Source: Chitinophagaceae bacterium
Lineage (GTDB): Bacteria; Bacteroidota; Bacteroidia; Chitinophagales; Chitinophagaceae
Assembly: GCA_947447265.1 (NCBI GenBank)
Contig: CANFKC010000029.1
Coordinates: forward strand, 1 to 64,000
DNA length: 64,000 bases
Direction of reading: 5' to 3'
This document shows positions 1-64,000 of this stretch, piece after piece (the first letter of the stretch is position 1; each line of letters starts with the position of its first letter). A program made the position numbers and the translations under genes. Under the pieces are notes generated by a model that saw nothing but the letters and a program-made list of their open reading frames with translations, was not told where the DNA came from and ran no database searches.

Positions 1-66
1 ACTCAAAAACGCCATTCCGCCCCAGGGCGTAATCTCTTTACTGGTATAGCTTATGTCGAATTCCAT
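1..66 (-). CDS. IS transposase, 5' fragment cut by the window edge (IS1380-like)
   Basis: Reading leftward from an ATG at 64-66, the frame gives MEFDISYTSKEITPWGGMAF and continues off the window. The ITPWGG motif close behind the start resembles the N-terminus of IS1380-type DDE transposases, which is a recognition from memory based on about 22 residues. Only this N-terminus is visible, so neither family nor integrity can be settled. An inverted repeat lies just upstream in its leader. IS1380 is the best guess; another IS4-superfamily element is the main alternative. Confidence 0.5.
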   Translation of the reverse strand, partial: MEFDISYTSKEITPWGGMAFLS

Positions 67-86
67 CGGCTAATTTCTCTATTGCT

Positions 87-134
87 ACGCATTAGGATTT
101 GAACCTCAATTTACTCATTTTAATCCTAATGCGT
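87..134. repeat. 13-bp perfect inverted repeat upstream of the transposase
   Basis: ACGCATTAGGATT at 87-99 is repeated in inverted orientation as AATCCTAATGCGT at 122-134, with a 22-bp spacer. It lies 20-70 bp upstream of the transposase start. It could be an operator or leader hairpin of the IS, or include its terminal repeat. The outer end of the element cannot be fixed from this side alone. Confidence 0.6.
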
Positions 135-165
135 AATCTGGGTTAAAATAAAAAAGGTACTAGTC

Positions 166-279
166 CAAGCGTCCCGCTTGGTCTTACAATTTGCAAGCGT
201 CCCGCTTGCGAGTACTCACTCTATTAGCTAAATACAGAAGCGGGACGCTTCAGCATGTTGGGATGAAGCGGGACGTTTC
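166..279. repeat. Four copies of a 15-bp palindromic repeat
   Basis: CAAGCGTCCCGCTTG occurs at 166-180 and 195-209 (extended by one G-C pair to 17 bp in the second copy, starting at 193 as GCAAGCG). The same core in inverse orientation, GAAGCGGGACGCTTC, lies at 237-251, with a one-base variant at 265-279. Each copy can fold as a 6-bp stem with a 3-nt loop. The cluster fills the gap between the transposase fragment and the next gene and resembles a REP-type intergenic repeat. Confidence 0.8.
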
Positions 280-322
280 GACCAGTGTGCAAGTCTGAGG
301 TTGTCACAATACCCCAACGTCC

Positions 323-2821
323 TTACAATTTATCAACATATTCCCTCACATCGGGACACTCACTGGCGGCCCTTTCGAACACAGTTGTTTTTGCAAATTC
401 TTTATAGGCCTTTTTCATAAACGGCGATAGATAAGGCGGCTTATCTCCGTTTGTGTTGATGCCAGTTAAGTATGGTTTTTGTTCCCTTATGCTGGTTACA
501 GCATTTTTATCGCACAAGGTGAGCATCAGCAAGCACTGTGCGGTAAGTTCTTTGTTCTTGCCGGTATACACCAGTGCTTGCATATACATATCGCGCGCCC
601 AGCCACAGAGGTAATAAGCATTGTTGTGTTTGGCTATATCCGGGTAGAACGAAAATGAACCGTAATATTCGCCACCGGGATAAAGACTCTGCTCACTCAT
701 TGATTGCCCGTAGCTATATACCATCCAGTCCTTGCCATAGTAACTTATATTAAAGTAGCTGTTGCCCAGCATAAAGCAGATACGTGCTTTGTCTGCCGCA
801 TTGGTAGCAGTTTTGAGTTGTTGCCGCAGTTGCACAATATCAGCCATTATGGCCTTCTTGCTTGGTATGGAATAGTTTTTATTGTTGCCAGTTTTAACGG
901 GTAATAGAGTGCCCACTGAGGTAATGTTGCTCTTACGCAGGTAGTATTTAAAGTAGTAGGTGTTTTGCCAGAAGTCATTAGGCATTTGTTTAAACACATC
1001 AAGTGCCTCTTCAAATTTTCCTTGTCTTACTAACAGGGTTCCTTTAAGGTCGAGCAAGGCGTTCTTGTTCAATGCAACCGGAGGCATTATGCGCTTTTCG
1101 AATTTGCTGTAATCTTTTTTTGAAAGGAAGTCAAGTAGTTTGTCAACATCACGCGGAGTGGCGTATTTATCGAAGAAGTCTATATTTTCGTAGTAGCCAT
1201 CAGAATCATCTACGCTTATAAATTTCATACTTTTACCTGTATATTCATTTACCTGCAGGTTAGCTTTTTTATAGCACAATGCGGCCCTGACCATATCACC
1301 CTTCGCCATGTATTGCTTGCTCAGCACCATGTAGAGTTCATTCAGCATATACCTCGACGGTTCATTTTCGTACCATTCGTGCTTTACATTATTTCGGTCT
1401 ACCAATCCTGCTTTTTCAAGTTGTGCAAACTGCTTTTCAAGAGCCAATTGCACCAGCGGAGATGTGATATCTTGTGTGCCGATTAGTGACATAGTTTGTT
1501 CTATAAGCCGCTGCATTTCCATTTTTGGGTTATTAAAATGCGGAATAGTAGCAAGTTCGCCGCCGGCACTCAAGTAATTACCTTCAATGTGATATAAATG
1601 CACAATGGCGAGTTTTAAAAAGTTCTTGTACGATACATTGCTGTTGACCACTTCCATCAGCAGTCTGCGTAGCTCGCCTGCATATGCCTTGTCTTTTTCC
1701 AGGTTATGCAGGGCATAATAAGCATAGGTAGTATCTGAGTTCTGGTTCTGTTGTTCGTACTCGCTTCTTTCCATTCCGGAAGTGAAACCAAGGACCTCGG
1801 GCGATAGCACCCAATCTTCAATTTTATTGATCTCCCGGCATACGAGTAGTTTCATATAGTGGCTTTCCGGGTCTGCATAGTATACGTCCTTTATAAGCGG
1901 CAACGCGCGGCCTTCTGTTTTTATGGCCTGGAATGCTTTTATTGCCGCAACAGTTTTATCGCTCAGCCCGGCTGTAGGTATATCGGCTGCAGTGCTGGCC
2001 AGCAGGTGATTGTATACCACCTTCTTCTTAGATTCGCACCTGTCAAACGTCTTGATCAGGTAGAGCGCTCTCTTAGTCCTGTCAGCAAATGCAAAGCTGT
2101 AGAATAACATACCCCAATCGGCAACAATACTCTTACTGCCTTTTAAATAGGTTTCATAGCATTTTATAAGTGGCTTATTGTCGGCTATCGGGTTGGCGCT
2201 TATGTCGGTATCCCTATGGGAATAATACTCTTTGTAAAACATCATTTTTACTGACTGGAAGGCATACCGTTCGATAAGGAATTCCGGCAGGCGTGATGCG
2301 CATTTGTCAAGGCCAATGTTTACCAGGGAATCATAGGTGCGGCGCGCTTTTACCGGTACATCCCAGTTCGGCGTGAATTCATATTGCGTGCCTTCTACTT
2401 GTTTTGCGAAAACAAAGTAGTCCATCGCGTTTCTATTTTTCCGCAACCATTTAATAAATGTATTGTCTTCCAGTTTTCCCCACGAATTGGTATTGTAGGC
2501 AAATATGAAATCGCTTGCACTCACATCGTACTGAATTTTGTAAATGTCTTGTTCTGTCGCTTTGCCTTTTGTGAAGCGTTGCCACTCCTTACAGTTAATG
2601 TGGTTGTCTTCGTCAGTGGTGTCCTGCGAATAACCCATGAAATGCTCAGTATAGTAAAACGACTCCAGGTCCGGTTTTCCATGCAGCGATGACTGAAATA
2701 AACGGAACATGGTTCCGTCGAGTCCGAGGTCCCACACGCAGCTCCAGGCGGCAGTTCGCGGATAGCCAACCAATACCAGTATACTAATGCTTATTAAATA
2801 TTGCCTGAATCGTTTTTTCAT
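323..2821 (-). CDS. Large secreted protein of unknown function with probable TPR-like helices
   Basis: This 832-residue protein starts with a positively charged N-terminus and a hydrophobic segment (about residues 8-25), consistent with export. The remainder has the character of helical repeats: segments such as KQYMAKGDMVRAALCYKKAN and GKFEEALDVFKQMP look TPR-like. I recognise no catalytic motif. The start overlaps the end of the upstream lipoprotein gene by 38 nt, so the two are probably translationally coupled and act together in the envelope. The family is unknown to me; calling it TPR-like is inference from pattern rather than a domain hit. Confidence 0.8.
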   Translation of the reverse strand: MKKRFRQYLISISILVLVGYPRTAAWSCVWDLGLDGTMFRLFQSSLHGKPDLESFYYTEHFMGYSQDTTDEDNHINCKEWQRFTKGKATEQDIYKIQYDVSASDFIFAYNTNSWGKLEDNTFIKWLRKNRNAMDYFVFAKQVEGTQYEFTPNWDVPVKARRTYDSLVNIGLDKCASRLPEFLIERYAFQSVKMMFYKEYYSHRDTDISANPIADNKPLIKCYETYLKGSKSIVADWGMLFYSFAFADRTKRALYLIKTFDRCESKKKVVYNHLLASTAADIPTAGLSDKTVAAIKAFQAIKTEGRALPLIKDVYYADPESHYMKLLVCREINKIEDWVLSPEVLGFTSGMERSEYEQQNQNSDTTYAYYALHNLEKDKAYAGELRRLLMEVVNSNVSYKNFLKLAIVHLYHIEGNYLSAGGELATIPHFNNPKMEMQRLIEQTMSLIGTQDITSPLVQLALEKQFAQLEKAGLVDRNNVKHEWYENEPSRYMLNELYMVLSKQYMAKGDMVRAALCYKKANLQVNEYTGKSMKFISVDDSDGYYENIDFFDKYATPRDVDKLLDFLSKKDYSKFEKRIMPPVALNKNALLDLKGTLLVRQGKFEEALDVFKQMPNDFWQNTYYFKYYLRKSNITSVGTLLPVKTGNNKNYSIPSKKAIMADIVQLRQQLKTATNAADKARICFMLGNSYFNISYYGKDWMVYSYGQSMSEQSLYPGGEYYGSFSFYPDIAKHNNAYYLCGWARDMYMQALVYTGKNKELTAQCLLMLTLCDKNAVTSIREQKPYLTGINTNGDKPPYLSPFMKKAYKEFAKTTVFERAASECPDVREYVDKL

Positions 2822-3902
2822 ACTTTGTTACCGATGTAGTATTCCAATCAAAAAATGTCAGGCGGCCATAGTCGGGTATTTTCCGGTCTATGATGCTTAC
2901 TGCCTGTTGTAAATCTTGCTCGCCCGGTATTTCCAGTCTCAACTCATCGCCTTCGCGGTAGTAATTGCTTCCAATTACTGTGTCCTTCAATATCCGGTAG
3001 CTGTTATCGCCCGTTTTTTTATAAGCAACTGTGGTGCCCGCGGTTACAAAAATGTTGTGCACAATGCCTTTGTACTTTCCTCCTCTGAACCATACCTGCC
3101 AACCAAATACCGGCAATGCAATATCAAGCGGCAGCGGATACTTTTCCGCATCAAGATAGTTGCGCAATTCATCAAGGTCAAATATGGAGTTTGTAGTGCC
3201 AGGCGATTTAATCTTGCCAAGGTTGTAGCACATCAGCATGCCCCGGTCAACAGGTGGTATACCCATTTTTTGGCTGTATTTATAAGGGTACATGCGTACA
3301 GTTGCCGAAATGGTTTTCCCAGGGTTAAGGCTCTTAAATTTTCGAAGGAACCGGAAGTATTTTTCTTTGGTTGAGTTGGTCCAGTCGCAATCTATTTGCA
3401 ACTCAGTACATGCGATCGCTCTTTTTGCCATTGCTGTTGATTTTAATGAATCCCAGAAGGCATCTTCAGCCTGCCGGCCAGTAGTCGGGACGGAATCAAA
3501 CTGTACTGTTGCTTTTCGTTCGATATCCGCAGTTATACTGCTGATGGATTGCGTGAGCCTGAGTGCCAACGAATCTATCCAGTTATCGGTTATGTGCTCG
3601 AAGGTTCGGTTAGTAATGTATACCACTGGCGTATAGGTGTCTCTGGTGAAGGGTATGCAGTTAGTGGTTTGCAATTGCCCACAGGGTACAGGCATAACAA
3701 GTGCGTCGTTCCAGTCCACATCCATATACCTGATGTAGAAATGCTCCACACCTGATTTTTCTATCTTATCGATATTTTCTGAGTCACCTGCCGGAAAGGT
3801 AGTTTTCCAGTAATAAAATGAGTGCTGGTGTGGCATTTGGCGGCTGTTGCATGATAGCAGCGCACACAAAAAAACAAGGAACAGAAAGGTGCGGTAAAAC
3901 AT
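2784..3902 (-). CDS. Lipoprotein of unknown function, possibly a TIM-barrel glycosidase-like fold
   Basis: This 372-residue protein has a lipoprotein signal ending in LLSC (Cys18). The body contains LQIDCDWT around residue 170, followed by YFRFLRKFKSLNPGKTISATVRMYPY, then GMLMCYNLGK and ALPVFGWQVWF. The spacing of an acidic strand motif and later aromatic strand ends is reminiscent of TIM-barrel hydrolases, but no family signature can be named. It is the first gene of a pair, and its 3' end overlaps the following 832-residue gene by 38 nt. The product is probably anchored in the outer or inner membrane facing the periplasm. Confidence 0.8.
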   Translation of the reverse strand: MFYRTFLFLVFLCALLSCNSRQMPHQHSFYYWKTTFPAGDSENIDKIEKSGVEHFYIRYMDVDWNDALVMPVPCGQLQTTNCIPFTRDTYTPVVYITNRTFEHITDNWIDSLALRLTQSISSITADIERKATVQFDSVPTTGRQAEDAFWDSLKSTAMAKRAIACTELQIDCDWTNSTKEKYFRFLRKFKSLNPGKTISATVRMYPYKYSQKMGIPPVDRGMLMCYNLGKIKSPGTTNSIFDLDELRNYLDAEKYPLPLDIALPVFGWQVWFRGGKYKGIVHNIFVTAGTTVAYKKTGDNSYRILKDTVIGSNYYREGDELRLEIPGEQDLQQAVSIIDRKIPDYGRLTFFDWNTTSVTKYEKTIQAIFNKH

Positions 3903-3967
3903 TGCCAGCCGGAGGTAGGCTATAAAGTTAGCATCATTTTAAACGCACAGGTTTTATTTCCACTGAT

Positions 3968-4732
3968 TTATTTGGCGGGATGTAATGGCTTTTTCTTCTG
4001 GCTGCCTTTTTTCGCCTTTTCAGGTTTCGGTGTTTCCTCTTCAAAACTGTTAGCGGGGCTTTGTATGGCTATACCGCCACGTTGCCTGCGAGTAATATGT
4101 GCTGTGCTTTTTTTAAGAACAAATGCCTGGCTCGATGGCGCCTTAACGCTGTCTTGCTCTGCGTTTTCAAAGCCATGCGCTTTAATCATTATCCTGTAGG
4201 TATCAGACCCTGCGTTGGCAAATGAGTATTTACCTTCGGCTGTTGTTTGCATACTTTGCACAATCATGGTTTTGTGCACGAGCCACACCGTTGCATTGGC
4301 TATGGGTTGATTTTGTTCATCCCTCACAATACCGGCGATTACAGTGTTTTCGGTTGTTGCAGTGTCTTTATTTTCTAACAATCTGCCAGCCAGCGACTCA
4401 AAAACAATCGGTTGTCTGGCGAAAGCCTTGCCCTCGCCGGTAGTAAATATCAGGGTAAGGCTGAGCGCGGCTGCAAGGCGGTAAAGCCTGCCGGGTGGCG
4501 GTGCAGGCGGCAGTATGGCGCGTTCCAGCTGGTCGTCATAAAACCAGCCGCAAACGTGTTCTTTTGGTTTACTGAAGAACGCATACAGGCGGGCATCACT
4601 CCATGTGGTAAAGTCAATAACATCCTTACTACATTGATTGCAGAACCTCCCTTTATCGGTAGGAGTCATTTTATCCCACTTCTCGTTGCAGGGCTGCGGT
4701 ATGGCTACTAGTATGTTGGTTGGCTTGCCCAT
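3968..4732 (-). CDS. Membrane protein with N-terminal Cys motif and carboxypeptidase-regulatory-like domain
   Basis: This protein has 254 residues. Residues 12-65 hold four cysteines (C15, C31, C34, C61) in the pattern CNEKW..FCNQC..DFT..VCG, an arrangement recurrent in Bacteroidota proteins that could bind metal. A hydrophobic segment follows at about 81-99. Residues about 125-190 (AGIVRDEQNQPIANATVWL ... GKYSF) form a carboxypeptidase regulatory-like beta domain as found in SusC-type and surface proteins. The C-terminus is Lys/Pro-rich. The function is unknown; it sits alone between the lipoprotein pair and gltX. Confidence 0.8.
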   Translation of the reverse strand: MGKPTNILVAIPQPCNEKWDKMTPTDKGRFCNQCSKDVIDFTTWSDARLYAFFSKPKEHVCGWFYDDQLERAILPPAPPPGRLYRLAAALSLTLIFTTGEGKAFARQPIVFESLAGRLLENKDTATTENTVIAGIVRDEQNQPIANATVWLVHKTMIVQSMQTTAEGKYSFANAGSDTYRIMIKAHGFENAEQDSVKAPSSQAFVLKKSTAHITRRQRGGIAIQSPANSFEEETPKPEKAKKGSQKKKPLHPAK

Positions 4733-4765
4733 TTTGCTGGAAGTTACTTAAGCGGGTGTCGCAAT

Positions 4766-4805
4766 AAAAAACGCAGGCTTCTCTTTTTTAGTATGAAGCC
4801 TGCGT
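4766..4805 (-). terminator. Intrinsic terminator of gltX
   Basis: A perfect 11-bp inverted repeat (ACGCAGGCTTC at 4771-4781, GAAGCCTGCGT at 4795-4805) is followed on the minus strand by a run of six T. It lies about 20 bp beyond the gltX stop codon. Confidence 0.85.
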
Positions 4806-4825
4806 TAAAAATGTAATGTTCTTGT

Positions 4826-6349
4826 TTACAACTGCGCTAATGCGGTCTGTATCCTCTTAATTGTTTCTTCCTTCCCAATAAGGTCTGCGATATGGAAAAC
4901 GCCCGGGCCATACTTGCCGCCCACCAGCATAATGCGCAGCGGCAGCATAGCATCGCCCTTTTTAAGGCCATGCTGGGCGATATAATCATTGAAGTGTTGC
5001 TCTATGGCTACATCCGTCCAAACAGAAAGCAATTCAAGCCCGCTGAGCCAGCTTTCGAAGAAAGAACGCTTAGCTTCGTTCCATTTATCCTGTATGGCAG
5101 GTAGTTCTTTTATTTCAGGTGTTTCAAAGAAGAAATGCCCCTGCGCCCAGAAATCGGGCAACAAGGTGCAACGTTCCTTTATCAGCCCTATAACTTTCAG
5201 GAAAAGTTCAGGTGATGGATGGCCACCCTGTGCTGCAACATAAGGCAAAGCCAGTTTTGCCAGCGTCTCGTTATCTGTTTGCTGTATGTACTGGTTATTG
5301 AACCATTTTGCTTTTTCAAAATCGAATTTGGCGCCGCCTTTGTGCACACGCTCTATTGAAAATGCCTTTATCAGCTCCTCCATACTCATTACCTCTTTGC
5401 CGGTGCCGTCGTTCCAGCCCAGCATCGCGAGCATATTAGTAAATGCCTGCGGCAGGAAACCTATTTCGCGGAAGCCGGTGGTGGTCTCATTCTTTGCAGG
5501 GTCGTACCAGTTCATGGCAAACACAGGGAAACCGAGGCGGTCGCCATCGCGCTTGCTTAATTTGCCGTTGCCATCTGGCTTCAATATAAGCGGCAGATGC
5601 GCCCATTGCGGCATGTCTTCCTTCCAGCCCAGGAAATCCCAGAGCAGCAGATGAACAGGTGCGCTAGGCAGCCACTCTTCACCCCTGAAGGCGTGCGTTA
5701 TCTTCATCAGGTAGTCATCAACCACCACTGCAAGGTGGTAGGTAGGCATACCGTCCGCCTTAAGCAATACTTTATCATCTACTAGGTTAGAATCAAACGA
5801 AATATCGCCACGAATCATGTCGCTGAAAACGATTGTTTCATTCTCTGGCATTTTTATACGTACCACGTATGGCGTGCCATTATTCAGTAATTCCAACACA
5901 GCATCGCCCGAAAGGGTAAGCGAATTGCGCATGTGCATTCTTGTAGTGCGGTCATACTGCACGGTACTGTGCTCGTCAACCCTATGCTTGCTGCGCATTT
6001 CCTCCAGATCAGCCGGGGTATCAAATGCATAGTAGGCGTGGCCTGAAGCTATCAGCTTCTCAGCATATTCGCGGTATAGTTCTTTACGTTCGCTTTGGCG
6101 GTATGGCGCATACGGCCCGCCCTTTACGGTACTTTCATCAGGTTCCAGTCCGCACCATGCCAGGCAATCCAGTATGTATTGTTCAGCGCCTTCTACAAAG
6201 CGGGTCTGGTCGGTATCTTCAATACGTAATACAAAGTCGCCTCCATTGGCTTTTGCAAACAGGTAATTATATAAAACAGTGCGCACACCACCCAGGTGCA
6301 GCCCCCCGGTGGGACTAGGCGCAAATCTTACACGTACTCTCTTATTCAT
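4826..6349 (-). CDS. gltX: Glutamyl-tRNA synthetase
   Basis: This is a class I aminoacyl-tRNA synthetase that charges tRNA-Glu with glutamate in the cytosol. The HIGH-type motif is in PSPTGGLHLGGVR (residues 11-23) and the KMSKS-type motif is KLSKR near residue 262. IEDTDQTR and the HAFRGEEWLPS segment are typical of GluRS. At 507 residues it is full length. ATG at 6347-6349 gives the expected N-terminus MNKRVRVRFAPSPTG. The gene is followed by its own terminator and preceded by a repeat-filled spacer, so it is probably transcribed alone. Confidence 0.97.
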   Translation of the reverse strand: MNKRVRVRFAPSPTGGLHLGGVRTVLYNYLFAKANGGDFVLRIEDTDQTRFVEGAEQYILDCLAWCGLEPDESTVKGGPYAPYRQSERKELYREYAEKLIASGHAYYAFDTPADLEEMRSKHRVDEHSTVQYDRTTRMHMRNSLTLSGDAVLELLNNGTPYVVRIKMPENETIVFSDMIRGDISFDSNLVDDKVLLKADGMPTYHLAVVVDDYLMKITHAFRGEEWLPSAPVHLLLWDFLGWKEDMPQWAHLPLILKPDGNGKLSKRDGDRLGFPVFAMNWYDPAKNETTTGFREIGFLPQAFTNMLAMLGWNDGTGKEVMSMEELIKAFSIERVHKGGAKFDFEKAKWFNNQYIQQTDNETLAKLALPYVAAQGGHPSPELFLKVIGLIKERCTLLPDFWAQGHFFFETPEIKELPAIQDKWNEAKRSFFESWLSGLELLSVWTDVAIEQHFNDYIAQHGLKKGDAMLPLRIMLVGGKYGPGVFHIADLIGKEETIKRIQTALAQL

Positions 6350-6499
6350 GGTGCAAAGATAGTTTATAGTACATAGTATTTAGTACATAGTAGCTAGTAT
6401 CCGATGTGGGTTTTTATGGTTAGCAGTATATAGTCGTTAGTACATAGTAGCTGGTATCCGGTGGGGGTAGTTCTTCTGTTTTAAATACACCTTCCGCGA

Positions 6500-6592
6500 A
6501 GACGCAATGCTTGCGTCTCTACAAACCATGGGCGAATCAGACCCTGCCAACAAAAAAATACGACCGTCGTAGAGACGCAATGCTTGCGTCTC
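6500..6592. repeat. Two copies of the AGACGCAA hairpin repeat
   Basis: Copy 1 (6500-6518) pairs AGACGCAA with TTGCGTCT around a TGC loop. Copy 2 (6569-6592) is the longer GTAGAGACGCAA form with the same TGC loop and a TTGCGTCTC right arm. Related hairpins occur at 22889-22916 and 52213-52374, so this is a dispersed family. Confidence 0.8.
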
Positions 6593-6618
6593 CCACCAAA
6601 CACCGATAAACCCACCAC

Positions 6619-6651
6619 AAAAAAATATCCCACGCTTTTAAAGCATGGGAT
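6619..6651 (-). terminator. Intrinsic terminator of tig
   Basis: ATCCCACGCTTT (6627-6638) pairs with AAAGCATGGGAT (6640-6651) with one internal mismatch. On the minus strand it is followed by a T-rich run (6619-6626). It lies 51 bp past the tig stop codon, on the far side of a heptamer array. Confidence 0.75.
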
Positions 6652-6701
6652 AAAGTATCGGATACTATTTACTATGTACTAAATACTAAGTACTATAAAA
6701 A

Positions 6702-8081
6702 TCAATGATGATGGTGGTATGCCGCATGTGCATCAGGTAATTTGAAGAATGCTTCTTCATCAATTTCATTGATGTCTATTGGTATAACAGCTTCAAGTGC
6801 AATAAAGATCTTTTCCGTAAGCAGACGGCGATAAGTTTCGTCGGCCATTTTGTTATCCTTCATTACCTTTTCCATGTAGCCGTCCATCCATGGCGCTTCA
6901 TCTTCAACGTCCATGCCATAGTAAGCCATTACACGCGCTTTGATATCTTTCATTACTTCATCGCGGGTAACACCTATTTTATTTTCGCGGATGATCTGGT
7001 CAGATATCAGCTGCCAGCGCAACTGGTGTTCAAATGAACCGAATTCGTTTTCAACTTCTTCGTTTGATTTTGGATTTTCGCCACCTTCTTTCAACCAGCG
7101 TTTCAGGAAAGGAACTGGTAATGTAATGTTGGTGGTATGAACTAATAATTCAAATATTTCGTTGTGGAAACGCTCACGGGCAATACGGTCGTATTCGCGC
7201 TGCAATTCTTCCTTCAGTTTTTCTTTGAAATCGCTGTCGCTGGTTACAAATGCGTTAGGGAAAACTTTAGCATATAATTCTGGTCCCAATGCATCAGGTA
7301 TCAAAAGGCCTATCTTGGTCAGCGTTAACAGGTAATAGTTGTTGGCATCAGCTTCGTCAGCTTTCAGCGGATCTTTCAGGAATTTTGGTAATTCTTCTTC
7401 CGTACAAACATCAGAAGGGCGGAAAACAGCAACTGAAGCAGGTATTTTACCCATCAGCATTTCCTGCAGTTTGGCAGGCATTTTATCTAAAACAACAGTT
7501 TCTTCCAGTGACTTTGCGTCTTTGGCTACATTGCCATCAGCATCACATTGCTGGAACGTGCAATAGATAATGTCTTCTTTATTGGTAACGCTATCCTGAG
7601 ATTCTACTTTACCGAAACGCCTTTGGATGCGCTCCATTTCGTCTTCAATAAGCTTATCGGTAATGTTTATTTTGTATGCGTTAAGTTTGGTCTGATTTTT
7701 AAGAGCGGTAATTTCAAAATCTGGTTTAATACCTATTTCAAAAGAGAAATTAACGTCAGTAGGGTTGTTGATATCCAGGCGAACCGGGCTGTCATCTGGC
7801 ATTATCATAGGCTGTGCGAAAATAGCTAACCTTTCAGCCTGCATATATTCTTCCAGTTGTTTGCCTGCAGTGCGCACAACTTCTTCATTAAAGATAGATT
7901 GACCAGCCATTTTACGGATCATGCCAGCTGGCACCATTCCTTTACGGAAACCCGGTACTGTAGCGGTTTTAGCGTATTGTTTCAGGGTTTTGTCAACATT
8001 AGGGAGGTAATCTTCCTTCGTCAGTTTTACGGTAACTTTATCATGCAATGTTCCGAGATTCTCACGGGTTACAGTAGCCAT
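6702..8081 (-). CDS. tig: Trigger factor (ribosome-associated chaperone, PPIase)
   Basis: Trigger factor binds nascent chains at the ribosome exit tunnel. The N-terminal ribosome-binding domain is clear, with the GFRKG signature at about residues 44-48. A poorly conserved FKBP-like middle region (about 160-250) and the long helical C-terminal domain follow; total length is 459 residues. The protein ends in an unusual natural ...AAYHHHH tail. The ATG at 8079-8081 gives the standard N-terminus. The gene is flanked by tRNA-Leu upstream and a heptamer array directly after its stop codon. Confidence 0.95.
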   Translation of the reverse strand: MATVTRENLGTLHDKVTVKLTKEDYLPNVDKTLKQYAKTATVPGFRKGMVPAGMIRKMAGQSIFNEEVVRTAGKQLEEYMQAERLAIFAQPMIMPDDSPVRLDINNPTDVNFSFEIGIKPDFEITALKNQTKLNAYKINITDKLIEDEMERIQRRFGKVESQDSVTNKEDIIYCTFQQCDADGNVAKDAKSLEETVVLDKMPAKLQEMLMGKIPASVAVFRPSDVCTEEELPKFLKDPLKADEADANNYYLLTLTKIGLLIPDALGPELYAKVFPNAFVTSDSDFKEKLKEELQREYDRIARERFHNEIFELLVHTTNITLPVPFLKRWLKEGGENPKSNEEVENEFGSFEHQLRWQLISDQIIRENKIGVTRDEVMKDIKARVMAYYGMDVEDEAPWMDGYMEKVMKDNKMADETYRRLLTEKIFIALEAVIPIDINEIDEEAFFKLPDAHAAYHHHH

Positions 8082-8157
8082 TCGTTTCTGATTTTTTAGT
8101 AGTTAAAAAAACAGCCTATCAAGGCAGGGCCAAGATGGGCTGTATACGTTCATTGTG

Positions 8158-8239
8158 TGCGGGTGGAGGGACTCGAACCCCCAAGCCTCGCGGCACTAGA
8201 TCCTAAGTCTAGCGTGTCTGCCAATTTCACCACACCCGC
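8158..8239 (-). tRNA. tRNA-Leu (anticodon UAG)
   Basis: The minus strand folds as a class II tRNA. The acceptor stem GCGGGTG/CACCCGC is followed by discriminator A (8158). The anticodon loop CTTAGGA has anticodon TAG in a TAGA/TCTA stem. A long variable arm and the T-loop GGTTCGAGTCC are present. The length of 82 nt and the long variable arm fit tRNA-Leu decoding CUA/CUN. The 3' CCA is not encoded. It lies about 80 bp upstream of tig on the same strand. Confidence 0.95.
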
Positions 8240-8310
8240 AATCGGGAGGGCAAAGGTAATGGTTTTTGATAAAAAAAGAATTTTTTTTGAAAAATGCCTA
8301 AATTTTTATT

Positions 8311-8853
8311 TCAATGCCCCAACAGCTCATCTTTACAGGGATATATGCGGATACCCTTATCGGTTTCTTCGTAACACCGATAAGGATAATATCGTTTGCC
8401 ATCAAACTTATAGAACCGATGATAGCATCCATAGACATGGCAGCTTGCAACCTCTACCTCCCTTATGCCACTTCTGGGCAGCTTCTTTAGCCTGAGATCT
8501 AACCCTCTGTCCGCCAGAATAAGTTTCCAGTTTTTGCCTCGTTTCAGAAATATCCAAAAACCAGTGGTATTGGCGCCATCATTGCCTTGCACCAACATGG
8601 CATCATTTTGGCCATTTCCGAGTTGAACAAAAGAGGCGGCAGCGGTTCCTTTTGCATAGGGGAATTCCGTTGTATCAATTACCGCATTTTCATCACCCAT
8701 TTCTTCCCTGTAAAGTTGCTTAAGGATGGAAACTGGAATTTTAACGGGATGCGCTATTGTCTTTTCCGCATGGAAATAGCTGCTGGTTTTATGTTGAGCC
8801 TTAGCAACAAAGAAAGAAAGCAGTATGCAGAAAAGTAAAAAAGGGCATTTCAT
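8311..8853 (-). CDS. Secreted protein of unknown function
   Basis: This 180-residue protein has a clear signal peptide (FLLFCILLSFFVAKAQ, probable cleavage after AKA or AQ near residue 19). The mature part is compact, with motifs such as GNDGANTTGFWIFLKRGKNWKLIL followed by a pair of cysteines in VASCHVYGCYHRFYKFDGKRYYP. The latter resembles short domains in which a secreted protein reports on a dry or numeric response, but I do not recognise a family. It stands alone between the tRNA and the toxin-antitoxin pair. It is real by its signal peptide and codon pattern; the role is unknown. Confidence 0.75.
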   Translation of the reverse strand: MKCPFLLFCILLSFFVAKAQHKTSSYFHAEKTIAHPVKIPVSILKQLYREEMGDENAVIDTTEFPYAKGTAAASFVQLGNGQNDAMLVQGNDGANTTGFWIFLKRGKNWKLILADRGLDLRLKKLPRSGIREVEVASCHVYGCYHRFYKFDGKRYYPYRCYEETDKGIRIYPCKDELLGH

Positions 8854-8997
8854 AAATATGGTATTAGCATTTGCAGAGTAAAAGTATCAGTTGTTATCAA
8901 TACTATTGCTCATCTTACGATGACCGTTGCCGTGAAAAGGTATATAGTCTATATTCTTATTCCAAATTTTATGACGGACAAATACAACCATTGTATG

Positions 8998-9005
8998 TAT
9001 TTTTG
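8998..9005 (+). promoter_or_regulatory. Bacteroidota-type -7 element for the toxin-antitoxin operon
   Basis: TATTTTTG matches the TANNTTTG consensus and lies 15 bp before the ATG at 9021. This placement supports 9021 as the antitoxin start and a very short leader. No good -33 TTTG is visible at the normal spacing. Confidence 0.4.
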
Positions 9006-9020
9006 TATAAATGCAGTTAT

Positions 9021-9218
9021 ATGAAAGGCGTGAGTTATTTAACGGACCAGAACAATCAGAAAAAGGCAGTAGTAATTGAGATGAGTACTCTGGAGAAGTA
9101 TACCAACGAGCTTGAAGATTTATTGGATGGTATTATTGCTGAATCTCGTAAGAATGATGAGAAAGTACCATTAAATAAGGTTATCAGTAATCTTAAAAAA
9201 TCTGGCAAGTTGAAATGA
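9021..9218 (+). CDS. Antitoxin of a RelE/ParE-type toxin-antitoxin pair
   Basis: This protein has 65 residues from the ATG at 9021 (MKGVSYLTDQNNQKK...). A longer in-frame extension back to 8871 exists, but it is Cys/Tyr-rich, overlaps the promoter-like element and looks non-coding. The segment KKAVVIEMSTLEKYTNELEDLLDGIIAESR resembles small Phd/RelB-like antitoxins that neutralise the toxin and repress the operon. Its stop codon overlaps the toxin start as ATGA, the usual coupled arrangement. Confidence 0.8.
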   Translation: MKGVSYLTDQNNQKKAVVIEMSTLEKYTNELEDLLDGIIAESRKNDEKVPLNKVISNLKKSGKLK

Positions 9219-9475
9219 GACGCTATAATGTTGTTTTTTCAAAGAGAGCTGAAAAGGACATAGAGAAATTACCTGCTCAAGTTGTAGAGAAAATTATACC
9301 AGCAATTATTTCGCTGGAAGAAAACCCTCGCCCCGTCGGATGTAAAAAGCTAAAAGGATATACCGATTTGTGGAGAATACGCATAGGAGATTATAGAGTA
9401 ATTTATTCTATAGAAGATGCCATTGTACTAGTGGACATACGAGAAGTAGGTAATAGGAAAAATATTTACGACTAA
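9215..9475 (+). CDS. RelE/ParE-family toxin
   Basis: This 86-residue protein begins YNVVFSKRAEKDIEKLP. It carries the family core LEENPRPVGCKKLKGYTDLWRIRIGDYRVIYSIED and ends VDIREVGNRKNIYD. The conserved basic/aromatic residues (K, R in LWRIRIGDYRVIY; R at the C-terminus) fit a RelE-type mRNA interferase or a ParE gyrase inhibitor. Sequence alone does not separate the two, though the GDYRVIY/REVGNRKNIY pattern leans RelE. The ATG overlaps the antitoxin stop by 4 nt. Confidence 0.9.
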   Translation: MRRYNVVFSKRAEKDIEKLPAQVVEKIIPAIISLEENPRPVGCKKLKGYTDLWRIRIGDYRVIYSIEDAIVLVDIREVGNRKNIYD

Positions 9476-9575
9476 AAACAGCACATTCAGCAATGGTGCA
9501 GGTACGAAGCATAGTCGAATGAAAAGCCGACCAGCGGCTACACTAATTCAGCAGTTTGTAACCGTCCCCCAAAAC

Positions 9576-11285
9576 CTATTCGCTCTTTTTTACATCAATA
9601 ACCCTTACTTGTAAACGGGTAGTGCCATTGTGCTCGTTTTCTTCAATACAATATACCATATCAAACGGGCCGCTGCTTACTATATCAAATTTATGTGCAA
9701 GGCCGAATGCGATACCCTCGGTAATGGCGCCGTTTTCCTGATAAGCTACAATACGAATATGTGCGTCACGGACAACCGTTGAATTACCCTGGTAGTCTTT
9801 TACGTTCCGGCTAACAAAAACTGGTTTCATATTAGCCGGTCCGAAGGGCTCAAACTGCTTTACTATATTATATATAGCAGGTTTTATAAGGGAAAGCGGT
9901 ATTTCCGCATCAATTTCTATTTCGGGGGTTTGCTGGTCGGTGGTAATGCTGTTAGCAACCACATCTTCAAAACGGTCAATAAATGCCGGTACTTTTTCAA
10001 CCGACATAGTAAGTCCGGCAGCAAAGAAGTGGCCGCCATAATTATCTAACAAATCGCGGCACTCGTGTATCGCTTCATAAATATTAAAGCCGGATACAGA
10101 GCGGGCGGAACCCGTTGCTTTGCCATTGGCAGACGTAAGCACAATTGTCGGGCGGTAATAATGGTCGATAAGTCTGCTGGCCACAATGCCCACAACGCCT
10201 TTATGCCAGTTTTCTTTATAAACTACGGTCGATTTGCGTAACGGTGTCTGGTCATCTTCAATCAGCGCAGCCAGTGCTTCTTCGGTAGTTGTTTTATCTA
10301 CTTCGCGGCGGTCGTCATTGTCAGAATGCAATACTGCTGCCAGCGTAATTACTTTTTCGGGGTCAGTTTCTATAAACAGTTCTACAGCCTTCCGGGCATC
10401 ATCCATGCGCCCCGCAGCATTTACGCGCGGGCCAATAACAAAAACAAGGTCAGAAACAACCAGCGTTTTGGTAACACCTCCTAATTGTTTAAGAATAGCT
10501 ATTGCAGGTGAAGGGTCTTCATTGATCCGTTTTATACCATAATAGGCTAATACGCGGTTTTCGCCATCTATGGGCACAATATCAGCAGCTATGCTGGTGG
10601 CAACAAGATCGAGATATTTATAAACATCGGGAACGGGTTGTTTCCAATGCATGGCCAGGGCCATTATCAATTTAAAACCAATGCCACAGCCCGAAAGTTC
10701 TTTATACGGGTAAGGGCAGTCGGCCTGTTTTGGGTTAAGTATTGCAACGGCAGGCGGCAGGTGCGCATCGGGTAAATGGTGATCGCAAACAATAACGTCA
10801 ATGCCCAGCGATTGCGCGTAGGTAATTAACTCTGCCGATTTTATGCCGCAATCAAGTGTAATAATAAGTGTATAGCCATTGCCATGCGCAAAATCTATAC
10901 CGGCCTTTGAAACACCATAACCTTCCCGGTAACGATGGGGAAGATAATAGGTGAGGTCGCCATTATAATTGGCTTTCAGGTAAGAGTATACCACCGCTAC
11001 CGCAGTGGTGCCATCTACATCATAGTCGCCATATACCATAATGCGCTCGTGCCACTCTATAGCTTCCGAGATGCGTTCCACAGCGCGGCGCATGCCCTTC
11101 ATTTTAAAGGGGTCAATAAGATCAGTTAACTCAGGGCGGAAGAATTTTTTTGAACTTTCGTAATCTGTAATACCTCTTATAGCCAGCAACCTGCAAATAA
11201 CAGGGTGCACATGTAACGCATCAGTTAATGTTTGAATTATTTGTTCATCAGCAGGTTTAATTATCCATCTCTTTTCAGGCCTCAT
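9576..11285 (-). CDS. recJ: Single-stranded-DNA-specific exonuclease RecJ
   Basis: This is a 5'-3' ssDNA exonuclease for recombination and mismatch or base-excision repair. Phosphoesterase motifs of the DHH family are present: GDYDVDG at residues 86-92 and CDHH at 167-170, followed by the RVNAAGRM and GGHFFAAG (DHHA1) segments, then an OB-like C-terminal part. At 569 residues it is full length. Its ATG overlaps the end of kmo by 4 nt (11282-11285), so the two are co-transcribed although functionally unrelated. Confidence 0.96.
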   Translation of the reverse strand: MRPEKRWIIKPADEQIIQTLTDALHVHPVICRLLAIRGITDYESSKKFFRPELTDLIDPFKMKGMRRAVERISEAIEWHERIMVYGDYDVDGTTAVAVVYSYLKANYNGDLTYYLPHRYREGYGVSKAGIDFAHGNGYTLIITLDCGIKSAELITYAQSLGIDVIVCDHHLPDAHLPPAVAILNPKQADCPYPYKELSGCGIGFKLIMALAMHWKQPVPDVYKYLDLVATSIAADIVPIDGENRVLAYYGIKRINEDPSPAIAILKQLGGVTKTLVVSDLVFVIGPRVNAAGRMDDARKAVELFIETDPEKVITLAAVLHSDNDDRREVDKTTTEEALAALIEDDQTPLRKSTVVYKENWHKGVVGIVASRLIDHYYRPTIVLTSANGKATGSARSVSGFNIYEAIHECRDLLDNYGGHFFAAGLTMSVEKVPAFIDRFEDVVANSITTDQQTPEIEIDAEIPLSLIKPAIYNIVKQFEPFGPANMKPVFVSRNVKDYQGNSTVVRDAHIRIVAYQENGAITEGIAFGLAHKFDIVSSGPFDMVYCIEENEHNGTTRLQVRVIDVKKSE

Positions 11286-12655
11286 TTTCCAAAATCCAGT
11301 TGTTGCACAGCGTTGTGATAATCATCTATCCAGTTATCCAGCTTTGCTGCAAAGCCTTCTTTATCCATTTCAGCAAAAAAATCTCCTCCATTCATAATGT
11401 TACCCAATAACTGATCCTGCGCTTCAATGCAGCGTATGGCAGTATCATAAGGGGTATGGCTGAAGGAAACCATTTCGTAAATCGATACGAATTGGTCGGG
11501 GTATTTTTTACCGAGTTCTTTTTCAATTTTCTTCCTTTCCAGGAATGCAGGGTCTGAAACCTTGTCCCGCATTTCTACAAAGTTAAGTAAAGCAAGTTTG
11601 GCAACAGCATCTCCGTTTGGTTTCCTCCTTACTTCGTATTCTTTTAATATGTTGGTCCAGTCCTCACCGTGTTTATCCAGCAGGCCGGTAAGTATGGTGC
11701 AGTCTTCAAAACCGGCATTCATACCCTGTCCATAGAACGGCACAATAGCATGTGCGGCATCGCCTATCAAAGCACTCTTATCCTGGTAGTGCCAAGGAAA
11801 GATGTGTGTTGTAATGAGCGAAGCGGTGGGGTTGGTAAAGAAATCGTCAATAAGGGTAGGCATTAACGCCTTTGCATCAGCGAATTTCGCATCGAAAAAT
11901 GCATTCACATCTTCCTTTGTCTTTAAATTGGCGAATGAATTTTCTCCTTCAAAAGGCATGAACATAGTGCAGGTAAAAGACCCATCGGTATTCGGCAGGG
12001 CTATCATCATATAATTACCGCGTGGCCAGATGTGGAGGTAATTCTTGTCCATCATCATGCTGCCATCAGCTGCCGGGGGAATATTCAGTTCTTTATAGCC
12101 ATATTCCAGGTAGTTCTGCGAACAGTTTACCTTGTCCATGTGCGTATAGGCGGTGCGCAATGCTGAAAAAGCCCCATCAGCACCAAAAAGCAGGTCTGCG
12201 TTTACCGTCTTTTCCGAGCCGTCACCCGTTGTAAAATTGAGTATGTTTTTAGGTACATCAATTTTATTGCAACGGTGCTCAAATTGAATTTTCACCCCTT
12301 CTTTTTCAGCAAGGGTCATCAGCTTTTTGTTCAGTTCGCCACGGCTTACAGAATAAATTGCTTCGTTATTCTTGCCATAAGCTTGTGTGGTAACAGTGCC
12401 GTCAGCAAGGTGCAGGTAGCGGCCATGCATTGGTATAGCTATGGCTTCCAGGTCGTTACGCAAACCGGCAAGGTCTAAAGCCTTCCAGCCGCGCGCACTC
12501 ATAGCCAGGTTAATAGAGCGGCCAGCGCCAACGGTAGCCTTGCGCATATCCGACCTTCGCTCGTATAAGGTAACTTCATAGCCCCGCTTACGTAATATAA
12601 TGGAAAGTAAAGAGCCCACCAGGCCCGCACCCAGAATTGTAACCTGCCTCGACAT
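11282..12655 (-). CDS. kmo: Kynurenine 3-monooxygenase
   Basis: This FAD-dependent hydroxylase converts L-kynurenine to 3-hydroxykynurenine with NADPH and O2, a step toward quinolinate and NAD in some Bacteroidota. The Rossmann motif is GAGLVGS (residues 8-14). The KMO-typical VGAGRSINLAMSARG (about 43-57), the DG motif FGADGAFSALR, and IGDAAHAIVPFYGQGMNAGFED are all visible. It has 457 residues. No other kynurenine-pathway gene is in the window. It overlaps recJ by 4 nt. Confidence 0.94.
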   Translation of the reverse strand: MSRQVTILGAGLVGSLLSIILRKRGYEVTLYERRSDMRKATVGAGRSINLAMSARGWKALDLAGLRNDLEAIAIPMHGRYLHLADGTVTTQAYGKNNEAIYSVSRGELNKKLMTLAEKEGVKIQFEHRCNKIDVPKNILNFTTGDGSEKTVNADLLFGADGAFSALRTAYTHMDKVNCSQNYLEYGYKELNIPPAADGSMMMDKNYLHIWPRGNYMMIALPNTDGSFTCTMFMPFEGENSFANLKTKEDVNAFFDAKFADAKALMPTLIDDFFTNPTASLITTHIFPWHYQDKSALIGDAAHAIVPFYGQGMNAGFEDCTILTGLLDKHGEDWTNILKEYEVRRKPNGDAVAKLALLNFVEMRDKVSDPAFLERKKIEKELGKKYPDQFVSIYEMVSFSHTPYDTAIRCIEAQDQLLGNIMNGGDFFAEMDKEGFAAKLDNWIDDYHNAVQQLDFGK

Positions 12656-12766
12656 ATGCTTGTGTTGTTAATTGTTGTTCAGGCGCAAAAGTACATTGTT
12701 TATATTGATTGGTTAATATGGTAACTTATGTGAGTTTTCTTGCAAATGTGATTGCACCCATAGGTA

Positions 12767-13246
12767 TTACAATATACTTATCATAAATGCGGCAATGTAG
12801 CCTGCCAGTATCAACCCCGATAGCACCATACAGCCAGTCATGCGCCGTTTAAACTTCAGGAGTTTCCATGGTGGTACTTTGTCCCGGTGCGACAGTGCAT
12901 AGGCGCTCATTACTATGCAGGCTATAGCCAATGCACAGCTTAACATAGGCACATTAATTGCGGTTATAGATGGATCAATCCCTATCATCGCGGTAATATA
13001 TGCAAGTGCGGATAAGCCGTTTGCTACAACCCCTTCTAGCAGCACATTGCGGCCTTCATTATTGTCGTCTGGTTTTGCAGCAGGTGTAGTGAAGAAGCGA
13101 ATTGCTTTGCTCAAAAGCGTTTGGCGCTCATTGCGTGTGTTGGTGGCGGCATCGGCATGTTTTATATGGAAACCTGCGTATGTCACTATAGGTCTGCATG
13201 CAAAAAGTACAACAAATAGAATGAGGATAAATGGTTTAAAGGGCAT
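12767..13246 (-). CDS. Small membrane protein, paralogue 3 of 3
   Basis: A longer frame opens at 13354, but the ATG at 13244-13246 gives a proper signal peptide (MPFKPFILILFVVLFACRPIVTYAGF) and begins 15 bp after the preceding stop, so I prefer 159 residues. After the signal comes AGFHIKH, a charged stretch ending LLSKAIRFF, and three hydrophobic segments. AGF after the signal, the linker length and the position recur in the two genes upstream, suggesting tandem paralogues. The conserved domain is unknown and the C-terminal part is the most diverged of the three. Confidence 0.7.
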   Translation of the reverse strand: MPFKPFILILFVVLFACRPIVTYAGFHIKHADAATNTRNERQTLLSKAIRFFTTPAAKPDDNNEGRNVLLEGVVANGLSALAYITAMIGIDPSITAINVPMLSCALAIACIVMSAYALSHRDKVPPWKLLKFKRRMTGCMVLSGLILAGYIAAFMISIL

Positions 13247-13260
13247 GATAGAGGTTTTTG

Positions 13261-13719
13261 TTATAAAAATAAAGAGGCCAGGAAGGGTAAAATACACAAG
13301 CCACCCAGTATAATGGCGGCGATTGCAAAACCTTTTTTCTTCTGGCCCATGCATAGTGCCACAATACCTAATATAACACCTGCCATATTTAAACCCACAT
13401 AAACGGCATAACCGGTTGTAACCAGCTTTTCTAAAGTCAAGGCAGCAGCGACGCTTCCGGCAAGGGCTGCCAATGCGTATATGAAGAACAGGAGTAAGAT
13501 AATGCCCGAAGCGAACACCAGACCAAGCGATAGCTTGCTCAGAATTGACTTTTTGCGCTCTTCTTTTGTTTCCCGTTTCCAGGGGTTAAAACTGAAGTGT
13601 CTGGGTTCTGCAGCTATTACATGGCTGGTGGTTGTTGAATTGCTACTTAATTTAAACCCCGCAAATGCTGGTTGGCCGATAATCGACAACAGTAATATAA
13701 AAAGTGTACGGAAGAGCAT
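13261..13719 (-). CDS. Small membrane protein, paralogue 2 of 3
   Basis: This 152-residue protein has a signal peptide ending FAGFKL, a Ser/Thr-rich stretch, then KSILSKLSLGLVFASGII and two further hydrophobic segments. It contains LGIVALCMGQKKKGFAIAAIILGG, a pattern like DUF4190-type membrane proteins. The same arrangement (AGF after the signal, a linker of about 45 residues, hydrophobic segments with GxxKxxGxAIAxIxxGG) is shared with the gene upstream. It probably sits in the inner membrane with a short periplasmic head. Function unknown. Confidence 0.75.
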   Translation of the reverse strand: MLFRTLFILLLSIIGQPAFAGFKLSSNSTTTSHVIAAEPRHFSFNPWKRETKEERKKSILSKLSLGLVFASGIILLLFFIYALAALAGSVAAALTLEKLVTTGYAVYVGLNMAGVILGIVALCMGQKKKGFAIAAIILGGLCILPFLASLFL

Positions 13720-13801
13720 GGGGTATTATTGGGGTGTTGACTATCAAATAATTAAACCATGCAAAAATTATGCCAAAGAAATGTTAATGAGCGCCTTTCG
13801 C

Positions 13802-14326
13802 CTAAATTACGGCTCCAATTATACCCAGAATGATAGCTGCAATTAAGGCGACGAGGATCTCAATAAATATACCTCCGCTTATTACTATTCCGGCAATGGC
13901 AAGCCCCCGCTGTTTTTCTCCTCTTGCTAAACCTATAATACCAGTTATCAAACTGGCTAACCCGAGCACCAGCGAGCCAATAAGGAAGAATCCTGTTGTA
14001 GCCGCCGCTGCTACCACAGCACCAATTAATAATATGCCAAACACATTCCCAAGCAAGCCAAAGCAAAATGACAGGATATTTAAAATAGATGCGTCGTCTG
14101 CCGGCTTACCTTCCAGTTTTCGTAACATTTTAAATGCAATGCGCTCTTTGACTGTCTGGAATACCGAATGCCGCCCCTCATGCAATTGATTCAACAGGTA
14201 TGGTTGAGCTGGTGCTGTAGCCTGTTGAGTGATTGCTGTTTTTTGCTTTATTACAAAGCCAGCCTGGCAGGGAGCGCCCATTGAAAGCAATATGAATAGG
14301 AGCGGAATGATGATTTTCTTTAGCAT
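13802..14326 (-). CDS. Small membrane protein, paralogue 1 of 3
   Basis: This 174-residue protein has signal peptide MLKKIIIPLLFILLSMGAPCQAGF, followed by VIKQKTAITQQ and FQTVKERIAFKMLRKL. Two or three membrane segments rich in Gly, Ala and Val follow. The segment GLASLITGIIGLARGEKQRGLAIAGIVISGG matches the motif GxxKxxGxAIAxIxxGG of the next gene. It is the first gene of a three-gene run on the minus strand. No enzymatic motif is visible. Confidence 0.75.
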   Translation of the reverse strand: MLKKIIIPLLFILLSMGAPCQAGFVIKQKTAITQQATAPAQPYLLNQLHEGRHSVFQTVKERIAFKMLRKLEGKPADDASILNILSFCFGLLGNVFGILLIGAVVAAAATTGFFLIGSLVLGLASLITGIIGLARGEKQRGLAIAGIVISGGIFIEILVALIAAIILGIIGAVI

Positions 14327-14432
14327 AAGGAAAGGAGTGTCCGGTAGTTAATGGATTAAAGTTCGGCAAAAAAATGAGATTCCGTTATCTTGTTGCTTTA
14401 ACGCTGATTTTTTATTGTAATGATGTGTAACA

Positions 14433-16514
14433 TTGTTGCCTGCAATGGGTAGATGGCCGCTCCACAAAGCCTGGTTTTGGGAATATGCACCTTTCTTCAG
14501 GGTGCTGTTGCCATTTGCGGCAGGTATAATGTGGTATAATGCGGGTGGTCATGTGCCGTCTTGGGCTGCAATAGTGGCCGTGTTTGTTCTTGTGGCAGCA
14601 TACGCCTTAGTTGCGCTTAACGTAAGGTATGATAGTTTCAGGAAGGTAGCGGCGTTTGCGCTGTTGCAAGCGTTTTGCGTGTTCGGCGGTTATGAACTTT
14701 CGGCATTGAATGACATTACAACCGGCACTAATTGGTTTGGCCAAACCCTGGAAAAGGAAGCCACCTATGTGGCCTGCATTACCGAAGCGCCTGCAGAAAA
14801 AGAGCAGTCCTTTAAGCTGGAGGTAGAAGTGATCAGGTCTATTCAACAGGGCGGCATCAAGGCGCTTGCCGGAAGGGCTTTTGTATATGTTTATAAAGGT
14901 AAAATGCCCATGTTGCTGCAAAAAGGCGATACTATATTATTGCCTTCGAAATGGGACGCCATAAGTAATGCGGGTAACCCCTATGAGGTTGACTATGCTG
15001 GTTATTGCCGGCGCAATAACATTTACTACCAGCAATTTTGTTCGGCAAATGAGGTGCGGTTGTATGCCACGGTTATAACTTCTGCTCAGCCATTAACGGC
15101 ACTGGTGCACGACTGGTGCATGGCGCAGCTGGAAACGCAAATTCGCGATGCACGTACCCTTGGCCTTATCCAGGCCATGCTGCTCGGCGACGAAGTGAAC
15201 CTGGACGAAGAGCTCCGCCAGTCGTTTTCTGATACTGGTATAGTGCATGTTATCGCTATTTCGGGCGGCAACATTATGCTGTTCTTTACATTCATTACCG
15301 TGTTGTTATGGTGGGTAAGGCACCGCAAATATTTGTGGGTGAAGTATGCTATTGCGCTGCCCCTTGTTTGGTTCTACGTAGTGATGGCTGGTTCTTCTCC
15401 ATCTGCCGTAAGGGCTGGTTTTATGTTTTCTATACTCGCATGGGGCATTATGTTTCAAAAGAACAACAACAGTCTGAACCAGCTTTTTGCAACCGCATTC
15501 TTGTTATTGTGTGCCGAGCCCATGTGGTTATATAGCCTTGGTTTCCAGCTTTCGTTTGTTGCCGTCTTATCGCTTATCCTGTTTTATGCCCCGGTGCATG
15601 GTCTATGGCGGCCCGGTAATAAAATCTTAAAAGTTATCTGGGAAACTATTTGTGCCAGTTTTGCGGCAGAGGTGCTGGTGGCGCCCTTGGTCATTTATTA
15701 TTTTCACAACTTTCCTGTTCTGTTTCTTGTAGCCAATGTTGCTGCATTCTTCTTTATGGGATTGGTGTTAATTGCCGGTATTGCAATTATTATATTTAGC
15801 TGGCTACCTATTGTTGCAGGTTGGTTAGGTGTTGCTACAACATATCTGGTTGCAGGTTTCGAGCTAATAATTAAATGGATGCAGCGCGTAGGTCCGCTTT
15901 CGTTTCATTATTTGAGGCTAACGCCGCTGCAATTGTTGCTGGTTTTTGTTGTAATTGGTGGCATCGCGTACTTTCTTTCCCGAAAGCGCAAGGGCGCTTT
16001 ATTCGCGGGGCTGGGAGCGCTTTGCATTTTATTGGTGTTGCTGTCGGTTAGTAAGCGTAAAAACTTGCTGCAACAGCATTTTGTGGTATACAATACAGCC
16101 AAGGAAAACAGGATAGAACTTTTGAAGGATGGCCATTATCATATTATTGGCAGCCTTAAAAAGGGAAGCAGTAAATCAAAGTTTGCGGTTGACCCTTTGC
16201 ACATAGAGTGGCAGGCATGGCGGCCCGGTGACACGTTGAGGCAGTCAGTTTTTCATTTTCAGGGTAAAACAATTTTGATACTAGATTCCGCACAGCACAG
16301 TCCGGAACCATTTACTGCAGATTTTCTTGTCGTAAATTATACCGGGGCAATTGATCCCATGGCTTTGCAAAAAGTATACCGGCCTCAACTCATTATTATC
16401 GGTAACAATTACAACCGGAAACAACAACAGGCTTGGGCCGATTCTGCAGCAAAATATCAGATACCCATTCATACAGTTGCGCGGGATGGAGCATTTGTAC
16501 TGGGTGACCGCTGA
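14433..16514 (+). CDS. comEC: ComEC/Rec2-family DNA-uptake channel protein
   Basis: This 693-residue polytopic inner-membrane protein resembles ComEC, which carries single-stranded DNA into the cytoplasm during natural transformation. The N-terminal DUF4131-like part (membrane segments then an OB-like domain, about 60-220) is followed by the Competence domain. That domain has QAMLLGDE, FSDTGIVHVIAISGGNI, and then GSSPSAVRAGFM (about 325-336). The C-terminal soluble part keeps only a reduced metallo-beta-lactamase-like region without obvious HxHxDH residues. No other competence gene is in the window. Confidence 0.9.
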   Translation: MLPAMGRWPLHKAWFWEYAPFFRVLLPFAAGIMWYNAGGHVPSWAAIVAVFVLVAAYALVALNVRYDSFRKVAAFALLQAFCVFGGYELSALNDITTGTNWFGQTLEKEATYVACITEAPAEKEQSFKLEVEVIRSIQQGGIKALAGRAFVYVYKGKMPMLLQKGDTILLPSKWDAISNAGNPYEVDYAGYCRRNNIYYQQFCSANEVRLYATVITSAQPLTALVHDWCMAQLETQIRDARTLGLIQAMLLGDEVNLDEELRQSFSDTGIVHVIAISGGNIMLFFTFITVLLWWVRHRKYLWVKYAIALPLVWFYVVMAGSSPSAVRAGFMFSILAWGIMFQKNNNSLNQLFATAFLLLCAEPMWLYSLGFQLSFVAVLSLILFYAPVHGLWRPGNKILKVIWETICASFAAEVLVAPLVIYYFHNFPVLFLVANVAAFFFMGLVLIAGIAIIIFSWLPIVAGWLGVATTYLVAGFELIIKWMQRVGPLSFHYLRLTPLQLLLVFVVIGGIAYFLSRKRKGALFAGLGALCILLVLLSVSKRKNLLQQHFVVYNTAKENRIELLKDGHYHIIGSLKKGSSKSKFAVDPLHIEWQAWRPGDTLRQSVFHFQGKTILILDSAQHSPEPFTADFLVVNYTGAIDPMALQKVYRPQLIIIGNNYNRKQQQAWADSAAKYQIPIHTVARDGAFVLGDR

Positions 16515-16601
16515 TATTTCGGCATTGCTAACCGGCCAGAAAAGTAATTAATGATTGGTGTGATTTTCAAAACCCTCAAACACTCCTTATCTTGCACCTG
16601 C

Positions 16602-17600
16602 ATGAAACTACTTAAAACCGCTACTGTATTTATAGCCGCATGTATGCTGCTGGCATCGTGTAAAGATAAGCCAGAACAAAAGGCAGCAGAAACCACAGCC
16701 GCAGCACCTGCAGTTAAAGTTAGCACGCCTGACTTTAATGCTGACAGCACCTATGCCGATATCAATACACAGGTGGCGCTGGGCCCCCGCATACCGGGTT
16801 CTGCTGCACAAAAAAAGTGCGCCGACTGGATGCAAGGGAAATTGAAAAAAGTTTGTGATACTGTTTACAGGCAGGAAACTAAGGTTATCGGTGGCGATGG
16901 TAAGCAACTGCCTTGTTATAATCTTATAGGCAGTATCAACCCAAAAGCGGAAAGACGCATCTTGTTTCTTACGCATTGGGATAGCCGCCCCTGGGCTGAC
17001 CAGGATACCAAAGACCAGGATAAACCTATACTTGCGGCAGACGATGCGGCAAGCGGGGTAGCTATGTTACTTGAAGTAGCGAAGCAAATTAAGAGCAAGG
17101 GTTTGTCTCCCGACCTTGGAATTGATATTTTGTTCACCGATGTGGAAGACTATGGTAAAACACAGTGGGGTGAAAATTCATATTGTTTGGGTACCCAGTA
17201 TTGGGCAAAGAACCCGCACGTGCCGGGCTATAAGGCAGAGTTTGGCATATTGCTGGATATGGTTGGCGCGCGCAATGCACAGTTCCCGCTGGAGGGATTT
17301 TCAACTGAATACGCTTCGGCAGAGCAGCAAATGGTTTGGCAGGCTGCCGGCCATGCAGGCTACTCTTCTTATTTCCCGTATGTGCAGGCTGGTAAAATAA
17401 CTGACGACCATGTGCCGGTGAATGAGATCATCCACATCAAAACCATAGACATTATTAACCTTGATGTTAACTCACCAAAAGTATTTGCTCCGCATTGGCA
17501 CACCCATGCCGATAATATGGACGTTATAGATAAAGGAACGCTTAAAGCAGTGGGCCAGACATTATTGCAGGTTATTTATGAAAATGCTGCAAGGGCCTAG
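16602..17600 (+). CDS. Glutaminyl-peptide cyclotransferase-like M28 lipoprotein
   Basis: The ATG at 16602 gives MKLLKTATVFIAACMLLASC, a clean lipoprotein signal (Cys20); the upstream in-frame ATG at 16551 adds an unlikely prefix, so 332 residues are preferred. The body is an M28-type zinc hydrolase fold with THWDSRPWAD, the metal ligands in LAADDAASGVAMLLE, TDVEDYG, and HWHTHADNMDVID. This is the pattern of glutaminyl cyclases, which form N-terminal pyroglutamate on exported proteins. In Bacteroidota such periplasmic enzymes act on proteins starting with Gln after signal cleavage. It lies close behind comEC. Confidence 0.9.
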   Translation: MKLLKTATVFIAACMLLASCKDKPEQKAAETTAAAPAVKVSTPDFNADSTYADINTQVALGPRIPGSAAQKKCADWMQGKLKKVCDTVYRQETKVIGGDGKQLPCYNLIGSINPKAERRILFLTHWDSRPWADQDTKDQDKPILAADDAASGVAMLLEVAKQIKSKGLSPDLGIDILFTDVEDYGKTQWGENSYCLGTQYWAKNPHVPGYKAEFGILLDMVGARNAQFPLEGFSTEYASAEQQMVWQAAGHAGYSSYFPYVQAGKITDDHVPVNEIIHIKTIDIINLDVNSPKVFAPHWHTHADNMDVIDKGTLKAVGQTLLQVIYENAARA

Positions 17601-17634
17601 GCGCTGCGGGAAGAAAGTAATCATAACCTAAAAC

Positions 17635-17673
17635 AAAAAAGGATGACCGATACTACATCAGTCATCCTTTTTC
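17635..17673. terminator. Bidirectional terminator between convergent genes
   Basis: An A-run and AAGGATGAC pair with GTCATCCTT and a T-run around a loop of about 13 nt. The element lies between the convergent M28 lipoprotein gene and the T9SS protein gene and can end both transcripts. Confidence 0.8.
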
Positions 17674-17689
17674 AATAAAAAAACTCCAA

Positions 17690-18667
17690 TTATTTAGCAA
17701 TGGTAACACCGCCAGACTGAACGGTTTTGCCAGATGCATCAATTACATTGTAAAAGTATTGTCCTGCTGCAATGGTAGCTATGTCCATTGTCGCATTGCC
17801 GGTGCAAACTTTAGTTGCAACAACTTGTCCGGTTACTGAAACCAGGTTGCAGGTAACGGTTTCATTGTTTATTACAGACACATGCAAAAGGTTGTTAGCC
17901 GGGTTAGGGTATACCTTAACCACATTAGCACGTGCAGCCAGTTCAGCTACTGAGAATGGTGTGCCCGTCATGGTAACATCATCAACATACAAAATGCTGT
18001 TTACTGCGCTGGCAGTGCCGCCCTTGCTGCTTGCGAAGGTAATGCGCACTGTATCAACCAGTGAATCAGGAACGCTGTAGAGCACATTCGCAGTTACTTG
18101 CGTAAAAGCAGAATTTGGTCCTATTTTAATAGTGCCTGCACCTAAAACTGAATCTGGTTTTGAACCGATACGGCCTAATACCTGTACGTTAAGTACGCCG
18201 CTGTCAGCACCTGCACCTGCAGCATATTTTACCCAAGCACTAACGGTATTTACCCGGTAGTTTATTGGCGTTCCGCCGGAATAATAAAAAGTAAAGCTGC
18301 CTGTACCAAGGTCAATGCTAACGTGTGGTTCTGCATTCGATAATGTGCCGGGGAAAACGCCTAGTGTATCCTGAAGCTTGGTAACCAGCTTCGCAGCAAA
18401 AGAACCGCCATGAAAATTGGCTGAATCTTTAAACACTTGTTGCTTCCATACAGAGTCATCTATAGATAGTATTGTGCCGAATATTTCGCCGTTAGCTATG
18501 AGCAGAGAATCGCCGCCATACCAACCTGTAGGTGACCAAATAGGTTTGGGCGTTGAACCACCAGAGGTTCTTACGCGCCATGATTCCATGCCACTGTTCA
18601 CAATGGTTTGAGCCTGCGTGCAAAAAGTTATTGCAGAAGCGACAAGGAGTAAATAGATTTTCTTCAT
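17690..18667 (-). CDS. Secreted protein with T9SS type A sorting domain (PCMD-like)
   Basis: This 325-residue protein has signal peptide MKKIYLLLVASAITFCTQAQ. A beta-rich domain (about 25-235) contains NSGMESW near the start and VNSILYVDDVTMTG at its end, which resembles carbohydrate-related PCMD or CBM-like jelly-rolls. The C-terminal 75 residues are a T9SS type A sorting domain: VVKVYPNPANNLLHVS ... GQYFYNVIDASGKTVQSG. It is exported through the type IX system and attached or released at the surface. Ligand unknown. Confidence 0.85.
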   Translation of the reverse strand: MKKIYLLLVASAITFCTQAQTIVNSGMESWRVRTSGGSTPKPIWSPTGWYGGDSLLIANGEIFGTILSIDDSVWKQQVFKDSANFHGGSFAAKLVTKLQDTLGVFPGTLSNAEPHVSIDLGTGSFTFYYSGGTPINYRVNTVSAWVKYAAGAGADSGVLNVQVLGRIGSKPDSVLGAGTIKIGPNSAFTQVTANVLYSVPDSLVDTVRITFASSKGGTASAVNSILYVDDVTMTGTPFSVAELAARANVVKVYPNPANNLLHVSVINNETVTCNLVSVTGQVVATKVCTGNATMDIATIAAGQYFYNVIDASGKTVQSGGVTIAK

Positions 18668-18720
18668 GTGGTTTAATTTAAGTTTGGGTGCAAATTAGAA
18701 TAATTTTTTTAATAAGTTCC

Positions 18721-19191
18721 TTAATTCAGGGTTTCCAGGCATTTTTGGATTGCCATAAAGTCCGGAACATCGGAGGCGTTTTCCAGAACTTCGGCATAAC
18801 GCACAATACCTTCTTTATCAATAATAAATGCAGAGCGCTTCGAAACACCCTTCATATCGTTGTACCAATCTTCATAAATAGAACCATAAGCGCGGGATGC
18901 ATCTTTATTAAAATCGCTCAGCAACGGGAAGTTCAGGTTTTGCTCTTCCTTAAATTTGTTCAGTGCGAACAGCGAATCAACAGAAATACCATATACCTGA
19001 GCATTGGTGTTGTTATAGAACGCAATATTGTCGCGAACAGAACAAAGTTCTTTCGTGCAGGTGCTGGTAAATGCCAACGGGAAAAACAGTAAAACAACAT
19101 TTTTACCGCGTTGTTCGCTAAGGGTTACTTTGTTTTTTTCGTTATCGCGCAGAGAAAAATCCGGCGCTTCGTTGCCTGTTTGTTTGGACAT
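18721..19191 (-). CDS. Peroxiredoxin (BCP/PrxQ-like)
   Basis: The ATG at 19191 gives 156 residues (MSKQTGNEAPDFSLRD...). A start at 19212 is also in frame but adds seven residues of no clear value. The protein is a thiol peroxidase of the AhpC/TSA superfamily: peroxidatic Cys45 in FTSTC and a second Cys50 five residues on, the BCP-type pair. FPLLSDFNKDASRAYG and KRSAFIIDKEGIVRY are family markers. It reduces hydroperoxides in the cytosol with thioredoxin. Confidence 0.88.
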   Translation of the reverse strand: MSKQTGNEAPDFSLRDNEKNKVTLSEQRGKNVVLLFFPLAFTSTCTKELCSVRDNIAFYNNTNAQVYGISVDSLFALNKFKEEQNLNFPLLSDFNKDASRAYGSIYEDWYNDMKGVSKRSAFIIDKEGIVRYAEVLENASDVPDFMAIQKCLETLN

Positions 19192-19233
19192 GTTTTGGTT
19201 GGTTTTCAGCAAAAATAGGGATAAAGCAGTTGG

Positions 19234-19650
19234 TCAAAACATTTTTTTAAATGTAGGGAGCGAAATCATTTTAATAGGGGCGCTCTCCCATTCCAGTAGC
19301 GCTTTGTCGCCGGTTACAAGCAATTTTGAGTGAGTTGACAATGCAAGGTCAAACAGATAATTGTCCATTGGGTCCGGGCTGCTTATACCCCACGGTTTTG
19401 ATGTAATTTCTGTACTTATTAGGCGTATAAAACTTAAATAGATTGCTGGAGGCAAAGGAAGCAATTTCTTAATTTTTGAATACTCCAGTACCCGTGCTAA
19501 CTCAAATAATAGGTGGGAATCAACAAATATTTCAAGTTTGTTTGTGGCAATATAATGCAGTAGCCATTGAGTATCCTTATTGATAAAAATGGTAACATAC
19601 GTGTTTACATCGATTACGAAGCGTTTAATTTTTCTTTTTACCGCGGCCAT
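19234..19650 (-). CDS. PIN-domain toxin (putative RNase, COG1569-like)
   Basis: The ATG at 19650 gives 138 residues (MAAVKRKIKRFVIDVNTYV); 19665 is an alternative. PIN acidic residues are visible: D in FVIDVNTYV, D in SSPDPMDNYLFDLAL, D in LLVTGDKALL. The set VIDVNTYVT ... DNYLFDLAL ... LVTGDKALL is typical of the PIN family in COG1569. It would cleave RNA. The start overlaps the upstream antitoxin candidate, as in toxin-antitoxin operons. Confidence 0.85.
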   Translation of the reverse strand: MAAVKRKIKRFVIDVNTYVTIFINKDTQWLLHYIATNKLEIFVDSHLLFELARVLEYSKIKKLLPLPPAIYLSFIRLISTEITSKPWGISSPDPMDNYLFDLALSTHSKLLVTGDKALLEWESAPIKMISLPTFKKMF

Positions 19651-19876
19651 TCTTAATCGCTTCATTTATTAGGTTGTCTATTTCGCTATCATTAAAGTTG
19701 TGCTGCGTCACAGATGCGTCTATTTCTTTAGCAAAAAAGCCAATTTTTTCCTTATTAATTTGTAACCATAAGGCCTTTTGTTCCGATTCACTCATTTTAT
19801 TGATATTATCAATTAAAAGAGCAAAAGTGGATGGACTTGTTGCATTCACATTATTGTGTGGTTTCACGATTCCCAT
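19625..19876 (-). CDS. Probable antitoxin partner of the PIN toxin
   Basis: The ATG at 19876 gives 83 residues (MGIVKPHNNVNATSPS...). An earlier in-frame ATG at 19951 would give 108 residues. The middle segment (FALLIDNINKMSESEQKALWLQINKEKIGFFAKEI) is helical and the C-terminus is strongly basic (EAIKNGRGKKKN). This is consistent with an antitoxin that binds the PIN toxin. Its stop lies inside the toxin start region (overlap of about 26 nt). I cannot name the antitoxin family. Confidence 0.65.
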   Translation of the reverse strand: MGIVKPHNNVNATSPSTFALLIDNINKMSESEQKALWLQINKEKIGFFAKEIDASVTQHNFNDSEIDNLINEAIKNGRGKKKN

Positions 19877-20109
19877 AATTTCGGTTTCTGTAATCAAATT
19901 TAATGTATTTGGAAACATTGACGAAATAATGGATTTATTTAACCGGAACAATTACCTCAGTAAAATCGCAATTGCTAGGTGCTACATTATCATCAACTAG
20001 TGCTTTCTGGAGTAGTTGAGCATCCTAATTCTTAAATGATCTTCAAATTGGGCCTTCGTGCGCTACCTTTTTCTTAAGTTGTTGAGACGTATAAATGCCT
20101 TTTTATTTT

Positions 20110-20142
20110 TTTGCGCTGTCTTTTTATTTTGAAATACTTTTG
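20110..20142 (+). promoter_or_regulatory. Bacteroidota-type promoter of the ferritin-like gene
   Basis: TACTTTTG at 20135-20142 matches the TANNTTTG -7 box, and TTTG at 20110-20113 lies 21 bp upstream as the -33 box. Transcription would start near 20148, directly at the ATG at 20149. This implies a near-leaderless mRNA and argues against the longer start at 20095. Confidence 0.5.
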
Positions 20143-20148
20143 CATCAA

Positions 20149-20766
20149 ATGAAACAGGACCAACAGCTACAGCAGATATTAGATATTATTGTCCCTTCCG
20201 ATGAGTTGCATGGCAAATGGCTCAATAGCCTTTCTATGATGGAAAATACCGGTGCGCGGAAAATATCGAAATACGAGCACCCTGTACATACTGATATTAT
20301 TGTACTGAAGCATGCGGCTGAAGAGGCTCGCCACGCCTATTATCTGAAAAAGCAAATCGGTAAGCTGGCAGATGTTTCCTGTCCCGACTATTCTTATCCA
20401 TACCTTTTAGCCCCGGTAGAAAGCCACCATTACCTGAATATGCTGGATGTGGAAGCCTGCCGCTACCTTAAAAATAAATTGCAGCTGGAAGGGCGCGCCC
20501 TAAAGCATGGCGCTTACCTGTTGGTTACCTATGCCATAGAGGTGCGTGCTGATATGCTGTACGGCATTTACCAGGAAGCGCTTACGCGTTATGGTTCTAA
20601 GGTGAACGTAAAGTCTATTATATTAGAAGAAGAGGGCCACCTTACCGAAATGGAACGCATGCTGAAAGATTTTCACCCACAATGGCAGGAACTGGCCAAT
20701 GATATGTGCCAGGTGGAAGATCGCCTGTTTAATGTTTGGGTTGCGGCAATAGCAAAAGCTAATTAA
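20149..20766 (+). CDS. Ferritin-like di-iron protein of unknown substrate
   Basis: This protein has 205 residues from ATG 20149. Four helices carry a classic di-iron ligand pattern: a first Glu near the SKYEHP segment, ExxRH in AAEEARHAYY, Glu in TYAIEVRADM, and ExxH in LEEEGHLTEM. This matches the ferritin-like/MiaE/aldehyde-deformylating superfamily, whose members are oxygenases, oxidases or deformylases. I cannot assign the substrate. The gene stands alone with its own promoter; the next gene begins 184 bp downstream. Confidence 0.8.
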   Translation: MKQDQQLQQILDIIVPSDELHGKWLNSLSMMENTGARKISKYEHPVHTDIIVLKHAAEEARHAYYLKKQIGKLADVSCPDYSYPYLLAPVESHHYLNMLDVEACRYLKNKLQLEGRALKHGAYLLVTYAIEVRADMLYGIYQEALTRYGSKVNVKSIILEEEGHLTEMERMLKDFHPQWQELANDMCQVEDRLFNVWVAAIAKAN

Positions 20767-20950
20767 CATCCCCGCCCGGTTTACTGTACTTATTTAAATG
20801 TATCTTCATGATACTATCGCGTTTTTGTGCATGTTAAAAAAATACAAAATCGTAATTCGTGGGTGTTGTATAAATAGTTTGTAAGATTAAATTTGCGGGA
20901 GTAGTCAGGCATTTTATGTGCACGGTAACTACTTATTTAATAGCTACATT

Positions 20951-22759
20951 ATGATCAGGTTTCAGGAGATATACTACCTATATGCGCTGGCAATAGTGCC
21001 GGTTATAATATTGCTGTTTATCGCTGCGCTGTTCTGGCGCCGCCGAAAGCTTAAAAAGCTGGGGGATGAGCGCCTTGTGGGCGGGCAGATGCTGGGCTTC
21101 ATTCCGGGCCGTAGCACTTCTAAGTTTATTTTACTGATGGTTGCATTGTCTGCCATGATAATTGGGTGGGCTAACCTGCAGACCGGTGACAAGGTTGAAA
21201 AGGTAGAGCGCAAGGGCGTAGATGTGGTTATAGCGCTGGATGTAAGTAAGAGTATGCTGGCTACAGATATTCAACCAGACAGGCTGACGCGTGCCAAACT
21301 GCTGATTATGCAGATGGCGGATAAAATGCATAACGACCGCGTTGCTTTTATTGTGTTTGCAGGCAGGGCCTATTTGCAGGTGCCGCTTACCATTGACTAT
21401 AGCACCTTGAAAATGATGGTGCAGAACGTGAGCACTAAAATGGTGCCAACGCAGGGTACGGTAATAGGCGAGGCCATTGATATGGCGATAACTTCATTTT
21501 CGCAAACTGAAAGAAAATATAAATCACTCATCATTATTTCTGACGGCGAAGACCATGATGAAAAAGCTGCGGAGAAAATAAAGGAAGCTGCCAATGCCGG
21601 CATTATAGTACATACCGTGGGTATAGGGTCGCCGCAGGGTACAACTTTGTTCGATCCTGAAACCAATTCCGTTAAGCTCGATGATAATGGCAGCCCGGTA
21701 ATAAGTAAACTGAATGAAACGGAACTGAAATCGCTTGCAGCAGCGGGTGGTGGCACCTATAGTTTATTAACTAACTCTGACGAAGTGGCCAGTAAGCTCA
21801 TCAGCAACCTGGAAGGTATGGAACAGAAAAACCTGGGTTCTGTGGTTTTTGCCGATTTTACGAGCTATTTCCAGTACTTCCTGCTGCTGGCCTTCATCGC
21901 TTTACTAATAGAATGGTTGCTGCCGGGTGCAAAATTAAAAGCAAAGAAGATTATAGCATCTGATGCGCCCGGCGCAAAGGAAGGGGATAGAAAGAAGATA
22001 AAACTGGTTGACGTTAACATTAAAACAAGGGTAATACTCATTATTGCGGTTACAGTAGCAGCTACCCTGCCTGCAGTGGCCCAGACCAACCAGTTATTAC
22101 AACAGGGTAACCAGCTCTACAGTAATCAGCGTTATGATGAAGCAGCGGCTAATTATATGAAAGCCCTGCAGAAAGACCCGGGTAATGCTACCGGTTTATT
22201 TAACCTGGGCAATGCACTATACCAAAATAAGAAGTACGATTCGTCGCGGAAAATAATGGCTACTACCGCGGGCGCAATTAAAGATAAAGGGGGCAAAGCT
22301 GCCGCCAATTACAATATCGGTAACACCTACATGGCGCAGCGCAATTGGGATGAAGCAATCGCATCATACAAGAATACGTTACGCAACAATCCGCAGGATG
22401 CTGATGCGAAATACAACCTTTCTTATGCCGAACAAATGAAGAAGCAGGATGAAAAGAAGGGTGGCGGTAAAAATGATAAGAAGGACCAGAAAGACAAAAA
22501 AGATCAGCAGAAAGATAAACAGCAGCAGGATAAGGACAACAAAGACAAGAATAAAGATAAAGACAAACAAGACCAGCAGGATAAGGATAATAAAGACAAA
22601 CAGGATAATAAAGATCAGCAGCCACAGAGCCAGCCAAGCAAACTTTCACAACAACAGGCTGACCAGTTATTGAATGCATTGCAACAGGAAGAAAAGAAGC
22701 TGCAGGATAAATTGAAGAAAGAAAAAGCAATACCATTAAAGCTGGATAAGGATTGGTAG
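20951..22759 (+). CDS. BatB-BatC fusion: von Willebrand A domain plus TPR
   Basis: The ATG at 20951 (MIRFQEIYYLYAL) starts a 602-residue protein. Two membrane segments (about 8-28 and 52-72) precede a VWA domain with MIDAS motif DVSKS (about residues 95-99) and SDGEDHD. Another membrane segment (about 310-325) follows, then a second hydrophobic stretch at about 360-380. TPR units (LLQQGNQLYSNQRYDEAAANYMKAL, AAANYNIGNTYMAQRNWDEAIASYKNTL) come next, then a long Lys/Asp/Gln-rich tail. BatB and BatC are normally separate genes of the bat operon linked to MoxR; here they are one protein with no bat neighbours. Confidence 0.88.
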   Translation: MIRFQEIYYLYALAIVPVIILLFIAALFWRRRKLKKLGDERLVGGQMLGFIPGRSTSKFILLMVALSAMIIGWANLQTGDKVEKVERKGVDVVIALDVSKSMLATDIQPDRLTRAKLLIMQMADKMHNDRVAFIVFAGRAYLQVPLTIDYSTLKMMVQNVSTKMVPTQGTVIGEAIDMAITSFSQTERKYKSLIIISDGEDHDEKAAEKIKEAANAGIIVHTVGIGSPQGTTLFDPETNSVKLDDNGSPVISKLNETELKSLAAAGGGTYSLLTNSDEVASKLISNLEGMEQKNLGSVVFADFTSYFQYFLLLAFIALLIEWLLPGAKLKAKKIIASDAPGAKEGDRKKIKLVDVNIKTRVILIIAVTVAATLPAVAQTNQLLQQGNQLYSNQRYDEAAANYMKALQKDPGNATGLFNLGNALYQNKKYDSSRKIMATTAGAIKDKGGKAAANYNIGNTYMAQRNWDEAIASYKNTLRNNPQDADAKYNLSYAEQMKKQDEKKGGGKNDKKDQKDKKDQQKDKQQQDKDNKDKNKDKDKQDQQDKDNKDKQDNKDQQPQSQPSKLSQQQADQLLNALQQEEKKLQDKLKKEKAIPLKLDKDW

Positions 22760-22790
22760 CAGGCATCAACACTAACTATATTAATAACGT

Positions 22791-22820
22791 ACCCGCACTA
22801 TAATGTGCGGGTATTTTTTT
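22791..22820 (+). terminator. Intrinsic terminator of the BatB-BatC gene
   Basis: ACCCGCAC (22791-22798) pairs with GTGCGGGT (22805-22812), followed by a run of seven T (22814-22820). It lies about 30 bp after the stop codon. Confidence 0.88.
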
Positions 22821-22888
22821 GCGTAAAGTGTAACAATAAGCTGCAAACAATTTTATTAATCTATCCAGCGATAAACAGAACCAAATAT

Positions 22889-22916
22889 GTAGAGACGCAA
22901 GATTTTGCGTCTCTAC
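22889..22916. repeat. GTAGAGACGCAA hairpin repeat, single copy
   Basis: A perfect 12-bp inverted repeat: GTAGAGACGCAA (22889-22900), loop GATT, TTGCGTCTCTAC (22905-22916). It is the best-preserved copy of the family seen at 6.5 kb and 52.2 kb. The rest of 22760-23395 holds the terminator upstream and a weak small ORF. Confidence 0.85.
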
Positions 22917-22990
22917 GTAAAACGTGAAAAATAATTTTGATGACGGTTCATTATAAAATCCGTTGCCTGTATTTTCAAGCTATAGTAGTA

Positions 22991-23224
22991 TTAATGAAGC
23001 GTTCTGTCTGTTGGTTGCAACCATATCTGATTGGCGTTATTCACAGTTGTCAACAACTTATCAACATCTTGAAATAAAATTTCAGAATTTTCTTCAAATA
23101 ATTTTTCCAATGGAAAATTTATTTCTAATATTGTGGTAGGGATTGTACTTACTAACCCATCCTTATAGAGTCCGGCAGCCACAACCTCGCCGGACTTTTT
23201 TTGTGCCCTGAAACGTAGGCGCAC
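22991..23224 (-). CDS. Doubtful small ORF of unknown function
   Basis: This 77-residue frame has a believable amino-acid composition in its second half (GLVSTIPTTILEINFPLEKLFEENSEILFQDVDKLLTTVNN). It has no recognisable domain. It overlaps, on the opposite strand, a hairpin with a T-run at 23169-23202. It may be the tail of a decayed gene rather than an active one. Confidence 0.3.
   Translation of the reverse strand: MRLRFRAQKKSGEVVAAGLYKDGLVSTIPTTILEINFPLEKLFEENSEILFQDVDKLLTTVNNANQIWLQPTDRTLH
23169..23202 (+). terminator. Terminator-like hairpin without an obvious upstream gene
   Basis: AGTCCGGC (23169-23176) pairs with GCCGGACT (23189-23196), followed by seven T on the + strand. No convincing + strand gene lies between the BatB-BatC terminator and this point, so it may end a small RNA or a decayed gene. 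Confidence 0.55.
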
Positions 23225-23395
23225 AGCGGTTTTCAGCGATTAGGTACACTCAAATTAGGCCTGCATTTGTGTTGCTCTATTTGTATTTTATCTGGCTCTT
23301 TATGCTGTGTTTTTCATTATAGTAGCGGGTATTATTTACCGCAATCAATTCGTTGTTACAAATTTTAATTTACTTTTCACCTTGTTAATAACTGC

Positions 23396-23983
23396 ATGCA
23401 CAAGTACTATATCTTTTATAAACCGTACCTCACTATTTCACAATTTTCACCAGAGGGTGATAAGGTAACACTTGCGCATCATTTACCCGATATTCCCAAA
23501 GATGTATATCCCGTCGGCAGGCTCGATCATGATAGCGAAGGCCTGCTGTTATTAACCAGCGATAAGTCATTAACCAATCAATTACTCAATCCGGCATTCG
23601 GGCACAAACGCACCTACTATGTGCAGGTTGATGGTGCTATTACACCCGAAGCAATTGCGCAATTAAAAAGTGGTGTTACTATATCTATTGATGGAAAACA
23701 GTACAGAACAAAAAAGGCGGAAGTTGTTTTGCTAACCGGGGAGCCATTGTTGCCGGAACGCAATCCCCCCATTCGTGTTCGCAAGAGCATTCCCGTTTCA
23801 TGGATCTCGATAACACTTACTGAAGGCAAGAACAGGCAGGTGAGGCGCATGACTGCCGCTGTGGGTTTCCCTACACTACGGCTGGTGCGGTATTCAATTA
23901 GCAATGTAACAATGGCCGGCATCCAACCAGGCGAATTCAGGATTTATGATGCCGATATTATTGCCAGCCTGCTTAAAAAGTAG
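23396..23983 (+). CDS. rluE: RluE-type 23S rRNA pseudouridine synthase
   Basis: This is a 195-residue RsuA/RluE-subgroup pseudouridine synthase. The catalytic Asp is in GRLDHDSEGLLLLTSD (about residues 42-57). The C-terminal family motif LTEGKNRQVRRMTAAVGFPTLRLVR is intact. It lacks the N-terminal S4 domain, starting directly at HKYYIFYKPYLTISQF as in RluE, which modifies U2457 of 23S rRNA. A long AT-rich leader precedes the ATG at 23396. RluE is favoured over RluB/RsuA because of the short length and the missing S4 domain. Confidence 0.88.
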   Translation: MHKYYIFYKPYLTISQFSPEGDKVTLAHHLPDIPKDVYPVGRLDHDSEGLLLLTSDKSLTNQLLNPAFGHKRTYYVQVDGAITPEAIAQLKSGVTISIDGKQYRTKKAEVVLLTGEPLLPERNPPIRVRKSIPVSWISITLTEGKNRQVRRMTAAVGFPTLRLVRYSISNVTMAGIQPGEFRIYDADIIASLLKK

Positions 23984-24131
23984 TTTTGGGTTATTATTTT
24001 TTAGTCATTTTTTTTTAGCGCGGTGGCCCGAAAACCTTATCAGTAAGGCGATGCGGGCAATTGCAAAGTGTCGGCTTTAATTAATATATCGATTTTTCAA
24101 TTAATAATACCCACTATTCGCCAACTATAGC

Positions 24132-24139
24132 TATTTTTG
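24132..24139 (+). promoter_or_regulatory. Bacteroidota-type -7 element of adk-obg
   Basis: TATTTTTG matches TANNTTTG and lies 25 bp upstream of the adk ATG at 24165. A matching -33 box is not clear. Confidence 0.4.
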
Positions 24140-24164
24140 CGGCGTATATCAATTGTGATTATTC

Positions 24165-24749
24165 ATGTTTAACTTAGTACTATTTGGACCTCCCGGAAGT
24201 GGCAAGGGCACCCAATCAGAAAATATTGTCAATACCTACAACCTGCAACACATTTCAACAGGCGACCTTTTGCGTGATGAAGTGAGCCGCCACACTCCAC
24301 TTGGTGTGGAAGCACAGAAGTATATGGACCAGGGCATTCTTGTGCCTGATGAGGTTGTAATAGGCATGATCAGCAGTAAGATTGATGAATTGCCTGATGC
24401 AAGAGGGTTCATTTTTGATGGCTTCCCACGCACCCGTGCGCAAGCCGAAGCACTGGATAAGCTGCTTGAATTTAAGAATACAAAAATTGACCTTGTTCTT
24501 GCTTTAGATGTTTCTGAACAGGAGCTTATTAAGCGCCTTGTTGGCCGCGGTTTAACATCGGGCCGCAGCGACGATAACGAAGAGGTGATAACAAAGAGAA
24601 TAAAAGAGTACCGTTCTAAAACTGAGCCAGTAGCCAGCTATTACGATGCATATGGCAAGCTGGAAACAGTAATGGGTAATCATCCGGTTGATGAAACATT
24701 CAAGCTATTATCCAGGAATATAAATAAGTATTTACTACCAGTTAACTAG
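24165..24749 (+). CDS. adk: Adenylate kinase
   Basis: This enzyme catalyses ATP + AMP to 2 ADP in the cytosol. The P-loop GPPGSGKGT sits at residues 8-16; [10 protein letters not shown] and [12 protein letters not shown] are AMP-binding motifs. The lid is the short form ([20 protein letters not shown], no zinc cysteines), giving 194 residues. The stop codon TAG shares its G with the GTG start of obg (TAGTG), so the two genes are translationally coupled. Confidence 0.97.
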
Positions 24750-25867
24750 TGGAGAGAGGAAATTTCGTTGACCATATAAGAATATTTACACACTCTGGAA
24801 AGGGTGGTGCAGGCAGTGCACATTTCGCGCGTACCAAGTTCAACCCACAGGCAGGTCCTGATGGTGGTAATGGTGGCCGTGGTGGTCATATTATACTCAG
24901 GGGCAGCCATCAGCTATGGACACTGCTGCACATGCGCTATTTTAAGAACGTTATTGCAAAAGACGGAACTAACGGAAGCAAGAATAAGTGCACCGGTGCC
25001 GATGGCCCCGACATTTACCTTGATGTTCCATTGGGCACTATAGCTTACGACGAAGAGACGGGTGATATAGAGGCAGAAATACTGGAAGACGGCCAGGAAT
25101 TAGTGTGGCAACCCGGCGGCCGCGGTGGCTTGGGTAATTATAATTTTGCTACCCCAACTAACCAGGCTCCGGAATACGCACAACCCGGCGAACAGGGCCG
25201 TGAAGGCTGGAAGGTGCTGGAATTGAAAATACTCGCAGATGTGGGCCTTGTAGGCTTCCCGAACGCGGGTAAATCAACGCTGCTATCGGTAGTAAGCGCG
25301 GCCAAGCCGAAGATTGCTAATTATGCCTTTACTACATTGGTGCCGCAACTGGGTATTGTCCCTTACAGGGATAATCTTTCTTTTGCAATGGCGGACTTGC
25401 CAGGTATTATTGAAGGCGCTGCTGAAGGCAAAGGCCTCGGGCATCGTTTCCTGCGCCATATTGAGCGCAATGCGGTATTACTCTTCCTGATTCCTGCGGA
25501 CAGTGAAGACCATGCAAGGGAATTTGAAGTATTGCTCAGCGAACTGGAACAATATAACCCGGAATTGCTGGATAAGGAGATCATAATTGCGATAAGCAAA
25601 AGTGAAATGCTGGATGAAGAACTGAGGGATGAAATTGCGAAAACGCTGCCCGAAGAAATTCCGCACATCTTTATTTCATCACTTTCAAGTCAGGGCATTG
25701 TAGAACTAAAAGACATGCTTTGGGCAGCGTTAACTGCCGAGCGTGATGGTTCTAAGGTGCGCCACGTAAGGGCTGAAGAGTATGATGATGAGGAAGACAC
25801 AGACGAAGAAGATTTTGACGATGAGGGTGAAGATGACGACCAGGAAGAAGAGAACGAAAAAGCATAA
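24749..25867 (+). CDS. obg: GTPase Obg (ribosome biogenesis)
   Basis: This essential GTPase associates with the 50S subunit. The N-terminal glycine-rich Obg fold spans residues 1-158 ([31 protein letters not shown]). G1 is GFPNAGKST (about 168-176), switch/G3 is [16 protein letters not shown], and G4 is AISKSEM, where SKSE replaces the usual NKxD-type motif. A long acidic C-terminal tail ([16 protein letters not shown]) replaces a folded domain. GTG start at 24749 overlaps the adk stop by one base. At 372 residues it fits the family. Confidence 0.95.
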
Positions 25868-25888
25868 TTGTTTACCTATATTATTGAA

Positions 25889-25920
25889 GCCGGTGTTTAT
25901 ACAACACCGGCTTTTTATTT
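25889..25920 (+). terminator. Intrinsic terminator of adk-obg
   Basis: GCCGGTGTT (25889-25897) pairs with AACACCGGC (25903-25911), followed by a T-rich run. It lies 22 bp after the obg stop codon. Confidence 0.88.
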
Positions 25921-26018
25921 TCTGTGGTAAGGCCTATTGATACCCCACATGCCCGTACGTTCTATGGCGGCACAGTTATTTTCATAACTTTATAGCAAGC
26001 GGCAATCCGCTATACATT

Positions 26019-26783
26019 ATGGCAATTACCTTACAATATTGTTCCGACCTGCATCTTGAGTTTACTTTGAATGAGAAATTCATGAAAAAATACCCCTTAC
26101 AGGTAAAGGGTGATATTTTACTGCTCGCAGGCGATATTGTGCCATTTGCTGAAATGGATAAGCACAAAGATTTTTTCGATTTTGTGGCTGATAGTTTTGA
26201 ATACACTTATTGGGTGCCCGGCAATCATGAATATTACCATTCAGATATAGCGCAACGCAGTGGCCGGGTGCAGGAGAAAATAAGAAACAATGTTTTCCTG
26301 GTAAATAATGTTGCGGTGCAGCAGGGTGGAGTGGAGTTGATTTTCTCAACGCTCTGGAGCCAGATTGACCCTGCTTATGAGTGGCAGATACAACGCGCAA
26401 TGAGCGATTTTCATGTAATACAGCATAACGGTAATCGTTTTAGCATACCTGATTTTAACCGCCTGCACAACGAAAGTTTACAATTTATTGAGGCTGCTGT
26501 TGCAGCCAGCGGTTTGCCAGCCAAAGTGGTGGTTACGCACCACATCCCCACCTTTATGCATTATCCGCCGCAGTTTAAAGGCGATATACTCAGCCAGGCA
26601 TTTGCAACCGAACTCTCCGGCTTTATTGAAGGCTCCGGCATCCACAGTTGGATATTTGGCCACCACCACTACAATGCTCCCGAATTTAAGATTGGAGACA
26701 CCTGTATGCTTACCAACCAGTTGGGCTATGTAAAGCATGGTGAGCATACCCTGTTTGACGGAGGGAAGGTATTTGTTGTCTGA
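26019..26783 (+). CDS. Calcineurin-like metallophosphoesterase
   Basis: This 254-residue cytosolic enzyme has the five metallophosphoesterase motifs in order: SDLHLEF (D10, H12), LLAGDIV, GNHEYY, VTHHIPT and GHHHYN. It would hydrolyse a phosphoester or phosphodiester with a di-metal centre. The substrate cannot be named from sequence. The upstream gap carries no strong promoter, and the gene stands alone after the obg terminator. Confidence 0.88.
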   Translation: MAITLQYCSDLHLEFTLNEKFMKKYPLQVKGDILLLAGDIVPFAEMDKHKDFFDFVADSFEYTYWVPGNHEYYHSDIAQRSGRVQEKIRNNVFLVNNVAVQQGGVELIFSTLWSQIDPAYEWQIQRAMSDFHVIQHNGNRFSIPDFNRLHNESLQFIEAAVAASGLPAKVVVTHHIPTFMHYPPQFKGDILSQAFATELSGFIEGSGIHSWIFGHHHYNAPEFKIGDTCMLTNQLGYVKHGEHTLFDGGKVFVV

Positions 26784-26914
26784 ACCATTGATTTTGCTTA
26801 TTGCGCTGATTTTTTTTCGCAGGCAAAGAGCAAACGATTTTAATAAGGAAGTATGTAATGCCAGTTAGACATCGAAACCAAACGACTGAGAAACCTTGTT
26901 CTGCATATCACCCG

Positions 26915-27052
26915 CGCTGCCGCCCCGGCGCGGACATTAGAGTAAAAAGCTTCAACAGGCCACGCCGGGGGGCTTCTTTGGGCAGCGGAGCGATTGCCCA
27001 AAGTGCCGCTTTCTTTTGTTACTTTTCTTTGCGGCAGCACAAAGAAAAGTAA
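26915..27052. repeat. Multi-hairpin intergenic element
   Basis: This GC-rich structured block lies in a 450-bp gap without genes. Two inverted repeats are clear: TTTGGGCA (26977-26984) with TGCCCAAA (26995-27002), and TTACTTTTCTTTG (27019-27031) with CAAAGAAAAGTAA (27040-27052). The CTTTTGTTACTTTTCTTTG word is, to my knowledge, a widely scattered intergenic motif in bacteria. The upstream part (26915-26975) is a GC-rich run of related short palindromes. ORFs here on both strands are not believable. The rest of 26784-27234 shows only AT-rich sequence and the rny terminator. Confidence 0.65.
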
Positions 27053-27172
27053 GTAAGAGGGTAGGCGCTAAGCATATTTTACACGGTTTGATTTTAATGT
27101 CAAAACGGTATAAATCATAATCATCACGTTAAAATCATAGTTCAGACAATTTTTCAAAATCATCGTTACTGA

Positions 27173-27205
27173 CGTAAAAAAAACGCCCCGAAAGTTGCGG
27201 GGCGT
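27173..27205 (-). terminator. Intrinsic terminator of rny
   Basis: AACGCCCCG (27181-27189) pairs with CGGGGCGTT (27197-27205). Read on the minus strand, it is followed by a run of eight T. It lies about 30 bp past the rny stop codon. Confidence 0.88.
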
Positions 27206-27234
27206 TGCTGTTGTAATATTATGTCGTTATGAGA

Positions 27235-28830
27235 CTATCGCGCTATGTTTACTGCCCTTAGTTCGCGGATAACCGTAACCTTGATCTGGCCCGGATACTG
27301 CATCTCTTTTTGTATCTTATCTGCTATCTCGAATGACAGTGTTTCGCTTTCAGCATCGGTAACTTTTTCTGCTTCAACTATTACACGTAATTCGCGACCT
27401 GCCTGTATAGCGTATGCTTTTTCAACGCCATTGTAAGCTGTCGCCAGGTTTTCCAGGTCTTTAATACGCTGCATATAGCTTTGCATCATTTCCCTTCTTG
27501 CGCCCGGCCTTGCGCCGCTTATAGCATCACACGCCTGTATTATAGGCGATATGATGTAAGTCATTTCCATTTCATCGTGGTGGGCACCAATTGCGTTAAC
27601 TATACTTGGATGCTCTCCACACCTTTCGGCAAGTTTAGCACCTAATAATGCGTGGCTCAATTCTGTTTCTTCGTCAGGTACTTTACCAATATCGTGTAAC
27701 AGACCGGCACGTTTTGCCAGTTTCACTACTTTCTGTCCCAGGCCTAATTCAGCAGCCATAATACCGCAAAGGTTAGCTGTTTCCTTAGAGTGCATCAACA
27801 GGTTCTGGCCGTAAGATGAACGGAACCTCATTTTACCTACTACGCGCACCAGGTCTTTATGTAAACCATGTATGCCTAATTCAATAATGGTACGCTCACC
27901 AATTTCCATCAGCTGCTCTTCCAGCTGTTTCTTGGTTTTTTCTACCACTTCTTCAATACGCGCCGGGTGTATACGTCCATCCTGTACCAACCTTTGTAAT
28001 GCAAGGCGGGCAACTTCACGACGGAACGGATCGAAGCAGCTTAAAACAATTGCTTCAGGGGTATCGTCAATAATCAGGTCAACGCCGGTTGCAGCTTCCA
28101 GGGCACGGATGTTACGACCTTCACGACCAATGATCTGGCCCTTGATCTCATCGCTTTCCAGGTTGAATACGGTAATTGCGTTTTCAATGGTTTGTTCTGC
28201 AGCGGTGCGCTGTATGCTCTGGATGATAATTTTCTTAGCTTCCTTGGTAGCATTCAGCTTAGCCTCTTCCATTATATCCTTCACATGAGCCATCGCACGG
28301 GTGCGGGCTTCTTCCTTAACTACTTCAATCAATTCAGCCTTAGCATCTTCTGCTGAAAGGTTAGCTACTTTTTCAAGGCGTTTTACATGTTCTTCGTGAT
28401 GGCGGTCAAGCTCAGCACGTTTAATGTTCATCGATTCTGTCTGGCGGGTAAGGGCTTCTTTCAGTTGTTCGTTTTCCTGTACCTGCTTTTGTGCTGCTGC
28501 TGTTTTATCGTTTAAACCTTGTTGTTGTTGTTTAAGTTTGTTCTCGGCTTCTGCCAGTTTTTGTGTTCTTTGGGTAACGTCTTTATCGTAGGCCGACTTT
28601 AATTGTGAAAAGTGTTCTTTAGCTTCTAATAATTTGTTTTCCTTGAGTGTTTCTGAGTGAATTTTAGCGTCGTCTGCCATCTTTTTGGCATCGTCCAGTA
28701 TTTTCTTTGAGAGTGCCTCTGCATCTTCAACCTGCTTCTGGGTATTTTTAGCAAACAGAATTTTGCCGGCAAAAATGCCTATAAGTAGCGCTACAATCCC
28801 TATGACTGCGGCTATAAGTGTAGTATCCAT
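27235..28830 (-). CDS. rny: Ribonuclease Y
   Basis: This is the membrane-anchored endoribonuclease that initiates mRNA decay. An N-terminal membrane segment (residues 4-26) is followed by a long coiled coil (about 30-200). A KH domain follows ([24 protein letters not shown]), then an HD domain with LLHDIGK and the second ligand cluster in AIGAHHDE. At 531 residues it is full length. It has its own terminator. Confidence 0.95.
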
Positions 28831-29058
28831 AATTGTTTTGACTGTTTATATGATAAATATTCATTTTCAACCTCCTTTAGTTTATGTCGGGTAGGTTTTA
28901 GTATTAGCGTGCTAAGTTAACAAAACATTTTGGTAATGAAATTCACGCCCTATAGTAATAATTTTGTAATGTTTAAAACTTATGATTGCCGTAAATAGCG
29001 AAAATAATATCTTTATGCCTTGCATACAGGCGTGGTAAGGCTATAAATAATTTAATTA

Positions 29059-29898
29059 ATGACCCCAGTATTTGGTTTTTGTAATGTTGCTATGATGCCC
29101 GTGCGGAGTGAACCCACTCACAGGGCTGAACAAACAACACAACTGTTATATGGCGAAAAAGCCATTATACTGGAAACCAATGTAAAGGGATGGGCGCGTA
29201 TACTTTGCGCACATGATAATTATGAGGGTTGGTGCAGGCAGCCACAGCTTACCAATATTACCCCGAAAGAGTTTAATAAGGCAACGAAATATATAAGCAG
29301 TACGCACAACGGAAAACTGTTCTTTGAAGAAACCGATATGTATCTGCCACTGGGTAGCGAACTTACCGGAATGAAGACCGGGCATGTACGGGCGGCAAAC
29401 GCATGGGGTTTTTTTAAAGGAAAGAAGGTGGCTATTGCCGAAGTGGTGGCGACCGAAGAATTGCTGAGAACTGCCATTATGAATTATATACATGCACCTT
29501 ACCTATGGGGTGGCAGAAGCATAAATGGCCTCGATTGTTCCGGCTTAACTCAAATGGCTTACAAGCTCTGCAATCACGCTATTCCGCGCGATGCCAGTCA
29601 GCAGGCGCTGAAAGGTGCAAATGTGGAGTTTTTAGAAATGGCCCGCTGTGGCGACCTGGCATTTTTTGCGGACAAAGATGAGCGCATTAACCACGTAGGC
29701 ATGTTGCTAGATAATAAGACCATTATACATTGCACCGAAGTGGTAGGGCGGGTAGTCATTGATAAAATTGACCTTGGGGGCATTATTAGTGTTTCCCTCA
29801 AAAAGCGCACCCACACCCTACGCTACGTTAAGCGCATGATAAACCTGGAAACAGCCCAGGAAAAACCAACGGGCGAAGTAACGCAGCTAACGCTGTAA
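29059..29898 (+). CDS. NlpC/P60 endopeptidase with SH3 domains
   Basis: This 279-residue C40-family peptidase would cleave cell-wall peptides such as gamma-D-Glu-diaminopimelate. Residues 1-125 contain two bacterial SH3-like folds (PVRSEPTHRAEQTTQLLYGE...). The NlpC/P60 domain has Cys160 in NGLDCSG, His212 in INHVGML and a third residue His224 in IIHC. There is no signal peptide: the start ATG leads directly into the SH3 fold, as is usual for this Bacteroidota family. Context gives no pathway. Confidence 0.9.
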   Translation: MTPVFGFCNVAMMPVRSEPTHRAEQTTQLLYGEKAIILETNVKGWARILCAHDNYEGWCRQPQLTNITPKEFNKATKYISSTHNGKLFFEETDMYLPLGSELTGMKTGHVRAANAWGFFKGKKVAIAEVVATEELLRTAIMNYIHAPYLWGGRSINGLDCSGLTQMAYKLCNHAIPRDASQQALKGANVEFLEMARCGDLAFFADKDERINHVGMLLDNKTIIHCTEVVGRVVIDKIDLGGIISVSLKKRTHTLRYVKRMINLETAQEKPTGEVTQLTL

Positions 29899-29993
29899 GT
29901 GTATTATCCTGTTTACGACAATAATACCATCCCTTCGGGATTATACATTTTACACTTGTCTTGAGAAAATTCCTTTCAGCGATCGCCGTTTAT

Positions 29994-31445
29994 TTAATTC
30001 GCCGTAAACACCATTGGTGTGCCCATTATATTATTGCCGCTGGCGTTTTTGGCGGTAGCTTCCAGTTTCTGGCCGCTGCCACCGTTACCAAATTGCCAGT
30101 AAGCTGTAGCTAATCCGTGGACGTCAGAAAGTATGTTGGCATAAGAAAGTGCACCACCACCAGATACTACCCTGAAGTGAACCATTACACCTGCCTGTCC
30201 GTTACCATTATTATCAACCACCTTTACTACTATTGGTTGTGGCAGGTAATTGCCTACAGAACCAGTTTGGTTATCTCCACCTGCTTTCAGCACCTGGTAA
30301 GGAGTTATCAGCACTGCGCTGTCGGCGTTCCAGGTTTTGTTTAGTTCTGAGGCGGAGTAGCTTATCAGTGCAGTATTTTCGTTTACTGTAGGTTGTAATA
30401 CGGAGTGGCTGCTAAAATCCCAGTCGCTGGTTGTCGCAGAAAGGTTGGCGTTAATATTGGTATTTAAAGGCGTAACGTTCGATGAAATGATCTCGCCGTT
30501 CAATCGTACATTAAGCACTGAAACCAGGTTGCAGTTCATGTTTACCTGTGGCGATGAAGATGTATTGCCCGTAAGGCTTGCAGCTGCCCCCGATGTAGTC
30601 AGTGAGTTTTGCCAGTTGCCGGAACTGTAGCTTGCATTCATATCCATCGCTGCATTGTTGTGCAGGCTATAGGTATGGTTCTGCAAACCGTTGGTCGATC
30701 CGTCTGCAACGGCTACCAGACATATTTCGGTAGAAAGTATCATGGGTACTTTACCCACCATAATTTTATCTAACCGGCTATAGGTATCCAGCGTATCACT
30801 TACATGCACCAGTGATGCCGAGCTACCCCCTGCTACATTAATAGCGGCATCGGCTGAAAAACTTCCTCCCTTGCTATCTGCCACAAACGATGTTAGTCCA
30901 CCGCTGTTAAATTGCATGGTATAGGCCCAGTTCTGCACGAGGGAAATATTTCCTGTTGCCAGGGTTATGTCAGTACCCAGGTGTTGGGAAAGTAATAAAT
31001 TATTGAACTCGTAATTGATACCATTCCTGAAGTGCGAGGTGCCGGTTGTAAACTCAACTTTACCCTTTGCAACAACATCTTCCAGCTTGCCGAGCATAGT
31101 ATTTACGGTAATGGTTTCTGATGTGCTGGTAACGGAAACAATTTTTCTTAAATAGCCCTTGCCTGTTATGCCTACTAAGGTAATGCCCGGCGCAAAATCG
31201 CCATTGTGTTGCAGGTCGGTTGCTGAAGCCTGGAATTTGTAAATGTAGGTTCCGTTTTTCAGCTCAGCGTTGGTGGAAATGAGTTTGTATTTTGTTGAAT
31301 CAACCACTATCACGTTGTTCTTTACAACCACGGTGTCGGATGTTGGTGCAACATAGGTTGCTTTGCTTAGTTTGTTGCACGATGCAGCAAACGTCAATAA
31401 AGCCACAACCGGCAAAGCAAATAACGAAGCGCTGATTTTTCTCAT
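29994..31445 (-). CDS. Lipoprotein with C-terminal Ig-like (Big_1) domain
   Basis: This 483-residue protein has a lipoprotein signal ending FAASC (Cys23). The long middle portion is beta-rich with no known domain. The last 90 residues (PIVVKVVDNNGNGQAGVMVHFRVVSGGGAL ... HGLATAYWQFGNGGSGQKLEATAKN) match the invasin/Big_1-like fold. It is probably a surface-exposed lipoprotein. The gene downstream of its end is convergent; the beta-barrel gene immediately upstream is on the same strand 48 bp away and may be co-expressed. Confidence 0.85.
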   Translation of the reverse strand: MRKISASLFALPVVALLTFAASCNKLSKATYVAPTSDTVVVKNNVIVVDSTKYKLISTNAELKNGTYIYKFQASATDLQHNGDFAPGITLVGITGKGYLRKIVSVTSTSETITVNTMLGKLEDVVAKGKVEFTTGTSHFRNGINYEFNNLLLSQHLGTDITLATGNISLVQNWAYTMQFNSGGLTSFVADSKGGSFSADAAINVAGGSSASLVHVSDTLDTYSRLDKIMVGKVPMILSTEICLVAVADGSTNGLQNHTYSLHNNAAMDMNASYSSGNWQNSLTTSGAAASLTGNTSSSPQVNMNCNLVSVLNVRLNGEIISSNVTPLNTNINANLSATTSDWDFSSHSVLQPTVNENTALISYSASELNKTWNADSAVLITPYQVLKAGGDNQTGSVGNYLPQPIVVKVVDNNGNGQAGVMVHFRVVSGGGALSYANILSDVHGLATAYWQFGNGGSGQKLEATAKNASGNNIMGTPMVFTAN

Positions 31446-31492
31446 AACAGGGATGCAGATGAATATGGTAAATAATATTGCCTCAGCAGGTA

Positions 31493-32269
31493 CTAAAAAA
31501 ACAGGGTGCTGAACCTGATGCCATAGCTAAAAATATGCTGTTCTATAGCACTGTTAGGTACAAGGCTGTTTATAGTGTATCCGGCGAAGGGGCCTATCAT
31601 GTATATAGCACGGGGTGTTGTGCAGGTAATGCCAGCGCCTATGTTAGGCAGCAGCATATAGTTTTTGTAATGCCCCGTAGTATCGTAGGTAGTGGTAACG
31701 CCTTGCATGCTGTATACATCGTTCACATTAGTTGTGAAGCCTGTTGTAAAGCCGGCCTGTACATAATACCCGGTGGTTGCTTTTTTGCCAGTATTGTAAC
31801 GGGTGCTCATTATCTGCAGGTTAACCGGTATGCCTACATACCAATAGTGCAGATTATCATAAGCTGTTCCGCCAAAACGGTCGGTAGATGAAGAGGTTGC
31901 ATTGAAATTCCGGAGTTCCAGCCCCGCTGAAATCATGGTTTTCATTTTCATGTTCCTCGACTGTACAGCTAATGCGCCTTGTGCGCCAATAGCCCATGAA
32001 AGTCCATTGGCTTGAGTTGTTTTGCCGCTTGCTTTAGTCATGAGGCTTGTACCACCTAAATCAGCAAAAACAATGCTGCCAAATGAATGCCTTTTAATTG
32101 TAGAAGCGGATATGCTCGCCGCGCTATCAACCTCATCATTATCAGGGGCTACCTGCAATGCGTCGGTAGTTTCTTTCGATTGTGCATTTACCTGCAGCGA
32201 ACCCATTGCAGTTGCAGCAACCAGCAAAACACCCTTTAAAAAAGCACTGAATGAAAATTGATAAGTCAT
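31493..32269 (-). CDS. Outer-membrane beta-barrel protein
   Basis: The ATG at 32269 (MTYQFSFSAFLKGVLLV) gives 258 residues and a signal peptide ending VNAQ; the longer frame from 32326 adds a non-signal prefix. Alternating hydrophobic strands such as MKTMISAGLELRNFNA, WYVGIPVNLQIMSTRY and YYVQAGFTTGFTTNV are followed by a C-terminal strand ending in aromatic FF. This fits the small porin-like beta-barrel proteins of Bacteroidota (PF13568-like). Cargo unknown; it is probably paired with the Ig-like lipoprotein downstream. Confidence 0.82.
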   Translation of the reverse strand: MTYQFSFSAFLKGVLLVAATAMGSLQVNAQSKETTDALQVAPDNDEVDSAASISASTIKRHSFGSIVFADLGGTSLMTKASGKTTQANGLSWAIGAQGALAVQSRNMKMKTMISAGLELRNFNATSSSTDRFGGTAYDNLHYWYVGIPVNLQIMSTRYNTGKKATTGYYVQAGFTTGFTTNVNDVYSMQGVTTTYDTTGHYKNYMLLPNIGAGITCTTPRAIYMIGPFAGYTINSLVPNSAIEQHIFSYGIRFSTLFF

Positions 32270-32482
32270 TGTATGTAGCGCAGGTTTGTTACAATTAACC
32301 TGCTGCGTAGTGCAATAATAATACATTTTTCCAAATTCAACCCTAAAAATCTCTCCCTTGCACCGGTTTTACAATACAATATCTGGTAGCGAGAGGGCTT
32401 GCTGCTAATAGCTATTGAGTGCGGGAAGCTAAATTTATATTAGAAAATGATGATTCGGAAACTATCATTAATTTAGTGCCCG

Positions 32483-34411
32483 ATGCCAGTTCCATCTCAA
32501 AAAAAAGTATATCAGGCCAACGAAGTGCCAAACGTAAAGGCGCAGGCTGGCATAGCAGCGGGTTTCCCGAAATGGGCACCCTGGGTAGTAGTGATTATTA
32601 CGGCACTCGTTTATACCAATGCACTTGGTAACGGTTTTACCAACTACGACGATGATTTCTATATTATAAATAACCAGCTATTGCGCGATTTTAGCTGGCA
32701 GGGTATAAAATCGATTTTTACTTCTTTCTACGCAGCGAATTATCACCCGCTCACCACATTAACCAATTGGCTTGAATTTCATTTTGCCGGCTTGAACCCA
32801 TTTTCATATCACTTATTTAATGTTGTATTGCACCTTGCCAATACCTGGCTGGTCTACAAGGTTGTAAAGCAATTGAGCGGCAAAGATTTTACTGCGCTCT
32901 TCACTGCCCTGTTATTTGGTATACACCCGATGCACGTAGAATCAGTGGCCTGGATAGCCGAGCGGAAAGACGTATTGCATTCTTTTTTCTTTCTGTTGGC
33001 TATTCATTATTACCTGCGCTACCAGCAGGAGGGCTTCAAAAGACCGCTTTATATTGCTACACTCGTGTGTTTTATACTTTCGCTGCTGTCTAAATCTGCG
33101 GCCGTTAGTTTGCCGGTGTTGTTGATAGCAATAGATATGTATAAAAGCCGGAAACTAGTTACCTCAGTATGGCTGGAAAAGTTGCCGTTTTTTGCACTTT
33201 CAATTCTTTTCGGGGTACTTGCAATACTATCGCAGCGCGCTGCGGGTGCTATTCATAACTTTTCCGAGACACACTCTGTAATAGAGCGTTTGTTCTTTTT
33301 AACCTATGGTGTGTCCTCATATCTCGTGCGGGCAGTGCTGCCGTTGCACCTCGCTGCGGTGCATAATTACCCGGTTATAGTGGGTGGCATATTGCCCTGG
33401 ACCTATTATGCGTCCTTGCCATTTCTGGCTGCTTTATTGTGGTTGGTGGTGCGTAAATCTGCTTACCGGAGGGAAATTTTGTTTGGAGGCGCCTTTTTCC
33501 TGATAACCATTGCCCTAATGCTGCAAATTATTGGGGTAGGCTCTGCACTCACTGCCGAACGGTATACGTATATATCTTATATAGGATTGTTTTACATTGC
33601 CGGGCAGTACCTGGCAGGTCTATATGAAGGCAGGTCTGGTAAAAACATTTTACTGGTAGCAGCAGCAGTAGGTCTGGTATTTTCCGGACTTGCCTGGAGC
33701 CGCATAGGTGTATGGAAGGATGCTTATTCACTTTTTACAGATGCAATTGAGAAAAATCCGGAGCACTATTTTGCTTACTGGATGCGTGGCAACCAATATT
33801 ATGCTGATGGGAAAAAGGATGTCGCTATACAAGACTACAATATGGCTATCCAGGCAAATCCTGATTTTGTAGACCTGTATTATGACCGCGGCCATGCGTT
33901 TTTTGAAACCAATAACCCGGCAGCCGCAATTGCGGACTACAACAGGGCAATTGAGTTGAAGCCTACAATGGCAGCGGCTTTTAACGACAGGGGCTGGGCT
34001 ATTTTTAGAACCGGTAATAAAGATGTCGGGCTTAAAGACATTAATAAGGCCATAGCACTGGACCCAGCTCTGCCTGAAGCTTATAATAACCGGGGAACGG
34101 TTTATTATGAGAGTGGAGATATTAATGCAGCCCTGCCTGATTTTGATAAAGCCATCGCGCTAAAGCCTGATTTTGAGTTGCCTTATCTGAACCGTGCTGC
34201 TATTAAGGCCAATTCAAAGGATTTTACTGGTGCGTTGCAGGATTATAATGCAGTTATCGAAATGTATCCTAATGATAATGGCGCGCTTTATAACCGCGGA
34301 CTGGTAAAACTGAACTTAAATGACAGGGCAGGTGCCTGCAGCGACCTTAATAGTGCTGCCAATGCCGGCAATGTTATGGCAGGCGAAGCAATAGGCCGTT
34401 TTTGCCAATAA
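32483..34411 (+). CDS. TMTC-like GT-C glycosyltransferase with C-terminal TPR
   Basis: This 642-residue integral membrane protein has about ten membrane segments in residues 30-430. The GT-C signature FTNYDDDFYI sits in the first loop, with HPMHVESVAWIAERKDVL further on, characteristic of TMTC-type protein mannosyltransferases. Residues about 440-640 carry six TPR units (FAYWMRGNQYYADGKKDVAIQDY, and so on). It would transfer a sugar from a polyprenyl donor to exported proteins. The cognate substrate is unknown. Confidence 0.85.
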   Translation: MPVPSQKKVYQANEVPNVKAQAGIAAGFPKWAPWVVVIITALVYTNALGNGFTNYDDDFYIINNQLLRDFSWQGIKSIFTSFYAANYHPLTTLTNWLEFHFAGLNPFSYHLFNVVLHLANTWLVYKVVKQLSGKDFTALFTALLFGIHPMHVESVAWIAERKDVLHSFFFLLAIHYYLRYQQEGFKRPLYIATLVCFILSLLSKSAAVSLPVLLIAIDMYKSRKLVTSVWLEKLPFFALSILFGVLAILSQRAAGAIHNFSETHSVIERLFFLTYGVSSYLVRAVLPLHLAAVHNYPVIVGGILPWTYYASLPFLAALLWLVVRKSAYRREILFGGAFFLITIALMLQIIGVGSALTAERYTYISYIGLFYIAGQYLAGLYEGRSGKNILLVAAAVGLVFSGLAWSRIGVWKDAYSLFTDAIEKNPEHYFAYWMRGNQYYADGKKDVAIQDYNMAIQANPDFVDLYYDRGHAFFETNNPAAAIADYNRAIELKPTMAAAFNDRGWAIFRTGNKDVGLKDINKAIALDPALPEAYNNRGTVYYESGDINAALPDFDKAIALKPDFELPYLNRAAIKANSKDFTGALQDYNAVIEMYPNDNGALYNRGLVKLNLNDRAGACSDLNSAANAGNVMAGEAIGRFCQ

Positions 34412-34539
34412 TGCGTTTGTAATCTTTTAAAAGTGCATTTTATGCATTACGAAATAAATAATTTAAATTAAGTTCCCAACGTTCTATGATTAAATGCTGT
34501 CTTAACTTATACCTAACGCTATCATAAATTGTTGTCGGC

Positions 34540-34573
34540 CAGTTTATACCTGCAGAAAAGCAGTTTACACCTG
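34540..34573. promoter_or_regulatory. Two direct 13-bp repeats 21 bp apart, operator-like
   Basis: CAGTTTATACCTG (34540-34552) and CAGTTTACACCTG (34561-34573) are identical except for one base and spaced exactly two helical turns apart. They lie in the 377-bp gap upstream of the T9SS adhesin gene, so they may bind a regulator. The remainder of the gap is AT-rich, with no ORF and no clear terminator. Confidence 0.4.
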
Positions 34574-34788
34574 AAAGACTTTTAAAACAATTTACCTATC
34601 AAATTTCTCGTTGCCCTATCAGTCAGATTGTTTTTATTTATTTTTTTTGTAATTTAGGGCTCATTTTAAAGAACTTTTGTATTTTGTACCCAAGTCTTTT
34701 GGGCTTGAAATAAGTAAACAATAGCATACCACCCTAAAACACCTTTTGAAGAAGTAAAATTATTAATTAATACATAAGCCTCATAGTT

Positions 34789-37700
34789 ATGAAGTTTTCA
34801 CGTTTATCCCTGCTCGTTCTCCTTTTCTTAGGATTTAGTTTTGCATCTAAGGCGCAAATTGCGTGCCCGTCCAATATCGACTTCGAATTGGGCAATACCT
34901 CAATCTGGAGTTATTATGTTGGTAGCTGCTGCTCTGGTGGTGGTGCCGGCACAATGACGGGTTGGGTAGGTACAGCCGCAACACCTACAAGGCATACGCT
35001 TATGAGCGGAACCGGTACGGATGCCTATGGGTTCTTTCCTGTAGTAGCGCCCGGCGGTGGTTCTTACTCATTGCAGTTGGGAAGCACGCTTACCAGCTAC
35101 CGTGCTGAACGTGCAAGGTATTATATACACGTGCCAACAACAACATCAAGCTACAGCCTTATTTATAAATATGCGATAGTGCTTGAAAACCCTACCGGCC
35201 ATGGTGCTTCCATACAGCCGAGGTTTAACGTAAGCGCATACGATTCTGCCACCGGTAGTGCTATACCATGTGCGATGTTTAATTTCGTGTCTTCATCAAG
35301 TTTACCTGGCTTCTTTTTGTCTCCTATTACATCAGTATCTGCGGGTAATGCTGCATATTGCAAAAGCTGGACCAATGCCAGTATCAATCTTACAGGTTTG
35401 GGCGGTACAACAGTGGCAATTGACTTTGAGGCTGGCGACTGCGGTGCAGGTGGCCACTTTGGTTATGGTTATATTGATATGACCTGTGGTTTATTTGCGG
35501 TTTCCACTATTGGTTGCGATTCTACTTCAGCAACGCTAACGGCACCGCCCGGTTATATGAGTTACCATTGGTATGATTCGTCCACGTTTGCAACTATAAT
35601 CGATACCATGCAAACGACCACTATAACGATGCCCGGGACCCCCACTACGTATGCGGTAATTATTACGCCATACACGGGTTACGGTTGCCCCGATACCCTT
35701 TACACGCATATTATTCCTTCAAGGCTTGCCATTCATAAAATGGCAGATACTACAATTTGTTTTGGAGGTAGTACGGTATTTTCACTGACTACTGGCGCTA
35801 CCGATGTTACTGCACTTACTTATGCATGGTCGCCGGCAGCAACCCTGAGTTGTACCACTTGTGCAACCCCCGTGGCAACCCCAACAACATCAACCACCTA
35901 TTACTTTACAGTAACCAATGCGGTCGGCTGTAGTTTCAGCGATTCCATAAGGGTATTCGGTACATTGGTTGCAGCAAGTATTTCAAGCACCAACGTTACC
36001 TGCTATGGCGATACCAATGGAACCGCGACCGCGACAGCAACTGCCGGTACTGCACCATATTATTACTCATGGAGCACATCGCCGGTTCAGCACACCGCTA
36101 CGGCAACAGGCCTTGCCGCAGGAACGTATACACTTAATGTTACCGACAGTACCGGTTGCACGGGTGTATCTTATGTCACCATTACACAGCCTGGCCCTAC
36201 GGTCATTACTATAACTTCGCACACCGACCCTACTACCTGCGGTGGTACTGATGGTACCATTACTATCAGCGGATTGGTCCCGGGATCTACGAATGTCTTC
36301 TCTTATGACGAAACACCATTTGGTGGCACAGCAACCAGCCATACCATTACTGTTACCGCATCAAGTTCAGGTGTTGTAGTACTAACAGGTCTGGGCGGAA
36401 GCACAATTCCTAACTATACTACCTATACCAACATAATGGTAATTACCAGCGGCTGCCAATACAATGTGGTAGGTCCGGTACAATTGCGCGACCCAGCGCC
36501 GCCAGCAGCGCCAACAGGCATTGACCCTACTTATTGCCAGTATGACTTCCCGTCTCCTCTAGGCACATCATCAGGCGTTAACTTGTTATGGTATGCTTCA
36601 GGCAGCACAACAGGCAGCACAACTGCACCAACGCCTTCTACAACAACTCCTGGTTTTATTTACTATACCGTTACTCAAACAGTTGCTAACTGCGTAAGTT
36701 TACCTGATACCGTAATTGTAACCATCATACCTAAGCCAAGTGTACCAGTAGTTGCTGATACAAGCTATTGCCAGTTCTCAACTGCGGCTATGCTTACAGC
36801 GGGTGGCACTAATCTTAAATGGTACACAACAGCAACTGGTGGCAGCGCACTTACAACAGGTGCACCTACACCATCAACCACTACGGTTGGCACAACAACA
36901 TGGTATGTGAGCCAGACAGTAAATGGTTGTGAAAGTGATCGCTCTGCTATTACTGTAACTATACTTTATCTGCCTAGCTTCTCTATCACAGAAAGCCGCA
37001 GCTTTACCTGCCAGCACGATACCCTTACATTTAATTATAATGGTCCGTCGCTTACTGGTCCTGTTTATACATGGGTACTGCCAAATGGTGCAGATTTTGT
37101 TACCGGTAGCGCAACAACACCTGGCATAGTTGTTAGGTTTGATTCACTCTACTACCAGACAGTTTATTTAACAGTGGGCGACTACGGTGGCCGTTGTTCT
37201 ACAACTGATACACTGAGGATACATGTAGTACCAGAACCAACTGCAAAGGCATACCTTAAAGAGAATATTTGCCTGGGCGATACGGTTACAATTGCATTAA
37301 GTGAAAGGGCTTCAAATGCTGACCACTTTACCTGGAATTTTGATGGCGCATCGGTAATTACCGGTAGCTCTAATACAGGCGGACCTTACAGTATTTGCTG
37401 GCACACACCAGGTATACACGTTGTTCAGTTCAAGGCTATTACTCCAGAAGGTTGCCAGGGCAGGGATATGTACGATACCATAAAGATCATAGGCTTACCT
37501 GATGCAAGAATCTTTACACACTCTGTAAACGGTACAATTTGCCTTGAAGACAGCCTTTACCTGAGCGCTATTGATAGCAATGAATATGGTAACTCTTACA
37601 CATGGCAGCCAGCACATTTTTTCCGTAACACCAACCGTCCGGGCGTGTGGGGCAGAATGGAAACTCCAGGTTATGTATCATTACACGTTACCAATGCTTT

Positions 37701-38019
37701 TGGTTGTCACGCTGAAGACAGCGTATTGATAACACCAGATGCATGTTGCAAAGTCGCTTTCCCTTCAGCGTTTACACCTAATGGCGATGGTAAGAATGAT
37801 GTGTTCCGTCCAATATTTGATGGCTATCACAGATTCCATAACTTCCGCATCACTAACCGTTGGGGACAAACAGTGTTCGAATCTGCGAACAGTGCTGTAG
37901 AATGGAATGGTACTTTCGGTGGCGTACCGCAAGACATGGGTGTTTACTTCTACTTCGTTAAGTTCGATTGCGGTGGAAAAACATACATGGAAAAGGGCGA
38001 CGTAACACTGATACGATAA
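34789..38019 (+). CDS. Giant adhesin-like protein with T9SS type B (gliding-motility) sorting domain
   Basis: This 1076-residue protein has a signal peptide (FSRLSLLVLLFLGFSFASKAQ). The N-terminal domain (about 25-235) is a jelly-roll-like fold. A series of Ig/PKD-like and SprB-type repeats follows (TNVTCYGDTNGTATATATAG ... AAGTYTLNVTDSTGC), then repeats starting YCQ (PTYCQYDFPS, TSYCQFSTAA). The last 90 residues (FPSAFTPNGDGKNDVFRP ... GVYFYFVKFDCGGKTY) are the T9SS type B/gliding-motility C-terminal domain. It is exported to the surface and likely mediates adhesion. Confidence 0.92.
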   Translation: MKFSRLSLLVLLFLGFSFASKAQIACPSNIDFELGNTSIWSYYVGSCCSGGGAGTMTGWVGTAATPTRHTLMSGTGTDAYGFFPVVAPGGGSYSLQLGSTLTSYRAERARYYIHVPTTTSSYSLIYKYAIVLENPTGHGASIQPRFNVSAYDSATGSAIPCAMFNFVSSSSLPGFFLSPITSVSAGNAAYCKSWTNASINLTGLGGTTVAIDFEAGDCGAGGHFGYGYIDMTCGLFAVSTIGCDSTSATLTAPPGYMSYHWYDSSTFATIIDTMQTTTITMPGTPTTYAVIITPYTGYGCPDTLYTHIIPSRLAIHKMADTTICFGGSTVFSLTTGATDVTALTYAWSPAATLSCTTCATPVATPTTSTTYYFTVTNAVGCSFSDSIRVFGTLVAASISSTNVTCYGDTNGTATATATAGTAPYYYSWSTSPVQHTATATGLAAGTYTLNVTDSTGCTGVSYVTITQPGPTVITITSHTDPTTCGGTDGTITISGLVPGSTNVFSYDETPFGGTATSHTITVTASSSGVVVLTGLGGSTIPNYTTYTNIMVITSGCQYNVVGPVQLRDPAPPAAPTGIDPTYCQYDFPSPLGTSSGVNLLWYASGSTTGSTTAPTPSTTTPGFIYYTVTQTVANCVSLPDTVIVTIIPKPSVPVVADTSYCQFSTAAMLTAGGTNLKWYTTATGGSALTTGAPTPSTTTVGTTTWYVSQTVNGCESDRSAITVTILYLPSFSITESRSFTCQHDTLTFNYNGPSLTGPVYTWVLPNGADFVTGSATTPGIVVRFDSLYYQTVYLTVGDYGGRCSTTDTLRIHVVPEPTAKAYLKENICLGDTVTIALSERASNADHFTWNFDGASVITGSSNTGGPYSICWHTPGIHVVQFKAITPEGCQGRDMYDTIKIIGLPDARIFTHSVNGTICLEDSLYLSAIDSNEYGNSYTWQPAHFFRNTNRPGVWGRMETPGYVSLHVTNAFGCHAEDSVLITPDACCKVAFPSAFTPNGDGKNDVFRPIFDGYHRFHNFRITNRWGQTVFESANSAVEWNGTFGGVPQDMGVYFYFVKFDCGGKTYMEKGDVTLIR

Positions 38020-38041
38020 GCCACACACAATGCTTTTATAC

Positions 38042-38072
38042 AAAGGATGCCACATGCGTGGCATCCTTTTTT
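38042..38072 (+). terminator. Intrinsic terminator of the T9SS adhesin gene
   Basis: AAAGGATGCCAC (38042-38053) pairs perfectly with GTGGCATCCTTT (38058-38069), followed by a T-run. Confidence 0.88.
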
Positions 38073-38142
38073 TATGCGGTTCATCAGGGAGATGGTAATA
38101 CCATTTAGACATTTAAATAACACCTTGCGCTAATTACACAGT

Positions 38143-38204
38143 CTCCTCCTTTTGAAGGAGGAGTACCCGAATGAGCGCGGCTCCTTCAGCTGCGTTCATT
38201 CGGG
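38143..38204. repeat. Pair of nested hairpin repeats, CTCCTCC type
   Basis: CTCCTCCTT (38143-38151) pairs with AAGGAGGAG (38155-38163). Immediately after, CCCGAATGAGCGC (38166-38178) pairs with GCGTTCATTCGGG (38192-38204) with one mismatch. This looks like a mobile intergenic repeat rather than a terminator, as no T-run follows. Confidence 0.6.
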
Positions 38205-38302
38205 GGAGGTGGTTAATTTTATAAGCCATTTAGTGCAGATTTAATGTCTAATTGGTATAACTGTATTTTCAGTACTGTACTTTGACTATCAAAATACGGC
38301 AT

Positions 38303-38383
38303 AGTCCGAAGGACTTAAATCGGAATAGCGGTGGGTGAAAACCCAGTGGACAGGTAAGGTACAACACCAACCCCAGCGGGGTT
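38303..38383. repeat. Three-hairpin intergenic module
   Basis: Three short hairpins follow one another: AGTCC(GAA)GGACT at 38303-38315, TGGGT(GAAA)ACCCA at 38332-38345 and AACCCC(AGC)GGGGTT at 38369-38383. This trio of words recurs between genes in many Bacteroidota genomes as far as I recall. The remaining spacer to 38696 has no believable ORF on either strand. Confidence 0.65.
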
Positions 38384-38696
38384 GAACGTCATATTTATGC
38401 CGTTTTGAAATGTTGAATTGATATAACGGGAAACTAGCCCCTGCGATGGGTTGTGGTCTTGAATTGCTTTCATTAACAAAGGTCCGGAACCTGTGCAATG
38501 ACCAGTATCATTATGCGATTACAGCGTGCAGACACGAAATGTTAAGGTCTTGAAAGCCTTGCTGCGTGCGGTTTATAAGCCGATGGTGGTCGCGTATTGA
38601 ATTTTCTTATTTTTTCATAGGAAATCAGAATGATTGCAGCTATGTATTATCTCCAATAAGCCCGACCTTTGCTGTGCAATTAAATCTAAATCAATT

Positions 38697-39254
38697 ATGG
38701 CAAACAGTTTTGTAACAGTAGGATCTAAATTCCCTGAGTTCAACAAGAAATCAGTAGTATCCATTGAAAAAGGAAAAGAGTTTAAGAACATCAGCAACCA
38801 GGATATTGAAGGCAAGTGGTGTGTTATGTTTTGGTGGCCGAAAGATTTCACTTTCGTATGTCCTACCGAAATAGCTGAGTTTAATAAGAACTATACAAAC
38901 TTTACAGATCGTGATACCGTATTACTCGGCGCATCAACCGACAACGAATACGTGCACCATGCATGGAGGATGAACCATAAAGACCTGAGGGACCTTAAAT
39001 TCCCGATGATCGCTGATACATCGAAGAGCCTTGCTGAAGAGTTGGGTATTTTAAGTGAAGATGAGAAAGTTGCTTACAGGGCTACTTATATTATTGATAC
39101 TGAAGGTGTGGTACGTTGGGTATGTGTAAATGACCTGAGCGTTGGTCGTAATGTAGACGAAGTACTTCGCGTGCTTGATGCTTTACAGACAGACGAATTA
39201 TGCCCTTGCAACTGGAGCAAAGGTGAAGAAACTTTGGAGCCTGCAGTAGGCTAG
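38697..39254 (+). CDS. ahpC: Peroxiredoxin AhpC (2-Cys)
   Basis: The ATG at 38697 gives 185 residues (MANSFVTVGSKFPEF); an earlier frame start at 38634 adds an unlikely prefix. Peroxidatic Cys55 lies in FTFVCPTE and the C-terminal resolving cysteines in LCPCNW (169, 171). It reduces alkyl hydroperoxides and is likely reduced through the downstream AhpD-like partner. A terminator with a T-run follows directly, so the partner gene may need its own promoter. Confidence 0.93.
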   Translation: MANSFVTVGSKFPEFNKKSVVSIEKGKEFKNISNQDIEGKWCVMFWWPKDFTFVCPTEIAEFNKNYTNFTDRDTVLLGASTDNEYVHHAWRMNHKDLRDLKFPMIADTSKSLAEELGILSEDEKVAYRATYIIDTEGVVRWVCVNDLSVGRNVDEVLRVLDALQTDELCPCNWSKGEETLEPAVG

Positions 39255-39279
39255 TAAAAACGAAAAGAAGATAAGTATT

Positions 39280-39318
39280 AAAGGTGTGCTCGGTTTCTAA
39301 CGCCGCACACCTTTTTTT
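39280..39318 (+). terminator. Intrinsic terminator between ahpC and the AhpD-like gene
   Basis: AAAGGTGTGC (39280-39289) pairs with GCACACCTTT (39305-39314), followed by T-rich sequence. Confidence 0.85.
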
Positions 39319-39348
39319 TGAACAACATATTAAACTCAATACAGCCAA

Positions 39349-39939
39349 ATGGAAACCGGTATAAATAATGAAACCGTAATTAGTTTATTACAAGATCTGG
39401 GAGTGGACCCCTTGTTTACCTCTCCAGGTTTAAGCAACCTTGCGGCAGTGAACAGCCGCTTTCTGCGCGACCTGAAACTGAATGTTTCAGGCATGATGGG
39501 CAGTAAGAATATTACCAAGAAAGAAGCAAGCTTAATAGCGTTATCGGTAGCCATAAACGAAAAGAATGACACGCTTATTTCTGCTTTCAGTACAATGGCG
39601 TTGAAAGAAGGCGCATCGAATGAAGAAATCGCTGAAACACATGCCTGCGTTTCTATAATGAATGTAAATAATGTTTTCTACCGCTTCAGGCACTATATGG
39701 GTGGTAATGAATACTACGATAAAACTCCTGCAGGCCTGCGCATGAGTGTTATGATGACACCTGCCATGGGTAAGGGCCTTTTTGAATTAATAAGCCTGGT
39801 AGTTTCGGCTGTAAATGGCTGCGAACGTTGCGTTACCTCGCATGAGCATTCCGTAAAAGAACAAGGTGCCGACGAGCCACGCATTTACGATGCTATTCGC
39901 CTTGGTGCAGTTATTAAAGGGCTTTGCGTTACATTATAA
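39349..39939 (+). CDS. AhpD-like alkylhydroperoxidase (carboxymuconolactone decarboxylase family)
   Basis: This 196-residue helical protein carries the AhpD redox motif CERCVTSHEHSV near residue 164, in which the CxxC pair and following His act in thiol-disulfide exchange. N-terminal LRDLKLNV and LIALSVAINEKND are typical of the family. With the adjacent ahpC it would form a peroxide-reducing pair in which AhpD replaces AhpF as reductant. A terminator separates the genes, so coordinated expression needs a promoter in the 94-bp gap. Confidence 0.88.
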   Translation: METGINNETVISLLQDLGVDPLFTSPGLSNLAAVNSRFLRDLKLNVSGMMGSKNITKKEASLIALSVAINEKNDTLISAFSTMALKEGASNEEIAETHACVSIMNVNNVFYRFRHYMGGNEYYDKTPAGLRMSVMMTPAMGKGLFELISLVVSAVNGCERCVTSHEHSVKEQGADEPRIYDAIRLGAVIKGLCVTL

Positions 39940-40025
39940 AATTACTTTGAAATTCTTTTGCCAGATAAAGGCACCTTGGTCCGTCATTTTGTTCCATGCT
40001 TTTAGATCAGCAATCAGAAGACCAT

Positions 40026-40060
40026 CACAAATCACCAATCCTAAAGATTGGTGATTTGTG
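40026..40060. terminator. Terminator hairpin that overlaps the end of the lipoprotein gene
   Basis: A perfect 15-bp inverted repeat (40026-40040 with 40046-40060, loop CTAAA). The loop holds the stop codon of the DUF4397-like gene, and the right arm encodes its last residues. On the minus strand no long T-run follows. Confidence 0.6.
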
Positions 40061-40736
40061 TTAATTGCAGGTAGTTACTACCGGCACCATCTAACAGACC
40101 GGTATAAATTACCGTATAGAATTTCCCTGCTTCCAGTTTACGGAGGGCGTATATTCTTTGGCTGGCATCAAAATGGTCAGGGTCATAAACGGTAAAGGTT
40201 TTTTCACCGGCTGATACTTCTGTAAACGCAGTTACCTGGGCAGGGTCTATCGCTGAAAAGATAATGTCGTTTTCTACTTTAAAGGTTACGTTGTTCACAT
40301 CTCCTGTCAGGTTTACAAAGCGCAGGTGAGCATTAGAACCACTACCCCCGGAAAAAATATCTTCAACGAAAGAAATGGTTGGCGCTGTGGTGGTGCCCCC
40401 TGCAAAAGCGGAATAGTGCACATCATCATGACAAACATAACTGGTGCTCGCCAGTGTGCCACCGGAACGGTTAAAGGCAATGGGTGTTGCCGGGTATAAG
40501 GTATCCAGGTCAACATATACATAGCCGCTATTGCTGAATAGATTTACTGAACTGACCCCAGTAACTGCTTTGCCTGAAAAATACGGATTGACGGTAGCTG
40601 CCCCCGAACAGCCATTTACAAACATAATAGATGCCCGGTGTTTAGATACCGGTGCTACTGTAGTCGCGTCTTTAGTACACGAACTAAAGAAGAAAAGTGC
40701 AAACGCGGCAACCAATAAAAGAGGTAGTTTTTTCAT
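40041..40736 (-). CDS. DUF4397-like lipoprotein
   Basis: The ATG at 40736 gives 231 residues (MKKLPLLLVAAFALFFFSSCTKD) with lipobox SSC; the longer frame from 40796 is not signal-like. The mature part is a tandem beta-sandwich typical of DUF4397: RASIMFVNGCSGAATV near the start, SNAHLRFVNLTGDVNNVTFKVEND in the middle, and KTFTVYDPDHF toward the end. Surface or periplasmic role unknown. Confidence 0.85.
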   Translation of the reverse strand: MKKLPLLLVAAFALFFFSSCTKDATTVAPVSKHRASIMFVNGCSGAATVNPYFSGKAVTGVSSVNLFSNSGYVYVDLDTLYPATPIAFNRSGGTLASTSYVCHDDVHYSAFAGGTTTAPTISFVEDIFSGGSGSNAHLRFVNLTGDVNNVTFKVENDIIFSAIDPAQVTAFTEVSAGEKTFTVYDPDHFDASQRIYALRKLEAGKFYTVIYTGLLDGAGSNYLQLTQITNL

Positions 40737-40868
40737 AAAAAAGAAACTCTTAGGTTGAATTTGAGACAAAAATTGCAATAAAATCTTGTACCGCAAATTC
40801 CTTGCCGCAATTTCAGTTTTTCAATAAGTATATTTTACTAATCAGGACGAGCCGTAATTCATCCTTCT

Positions 40869-42125
40869 TTAAAATTCTCGTTTTGGGGTGAGGATAAGCC
40901 GGAGCGATGTGTTTTTAGTGATATAGGACCATGCCCAGTTTATGAAAATGATGAGTTTATTTTTCACGCTTAATATCAGCATCAGGTGCAGGAACATCCA
41001 GATAAGCCAGGCGACGACACCCTTTATTTTAATAAACGAAAGGTCTACCACGGCTTTGTTGGTGCCAATTGTAGCCATTGACCCCAGATCTTTATATTCA
41101 TATTCTTTCGTCAGCTTGCCCTCTTCCATTCTCTCCATATTTTTCGCCAGGGTCTTTGCCTGGTTAATAGCAACATTGGCGAGTTGCGGGTGTCCTTTCG
41201 GGTAAAGCGGGGTTTCCATGTAAGCCACATCGCCAATCGCGAAAATGCTATCGCTTTCCTGGGCGCGGTTCATCCTGTTCACTTTTAAACGATTGCCTGG
41301 TGTGAACCATTCCTTAGGCAAGCCAGGGATAAGATTGGCGATAACGCCGGCTGACCAAATAACCGTTTTTGTGGGGATACTGTTACCATTTTTAAGGGAG
41401 AGCACATTGCCGTCATAGTCGCTAACTATTACCTCGGTAAGTATCTGCACGCCCATTTGTTGTAAATACATTTTTGAGGCAGCCTGTGCATTGCTGCTCA
41501 TACTATTCAGCGTGTTTTTGCTGCCTTCAACGAGGTAGATATTCATCCTGCTGAAATCAATGCCGGGATAGTCTTTAGGCAAAATGTTCTTTTTCATTTC
41601 GGCAAACGAGCCGGCCAGCTCCACCCCTGTAGGCCCTGCGCCCACAATGGCTATATTCATCAATGCTTCCTTTGCTTCTTCCGGTGCAGAAATAACATCT
41701 TCAAATACCTGTAGAATATGATTTCTTATAGTAATGGCATCGTAGGTCGTTTTTAGGGTAAGCGAGTGTTTTTTTATATTCTCGTTGCCGAAAAAATTGG
41801 TGGTACAGCCCATGGCTAAAACCAGGTAATCATAAGAGAAATCGCCAATGGTAGTCGTGATGACCTTATTTTGCTGGTGAATGTATTGCACTTCCGCAAG
41901 CCGGATCTGGACGTTTTTCTTTTGCTTAAAAATATGCCGCAGCGGAAAGGATATATTGGAGGGTTCTATCTGAGATGTGGCCACCTGGTAAAAAAGCGGC
42001 TGGAACTGGTGGTGGTTTATTTTGTCTATCAGTAAAACGTCAAATAGTTTTTCGTCGAGCGCTCTTACTAATTGTATGCCGGCAAAACCGCCGCCCACAA
42101 CTATAATTTTTTTCTTGTCAGCCAT
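40869..42125 (-). CDS. ndh: Type II NADH:quinone oxidoreductase (NDH-2)
   Basis: The ATG at 42125 gives 418 residues (MADKKKIIVVGGGFAG). This is a flavoprotein of the NDH-2/FAD-dependent disulfide-reductase-like fold. FAD-binding GGGFAG (residues 10-15), NAD-binding VGAGPTGVELAG and the second FAD motif IGDVAYMET are visible, with a hydrophobic C-terminal membrane-binding stretch (WLIWMFLHLMLIL). It oxidises NADH and reduces menaquinone without pumping protons. It is monocistronic in this window. Confidence 0.9.
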   Translation of the reverse strand: MADKKKIIVVGGGFAGIQLVRALDEKLFDVLLIDKINHHQFQPLFYQVATSQIEPSNISFPLRHIFKQKKNVQIRLAEVQYIHQQNKVITTTIGDFSYDYLVLAMGCTTNFFGNENIKKHSLTLKTTYDAITIRNHILQVFEDVISAPEEAKEALMNIAIVGAGPTGVELAGSFAEMKKNILPKDYPGIDFSRMNIYLVEGSKNTLNSMSSNAQAASKMYLQQMGVQILTEVIVSDYDGNVLSLKNGNSIPTKTVIWSAGVIANLIPGLPKEWFTPGNRLKVNRMNRAQESDSIFAIGDVAYMETPLYPKGHPQLANVAINQAKTLAKNMERMEEGKLTKEYEYKDLGSMATIGTNKAVVDLSFIKIKGVVAWLIWMFLHLMLILSVKNKLIIFINWAWSYITKNTSLRLILTPKREF

Positions 42126-42155
42126 ATAGATGCCTTTTGAAATGCTGCATGACAA

Positions 42156-42472
42156 GCATGCAGTATTAATGCTTGATAGGGCGTTATGCTAATCAGAAAT
42201 CAGTAGCGCAAAATTACCAAAATCTAACCCGAACTATTATTGTTTTAAAACCCTGTTCGATATACGTAAACTATATAGCTGCCGCTTCATTTGTCAAGAA
42301 AAGATACCTGTATGGCATGCAGAAAGCACTGGCCGTCTTGCATTTAGAGCAAATTGAAAGAGTGTATTGTGGAGTGGATTGCAGGAGTTTTTCTGGTAAC
42401 CTTTTGTATAGCACAGGGCTGCCTGTACATTAAAGTACCAGACACGTTCAAGGCATATTGGACCGCCAATGG
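42156..42472. other. Gap without a supported gene
   Basis: A frame of 86 codons at 42173-42433 (+) has no domain and an odd composition, so it is not called. No terminator, repeat or clear promoter was seen here apart from AT-rich sequence in front of the NDH-2 gene. Confidence 0.5.
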
Positions 42473-42703
42473 TTAGGCGTTACCGCTCTCGTACTTTTTA
42501 TTGATTTGTGCAATGCGTTTTTTGAAAAGATAGGAGGATACGAAGCTATAAATTACTAAAGAAAGCATCACCACCATTTTGGCGGTAGAGCCTTTTTCAA
42601 GGGTGAGCACGCTGGTAATAATACCTGCGGCAACAAGTATAGCGCTGACAATAGAGAGCCGGAATACTTTCCTGATCTCAGCACTCTTTTCGGTGTTTTC
42701 CAT
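42473..42703 (-). CDS. Small two-helix membrane protein of unknown function
   Basis: This 76-residue protein has a charged N-terminus (MENTEKSAEIRKVFR), two hydrophobic helices (about 16-34 and 42-60) and a basic tail (FKKRIAQINKKYES). This is a believable small inner-membrane protein in a 900-bp interval otherwise without genes. No family is recognised. Confidence 0.65.
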   Translation of the reverse strand: MENTEKSAEIRKVFRLSIVSAILVAAGIITSVLTLEKGSTAKMVVMLSLVIYSFVSSYLFKKRIAQINKKYESGNA

Positions 42704-42798
42704 AAGTAAATTTACTGTTTTTCTTATTCAGAATGAAGCAGGTATTCGGGCAAGCTTGCATAGGTTTGCTATACTTCATATATCCCTTCCTCAAAATT

Positions 42799-42818
42799 CA
42801 ATTTGAAATTTCAAATTG
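42799..42818. repeat. Perfect 20-bp palindrome upstream of lepB
   Basis: CAATTTGAAA is followed directly by its exact reverse complement TTTCAAATTG. It lies 200 bp upstream of lepB and 100 bp upstream of the small membrane-protein gene. It may be an operator for either divergent gene. Otherwise 42704-43018 is AT-rich. Confidence 0.55.
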
Positions 42819-42967
42819 ATAAGGCAGTGTTTCACTAATTGACCTATCCGGAGCGTCTTTAGATATTATGTTGCGGCTTATTGGCAAATTCTTCCTACTT
42901 ATCAACTTAATAGCGGCTCATCGAATGGTAAATTGTTAAATCTTCATGTTGCTCTTTATACTATATA

Positions 42968-42996
42968 TTGTAATGTGAAGGAAGTTGTTACTTTTG
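42968..42996 (+). promoter_or_regulatory. Bacteroidota-type promoter of lepB
   Basis: TACTTTTG at 42989-42996 matches the TANNTTTG -7 box, and TTG at 42968-42970 lies 18 bp upstream as a -33 box. The predicted start near 43003 leaves a 15-nt leader before ATG 43019. Confidence 0.55.
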
Positions 42997-43018
42997 AGGG
43001 TATAATATAACCGCTTAC

Positions 43019-44251
43019 ATGTCATTATTAGATAAGAAGAACGATACCGCTGAAAACCTGTCCGGCAATGCCGGTAATAAAAAAGTTAAAGTAAAAAAGC
43101 CGGTATGGCGGGAATGGCTCGATGCGGGTGTCTTTGCAATTGTTGCAGCTACACTCATCCGCACATTTGTTTTTGAAGCATATACTATACCTACCGGCTC
43201 TATGGAAGGCTCTATGCTGGTAAACGATTACCTGTTTGTAAGCAAACTTTCATACGGCCCGCGCATACCTATGACGCCGCTGGCCGTGCCTTTGGTGCAT
43301 AATACCATGCCGCTAACCGGTGGTAAATCATATACCGAAGCGGTGCAATGGGGTTACCATCGTATGTGGGGCTTTGGTTCGGTAGAACGTAATGATGTTG
43401 TTGTATTTAACTATCCGGCCGGCGATACAGTTATGGCGGAACGCCCTGCTGACGATTACTATAGCGCGTTGCGCAGCGAGTTTAACAATGACCGCGCAGA
43501 AATGATGGCCCGTTACAAAATTATTACTCGGCCGGTTGATAAGAAGGAAAACTACATTAAGCGTTGTGTAGGTATGCCGGGCGATAAGCTGGAAGTGAAA
43601 GATGCGGTGTTATACATTAACGACCAGCCCGCGCAGGCTTTCCCGCACATGAAGTTGTGGTACATAGTTAAGCCTAAAGGAATGGTTAGCGTACCTGAAA
43701 TTGTTAATGATATTGAGGTAGAGCCAGTTGACGCTTCTTTACCAAATGTCTACTTCCTCGAAAATAACCAGGTTGATGAACTGAAGAAAACGCCAAACCT
43801 GTACGAGATAATCCCGTATATTTTCCCGAAAGGAATGGTTACAGAGTCAGGTGTATTTCCGCATGACACGACTAACTTCAAATTTAACCGCGATAATTTC
43901 GGACCTATTGTGCTGCCAAAGCAGGGTGCTACCGTGCAGATAAACGCACAGAATATTGCGCTTTATCGCAGGGTTATTCGCAACTATGAATTGAACAAGC
44001 TGGAAGAGAGAGATGGCAAGATATTCATTAACGATAAAGAGGCCACTTCTTATACTTTTAAAATGGACTATTACTGGATGATGGGTGATAACCGCGATAA
44101 TTCTCTCGATAGCCGTTACTGGGGTTATGTGCCTGCCGACCACGTTGTGGGCAAGGCATGGTTCGTATGGTTCAGCTACAACAAGAGGGGCATTACCAGT
44201 GGTATCCGCTGGAAGCGCTTGTTCCATAGCGTAAATGCGCTCGAAAAATAA
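43019..44251 (+). CDS. lepB: Signal peptidase I
   Basis: This 410-residue inner-membrane serine protease removes signal peptides. One N-terminal membrane helix (about 35-55) precedes the catalytic Ser61 in PTGSMEGS. The general-base Lys lies in ENYIKRCVGMPGD. The C-terminal box MMGDNRDNSLDSRYWG is intact. The long insert between the boxes is typical of Bacteroidota LepB. Confidence 0.95.
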   Translation: MSLLDKKNDTAENLSGNAGNKKVKVKKPVWREWLDAGVFAIVAATLIRTFVFEAYTIPTGSMEGSMLVNDYLFVSKLSYGPRIPMTPLAVPLVHNTMPLTGGKSYTEAVQWGYHRMWGFGSVERNDVVVFNYPAGDTVMAERPADDYYSALRSEFNNDRAEMMARYKIITRPVDKKENYIKRCVGMPGDKLEVKDAVLYINDQPAQAFPHMKLWYIVKPKGMVSVPEIVNDIEVEPVDASLPNVYFLENNQVDELKKTPNLYEIIPYIFPKGMVTESGVFPHDTTNFKFNRDNFGPIVLPKQGATVQINAQNIALYRRVIRNYELNKLEERDGKIFINDKEATSYTFKMDYYWMMGDNRDNSLDSRYWGYVPADHVVGKAWFVWFSYNKRGITSGIRWKRLFHSVNALEK

Positions 44252-44277
44252 GATGGTTAATTCTAAACTAGTGAATC

Positions 44278-44312
44278 AGCTGCGGGGCATTTGCCTCGCA
44301 GCTTTTTTATGC
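44278..44312 (+). terminator. Terminator of lepB
   Basis: GCTGCGGGG pairs with CCTCGCAGC (about 44280-44303) with a small mismatch, followed by six T. Confidence 0.75.
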
Positions 44313-44374
44313 CTTCTTAACATCCGGACTGGTAGAAATTAGATAGCCCTGTTAAAAGATCAGTTTGAAACCGC

Positions 44375-44734
44375 TCACGAATGTGCATTGATGCAGGCAC
44401 TTAATTGATCTTTCGTAACTGGTTTGGCAATGCAAGCTTTTACGTTACGATATCCCTGCGCTTTCTCCTGGTCAATGCGGCTTACGGAAGATGTGAGTAT
44501 AATTACTTTTACCTGGCTGTTTTGTGCGATCATAGCATCTAAAACACCCCATCCGTTTAATTTAGGCATGTTGAGGTCAAGGAAAATAAGGTCAGGTGCA
44601 ATACCCGTTAAGTCTGCTACAGCTTTCTCCGGTTCAGTATAATCTACAATTTCATATTCGCTGTTTATCAGCTTCAGCAGGCGTATGAGAATGTAGTTAG
44701 CGACAGGCTCGTCGTCGATAAGAAGTATTTTCAT
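44375..44734 (-). CDS. Single-domain response regulator
   Basis: This 119-residue receiver domain stands alone: acidic pocket IDDEP, phospho-acceptor Asp53 in LIFLDLNMP, Thr81 in ILTSS, and Lys104 in AKPVT. No output domain follows. Its start lies 3 bp after the stop of the upstream TPR sensor-like gene, so it is co-transcribed with it. It probably acts as a phosphate shuttle or by protein contact. Confidence 0.92.
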   Translation of the reverse strand: MKILLIDDEPVANYILIRLLKLINSEYEIVDYTEPEKAVADLTGIAPDLIFLDLNMPKLNGWGVLDAMIAQNSQVKVIILTSSVSRIDQEKAQGYRNVKACIAKPVTKDQLSACINAHS

Positions 44735-44737
44735 TAG

Positions 44738-46369
44738 TTAGTTCGTGTCGGTTTCCTCAGTTGTTTTTATTACGTTTTTCAAGGTGTTATCCAGGTCTGT
44801 TACTGCATCTTCTATCATCGGCAGGCAGTCGCGGTTAAACTCTTCATCACCAATTTCCTTTTTCAGGAGCAGCAGCCCCGTAATGCGGGTTATCGGCTCC
44901 CGTAAGTTGTGTGCCTGAAACTGAACAAGATCAACCAGTTTTTTATTGCTTTGTTGCAAAGCCTCAGTACGGCTGGCAATGGTTTTTTCCTGTTCGCTTA
45001 CCAGTTTGGTAATGGTGCTGTTCAGTTTTTTCTGGGTGCTGAAGTTGCGGTATAGCGCAAAAATAATGCCCAGCAGCAAACCAATGCCAATTATGAAGTA
45101 AACAATTTCATTGCGTTTCTGGCGCAGTTCTAACTGTTTTATTTTCAACTGCTGGTCTCTGACGGCCAACTCCCTGGCGTTTTCAAGGTTGGCGATCTTG
45201 GTGTTGTTTTCGCCGGAATATATCGAATCGCGTATGGCAATATATTCTTTGTACTTTTTTAAGGCATCGGTATAGTTGCCCGCAGCCTCGTAGGCTACCG
45301 AAATATCGTAAGCAACTGTATACATCCCCTCCCGATAAGATAGCGAGCGGCACATGGTTTCAGCTGTCTGAAAGTAAGAGAAGGCTTTCTGAAGGCTGAC
45401 CTTCTTATTCTGAAGGCTATCAGGAATGGTATTGCGTAAGCTGTCAGTAACAGCTGACAGGTATATTTTACCAATGTTATCCATTACGCCGGCAATGTTC
45501 TGGCGGTCTGAAAATTGCTCGTAAATGGCCAGTGCTTCAAAGTTGTTTTTAAGAGCGGCTACATAGTTGTGCAACTGCAGACTTATCGTGCCCATATCGG
45601 CCTGCGCAACGGCTATACCTCCGGGATCCTTTTGCTCAGTAAACGTTTTCAGGGCTTCGGTATAACAGCCGAGTGCTTCCGTGTTGCGCCCCAATTGCTG
45701 GTATACCTGGCCTATATTCAGCAGGTTCTTGCCTTTCGCTTTTTTCTCGCCCGCGGCCTGTGCACTATCGAACGACATGCGGTAATATTTCAGCGCCTTG
45801 GTAAAGTCTTTCTGCCCATCATACACAATGCCAATGTATTCAAGTATGGCATAAATCTCCTCCCGGTTATGCAGTTCCTGCTCGGTTTGCAGTGCCACAA
45901 AAAAATATTTCAGTGCCTCGGGATAATTGGTTTCATCAACATAGGCAATACCCAGATTTTTATTCGCAAGGCCGGCTATTTTTTTATTGCCGGTTTGGGT
46001 GGCAATATCCAGTGCCTGGTTAAAATGTTCTTTTGCTTTTGTGTAATCAGGTACGCTGCATTCATTCTGGCCTATAGCCAGGTGGGCCGCTGCTACGCCA
46101 TCCTGCCATTGTAACTGTTCGGCAAGGCCAAGCGCTTGCTTGCCTGCGGCAAGGCCCTTGTTGGGGTCATAATCAGGATAGCTTTTGGCAATGGTAAAAA
46201 GCAGTTTTACTTTATTGGTATCGTCATGGGCTTGCTGTAACTGGTTGCTGAGGCTATCCAGGTAGGTCTTTTTGTCTGCCTTCGCCTGCAAGCTGGGCCA
46301 ACAGGCAACGATGCAGCAAACAATGAAAAAGTAAAGTTGAACAGAGGCTGCCGGTTTAACCATTCTCAA
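44738..46369 (-). CDS. TPR sensor with a DHp-like segment but no ATPase domain
   Basis: This 543-residue protein has a signal segment near the start (about 9-28), seven or so TPR units (about 35-390), a membrane helix (YFIIGIGLLLGIIFALY, about 423-439), and a coiled coil. It ends in a His-kinase dimerisation-like segment with the H-box QAHNLREP (His487). It stops after about 55 more residues, with no HATPase domain (no N, G1 or G2 boxes). The receiver gene follows immediately. Such a protein could be phosphorylated by another kinase or dephosphorylate the receiver. Confidence 0.85.
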   Translation of the reverse strand: MRMVKPAASVQLYFFIVCCIVACWPSLQAKADKKTYLDSLSNQLQQAHDDTNKVKLLFTIAKSYPDYDPNKGLAAGKQALGLAEQLQWQDGVAAAHLAIGQNECSVPDYTKAKEHFNQALDIATQTGNKKIAGLANKNLGIAYVDETNYPEALKYFFVALQTEQELHNREEIYAILEYIGIVYDGQKDFTKALKYYRMSFDSAQAAGEKKAKGKNLLNIGQVYQQLGRNTEALGCYTEALKTFTEQKDPGGIAVAQADMGTISLQLHNYVAALKNNFEALAIYEQFSDRQNIAGVMDNIGKIYLSAVTDSLRNTIPDSLQNKKVSLQKAFSYFQTAETMCRSLSYREGMYTVAYDISVAYEAAGNYTDALKKYKEYIAIRDSIYSGENNTKIANLENARELAVRDQQLKIKQLELRQKRNEIVYFIIGIGLLLGIIFALYRNFSTQKKLNSTITKLVSEQEKTIASRTEALQQSNKKLVDLVQFQAHNLREPITRITGLLLLKKEIGDEEFNRDCLPMIEDAVTDLDNTLKNVIKTTEETDTN

Positions 46370-46473
46370 TATTACACAGCCGATTTTTCAGCAGGGGCTA
46401 CCTTGGGTTATTAACCAGGTCAGGTATGCGGTCCATACGTTTTCAGCTCAACAAATATACAATACCCCATGTA

Positions 46474-47049
46474 TTATTGCTGCTTATTTGCCTTGAATTC
46501 ACTGCGCAAAAGCGAATAGCAAAGGGAGTCTTCAATAATGCCGTTATTACAATAATGCGCCCTTAACAGCCCTTCTTTCGTAAACCCCTGCCGCTCAACC
46601 AACCTTTGCGAGGCTATGTTGTGGCTGCCGATAAATGCTTCGATCCGGTTGAGGTTCATGTTATTGAAACCGAATGCAACTACTGCCATGATGGCTTCAG
46701 TCATATAGCCCTTTTGTTTGTGTTCATTGCCAAACATGGCATACCCTATTTCAGCCCGGGAATGTGGTACATGCCACCAATGGAAACCAATGCGCCCTAT
46801 TATATTGCCGCTGTTTTTTTCCAGCATAAGGAAATGCTTGAAAGATATACGGTACATAGTTAGGCCCTGTGTAAACTTATTTCGTTCTGTTTCCAGTTCT
46901 GCAATTGTTTGCAGGCCGAGAAATTGCATAATGTCTTCATTGCTGAATGTAGTATAGAGCTTAGTTATCAACTCCGGTGTCAGTTCCTTCAGCAGTAATC
47001 TGGGTGTTTCTACTATGGTAGAAGGTAGGGTAGTGTGTATGGCTTGCAT
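46474..47049 (-). CDS. GNAT N-acetyltransferase (RimJ/RimL-like)
   Basis: This 191-residue protein begins TIVETPRLLLKELT, typical of ribosomal-protein and small-molecule acetyltransferases. The acetyl-CoA loop lies in MFGNEHKQKGYMTEAIMAVVAFGF, and NRIEAFIGSHNIASQRLVERQGFTKEG is the conserved C-terminal motif. The substrate is not determined. No operon partners. Confidence 0.88.
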   Translation of the reverse strand: MQAIHTTLPSTIVETPRLLLKELTPELITKLYTTFSNEDIMQFLGLQTIAELETERNKFTQGLTMYRISFKHFLMLEKNSGNIIGRIGFHWWHVPHSRAEIGYAMFGNEHKQKGYMTEAIMAVVAFGFNNMNLNRIEAFIGSHNIASQRLVERQGFTKEGLLRAHYCNNGIIEDSLCYSLLRSEFKANKQQ

Positions 47050-47093
47050 GGCTTATTGTTTGCGGGGGGCGACTTTTGGGTCGGCCATTTTTC

Positions 47094-48659
47094 TTATTGT
47101 TTAATTACCAGCTCACTGACTATGCCCGACCTGGTTTGTACATTAATTAAATAATTGCCCTTGGGTAATGCGGTTAGGCTTGCTCTGGCTGTGTTATTCG
47201 TTGCTGCTTGCGAAAGCACCATCTTGCCCGTCATATCATAGAGCGTAATGTTTTCCAACTGCTCGCCTTCTACATTAACGAAATCTGATGTGGGATTTGG
47301 GTAGATTCGCACTACGGGTAGCATATCGCTTACCAGGTGCTGAACTGTGGTAGCGCCTGTAGCCACGTTACGGCGCGAGAACCAAATGTTGAGCACACCT
47401 GTTCGAACATCGCCCCACACTGCACTGACCGTATCTTGCGCCATAGCCACATTCATAAAGTCGTTACCGTTGCCGGAAAGGTAAACACTATCGTAAGCCA
47501 CTATGGTATCTGATATCCTGAAGTTAGCCGAAAAATTTGCGGAGTCTTTCCGTTTTATGCTGCCCCATATTTCTGATGGTTGCTGGTAGCCCGGGCCCGA
47601 TGCATTCCTGCGGTCGCGCCAGGCAGCCACTATATTGCTGTGCTCATCAAAGTCAGCCCATACCATATCCTGCATTTTACCGTTGCCAGCAGCGTCATTA
47701 TTCACACGTGTCGGGCCACTCCATGCAGCCCCTGCGTTAAATGTTTCAAAGCAGCTGATGTCAATATCCGTGGTTGTATTCTGTAAAATGAAGAAGGCGT
47801 AGTGTTTGTTGTTTTTAGGGTCGCAAATGAAACGGCTGCCTGCCTTGGCCAGGGTATCCAGTCCTCCCGCTGATGCCGAAGCATAGACTACATTGTAGCT
47901 GAAAGCACCCGCTGTACTGCCTGCTGCCATAATATAGCGCGCATAGGGGCTTTCGGCAGGGTAGTAAGCCGGGTATATGCAATGGAATTTTCCTGCTGAG
48001 TCAATCGCCGGTGCAGCCATAGGTGCCTGTATAACATTGCCTACCCTATAACCCGTAGTATCTATATAGCGTATTACGGACCACGTAGCACCATTGTTGG
48101 AAGATTTGGTGAAGTAAGGCCGGTTGGGTGCCGCTATCCATGGTGCCGGCTTGGTGGTTACGTAGAGTGTATCAGGCGCACTGCCGCTCCCCTTGCCAAT
48201 GGCAAGCCAGGGGCGGTCTATAGGCAGTTTACTGCCATCGGCATAAACGCTGACCGCCAGTTGCCCGGCACCCCAGGTGAGTCCGCCATCGGTGGAACGG
48301 GAAACATAAACACCGCCCGAGTCGGGGCTTTGACGCGAGTCAATATAACACGCATACATATCGCCCGAGCGGCCAAATGCCAGCGAAACATCAGCAGAAG
48401 TATATGTAGGAGATTGGTGTGGTATAACGGCCGCGCTGCTCCAGCTGGCTCCGCCATTAAAAGTGGTCTTTACTTTTATGCAAACACGCGATAGCGGTAC
48501 GAAGCCCATCCATGCTACTGTAATATGCTGCGGGTTGGCAGGGTCGATAGCCATATACGGCTCGCCTTCAAAAATTAGTCCGCCGGAAATGTCGCTGTTT
48601 TGCCCAAAAGCAAGAGTATGCAGCAACATATAAACGGTGCATAAGAGAATTCGTTTCAT
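47094..48659 (-). CDS. Secreted beta-propeller (BNR/sialidase-like) with T9SS type A sorting domain
   Basis: This 521-residue protein has signal peptide MKRILLCTVYMLLHTLAFGQ. The body contains repeated SxDGGxTW-like units (VSRSTDGGLTWGAGQ, FTKSSNNGATWSV, FETFNAGAAWSGP), the Asp-box pattern of BNR/sialidase-type propellers. No sialidase arginine triad can be confirmed. The C-terminal 75 residues (VRIYPNPTSDFVNVEG ... GNYLINVQTRSG) are a T9SS type A sorting domain. It is exported to the cell surface. Confidence 0.87.
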   Translation of the reverse strand: MKRILLCTVYMLLHTLAFGQNSDISGGLIFEGEPYMAIDPANPQHITVAWMGFVPLSRVCIKVKTTFNGGASWSSAAVIPHQSPTYTSADVSLAFGRSGDMYACYIDSRQSPDSGGVYVSRSTDGGLTWGAGQLAVSVYADGSKLPIDRPWLAIGKGSGSAPDTLYVTTKPAPWIAAPNRPYFTKSSNNGATWSVIRYIDTTGYRVGNVIQAPMAAPAIDSAGKFHCIYPAYYPAESPYARYIMAAGSTAGAFSYNVVYASASAGGLDTLAKAGSRFICDPKNNKHYAFFILQNTTTDIDISCFETFNAGAAWSGPTRVNNDAAGNGKMQDMVWADFDEHSNIVAAWRDRRNASGPGYQQPSEIWGSIKRKDSANFSANFRISDTIVAYDSVYLSGNGNDFMNVAMAQDTVSAVWGDVRTGVLNIWFSRRNVATGATTVQHLVSDMLPVVRIYPNPTSDFVNVEGEQLENITLYDMTGKMVLSQAATNNTARASLTALPKGNYLINVQTRSGIVSELVIKQ

Positions 48660-48733
48660 GGTGGGTTGGACTTTACAAACCGTGCTTTGTTTAATACACA
48701 GCCTGCGTCACCACAAGTTAAGCAAAATGGCTG

Positions 48734-50560
48734 TTATTTATCCCTTACAACCCTGAAACCATAAAGGCCATAGGCAACATCAGGCAGGTTATGATCGCGG
48801 CTCGATTTGCGGTTAGAATTCGGGTCACTTACAAAAAAGCCACCCCGTAGCACCCGGTGTTGGCCGGCAGCAGGCCCCTTAGGGTCTGTTGTTTCTACAT
48901 CTTCGAGGCTCTTGTAATAATCAGCATCATAATAATCGCTGCACCACTCTGATACATTGCCACTCATATCATACAGGCCAAGTTCATTTGGTTTTTTCTG
49001 GCCTATCGCGTGTATGTGGCTGTTGCTATTGCCATGGTACCAGCCAACTATATCCAACGTATCGCTGCCTGCGAACATGGTAACGTGGCCATCATTTCTT
49101 TTGCCGCCCTGGGCTGCAAATTCCCATTCTGCTTCTGTTGGAAGTCGGTAGTGTTTACCAGTTTCTTTGCTCAGCCACTCACAATACTTAACTGCATCGT
49201 TCCAGCTTACATACATTACCGGTAGGCTGTCTTCGTTTCCTGTTGTTCTCAGGTTGCCATACTCGTCATAATCCCAGCTTACACCTTCTTTTCTTTCCCA
49301 GTCGCCATTGCGCACATAGGCCCATCCGTTTTTCTGTGAGGTAGTAATGTGCCTGCTCGCCCTTATAAATTTGCGGAACTGAGCTACAGTTACCTCATAT
49401 TTACTCATGTACAGGTCTTTCACTATCACATTATGATAAGGCTTTTCGTCAGGCTCACCAGGGTTGTGGCCCATGGTAAATATACCACCTTCTACCAGTA
49501 CCAGCACTCCTTCAATACCGGTTAGCGTGCCGCTGGCTTGCTCCGTCTTTTTAGGTTGAGGCTGCGTTTGCGCGGTTGCGGTTGTTGGAGCTGTAGGTGT
49601 TGGTGTCGGTATAGCCGTTGCTGTTGCAGGTGCCGGTTTTTGCACAGGTGTTGCTAACGGGGTGTTGGTTATAGGGGGGAGCTCGGCTAGTTTTTCTTCG
49701 CCCTTTGGTTTTGCTGGCTGCGCTGCGGGCCTTATTACCGGCAGGTTACGTTTTATAGTACTCAGCGGAAAGTTGCCATTGCCGTAAAACACAACCGGGC
49801 GCACTTCCTGCTCGCTGCTGCGCAGGTAAAAATTAAGTTCATCAGCTGTAATTATGCTATCGTTATTCTTATCTACAGCCGGGTTTTTAAGTAAAGCCAA
49901 CAGGTCAGAACTGCTGGTTTTTTCCCTGCTCATGGCGTTAACCGGGCTGGTGGTAAGCACCATGAAGTTAGTACCCGTTTTTTTACTCCAGAAGCCGTTT
50001 TGTTCCGCCTGCGATTCGTCTTTTGTCTTTTTAATATAGTTAAGGCCCGCCCCTGTATAGTTGGCGTCCAGTACCATAATTATGTTCTTGAATTTACCCG
50101 ATTTTACAACAATTTCCGTGATCAGATCTTCGTAGGCGGAATAGCAGATAGCACAATCCTGATAGTCAAACGGCCATAAACCGCGCACTTCGCCATTGCC
50201 GGCAAAGTAGAAATAGAAGGTGGAGTTCTTTTCAGCCTTTGCACAGATATATTTCAGCGTATCAACAATGGCATGTTTCGCAGCACCGCGGCTGAGCAAA
50301 GTTACAATATTGCCCTTTTCAAGCGGGGAACCTACATAGTCGCTGACAAGGTAGCTTTTAAAATCAGCCGCAAATTTTTCGCAGTAAGTGAGTTGCGATG
50401 CCGCCACCAGGTTGTTATAATCATTTACACCAATAACCACAGCATAGCCGTTGCCTTCTGTGCCCTTTGCTTTGGCGCCGTTATTATTTTCACCAAACTC
50501 TTTTGCTGATAAGCCTGACAATGATAAACAGAAAAGAAGCAGGAAAATATACATCTTCAT
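48734..50560 (-). CDS. Inactivated caspase-like domain fused to FGE-sulfatase-like domain
   Basis: The ATG at 50560 gives 608 residues with a signal peptide (MKMYIFLLLFCLSLSGLSA). Residues about 35-300 form a peptidase C14-like fold (GYAVVIGVNDYNN ... FYFYFAGNGE ... IIMVLDANYTGAG). The usual catalytic His of the GHG motif is Asn122 and the usual Cys of LDxC is Asn167, so the domain should not be a protease. A Pro/Thr-rich linker (about 310-350) leads to an SUMF1/FGE-like domain whose C-terminal end (RVLRGGFFVSDPNSNRKSSR) lacks the two copper-binding cysteines of true formylglycine enzymes. Confidence 0.88.
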   Translation of the reverse strand: MKMYIFLLLFCLSLSGLSAKEFGENNNGAKAKGTEGNGYAVVIGVNDYNNLVAASQLTYCEKFAADFKSYLVSDYVGSPLEKGNIVTLLSRGAAKHAIVDTLKYICAKAEKNSTFYFYFAGNGEVRGLWPFDYQDCAICYSAYEDLITEIVVKSGKFKNIIMVLDANYTGAGLNYIKKTKDESQAEQNGFWSKKTGTNFMVLTTSPVNAMSREKTSSSDLLALLKNPAVDKNNDSIITADELNFYLRSSEQEVRPVVFYGNGNFPLSTIKRNLPVIRPAAQPAKPKGEEKLAELPPITNTPLATPVQKPAPATATAIPTPTPTAPTTATAQTQPQPKKTEQASGTLTGIEGVLVLVEGGIFTMGHNPGEPDEKPYHNVIVKDLYMSKYEVTVAQFRKFIRASRHITTSQKNGWAYVRNGDWERKEGVSWDYDEYGNLRTTGNEDSLPVMYVSWNDAVKYCEWLSKETGKHYRLPTEAEWEFAAQGGKRNDGHVTMFAGSDTLDIVGWYHGNSNSHIHAIGQKKPNELGLYDMSGNVSEWCSDYYDADYYKSLEDVETTDPKGPAAGQHRVLRGGFFVSDPNSNRKSSRDHNLPDVAYGLYGFRVVRDK

Positions 50561-50891
50561 TTTCGCTAAATTAGCCGTGAGATTAACCAAATTATGTTGT
50601 TTAGTGCGTATTTGCAGACAAATATAAAAATATTTTCGAATAACGTCAATGGGTGCTGAATTAAATGATTGATAATGCGGCACAAGTGTAGCATATTGCT
50701 ACAGCGAAAATCAGTCATAGCGTGCTCGTTGTGCATTAAAACCCACTGGAAGTTGCAGGGCTTTGCGTCAACTTTGCGTGCACTCGGCGCGCTTTGCGTT
50801 GAAAATTTTGTAGGGGAGTGATAATATTTAAGCGGTAAACAGGGAAGCCTTTTGCAAAAACGCATTATCTTGTTGATGCAAAACCTCGTAC

Positions 50892-52157
50892 ATGAACAAA
50901 CGCACCTTTCTTAAAAACACATCGTTACTCGGGTTGGCCAGCCTGGGTGGCTTTTCATCATTAGGTAATGTTATGGATACTATCGGGGATATGCCACTTG
51001 CCGAAGCAGCCAATGATGAAGATTTCTGGGCAGGTATTCGCAGGCAATACAAACTGAAGCCCGATTATATCAACCTGGAAAATGGCTACTACTGCATACA
51101 ACCCCAGGCAATACTGGACCGCTATGTGGAGCACATAAAAGAAGTAAACATGGAAGGCGCGCACTATATGCGTACCGTGCAGTTCGACAATAAAAAAATA
51201 GCTGCTACAAAAATCGCAACACTTGCCGGCTGCGAGCCCGATGAAGTTATTATAACCCGCAACACCACCGAATCGTTGAATATGATTATTGCCGGTTACC
51301 CATGGCAGCCCGGCGACGAGGCAGTTATGGCGGAACAGGATTATGGCGCTATGCTCGATATGTTTAAGCAGGTAGCAAAGCGCCATGGTATCGTTAACAA
51401 GGTGATATCGGTACCGAACAATCCTAAGTCCGACGAAGAAATAGTACAACTGTATGCCAGTGCCATCACTAAAAAAACGAAGCTGCTGATGGTGTGCCAG
51501 ATGATAAATATAACCGGGCAGATATTGCCTGTTCGGAAAATATGCGATATGGCGCACAGCAAGGGAGTAGAGGTGATGGTTGATGGTGCACACGCATTTG
51601 CGCATATTAAATTTTCAATACCGGAACTCCATTGCGACTATTACGGTTGCAGCCTGCATAAGTGGCTGAGCGTTCCTATTGGTGCCGGTATGCTGTACCT
51701 AAAAAAGGAACATTTTGCTAAAATATGGCCCTTGTTCCCGGAACTGGGCAAGGCTGATGATGACATCACCCGCCTGAACCATACCGGTACGCACCCGCCG
51801 GCTGTAGACCTCACGATAGCAGACGCAATAGACTTTTACAATAAAATAGGTGCGGAGCGCAAAGAAGCCCGGATGCGTTATTTGCAAAATTACTGGACGG
51901 ATAAGGTGCGCCACTTGCCCCACGTTATCCTCAACACCCCCGAGGACCCGAAACGTTCTTGTGCTATTGCGAACGTTGGCATAAAGGGCATGATGCCCGC
52001 CGATCTGGCTGATAAATTACTGAAGAAATACAAGATATACACAGTAGCCATCGACAATGCAAAAGCCAATGTGCAGGGCTGCCGCATAACCCCCAATGTT
52101 TATACCACCACGCAAGATCTTGACGCCCTGGTAGCTGCATTGAAAGACATGGGGTGA
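50892..52157 (+). CDS. Exported class V aminotransferase (isopenicillin-N-epimerase-like)
   Basis: This 421-residue PLP enzyme has an N-terminal segment NKRTFLKNTSLLGLASLGG that resembles a Tat signal with KR in place of RR. PLP lysine is Lys257 in CSLHKWLSVP, with Asp231 in MVDGAHAFAHI contacting the ring nitrogen. NTTESLNMIIAG is the phosphate-binding region. It resembles isopenicillin-N epimerase-like and cysteine-desulfurase-like family members. Its substrate is unknown. An imperfect word array follows its stop codon. Confidence 0.87.
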   Translation: MNKRTFLKNTSLLGLASLGGFSSLGNVMDTIGDMPLAEAANDEDFWAGIRRQYKLKPDYINLENGYYCIQPQAILDRYVEHIKEVNMEGAHYMRTVQFDNKKIAATKIATLAGCEPDEVIITRNTTESLNMIIAGYPWQPGDEAVMAEQDYGAMLDMFKQVAKRHGIVNKVISVPNNPKSDEEIVQLYASAITKKTKLLMVCQMINITGQILPVRKICDMAHSKGVEVMVDGAHAFAHIKFSIPELHCDYYGCSLHKWLSVPIGAGMLYLKKEHFAKIWPLFPELGKADDDITRLNHTGTHPPAVDLTIADAIDFYNKIGAERKEARMRYLQNYWTDKVRHLPHVILNTPEDPKRSCAIANVGIKGMMPADLADKLLKKYKIYTVAIDNAKANVQGCRITPNVYTTTQDLDALVAALKDMG

Positions 52158-52189
52158 AAAAGTAAAAATGAAAAGTAAAAAATTAAAAA
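52158..52189 (+). repeat. Imperfect array of GTAAAAA/TGAAAAA-type words after the aminotransferase stop
   Basis: Words of 6-8 bp rich in A (GTAAAAA, TGAAAA, GTAAAAAA, TTAAAAA) begin directly at the stop codon. This is the least regular of the stop-proximal arrays in the window. Confidence 0.5.
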
Positions 52190-52212
52190 GGGTTACAGTG
52201 TAGCAGTTCTCC

Positions 52213-52374
52213 GTAGAGCCGTAATATCTTGCGGCCCCCAATAAAACGGTGCCGTACAGCATGCGTTTCGGTCCCAAACCGTAGAGCCGCAATATCTTGC
52301 GGCTCCCAACAACAAGAGCCCTTACACCATGCGTCTCAGCACAAAAACGTGTAGATGCAAAAACATGCGTCTTT
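52213..52374. repeat. Three GTAGAGCCGCAA-type hairpin repeats
   Basis: Copy 1 (52213-52236) and copy 2 (52281-52307) pair GTAGAGCCG(C/T)AA with TTGCGG(C/T)C around a TATC loop. Copy 3 (52351-52374) is diverged (GTAGATGCAA ... ATGCGTCTTT). They belong with the copies at 6.5 kb and 22.9 kb, showing compensatory GAC to GCC stem changes. Confidence 0.75.
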
Positions 52375-52398
52375 AAATACGACTGATAACATTGCTAT

Positions 52399-52430
52399 AA
52401 AAAACGAATGGGCGCGAATCCGCGCCCATT
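52399..52430 (-). terminator. Intrinsic terminator of the SOD gene
   Basis: AATGGGCGCG (52407-52416) pairs with CGCGCCCATT (52421-52430); on the minus strand a T-run follows. Confidence 0.88.
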
Positions 52431-52454
52431 TATTAATCTTTGTTTACACAATAA

Positions 52455-53060
52455 TTATTTTACTGCCGCATCGTAACGCGCACCAACTGCATCCCAGTTA
52501 ATAACGTTCCAGATAGCTTTCAGGTAGTCTGGGCGCTTGTTCTGGTATTTCAGGTAATAAGCATGTTCCCAAACGTCAATACCTAAAACCGGTGTTCCCT
52601 TAACTTCAGCAACATCCATTAACGGATTATCCTGGTTAGCAGTAGACGATACCTGTAATTTACCACCAGCTACAGAAAGCCATGACCAACCGCTGCCGAA
52701 ACGTGTAGCGCCGGCAGTACTCATTTTTTCCTGTAAAGCTTCCAGCGAGCCGAAAGTATCGGTGATAGCCTGAGCCAAAGCGCCTGATGGCTTGCTGCCA
52801 TTGTTGCTCAGTACTTCCCAGAACAAAGAGTGGTTGTAATGTCCGCCACCGTTGTTGCGCACAGCGGGAGCATAACTCGAAATATTCGCCATCAATTCTT
52901 CAAGCGATTTGTCTGCGGCATCAGTGCCTTCCAGTGCCTTATTAAGGTTATCAACGTAAGCCTGGTGGTGTTTGTCGTGGTGAATCTGCATCGTCTGGGC
53001 ATCAATATGTGGCTCCAGCGCATCAAATGCGTACTGCAAAGCAGGAAGAGTGTGTGACAT
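52455..53060 (-). CDS. Iron/manganese superoxide dismutase
   Basis: The ATG at 53060 gives 201 residues ([20 protein letters not shown]). Metal ligands are visible: His in MQIHHDKHH, His in [13 protein letters not shown], and Asp/His in [22 protein letters not shown]. The Fe versus Mn form cannot be decided from sequence alone. It protects against superoxide in the cytosol. It has its own promoter and terminator. Confidence 0.95.
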
Positions 53061-53089
53061 AGTTGTTTCTATTTTAGTTTTTATGAAAC

Positions 53090-53119
53090 CAAAGTTAAGG
53101 CATGACACTCATAACTAAA
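53090..53119 (-). promoter_or_regulatory. Bacteroidota-type promoter of SOD
   Basis: On the minus strand TAACTTTG (53090-53097) matches the TANNTTTG -7 box, and TTTA (53116-53119) lies 18 bp upstream. The transcription start would be near 53083, about 23 nt before the ATG. Confidence 0.45.
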
Positions 53120-53235
53120 TGTAAAAAAGACAATAGGTCTATTGGCGGAAAGAATTTATCCGGCAAATGGAAATATAGCGTTAAATGAGATTGAATTGGA
53201 AATGCTACCCAGGCTAATTAAAGGTTATTCCAGAG

Positions 53236-53535
53236 CTAGTAGTATTTGGGCTTCATGCTCGTATGTCTTATTCTTAATATTTCTATGAATCCGGGCTTGA
53301 TGCGATAAGTAAATCTATATCGAAAAAGTGTAAATGCCCTGTAGTCATTATTATTCCTGAATTTATATTTATCAGGTGGGCAAATAGTGGGATATGCTGC
53401 AACTTTTTCGAGTTTTTCCAGCATTTTCCTATGAACGTCATAGGCGTTCTGAGAAGAGTCGTCAGCGATATAGTCGATAGGCGAATTAAATTGCCTGATT
53501 GAAATTGCAGACCATGCGATTTTATTTTCGTTCAC
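53236..53535 (-). CDS. ParE/RelE-family toxin
   Basis: This 99-residue protein has the family shape: an N-terminal helix pair (ISIRQFNSPIDYIADDSSQNAYDVHRKMLEKLEKVAAYP) followed by a beta sheet (DYRAFTLFRYRFTYRIKPGFIEILRIRHTSMKP). The conserved Arg and Tyr positions and the IRHTSMKP ending lean to ParE. It overlaps the upstream antitoxin gene by 14 nt. Confidence 0.85.
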   Translation of the reverse strand: MNENKIAWSAISIRQFNSPIDYIADDSSQNAYDVHRKMLEKLEKVAAYPTICPPDKYKFRNNNDYRAFTLFRYRFTYRIKPGFIEILRIRHTSMKPKYY

Positions 53536-53761
53536 TCAGATGCTTTTTAAAAAATTCCTTGGCTTCTTCATGTGTGTAAAACTCACCTCGCTCTATCTCT
53601 GCTTCGGCATCTTCAAGTTCCTTGTTATATTGTTCTATCGTATAAACCTCTTCTTCTTTAGCAGGAAGAATTGTTTTGATGAAGCCAAGTAAAGATTTTT
53701 TTTGCGCCAGGTTAAGCTGCTCAATATATGCGTACAATTTTCGGTCTACTGCACCTGTCAT
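53522..53761 (-). CDS. Antitoxin of the ParE-type pair
   Basis: The ATG at 53761 gives 79 residues (MTGAVDRKLYAYIEQLNL); an in-frame ATG at 53779 adds six residues. It is a charged helical protein (EEEVYTIEQYNKELEDAEAEIERGEFYTHEEAKEFFKKHLSERK), the usual C-terminal wrap of antitoxins of ParE-like toxins. It overlaps the toxin start by 14 nt. Confidence 0.82.
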   Translation of the reverse strand: MTGAVDRKLYAYIEQLNLAQKKSLLGFIKTILPAKEEEVYTIEQYNKELEDAEAEIERGEFYTHEEAKEFFKKHLSERK

Positions 53762-53930
53762 AAAATAATGTTTGTACAAATTTACTGAAAACCGACATAT
53801 TCAACATTGTAAATCTCTGAACATAAAAGAATGCTGCGTGCACGAAAAATGACAAAGGCAATCGTCATTTCAAATAGATGTCAATAGCTTTCACGGCTTA
53901 CCTAACAAATAAATTCCCTAATTTTAACGC

Positions 53931-54953
53931 ATGTCTAACTCGCATGTGCGCCCGAAGGAGGAACTGAGTAACCAGGAACGTGACTTTGAAAATACCATAA
54001 GGCCGCAAAATATCGACGATTTCAGCGGCCAGCCCAAGCTGGTTGAAAATCTGCGCATATTCATCAAGGCGGCCAACCTGCGCGGCGAGGCACTAGACCA
54101 CGTACTTTTTCATGGTCCTCCGGGCCTCGGGAAAACCACCCTTTCCCGCATTGTGGCCAACGAATTAGGGGTAAGCATAAAAGAAACCAGCGGACCCGTT
54201 ATTGAAAAGCCTGCCGACCTTGCCGGCCTGCTTACCAGTCTGGAGGCCCGCGATGTTTTATTCATTGACGAGATACACAGGTTGAGCACGGTGGTAGAAG
54301 AATATCTTTATGCTGCAATGGAAGATTTCAAGATAGACATCATGATTGATTCCGGCCCTGCTGCAAGGTCCATACAACTTTCATTGAACCCGTTTACGCT
54401 GGTGGGGGCTACAACCCGTAGCGGTCTGCTTACAGCGCCTTTATTATCACGGTTCGGTATTAAATCGAGACTGGAATATTATACTGCGGAGGTATTGCAA
54501 CGCATCATTATCAGGGCCTCAGGCGTATTGGATGTGCGCATAACATCCGACGCCGCAATGGAGGTTGCCCGCCGTAGTCGTGGCACACCGCGTATAGCCA
54601 ATGGCCTGCTGCGCCGCATGCGCGACTTCGCGCAGGTACTGGGTAATGGCGTTATTGACCGCGCCATAGTAGAGCACGGCCTTCGTGCCCTGAACGTAGA
54701 TGAAAGCGGCCTCGATGATATGGATAACAAAATACTCACCACCCTAATAGACAAATTTAAAGGCGGCCCTGCCGGAATCAACAACATAGCCACCGCAGTA
54801 AGCGAAGAAGCTGGCACTATAGAAGAAGTATACGAGCCCTTCCTGATACAGGAAGGCTACATTATGCGCACCCCCCGTGGCCGCGAAGCCACCGAAAAGG
54901 CCTATAAGCACCTCGGGCGGCATAAAGGGCCGGAAAATGGGACGTTGTTTTAG
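53931..54953 (+). CDS. ruvB: Holliday junction ATPase RuvB
   Basis: This 340-residue AAA+ motor drives branch migration with RuvA. Walker A is GPPGLGKTT, Walker B is LFIDEIHRL. Sensor-1 [18 protein letters not shown] and the C-terminal winged helix ([24 protein letters not shown]) are intact. Neither ruvA nor ruvC is in the window. Confidence 0.97.
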
Positions 54954-54981
54954 TGGAGCGGCGAAGAGGTAAATAACCCAC

Positions 54982-55425
54982 CTATTTTTCCGGCACAGCA
55001 AGGTCATATTGGCTGCCCCAACGGATAATGTAGATGATATTGAGAATAACTGCTACCCATATTATTTTCTTAATAAGGGCGAATGGTTCTGTGGATAGCA
55101 GTACCCGCTTAATGCATTCGGCATCGCTGAGGCTTTCAAAGCCATCCCAGTAACTTTTGTGGTGTACCAGAAAGTAGAGGCTCACCGTATAGAACAGGGT
55201 GGCAAAAATGAGGTTAAAAATTTGAAAACTGGTGCGGTTGTAATTGTCTTTCCAAAATAATTGGTAGATGCTGACGATGGAAGTGACCAGTAAAATAAAT
55301 TCCGAAAGGGCGATCAGCATTACTTCGGTACCCACATTATCGTTATGGCCGTCACCTGCAAAACACAATGCCGGTATCGCGCACAGTATCAATAATAAAC
55401 AAGATCGGATTGCAGGAGTATTCAT
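54982..55425 (-). CDS. Small membrane protein of unknown function
   Basis: This 147-residue protein has a signal peptide (SCLLLILCAIPALCFAGDG) and three further hydrophobic segments (about 32-56, 68-88, 118-136). No motif allows a name. It is probably monocistronic, lying convergent to ruvB. The real function is unknown. Confidence 0.7.
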   Translation of the reverse strand: MNTPAIRSCLLLILCAIPALCFAGDGHNDNVGTEVMLIALSEFILLVTSIVSIYQLFWKDNYNRTSFQIFNLIFATLFYTVSLYFLVHHKSYWDGFESLSDAECIKRVLLSTEPFALIKKIIWVAVILNIIYIIRWGSQYDLAVPEK

Positions 55426-55509
55426 GGTAGTAAGTTTCTACCATTACATACGCACAGGCATTTTCCGCCTTTGTCATGAATATCATAATGTCACGGGCTT
55501 ATTAAAGCG

Positions 55510-56814
55510 CTATATCCTCTTTATATCAGCACCCAATGCATTTAACCGCTCATCAATGCGCTCATAACCGCGATCGATCTGGTGAATGTTCTGTATGGTG
55601 CTTTTGCCAGTTGCCGAAAGAGCGGCAATCAGCAATGCCACCCCGGCCCTGATATCCGGAGACACCATGTTGATGCCGCGCAATGGCTGTTGCTTATCCA
55701 GCCCAATTACTACAGCACGGTGTGGGTCGCACAGTACTATTTGCGCACCCATTTCTATCAGTTTATCAACGAAGAAAAGGCGGCTTTCAAACATCTTCTG
55801 GTGCACCAACACGGTCCCCTTTGCCTGTGTAGCTACCACCAGCATAATGCTAATGAGGTCTGGCGTAAAACCAGGCCAGGGATGGTCGTAAATAGTAAGT
55901 ATAGACCCATCAATGAACTTGGTTATGCGGTAATGTTCCTGTGCCGGTACATAAATGTCGTTACCCTTTACCGTAAGCTCTATGCCGAGGCGCTTAAATA
56001 CATCTGGTATAATGCCCAGGTGGTCAATATCTACGTTCTTAATATTCAGTTCGCTCTGTGTCATAGCGGCAAGCCCTATAAAAGAACCTACCTCAATCAT
56101 ATCGGCCAGTAAGCGGTGCTCGCAGCCGTGCAGTGCCTTCACTCCCTCAATAGTTAACAGGTTCGAACTGATGCCGGTTATTTTGGCGCCCATGCTGTTC
56201 AGCATTTTGCAGAGTTGTTGCACATAGGGCTCGCATGCTGCATTGTAAATGGTTGTTTTGCCCTCGGCACATACGGCTGCCATCAACAGGTTGGCTGTTC
56301 CGGTTACTGAAGGTTCCTCCATTAAAATATTGGCGCCATGCAACTCTTTGCCATCCAGACTAAACATCTGGTTCTCTGCATCATAACTGAAAGCGACGCC
56401 CATTTTCTCAAAGCCGAGTATGTGCGTATCCAGCCTGCGGCGGCCAATTTTATCGCCACCCGGCTGTGGTATGTATGCCTTCTGGAAGCGCGCCAGCAGT
56501 GGGCCGGCCAGCATTACTGTGCCCCTGAGTTTTCCTGATTTTTTCTTGAATTGCGGTGTTGTAAAATAATCGGGGTCAATATTGTCGGCCTTTAAAACTA
56601 CGGTATTGGGCACGGGGCGGGAAACCTTCACGCCCATGTCTTCCATCAGCTCTATAAGGGTATTAACATCAATAATGTCGGGTACGTTAGTAAGGGTAAC
56701 CTGCTCATCGGTAAGCAGTGCCGCACACAAAACCTGCAGCGCCTCATTCTTCGCTCCTTGTGGAGTAATAGAGCCGCTCAGCTTATGGCCGCCCCTTATT
56801 TCAAAAGCATTCAT
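55510..56814 (-). CDS. murA: UDP-N-acetylglucosamine 1-carboxyvinyltransferase MurA, Asp variant
   Basis: This enzyme performs the first committed step of peptidoglycan synthesis, transferring enolpyruvate to UDP-GlcNAc. The 434-residue protein has the two EPSP-synthase-like domains: GAKNEALQVLCAALLT and KLRGTVMLAGPLLARF, then the active-site loop QPGGDKIGRRRLDTH. The catalytic loop residue, Cys in E. coli, is Asp121 here. That substitution removes the residue alkylated by fosfomycin. It lies about 290 bp downstream of the DUF4290 gene. Confidence 0.95.
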   Translation of the reverse strand: MNAFEIRGGHKLSGSITPQGAKNEALQVLCAALLTDEQVTLTNVPDIIDVNTLIELMEDMGVKVSRPVPNTVVLKADNIDPDYFTTPQFKKKSGKLRGTVMLAGPLLARFQKAYIPQPGGDKIGRRRLDTHILGFEKMGVAFSYDAENQMFSLDGKELHGANILMEEPSVTGTANLLMAAVCAEGKTTIYNAACEPYVQQLCKMLNSMGAKITGISSNLLTIEGVKALHGCEHRLLADMIEVGSFIGLAAMTQSELNIKNVDIDHLGIIPDVFKRLGIELTVKGNDIYVPAQEHYRITKFIDGSILTIYDHPWPGFTPDLISIMLVVATQAKGTVLVHQKMFESRLFFVDKLIEMGAQIVLCDPHRAVVIGLDKQQPLRGINMVSPDIRAGVALLIAALSATGKSTIQNIHQIDRGYERIDERLNALGADIKRI

Positions 56815-56913
56815 AATGCCGGAATATTAGGTAAAAACAGAAAAAATAAGTGTAGTGCAAAAAAGCTCACGAGCAAATTATTGCGCAACACAATTACAAC
56901 ACTAAAATAGGCT

Positions 56914-56947
56914 AAAAAAGCAAAGCCGCAATAATGTTATTGCGGCT
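56914..56947 (-). terminator. Terminator of the DUF4290 gene
   Basis: AGCCGCAATAA (56924-56934) pairs perfectly with TTATTGCGGCT (56937-56947); a T-rich run follows on the minus strand. The rest of 56815-57035 has no gene. Confidence 0.8.
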
Positions 56948-57035
56948 CTGCCTGCCAACCGGCAGAATTAATATTTTTATCACCAAAAACCAGTTACCGC
57001 ATCAACTTTCAAGTTCATCTTCCCCGGCGTAATAC

Positions 57036-57105
57036 ATTATTTGTAACCTGGACTTTGGAATTTGTTATTTGTACCCTGTTATTTGTTATTTGATATTTGG
57101 AATTT
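57036..57105 (-). repeat. Array of ten AAATAAC-type heptamers after the DUF4290 gene
   Basis: Read on the minus strand, 70 bp starting three bases after the stop codon divide exactly into ten 7-bp words: AAATTCC, AAATATC, AAATAAC, AAATAAC, AGGGTAC, AAATAAC, AAATTCC, AAAGTCC, AGGTTAC, AAATAAT. Confidence 0.8.
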
Positions 57106-57108
57106 CCC

Positions 57109-57894
57109 TTACTGTGGCTGCTGTGGTTGAGGTTTGTTATTGTTGTTCTTGTACTTATTCTTGTTTTTGTACTTGTTGCCACCAAAACCCGGATTGTTGC
57201 CACCACTCGCGGCATTATCCCTGTCACGGAAGTTATTTTGTCTTTGGCCGCCCTGGTTATTGGTGTTGCCGTTTGCGCCTTTAAAGTTGCGGTTGTTACT
57301 GTTGTTGCCGCCCCTTTGCTTAAAGTTATTATTGTTGTTATTGGTGCGTGGGGTATCATATTGCACCCTGTAGCCGCCGGTTTCATAAGTAAGCAGGCCA
57401 CCGCTTATTTCCTTCAGCTCGTTCTTGATCATGTCATCGTGCACAGGCTCTTTATGCCAGTTGCCGTATGCCAGCTTCATGTAGTAGCCAACGGTTTGGG
57501 TAAGACCATGCTTCTTGTCCGGGTCAGTTTCTACCATGGCGCGGTCGAGCAGTGCGGTAATATTATGGCCAAGATGCCTGTGTTCCAGCCTTTTCTGCGG
57601 ATAAGGCAGCACTTCAGGCTTCTTAAAAATAGCCTCTGCTGTTGGTGCTGGGTATGGCGAATCAACCTCAAGGCTGAAGCCGGTCATCTGGTAAAGATGG
57701 TCCCACAATTTATGTTTGTAGTCTTCAATAGTCTTGAGGTGCGGGTTAAGTGTGCCCATCAATTCTATAATAACTTCAGCGTTTCTAAGTCTTTTTTCCT
57801 TGTCCTCAACCGTTTTCAGGTACTCGATCATCTTCTGCACGTTACGGCCATACTCGGGCATGAGTAGTTGGGAGCGGGTGGTATTGTATTCCAT
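57109..57894 (-). CDS. DUF4290 protein with Asn/Gly-rich tail
   Basis: The ATG at 57894 (MEYNTTRSQLLMPEYGRNVQKMIEYL) gives 261 residues; an adjacent ATG at 57897 and the frame start at 57969 are less likely. The first 180 residues are the DUF4290 domain conserved across Bacteroidota, usually beside murA as here. The C-terminal third is low-complexity (NNNNNFKQRGGN, then NPGFGGNKYKNKNKYKN), with RGG and Lys/Asn patterns seen in RNA-binding tails. Role unknown; the tail suggests nucleic-acid contact. Confidence 0.9.
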   Translation of the reverse strand: MEYNTTRSQLLMPEYGRNVQKMIEYLKTVEDKEKRLRNAEVIIELMGTLNPHLKTIEDYKHKLWDHLYQMTGFSLEVDSPYPAPTAEAIFKKPEVLPYPQKRLEHRHLGHNITALLDRAMVETDPDKKHGLTQTVGYYMKLAYGNWHKEPVHDDMIKNELKEISGGLLTYETGGYRVQYDTPRTNNNNNNFKQRGGNNSNNRNFKGANGNTNNQGGQRQNNFRDRDNAASGGNNPGFGGNKYKNKNKYKNNNNKPQPQQPQ

Positions 57895-58040
57895 CATCAA
57901 AATTATAGTAGTCTGTTGTTTACAGGTAGTGCATAGCAGCAAATGCCTGGTGCAAAAAAAAATAACCACGGTTCAGTACCGAAAAATGTACTTGTGGCAG
58001 ATATGCTTAAGCAAATATAAGGTAATTTCCATAATTCGCA

Positions 58041-58092
58041 ATTAAGGGATTGGGGAATTAGACAATTCGGTAATTAGACAATTCGGTAATCG
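58041..58092. repeat. Octamer array, left copy
   Basis: Eight-bp words ATTGGGGA, ATTAGACA, ATTCGGTA, ATTAGACA, ATTCGGTA follow one another. They are related, in the same sense on the opposite side of the spacer, to the array next to the oxygenase gene. Confidence 0.65.
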
Positions 58093-58171
58093 TTTATTTG
58101 TAATATCAAGCCTTGCATTTATGCCCATCTCTTCCATCCAGATTAATGCAGAATACCGGGAAGTACATTAA

Positions 58172-58214
58172 AGAAAAAATGCAATTTAGTTGACGAAGTC
58201 AACCAAATTGCATT
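58172..58214 (-). terminator. Terminator of the 2OG-Fe(II) oxygenase gene
   Basis: A 17-bp stem (58178-58194 with 58198-58214, one mismatch, GAA loop) is followed on the minus strand by six T. Confidence 0.82.
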
Positions 58215-58232
58215 CAAAGCATTTATATAAGC

Positions 58233-58269
58233 GGCAATTCCCCAATTGTCGAATTGTCAAATTGTCGAA
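58233..58269 (-). repeat. Octamer array after the oxygenase stop codon
   Basis: Immediately after the stop, minus-strand words of 8 bp run ATTCGACA, ATTTGACA, ATTCGACA, ATTGGGGA. Together with the copy at 58041-58092 it brackets the gene's terminator. Confidence 0.75.
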
Positions 58270-59214
58270 TTACTTCTTCAACCCGATCTCTCTCAGCCTT
58301 TCGTCAAGATATTCGCCGGCAGAGTAGTCTTCATATACTTTAGGATGGCTTTCATCTATGCAGCTATCCAGGCATGCAAGGCTCATATTGCTCTTCGGGT
58401 GCAGAAAGTATGGTATAGAATAGCGAGGTGTTGACCATTTTTCTTTTGGCGGATTCACTACACGGTGTGTGGTAGAACGGAGCCTGTTGTTGGTAAGGCG
58501 CTGTAACATATCGCCCACATTGCAAACTATTTGCTCTGGCAACGATGTTACTGCTACCCACTCATTCTTCATATTCAATATTTCCAGTCCATCAGCTGAT
58601 GCGCCAACAAGCAGGGTAATCAGGTTAATATCTTCATGCTGTTCAGCACGTATGGCTGATTTTGGCTCACTGGTAATTGGTGGGTAATAGATTGCCCTGA
58701 GTATGGAATTGCCATTGTGCACATGGGTATCAAAATAATGTTCTTCAAGGCCAAGGTACAATGCTATAGCACGTAACAAAGCGTTGCCCGATTGCTCAAA
58801 TGCCCTGTAGGCTTTCAGCAGGGTAGGTGTGAAGGGTGGCACATCATTCACCATAACATTTTCAGGATATTCATTTTTTATCGGGTCGCCATCTACCACT
58901 TCCTGGCCAAACTGGAAAAATTCTTTCAGGTCCGGTGCATCAAACCCTTTGGCGTGCTCCTGCCCGAACGATGTATAGCCACGCTGGCCTGCAAGGCCCG
59001 GTATTTCATAGCTCTTCTTCACATCAACCGGTAGCTTGAAAAATTCTTCTACATGCTGGTACAATTCAGCTATCAGCTCATCTGATATGCCATGGTTTTT
59101 AACGGCTACGAAACCTGTTTCTTCAAATGCTTTGCCTAATTGCCCTACGAATGCCGCTTTCAGGTTAGGGTCGGCACTGTTAAAATCGGCAAGGTTAACT
59201 ACTGGTATGCCCAT
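58270..59214 (-). CDS. 2-oxoglutarate/Fe(II) oxygenase (isopenicillin-N-synthase family)
   Basis: This 314-residue DIOX/2OG-Fe(II) enzyme has an N-terminal non-haem dioxygenase domain (VAVKNHGISDELIAELY). The iron ligands are HED in RAEQHEDINLITLL and the distal His in TTHRVVNPP, with the RYSIPYF motif contacting 2-oxoglutarate. It resembles bacterial IPNS-family hydroxylases of small molecules. The substrate is unknown. It is transcribed alone and ends in an octamer array and terminator. Confidence 0.9.
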   Translation of the reverse strand: MGIPVVNLADFNSADPNLKAAFVGQLGKAFEETGFVAVKNHGISDELIAELYQHVEEFFKLPVDVKKSYEIPGLAGQRGYTSFGQEHAKGFDAPDLKEFFQFGQEVVDGDPIKNEYPENVMVNDVPPFTPTLLKAYRAFEQSGNALLRAIALYLGLEEHYFDTHVHNGNSILRAIYYPPITSEPKSAIRAEQHEDINLITLLVGASADGLEILNMKNEWVAVTSLPEQIVCNVGDMLQRLTNNRLRSTTHRVVNPPKEKWSTPRYSIPYFLHPKSNMSLACLDSCIDESHPKVYEDYSAGEYLDERLREIGLKK

Positions 59215-59301
59215 AATTCAATATTATAAGTGACAAAATAAGTTATTAATTTTTTGCGGTGTGTTAGTTTTTAGGGTGCGTCGGGACATTGTCAACCGCC
59301 C

Positions 59302-59727
59302 TTATTCAAAGGTATATGATTTCAGGTATTTCATAGAAATAGAGTTGTGCAAGGATTTTACGATCATATACTCATGAAATATAGTGTCGCCGGGATATCT
59401 GAACCCGATCTGGTAAAAATAAGGGGTATCGGTTTTTACCAGCTTTAACGTATAGTTTTTTAGTCCCTTTGGCATCGCGAATTTGCCATCGGCAATATTG
59501 GTGCCATATTCCGCGTGTATATCGTAAATGCCGTCTTTTATACTGCTGTCAGCTTTAATAGTTACATAAGAAATGCTGTTGTTCAGCGCATCTTCCACAA
59601 CTGGTTCACCAATGCTGTCAATCAGTGTGCCGGGTAGGGGCAGATTATCGGCGACTATTTTGCCATTATTGCATGCTGTTACTAATAACAATGCTGCTAA
59701 AGCAGCGAGATAGCTAAGAAATTTCAC
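59302..59727 (-). CDS. Small lipoprotein of unknown function (GTG start)
   Basis: The frame begins with GTG at 59727 (KFLSYLAALAALLLVTAC, lipobox TAC) and gives 141 residues. The mature part is a short beta-rich domain (NNSISYVTIKADSSIKDGIYDIHAEYG...). The GTG overlaps the TGA stop of a 52-codon upstream ORF as GTGA. No family recognised. Confidence 0.7.
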   Translation of the reverse strand: MKFLSYLAALAALLLVTACNNGKIVADNLPLPGTLIDSIGEPVVEDALNNSISYVTIKADSSIKDGIYDIHAEYGTNIADGKFAMPKGLKNYTLKLVKTDTPYFYQIGFRYPGDTIFHEYMIVKSLHNSISMKYLKSYTFE

Positions 59728-59882
59728 GCGGCAAAAATAAGGAGAAATGCCAAAAGAGAAACAGTGCTGCAGTAAGAAGCAGCACTACGTGGCGCAACAG
59801 CATTTGAAGCATCGGGGTTTGCAGACATTAAATCCGCATTCAAGCTCGTGTACGCTGCATAACAAGCATCAATAGTCGCCAT
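59724..59882 (-). CDS. Uncertain 52-residue ORF coupled to the small lipoprotein
   Basis: The ATG at 59882 starts a short frame (MATIDACYAAYTSLNADLMS ... STVSLLAFLLIFAA) that ends with TGA overlapping the GTG of the next gene. It has a hydrophobic C-terminus and two cysteines. The coupled overlap is its main support; the rest of 59883-60126 shows no gene on either strand. A short + strand frame at 59747 is the competing reading. Its sequence is not similar enough to the precursor peptide to call it related. Confidence 0.3.
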   Translation of the reverse strand: MATIDACYAAYTSLNADLMSANPDASNAVAPRSAASYCSTVSLLAFLLIFAA

Positions 59883-60126
59883 TGCTGCAATGTTTTTAAG
59901 CAGTGCCGGTAACTGAGGTGCCGAATATCTACCCAGCCTTCATACATGCTAATCCTGCATCCTTCCCATTCTCGTTACAAACCTAAATTGTGCCAGTAGG
60001 TTGTATTACTCCGCAGGCTTTAGGGCTTTAGAAAATGCGTCTGCTAATTCACAGATGCTCCGAAGCAGCTAACAAATGTCTGGCGTACATTTTGGTATAC
60101 TCGTTTAAAGCTGAGATGAAGGGTAT

Positions 60127-60165
60127 TAAAAAAAGTGTAGCGTCGCGAGACGATACACTTTTTTA
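60127..60165. terminator. Terminator of the lanthipeptide enzyme operon
   Basis: An imperfect stem (AGTGTAGCGTC with GACGATACACT, GCGA loop) flanked by A- and T-runs on both sides. It lies about 20 bp past the LanC stop codon. Confidence 0.8.
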
Positions 60166-60185
60166 AAATGCTTTTGAAACGTATT

Positions 60186-61412
60186 TTACAATGTATTAGG
60201 CAGCAAGACTGATTTAAACTTTTTCGGGTCAAATAACCTAAGGTAAAAATAGCCGGTGCCGGCAAGGCCCATTAAAAGGCCTGGTGTTTTTTTATTGGTG
60301 TTAGTGCCGCTGGGCCACGGTATGCGGGGCGCATCAAAATTCTGGATGCCGTAAAGGCCAACCCCTTTTGCAAATTCGAGATAGTTCGCCTCTCCTGAAT
60401 CCAGTAAAATATCCGCATTGCCTGCTGCACCGTGGCAAAGACTGTAATTAGGTGGTGCTGCCGGATTCGTGAACATGTTTACCGAGCCCCTGTGCGTGGT
60501 GGCCATCGCAATTTTCGATTGTTCGTCCATCGCAGCATCAACAGTAGTATCGAAGGTGTACTTCCTCGAAAGCGCTATGCCTGGTGCTCCATGGCACCAG
60601 GCCAGTCCGCAGCCAGGTACGGGTGGTAATGGCCCCATGCTATCTCTCAGGTCCGGCCAGTTTTGTTCTGTAGCGTTAAAGCAAAATTGCTCGTAAGCAA
60701 AAGACTTCATAGCCGCATCAAGGTATTTGCTATCGTTGGTTGCTTTATAAAGGTCTACGAGGCTGGTGGCCATGCCCGCAGCGCCATGCGAAAAGCCGGT
60801 AAGGCTGCGTGTGCTCTGCCCTGTATCCCATGATATGCCAATAGGTTCTGTTTTGGCAAGCTTCATCAGTTCATCGCCTAGTTTTACTGCAAGGGCGGTA
60901 AGTGCCGGCTTATCATATTTGTTGCCTAGCTGCAGCAGTATCGGAATGGTGCCGGTAATGCCGCTTATCATATCTATTTCGAAAGGCGCAATGCTTTCAC
61001 TTTTCAGATTGTTCAGCAGATTAAGCCCGGCATTTATCCATGCTTTGTTATTAAACTGTTCACCGGCTTTTACCAGTACAAAGGCAATACCCGGTTTGCC
61101 CGAATAAAAGCCATGATCAAGCGTATTGCCGGTTTGCGACAATACCTGTGCTATAGCGCCATTAAAAGTGCGCAGTAGTGCTTCATCGGGTCTTACACTA
61201 TAAAGCGCCATTAAAAAGTAAGCGATGCCGGAGGTGCCGGAATAAAAGTCTGCGCCAAACGTACGGGTAACAGGCAGAAACTGCCCGTCAATGGCTTCAA
61301 TCCAGTTACCCTGCCATGTACACCTTTCATTGTTATCCCAAATGGCATCCCTGACCAGTTCCTGCCCTATATTCCATGCGGTGTCAAAAAAAACTGAATT
61401 ATTATTATCCAT
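60186..61412 (-). CDS. Stand-alone LanC-type lanthipeptide cyclase
   Basis: About 408 residues from the ATG at 61412, which leaves an 8-nt overlap with the upstream gene; 61424 is an alternative. The LanC (alpha,alpha)6 barrel motifs recur: FYSGTSGIAYF, HGFYSGKPGIAF, GFSHGAAGM, AWCHGAPGIAL, SLCHGAAGN, GLMGLAGTGYFYL. Zinc-ligand candidates are Cys277, Cys330 and His331, with His213 as active-site base (numbered from the 412-residue frame). It would add Cys thiols to dehydrated Ser/Thr to form lanthionine rings. Context with kinase and HopA1 lyase supports a lanthipeptide role rather than a eukaryote-type LanCL. Confidence 0.9.
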   Translation of the reverse strand: MDNNNSVFFDTAWNIGQELVRDAIWDNNERCTWQGNWIEAIDGQFLPVTRTFGADFYSGTSGIAYFLMALYSVRPDEALLRTFNGAIAQVLSQTGNTLDHGFYSGKPGIAFVLVKAGEQFNNKAWINAGLNLLNNLKSESIAPFEIDMISGITGTIPILLQLGNKYDKPALTALAVKLGDELMKLAKTEPIGISWDTGQSTRSLTGFSHGAAGMATSLVDLYKATNDSKYLDAAMKSFAYEQFCFNATEQNWPDLRDSMGPLPPVPGCGLAWCHGAPGIALSRKYTFDTTVDAAMDEQSKIAMATTHRGSVNMFTNPAAPPNYSLCHGAAGNADILLDSGEANYLEFAKGVGLYGIQNFDAPRIPWPSGTNTNKKTPGLLMGLAGTGYFYLRLFDPKKFKSVLLPNTL

Positions 61413-62436
61413 TGATTGTGGCATTTTTATTACAGATATCTAAAGTGCGGGTGTACGATTTTTCATTCAGGAAGGGGAGGTTGATATCCACATTATTAGC
61501 ATTGAATATATCGGTTATCATACTCATCCGGTCTTCCACACTTGTTTTATTAAGGTAGAAAGAATTGAGCAGCCCTGTGGTTACCATTTGCATACGGTTC
61601 ATACCAAAGCTGTTGCCGTCTATCGGGCTTTCTGCTATGCCAAGGCCCGGCATTAACTGGTGGCTGAAAAGCGAAACATCCTGATGCATAAAGGGAGTGA
61701 CGGTTTCGTTAATAAGCGGCAATAGCCTCAGCACCTGATCAAAATACCGTTGTTGCAGGTATAGTACACAGCAGTCGCGGCGGGTAAAATGGGTGGGGTC
61801 TATAAGGCATTTAAAGAGGAAAGGTATGCGGCGGTCGTTCAGGTGCCGGCTCACCCCCGAAACCACTTCCGCAGCGCCTTTTGCGGAGATATTCCAGTAG
61901 AACCTGATTATGGTTGCTGTGTAGTCAAATACTTCATTGCCATAAACATAATAAAAGCCCGGGGTAGGGTCGCCTGTTTTGGTTTTAAAGCTAATGATCT
62001 CGCCAACCTGTGGCTTTGCACCGGGCACTTTCGGCTGGTATTCTGCGGCGCGTATAATGCGGGTGTTGCTCCCTTTGGCAAGGTGAATGTAGTTACTGTC
62101 AGCCACAGACGTTACCGTCCAGCCGGAATCAGAGATCCCTTTCGAATGATTGTTTGCTATGAGGTTTTGAAGGTATTGTGTGGCATCGCCCACACCTTCA
62201 GCCAGCGCATTCAGGCCGGCTGTATCGTTCGGGTTTTGCTGGAAGTGTATTTTTTTAGCATAGCATTCACTGTACATAACAGGTATCATCATGTTGTATA
62301 CAGCTGGTATGCGTTCGGCATCAGTTTGCAGCGCAGGGCTTACCGTATAGTCTTTACCCCTGAAGCTGAAGCCTTGTGGTATGGGTTGAACTTCCTGAAC
62401 AATGGAAGATAGCTCGGTCATGCTTTTATGAGTCAT
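61405..62436 (-). CDS. HopA1-like lyase of class V lanthipeptide type
   Basis: This 343-residue protein carries the HopA1 core RFYWNISAKGAAEVVSG (about residues 178-194), followed by RRIPFLFKCLIDP and RRDCCVLYLQQRYF. Near the C-terminus it has SFGMNRMQMVTTGLL. In class V lanthipeptide and thioamitide pathways the HopA1-like protein eliminates phosphate from phospho-Ser/Thr made by the partner kinase. The gene ends within the LanC start and begins 10 bp after the kinase stop. Confidence 0.85.
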   Translation of the reverse strand: MTHKSMTELSSIVQEVQPIPQGFSFRGKDYTVSPALQTDAERIPAVYNMMIPVMYSECYAKKIHFQQNPNDTAGLNALAEGVGDATQYLQNLIANNHSKGISDSGWTVTSVADSNYIHLAKGSNTRIIRAAEYQPKVPGAKPQVGEIISFKTKTGDPTPGFYYVYGNEVFDYTATIIRFYWNISAKGAAEVVSGVSRHLNDRRIPFLFKCLIDPTHFTRRDCCVLYLQQRYFDQVLRLLPLINETVTPFMHQDVSLFSHQLMPGLGIAESPIDGNSFGMNRMQMVTTGLLNSFYLNKTSVEDRMSMITDIFNANNVDINLPFLNEKSYTRTLDICNKNATING

Positions 62437-62445
62437 TGTCAGTAG

Positions 62446-63534
62446 TTATAGTTTTATGCCCAGCAGATCTTTTGCGGCGTTTTGGGGCGATTTAAGAATG
62501 TTAAAGGCCAGTTGCAGGCTGCGCACATTGTTGGGATATATCTGGGGGTTATACACCACTCCTTCTATTGAAGTCTGTACTATCCTGGCGGCGGCAAACC
62601 TCAGGCATTTGTAAAGCGATGCTGTCGCGGTTGCGCTATCGTGCTGCATCAGGGCAGCATAGGTTTTCCAGAAGCTGTTGATGGATGCCTGCATATTGGT
62701 AATGTCAAAGCCCTTCATGTTTTCTTTAAGGTCTTTGCTGCGCGGGTCAGCATTATCAAAGCTGAATACCCATGTGGAAATGTAGGATTGTATTAGCCCT
62801 GCAACATCCCAGGCCGGGTCGCCTATATCGGCAAGCTCCCAGTCAATAAGGCTTTGCTTCATGCCATCGGCAGCGGGGTAAATAATAAAGTTCATCCACT
62901 TGATATCGCCATGTATCAGCGTGGTCATTTTATAGTCGGCTTTAAGTTGGTCAAAATGGCCTTTTAGTTCGGTATTTCCGTATACCATCGACATAAGTTC
63001 CTCGTTAGCCTTTGAGCCCGGGAACATTTGTCCTGGAGGGAAATCAAATATCTGTAATGCCCATGGCAGTGTTTTCGGGAAGATAGAAGTATCAGTGCCT
63101 TCAGGTATTGGGGTGTGGTAAGAATGCAGCAGCACTGCCTGTTGCACAGCCAGCTCCGGAAAATAGCTTTTTTGTTTTACAAAATATTCATGTATGCTTT
63201 GTGCTCCGGGAAAGTATTCAACTGTGAGGGTATGGCGTTGCCTGTCATAGTCAAAGAACGTGGGCAGACCTGAAGCTACCTTGGGATACATGCTCCCCTG
63301 CGAAAGGAAGCGGTAGGTGTTGGCTTCGCGGGTAAGCACGCTTGTGGTAACGGCATCAAATTTCGAGGTTTGTTTTATAAAGAGGCTCTTGCGCGATTTG
63401 CACAGCACCTTAAACAGGTTGTTACGGCTGCCAGAAATGGGCAGCACCATATAATCGCCATCAACAAGCACTTTTTCTTCAATAGTTTTTCTTTCCAGCA
63501 AATAATAGCAAAGGTGCTCCTGTGTCAGTAACAT
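62446..63534 (-). CDS. Aminoglycoside-phosphotransferase-like kinase of class V lanthipeptide type
   Basis: This 362-residue protein has the APH/protein-kinase-like fold: Lys54 in LFIKQT, Glu70, the catalytic loop HGDIKWMN (His208-Asp210, Asn215) and the metal-binding Asp231 in LIDWELADIGDPAWDV. In class V clusters such a kinase phosphorylates Ser/Thr of the precursor. It is the first enzyme gene after the precursor and hairpin, followed by HopA1 and LanC with near-zero gaps. Confidence 0.85.
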   Translation of the reverse strand: MLLTQEHLCYYLLERKTIEEKVLVDGDYMVLPISGSRNNLFKVLCKSRKSLFIKQTSKFDAVTTSVLTREANTYRFLSQGSMYPKVASGLPTFFDYDRQRHTLTVEYFPGAQSIHEYFVKQKSYFPELAVQQAVLLHSYHTPIPEGTDTSIFPKTLPWALQIFDFPPGQMFPGSKANEELMSMVYGNTELKGHFDQLKADYKMTTLIHGDIKWMNFIIYPAADGMKQSLIDWELADIGDPAWDVAGLIQSYISTWVFSFDNADPRSKDLKENMKGFDITNMQASINSFWKTYAALMQHDSATATASLYKCLRFAAARIVQTSIEGVVYNPQIYPNNVRSLQLAFNILKSPQNAAKDLLGIKL

Positions 63535-63588
63535 GATTTGTGCTTGATAAATGAATTGAATAGCGGGTCGTATTTTTCAGGCTCAAGT

Positions 63589-63623
63589 TATAAAAAGCAG
63601 CAGTATAAAAATACTGCTGCTTT
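63589..63623 (-). terminator. Hairpin with T-run between the precursor and the enzyme genes
   Basis: A perfect 13-bp stem (63594-63606 with 63611-63623, 4-nt loop) is followed on the minus strand by five T. It lies 26 bp after the precursor stop codon and about 60 bp before the kinase start, so it could attenuate enzyme expression relative to the precursor. Confidence 0.8.
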
Positions 63624-63648
63624 AAAATTATGCTTCATTTAAAATGTA

Positions 63649-64000
63649 CTAGCAAATGAATGGAATACCTGTGCAATGTGCAGTAGGTATGCAACCCGGT
63701 ATGCTTGGTATGCCGCAATTTAGCGTCGGTACAACAACTGTCGTAGCCTGGGTAGCGCATGCCGCAACTGGTAGAGTTGGTGTAGCAGCATTAGCGTTTG
63801 GTGCTGGCGGGCAATTGTGAACTGTAGGGCAGTTTGCAGGCACTGATATAAGGCAATGCGCAGGGTTTGACGTTGGCGTACAACCTAACCAGCCTGTTAC
63901 ACCTATAGTCTGTGGTGCAGCAGCGTTAGCGTTTGCTGCTTCGTTGCCTGTTGGCATGCAGCCGGCAGGTAAAGTAGCCGGGCATTGGCCTGGTTGTGTC
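63649..64000 (-). CDS. Repeated, multi-core lanthipeptide precursor, 5' part beyond the window
   Basis: The frame is open through the right edge, so at least 116 residues are visible and the start lies past 64000; the ATG at 63957 is internal. The visible part has 11 Cys, 16 Thr and 3 Ser, many Pro and Ala, and no Lys, Arg or Asp. Asn/Ala spacers (NEAANANAAAP, PNANAATP) separate Cys-rich blocks in which GCxPT recurs (GCMPTG, GCTPTS, GCIPTA). It ends at IPFIC. With the kinase, HopA1 lyase and LanC genes next to it, it is best read as a lanthipeptide precursor with several cores. Confidence 0.75.
   Translation of the reverse strand, partial: TQPGQCPATLPAGCMPTGNEAANANAAAPQTIGVTGWLGCTPTSNPAHCLISVPANCPTVHNCPPAPNANAATPTLPVAACATQATTVVVPTLNCGIPSIPGCIPTAHCTGIPFIC

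What the first reader, a model, noticed from the sequence alone, without database searches (positions are those of the whole stretch)
60186..64000. Class V-type lanthipeptide cluster in a Bacteroidota genome
Four same-strand genes in order: Cys/Thr-rich peptide, APH-like kinase (HGD...N and LIDWE motifs), HopA1-like lyase (RFYWNISAKGA core) and stand-alone LanC with its Cys/Cys/His zinc ligands. Kinase plus HopA1 lyase plus cyclase is the enzyme set of class V lanthipeptides (such as lexapeptide and cacaoidin), described mainly in actinobacteria. The genes are nearly gapless, so they act together. What is seen: the four genes and motifs. What is inferred: that the product is a lanthipeptide in this phylum.
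Basis: partly seen in the sequence, partly recalled or inferred. Interest (0 to 1): 0.95.

Follow-up and report, generated by a model that had tools for sequence, protein, structure and literature searches.

The report
Giant precursor with class V enzymes
A Bacteroidota bacterium carries a complete three-enzyme set for making ring-stapled peptides (lanthipeptides) next to a giant repetitive protein whose threonines and cysteines sit at a fixed ring-forming spacing, which suggests many rings, or many peptides, from one gene.

Summary
On the minus strand at 64000-60186 lie the end of a Cys/Thr-rich gene, a kinase (LanK), a HopA1 lyase (LanY) and a zinc LanC. Catalytic residues known from class V are kept; the lyase's best solved-structure match is LxmY of lexapeptide. 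With a LanC this is the class Vb type, not the lexapeptide/cacaoidin (Va) type. In 42 of 59 core cysteines a Thr/Ser sits exactly 5 residues upstream; four copies of a 38-aa repeat differ only by silent changes. Kordia-like flavobacteria have the same operon and motif grammar, but with leader and repeats as separate genes. The leader profile hit 1 of 395 and 3 of 397 genomes, all four with HopA1. A July 2026 paper says multi-core precursors have not been reported for lanthipeptides. Not shown: rings, cleavage, export, activity. I saw no linked exporter, and the genome has no C39-peptidase match. New variant of a known kind.

The parts
63649..64000 (-). 3' part of the giant Cys/Thr-rich precursor gene; the frame continues on the contig to 64685 and stays open there (344 aa held on this contig). 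A second piece with start codon, 156-aa leader-like N-terminus and repeats (525 aa) lies at C82:8111-9687.
63594..63623 (-). perfect 13-bp hairpin, 4-nt loop, followed by a U run in the transcript; terminator/attenuator-like element between precursor and enzyme genes
62446..63534 (-). LanK-type kinase, 362 aa; H208, D210, N215, D231 conserved
61405..62436 (-). LanY-type HopA1 lyase, 343 aa; R178, K209, R219, Y226 match CaoY R187, K219, R229, Y236 in order and spacing
60186..61424 (-). stand-alone LanC-type cyclase, 412 aa; zinc ligands C277, C330, H331

Best explanation
A class Vb lanthipeptide synthetase set (LanK + LanY + LanC) acts on one giant precursor, of which two pieces of 525 and 344 aa are held. 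LanK phosphorylates Thr (and the few Ser) of the core, LanY removes the phosphate to leave dehydrobutyrine, and LanC adds the Cys five residues downstream, giving many six-residue methyllanthionine rings (T-x4-C). An N-terminal leader-like region of up to 156 aa guides the enzymes. The core is a string of modules of roughly 20-110 aa separated by Ala/Asn/Gln-rich linkers (PAANAN, NAANAQQ; GGNAQAQ in Kordia-type relatives); these are probably processing sites, so that one translation product yields several peptides. Shown at sequence level: genes, catalytic residues, leader-like region, repeats, Thr-Cys register, linkers. Inferred: that the two pieces are one gene, enzyme activity, ring formation, cleavage, export and role.
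For: Enzymes: PF17914 8e-35, PF05147 5e-57, PF01636 2.1e-8; LxmY (9dk1_B) closest solved chain, 1.3e-9, and LxmKY entries ranked 1-3 by fold; active-site residues invariant in 7 of 7 aligned relatives for each enzyme. Precursor: T/S at Cys-5 in 42 of 59 own core Cys, about 12 expected and 0 of 500 shuffles reaching the count in either piece; 64 distinct hexamers over five precursors and 29 of 54 non-redundant contexts against 5-14 at other upstream offsets. Four 38-aa repeat copies: 6-12 synonymous, 0 nonsynonymous changes in each of six pairs. Same gene order and same kind of precursor in Kordia, G754 and G928, and in G654 with damage. Leader profile in 1 of 395 and 3 of 397 genomes, all four with HopA1. 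In Deinococcus a weak match to the leader (E = 2) lies just upstream of a kinase + HopA1-LanC locus.
Against: No product, ring or cleavage was observed. The kinase is far below the LxmK cut-off, 51 against 315 bits. No exporter was seen near the cluster, and the own genome has no C39 peptidase match. The two precursor pieces lie on different contigs. Relatives vary: G654 has no leader match, Tenacibaculum has a 109-aa ORF and no leader match. Repeat copies are not independent, and Thr right after Cys is also enriched, 25 of 60 in Kordia with 0 of 500 shuffles and 12 of 30 in G928 with 1 of 500. No peptidase gene was seen beside the own cluster.
Confidence: 0.65

Rival explanations
1. The giant protein is modified as described but is not cut into peptides: it stays whole as a thioether-stapled, nearly uncharged structural protein (coat, fibre or matrix), with the Ala/Asn linkers as flexible spacers.
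For: Great length, repeats, almost no charge (344-aa piece: K+R 0, D+E 2), no exporter seen, no C39 peptidase in the genome, no peptidase gene seen beside the own cluster.
Against: Modules differ from each other along the chain. A subtilase/pro-kumamolisin-type peptidase gene lies beside the Kordia cluster (Pfam) and similar frames beside G754, G928 and G654 (not scanned with Pfam). Deinococcus has the leader-type region with one short Cys core.
Confidence: 0.22
2. The Cys-rich protein is an ordinary disulfide or metal-binding repeat protein, and the enzymes modify another, unseen peptide.
For: No thioether was shown. In Kordia a small ORF with a class I-type lanthipeptide leader (NF038153) lies just after LanC.
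Against: The fixed T-x4-C spacing is not needed for disulfides; precursor and enzymes stay together in order in Kordia, G754, G928 and G654.
Confidence: 0.07
3. The cluster is a recently acquired remnant that no longer makes a product.
For: No HopA1 and no leader in the other 195 of 196 relatives searched; no exporter seen.
Against: All three enzyme frames are full length with intact active sites, and repeat copies differ only silently.
Confidence: 0.04

Closest known systems
Class Vb lanthipeptides (LanK + LanY + LanC; mSmoA, Pei et al. 2022, known to me only through PMC12328550, PMC12291118 and PMC10676316; the paper itself is not held)
   Same: Kinase, HopA1 lyase and stand-alone LanC; no LanX or LanD seen beside the genes
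   Different: Giant multi-module precursor with long leader-like region; Bacteroidota host. I could not compare sequences with the Smo proteins
Class Va lanthipeptides (lexapeptide, cacaoidin, pristinin A3)
   Same: Same dehydration pair: LxmK/LxmY-like kinase and lyase, active-site residues kept
   Different: Va clusters have LanX and LanD and no LanC (PMC12291118, passages); short precursors
K-Y-C cluster on Aliiroseovarius crassostreae plasmid (L017)
   Same: Small ORF, kinase, HopA1, LanC in the same order; hairpin between ORF and kinase
   Different: 80-aa Cys-bearing ORF in place of the giant precursor, no leader-like region in it
Multi-core RiPP precursors such as cyanobactins and microviridins (from PMC13343206 passage, and the PMC5934393 abstract start in the listing)
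   Same: Several cores in one precursor, with linkers
   Different: Other chemistry; cleavage here is untested

Membership tests
Class V lanthipeptide biosynthesis | LanK: APH-type kinase (PF01636) with catalytic residues | tested here: met
   PF01636 2.1e-8; H208/D210/N215/D231 invariant in 7 of 7. LxmK equivalog cut-off not reached, 51 of 315 bits
Class V lanthipeptide biosynthesis | LanY: HopA1-type lyase (PF17914) with the Arg, Lys, Arg, Tyr of CaoY | tested here: met
   8e-35; R178, K209, R219, Y226 against CaoY R187, K219, R229, Y236 (PMC9486802); numbers compared, sequences not aligned
Class Vb (LanC-dependent) subgroup | stand-alone LanC with zinc ligands | tested here: met
   PF05147 5e-57, C277/C330/H331
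Class Va subgroup | LanX and LanD present, no LanC | tested here: not met
   LanC is present; no second kinase or flavoprotein recognised among the frames beside the cluster, by eye only
Lanthipeptides | (methyl)lanthionine in the product | not testable with these tools
   needs mass spectrometry; Thr-Cys register is indirect support
Class V lanthipeptide biosynthesis | precursor with N-terminal leader and C-terminal Cys/Ser/Thr core | tested here: inconclusive
   leader-like region and core found, but on another contig than the enzymes; unrelated in length to the under-110-residue ORFs collected in PMC9486802
Multi-core RiPP precursor | repeated cores separated by linkers that are cleaved | tested here: inconclusive
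   modules and linkers found; cleavage untested

The most novel reading that the evidence does not exclude
One gene of about 869 aa or more encodes a multi-core lanthipeptide, or a thioether-stapled giant protein, with dozens of T-x4-C methyllanthionine rings made by a three-enzyme class Vb machine. In the Kordia-type version leader and core string are separate genes, so one leader protein would guide the enzymes in trans. My paper searches (listings capped) showed neither a multi-core lanthipeptide precursor nor a natural in-trans leader for lanthipeptides.
Probability: 0.42. Interest if true: 0.88.

Novelty: new variant of a known kind. Interest (0 to 1): 0.78.

Why it matters
[quoted passage not shown] PMC9486802 section 7). 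If the reading is right, one leader guides dozens of ring closures on one chain, and the separate leader gene of the Kordia-type clusters makes leader action in trans directly testable. It could also be a route to long thioether-stapled polypeptides.

Tried and rejected
Rejected: a lexapeptide/cacaoidin-type (Va) cluster, because a LanC is present. Rejected as overlap: the two contig ends align over 118 nt with 6 differences and share no exact overlap beyond 1 base, so they are probably different repeat copies; the number of missing copies is unknown. The 40-base C44 match (84%) falls on the hairpin between precursor and kinase (window about 63591-63634); one search showed no cluster genes there. 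G680/L031 has a weak PF17914 match (22 bits) in another gene context; I do not count it as class V.

Led nowhere: single-protein scans with HopA1; leader structure prediction from one sequence (pLDDT 33.6); solved-structure search with the leader profile (best E 0.06). The HopA1 model is poor (pLDDT 49.7, TM about 0.3), so its fold ranking counts only because the sequence search agrees. One search treats repeat copies as independent; thins near-identical contexts but does not model descent. dS is near saturation (0.7-1.6) for the flavobacterial pairs, so those ratios are rough. The hairpins in relatives had no chance control. Profile A8 contains the own, Kordia, G754, G928 and Deinococcus sequences, so its four matches are expected; its value is the lack of matches elsewhere in evenly drawn subsets. 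CaoY and LxmK residue numbers were read from papers, not aligned.

Full report
OBSERVATION. The window is the first 64000 bases of contig C29 (64685 bases) of a 5.06-Mb genome in 98 contigs. On the minus strand at its end lie a Cys/Thr-rich frame, a 362-aa kinase, a 343-aa HopA1 protein and a 412-aa LanC. Kinase-HopA1 gap 9 nt; HopA1-LanC overlap 20 nt; precursor-kinase gap 114 nt, with a perfect 13-bp hairpin and U run (-19 kcal/mol, z -4.56). In the same gap of relatives, perfect 9-bp hairpins occur in L029 and L017, a 25-nt arm pair (72%) in L020, 8-bp ones in L028 and only imperfect or widely spaced ones in L019 (five longest shown, no chance control). I read the own one as an attenuator that keeps precursor above enzyme level (inference).

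PHYLUM. The tools name no organism for the own genome. 150 scored matches to the T9SS sorting domain (150 of 304 candidates scored; in the 14 controls it rang in Bacteroides ihuae and Deinobacterium chartae, over the cut-off in one), a DUF4290 protein and locus relatives in Kordia and Tenacibaculum fit Bacteroidota.

ENZYMES. LanC: PF05147 5e-57, closest solved chain LicM2 6st5, C277/C330/H331 invariant in 7 of 7, the only LANC_like match in the genome. HopA1: PF17914 8e-35. In PMC9486802 (abstract, sections 3 and 7, and part 1 of 3 of section 4 read) CaoY R187, K219 and R229 were mutated and Y236 is named; the window protein has R178, K209, R219 and Y226, spaced 31/10/7 against 32/10/7, invariant in 7 of 7 (one row is a truncated protein and two are cut from fusions). 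Closest solved chain 9dk1_B, 1.3e-9, which PMC12141560 (passages) gives as LxmKY of lexapeptide; Foldseek on a weak model ranks the three LxmKY entries first, then two P. syringae effector entries. Kinase: PF01636 2.1e-8; best NCBIfam model LxmK at 51 bits against a cut-off of 315; H208, D210, N215 and D231 invariant in 7 of 7. Kordia and Tenacibaculum kinases also match LxmK best, at 65 and 66 bits.

PRECURSOR. The contig ends inside repeats: two 294-nt copies, 71% alike without gaps. A search of the own genome with this stretch found two further matches at the end of C82 and a 25-base one elsewhere on C29. C82 (9687 bases) carries an ATG-started frame at 8111 that runs off the contig end: a Pro/Ala/Lys-rich start, a region of about 110 aa, then Cys/Thr-rich repeats. 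The pieces are 525 and 344 aa. The contig ends align over 118 nt with 6 differences; I treat them as different copies and joined nothing. Four copies of a 38-aa segment are identical in protein and differ by 6-12 synonymous and 0 nonsynonymous changes in all six pairs: strong evidence for coding and for selection on the protein.

RING REGISTER. T/S stands exactly 5 before Cys in 21 of 30 (first piece, after residue 156) and 21 of 29 (second piece), about 6 expected in each; 41 of 60 in Kordia (11 expected) and 20 of 30 in G928 (5 expected); 0 of 500 shuffles reached any of these. The next upstream offset is -3 in Kordia (16, 11 expected) and G928 (9, 5 expected). Downstream, Thr right after Cys is enriched in Kordia (25 of 60; 0 of 500) and G928 (12 of 30; 1 of 500), and +4 in both own pieces and Kordia (20, 9 and 5 of 500). 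Counts with G754 and G654: 42/59 own, 41/60 Kordia, 22/30 G754, 20/30 G928, 16/28 G654; 64 distinct hexamers; after thinning similar contexts 29 of 54 at -5 against 5-14 at the other upstream offsets. A fixed Thr-to-Cys distance fits methyllanthionine rings of one size; disulfides would not need it (inference). Ser is rare (12 in the 344-aa piece, 6 in Kordia's 585 aa). Ala/Asn/Gln-rich linkers divide the chain into modules of about 20-110 aa (the linker patterns were chosen by eye).

RELATIVES. HopA1: 1 of 196 relatives and 1 of 395 in a phylum draw, both the own genome alone; 5 of 397 in Kordia's family, one of them (G680) weak and in another context. A genome-contig scan with a two-sequence alignment gave Tenacibaculum and Kordia (2 of 179 candidate stretches). 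Kordia, G754 and G928 have a peptidase frame (S8/pro-kumamolisin by Pfam in Kordia), a separate leader-type protein (138-142 aa from its Met, ending CGCGKCG), a separate repeat protein (313-585 aa), then LanK, LanY and LanC. G654 has peptidase frame, 308-aa repeat protein and enzymes with a stop and unknown bases but no leader match. Tenacibaculum has a 109-aa Cys-bearing ORF before K-Y-C and no leader match. Own and Kordia-type precursors share GPTG..xC, THLLGC and ATVCTQI motifs and the ending CIPTxxCTG. Own enzymes are 26-41% identical to those of Kordia, G754, G928 and Tenacibaculum. Among Kordia, G754 and G928, dN/dS is 0.055-0.12 (enzymes), 0.24-0.30 (leader) and 0.13-0.19 (precursor), with dS near saturation. 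On plasmids, 14 records match HopA1: I opened Runella, Deinococcus, Rhizobium (two, one without annotation), Aliiroseovarius, Tolypothrix and Nostoc. Deinococcus and Rhizobium johnstonii have kinase + HopA1-LanC fusion, Aliiroseovarius K-Y-C, the two cyanobacteria kinase + HopA1 + aldo/keto reductase. The leader region's weak Deinococcus match (E = 2) lies just upstream of that kinase, in an unannotated frame with one short Cys core.

LEADER SPECIFICITY. The profile A8 matched 1 of 395 and 3 of 397 genomes; all four have HopA1. Of the six HopA1-positive genomes, G654 and G680 have no leader match. A single-sequence search matched 1 of 196 relatives, the own genome. No fold could be assigned.

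EXPORT. I recognised no transporter among the frames listed beside the cluster, but not all were scanned against Pfam. The own genome has no C39 peptidase match, while the other four of five searched have. Exporter and protease remain open.

LITERATURE. Class Vb = LanK + LanY + LanC (PMC12291118 and PMC12328550, passages); more than 240 putative LanC-bearing class V clusters are mentioned (PMC10676316, passage). The primary paper is not held. PMC12328550 says class V had only been found in actinobacteria; PMC7794033 section 9 lists orthologues in Firmicutes and distant ones in Cyanobacteria, Planctomycetes and Proteobacteria; PMC9486802 section 7 predicts cyanobacterial ones. PMC13343206 (passage) says multi-core precursors have not been reported for lanthipeptides. 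My searches listed no class V or multi-core lanthipeptide in Bacteroidota; listings were capped (20 of 2,398; 15 of 167) and the library holds open-licence papers only. A Kordia antarctica paper mentions an antiSMASH 'lanthipeptide' cluster without class (PMC7477175, passage); it may or may not be this one.

VERDICT. A real class Vb-type synthetase set in Bacteroidota with an unusual giant precursor. The enzymes look like class V; the precursor anatomy is the new part. Ring formation, cleavage and function are inferred.

Noticed in passing
L020:12190-12414 (Kordia, just after LanC): 74-aa ORF with a class I lanthipeptide leader match (NF038153, 22.7 bits against a cut-off of 22) and a Cys-rich core; possibly a second substrate of the same enzymes.
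   Followed up: partly
L012:5661-8378 (Runella rosea plasmid): Bacteroidota kinase + short HopA1 frame (218 aa) beside a glutaminase-type protein and response regulators, with no LanC annotated in the stretch.
   Followed up: partly
L031:9156-10175 (G680): Weak HopA1-family match (22 bits) in a 339-aa protein among genes that do not look like a lanthipeptide cluster; context unresolved.
   Followed up: no
L014:6788-9190 and L016:6530-8863: HopA1 and LanC fused in one protein next to a kinase in Deinococcus and Rhizobium: a two-protein version of the set.
   Followed up: partly
L015:1240-2241 (Nostoc plasmid): Four equal-sized, evenly spaced small ORFs before a kinase + HopA1 pair, likely tandem precursor genes.
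   Followed up: no
window 58270-59214 (-): 2OG-Fe(II) oxygenase family gene about 1 kb beyond LanC; whether it belongs to the cluster is unknown.
   Followed up: no
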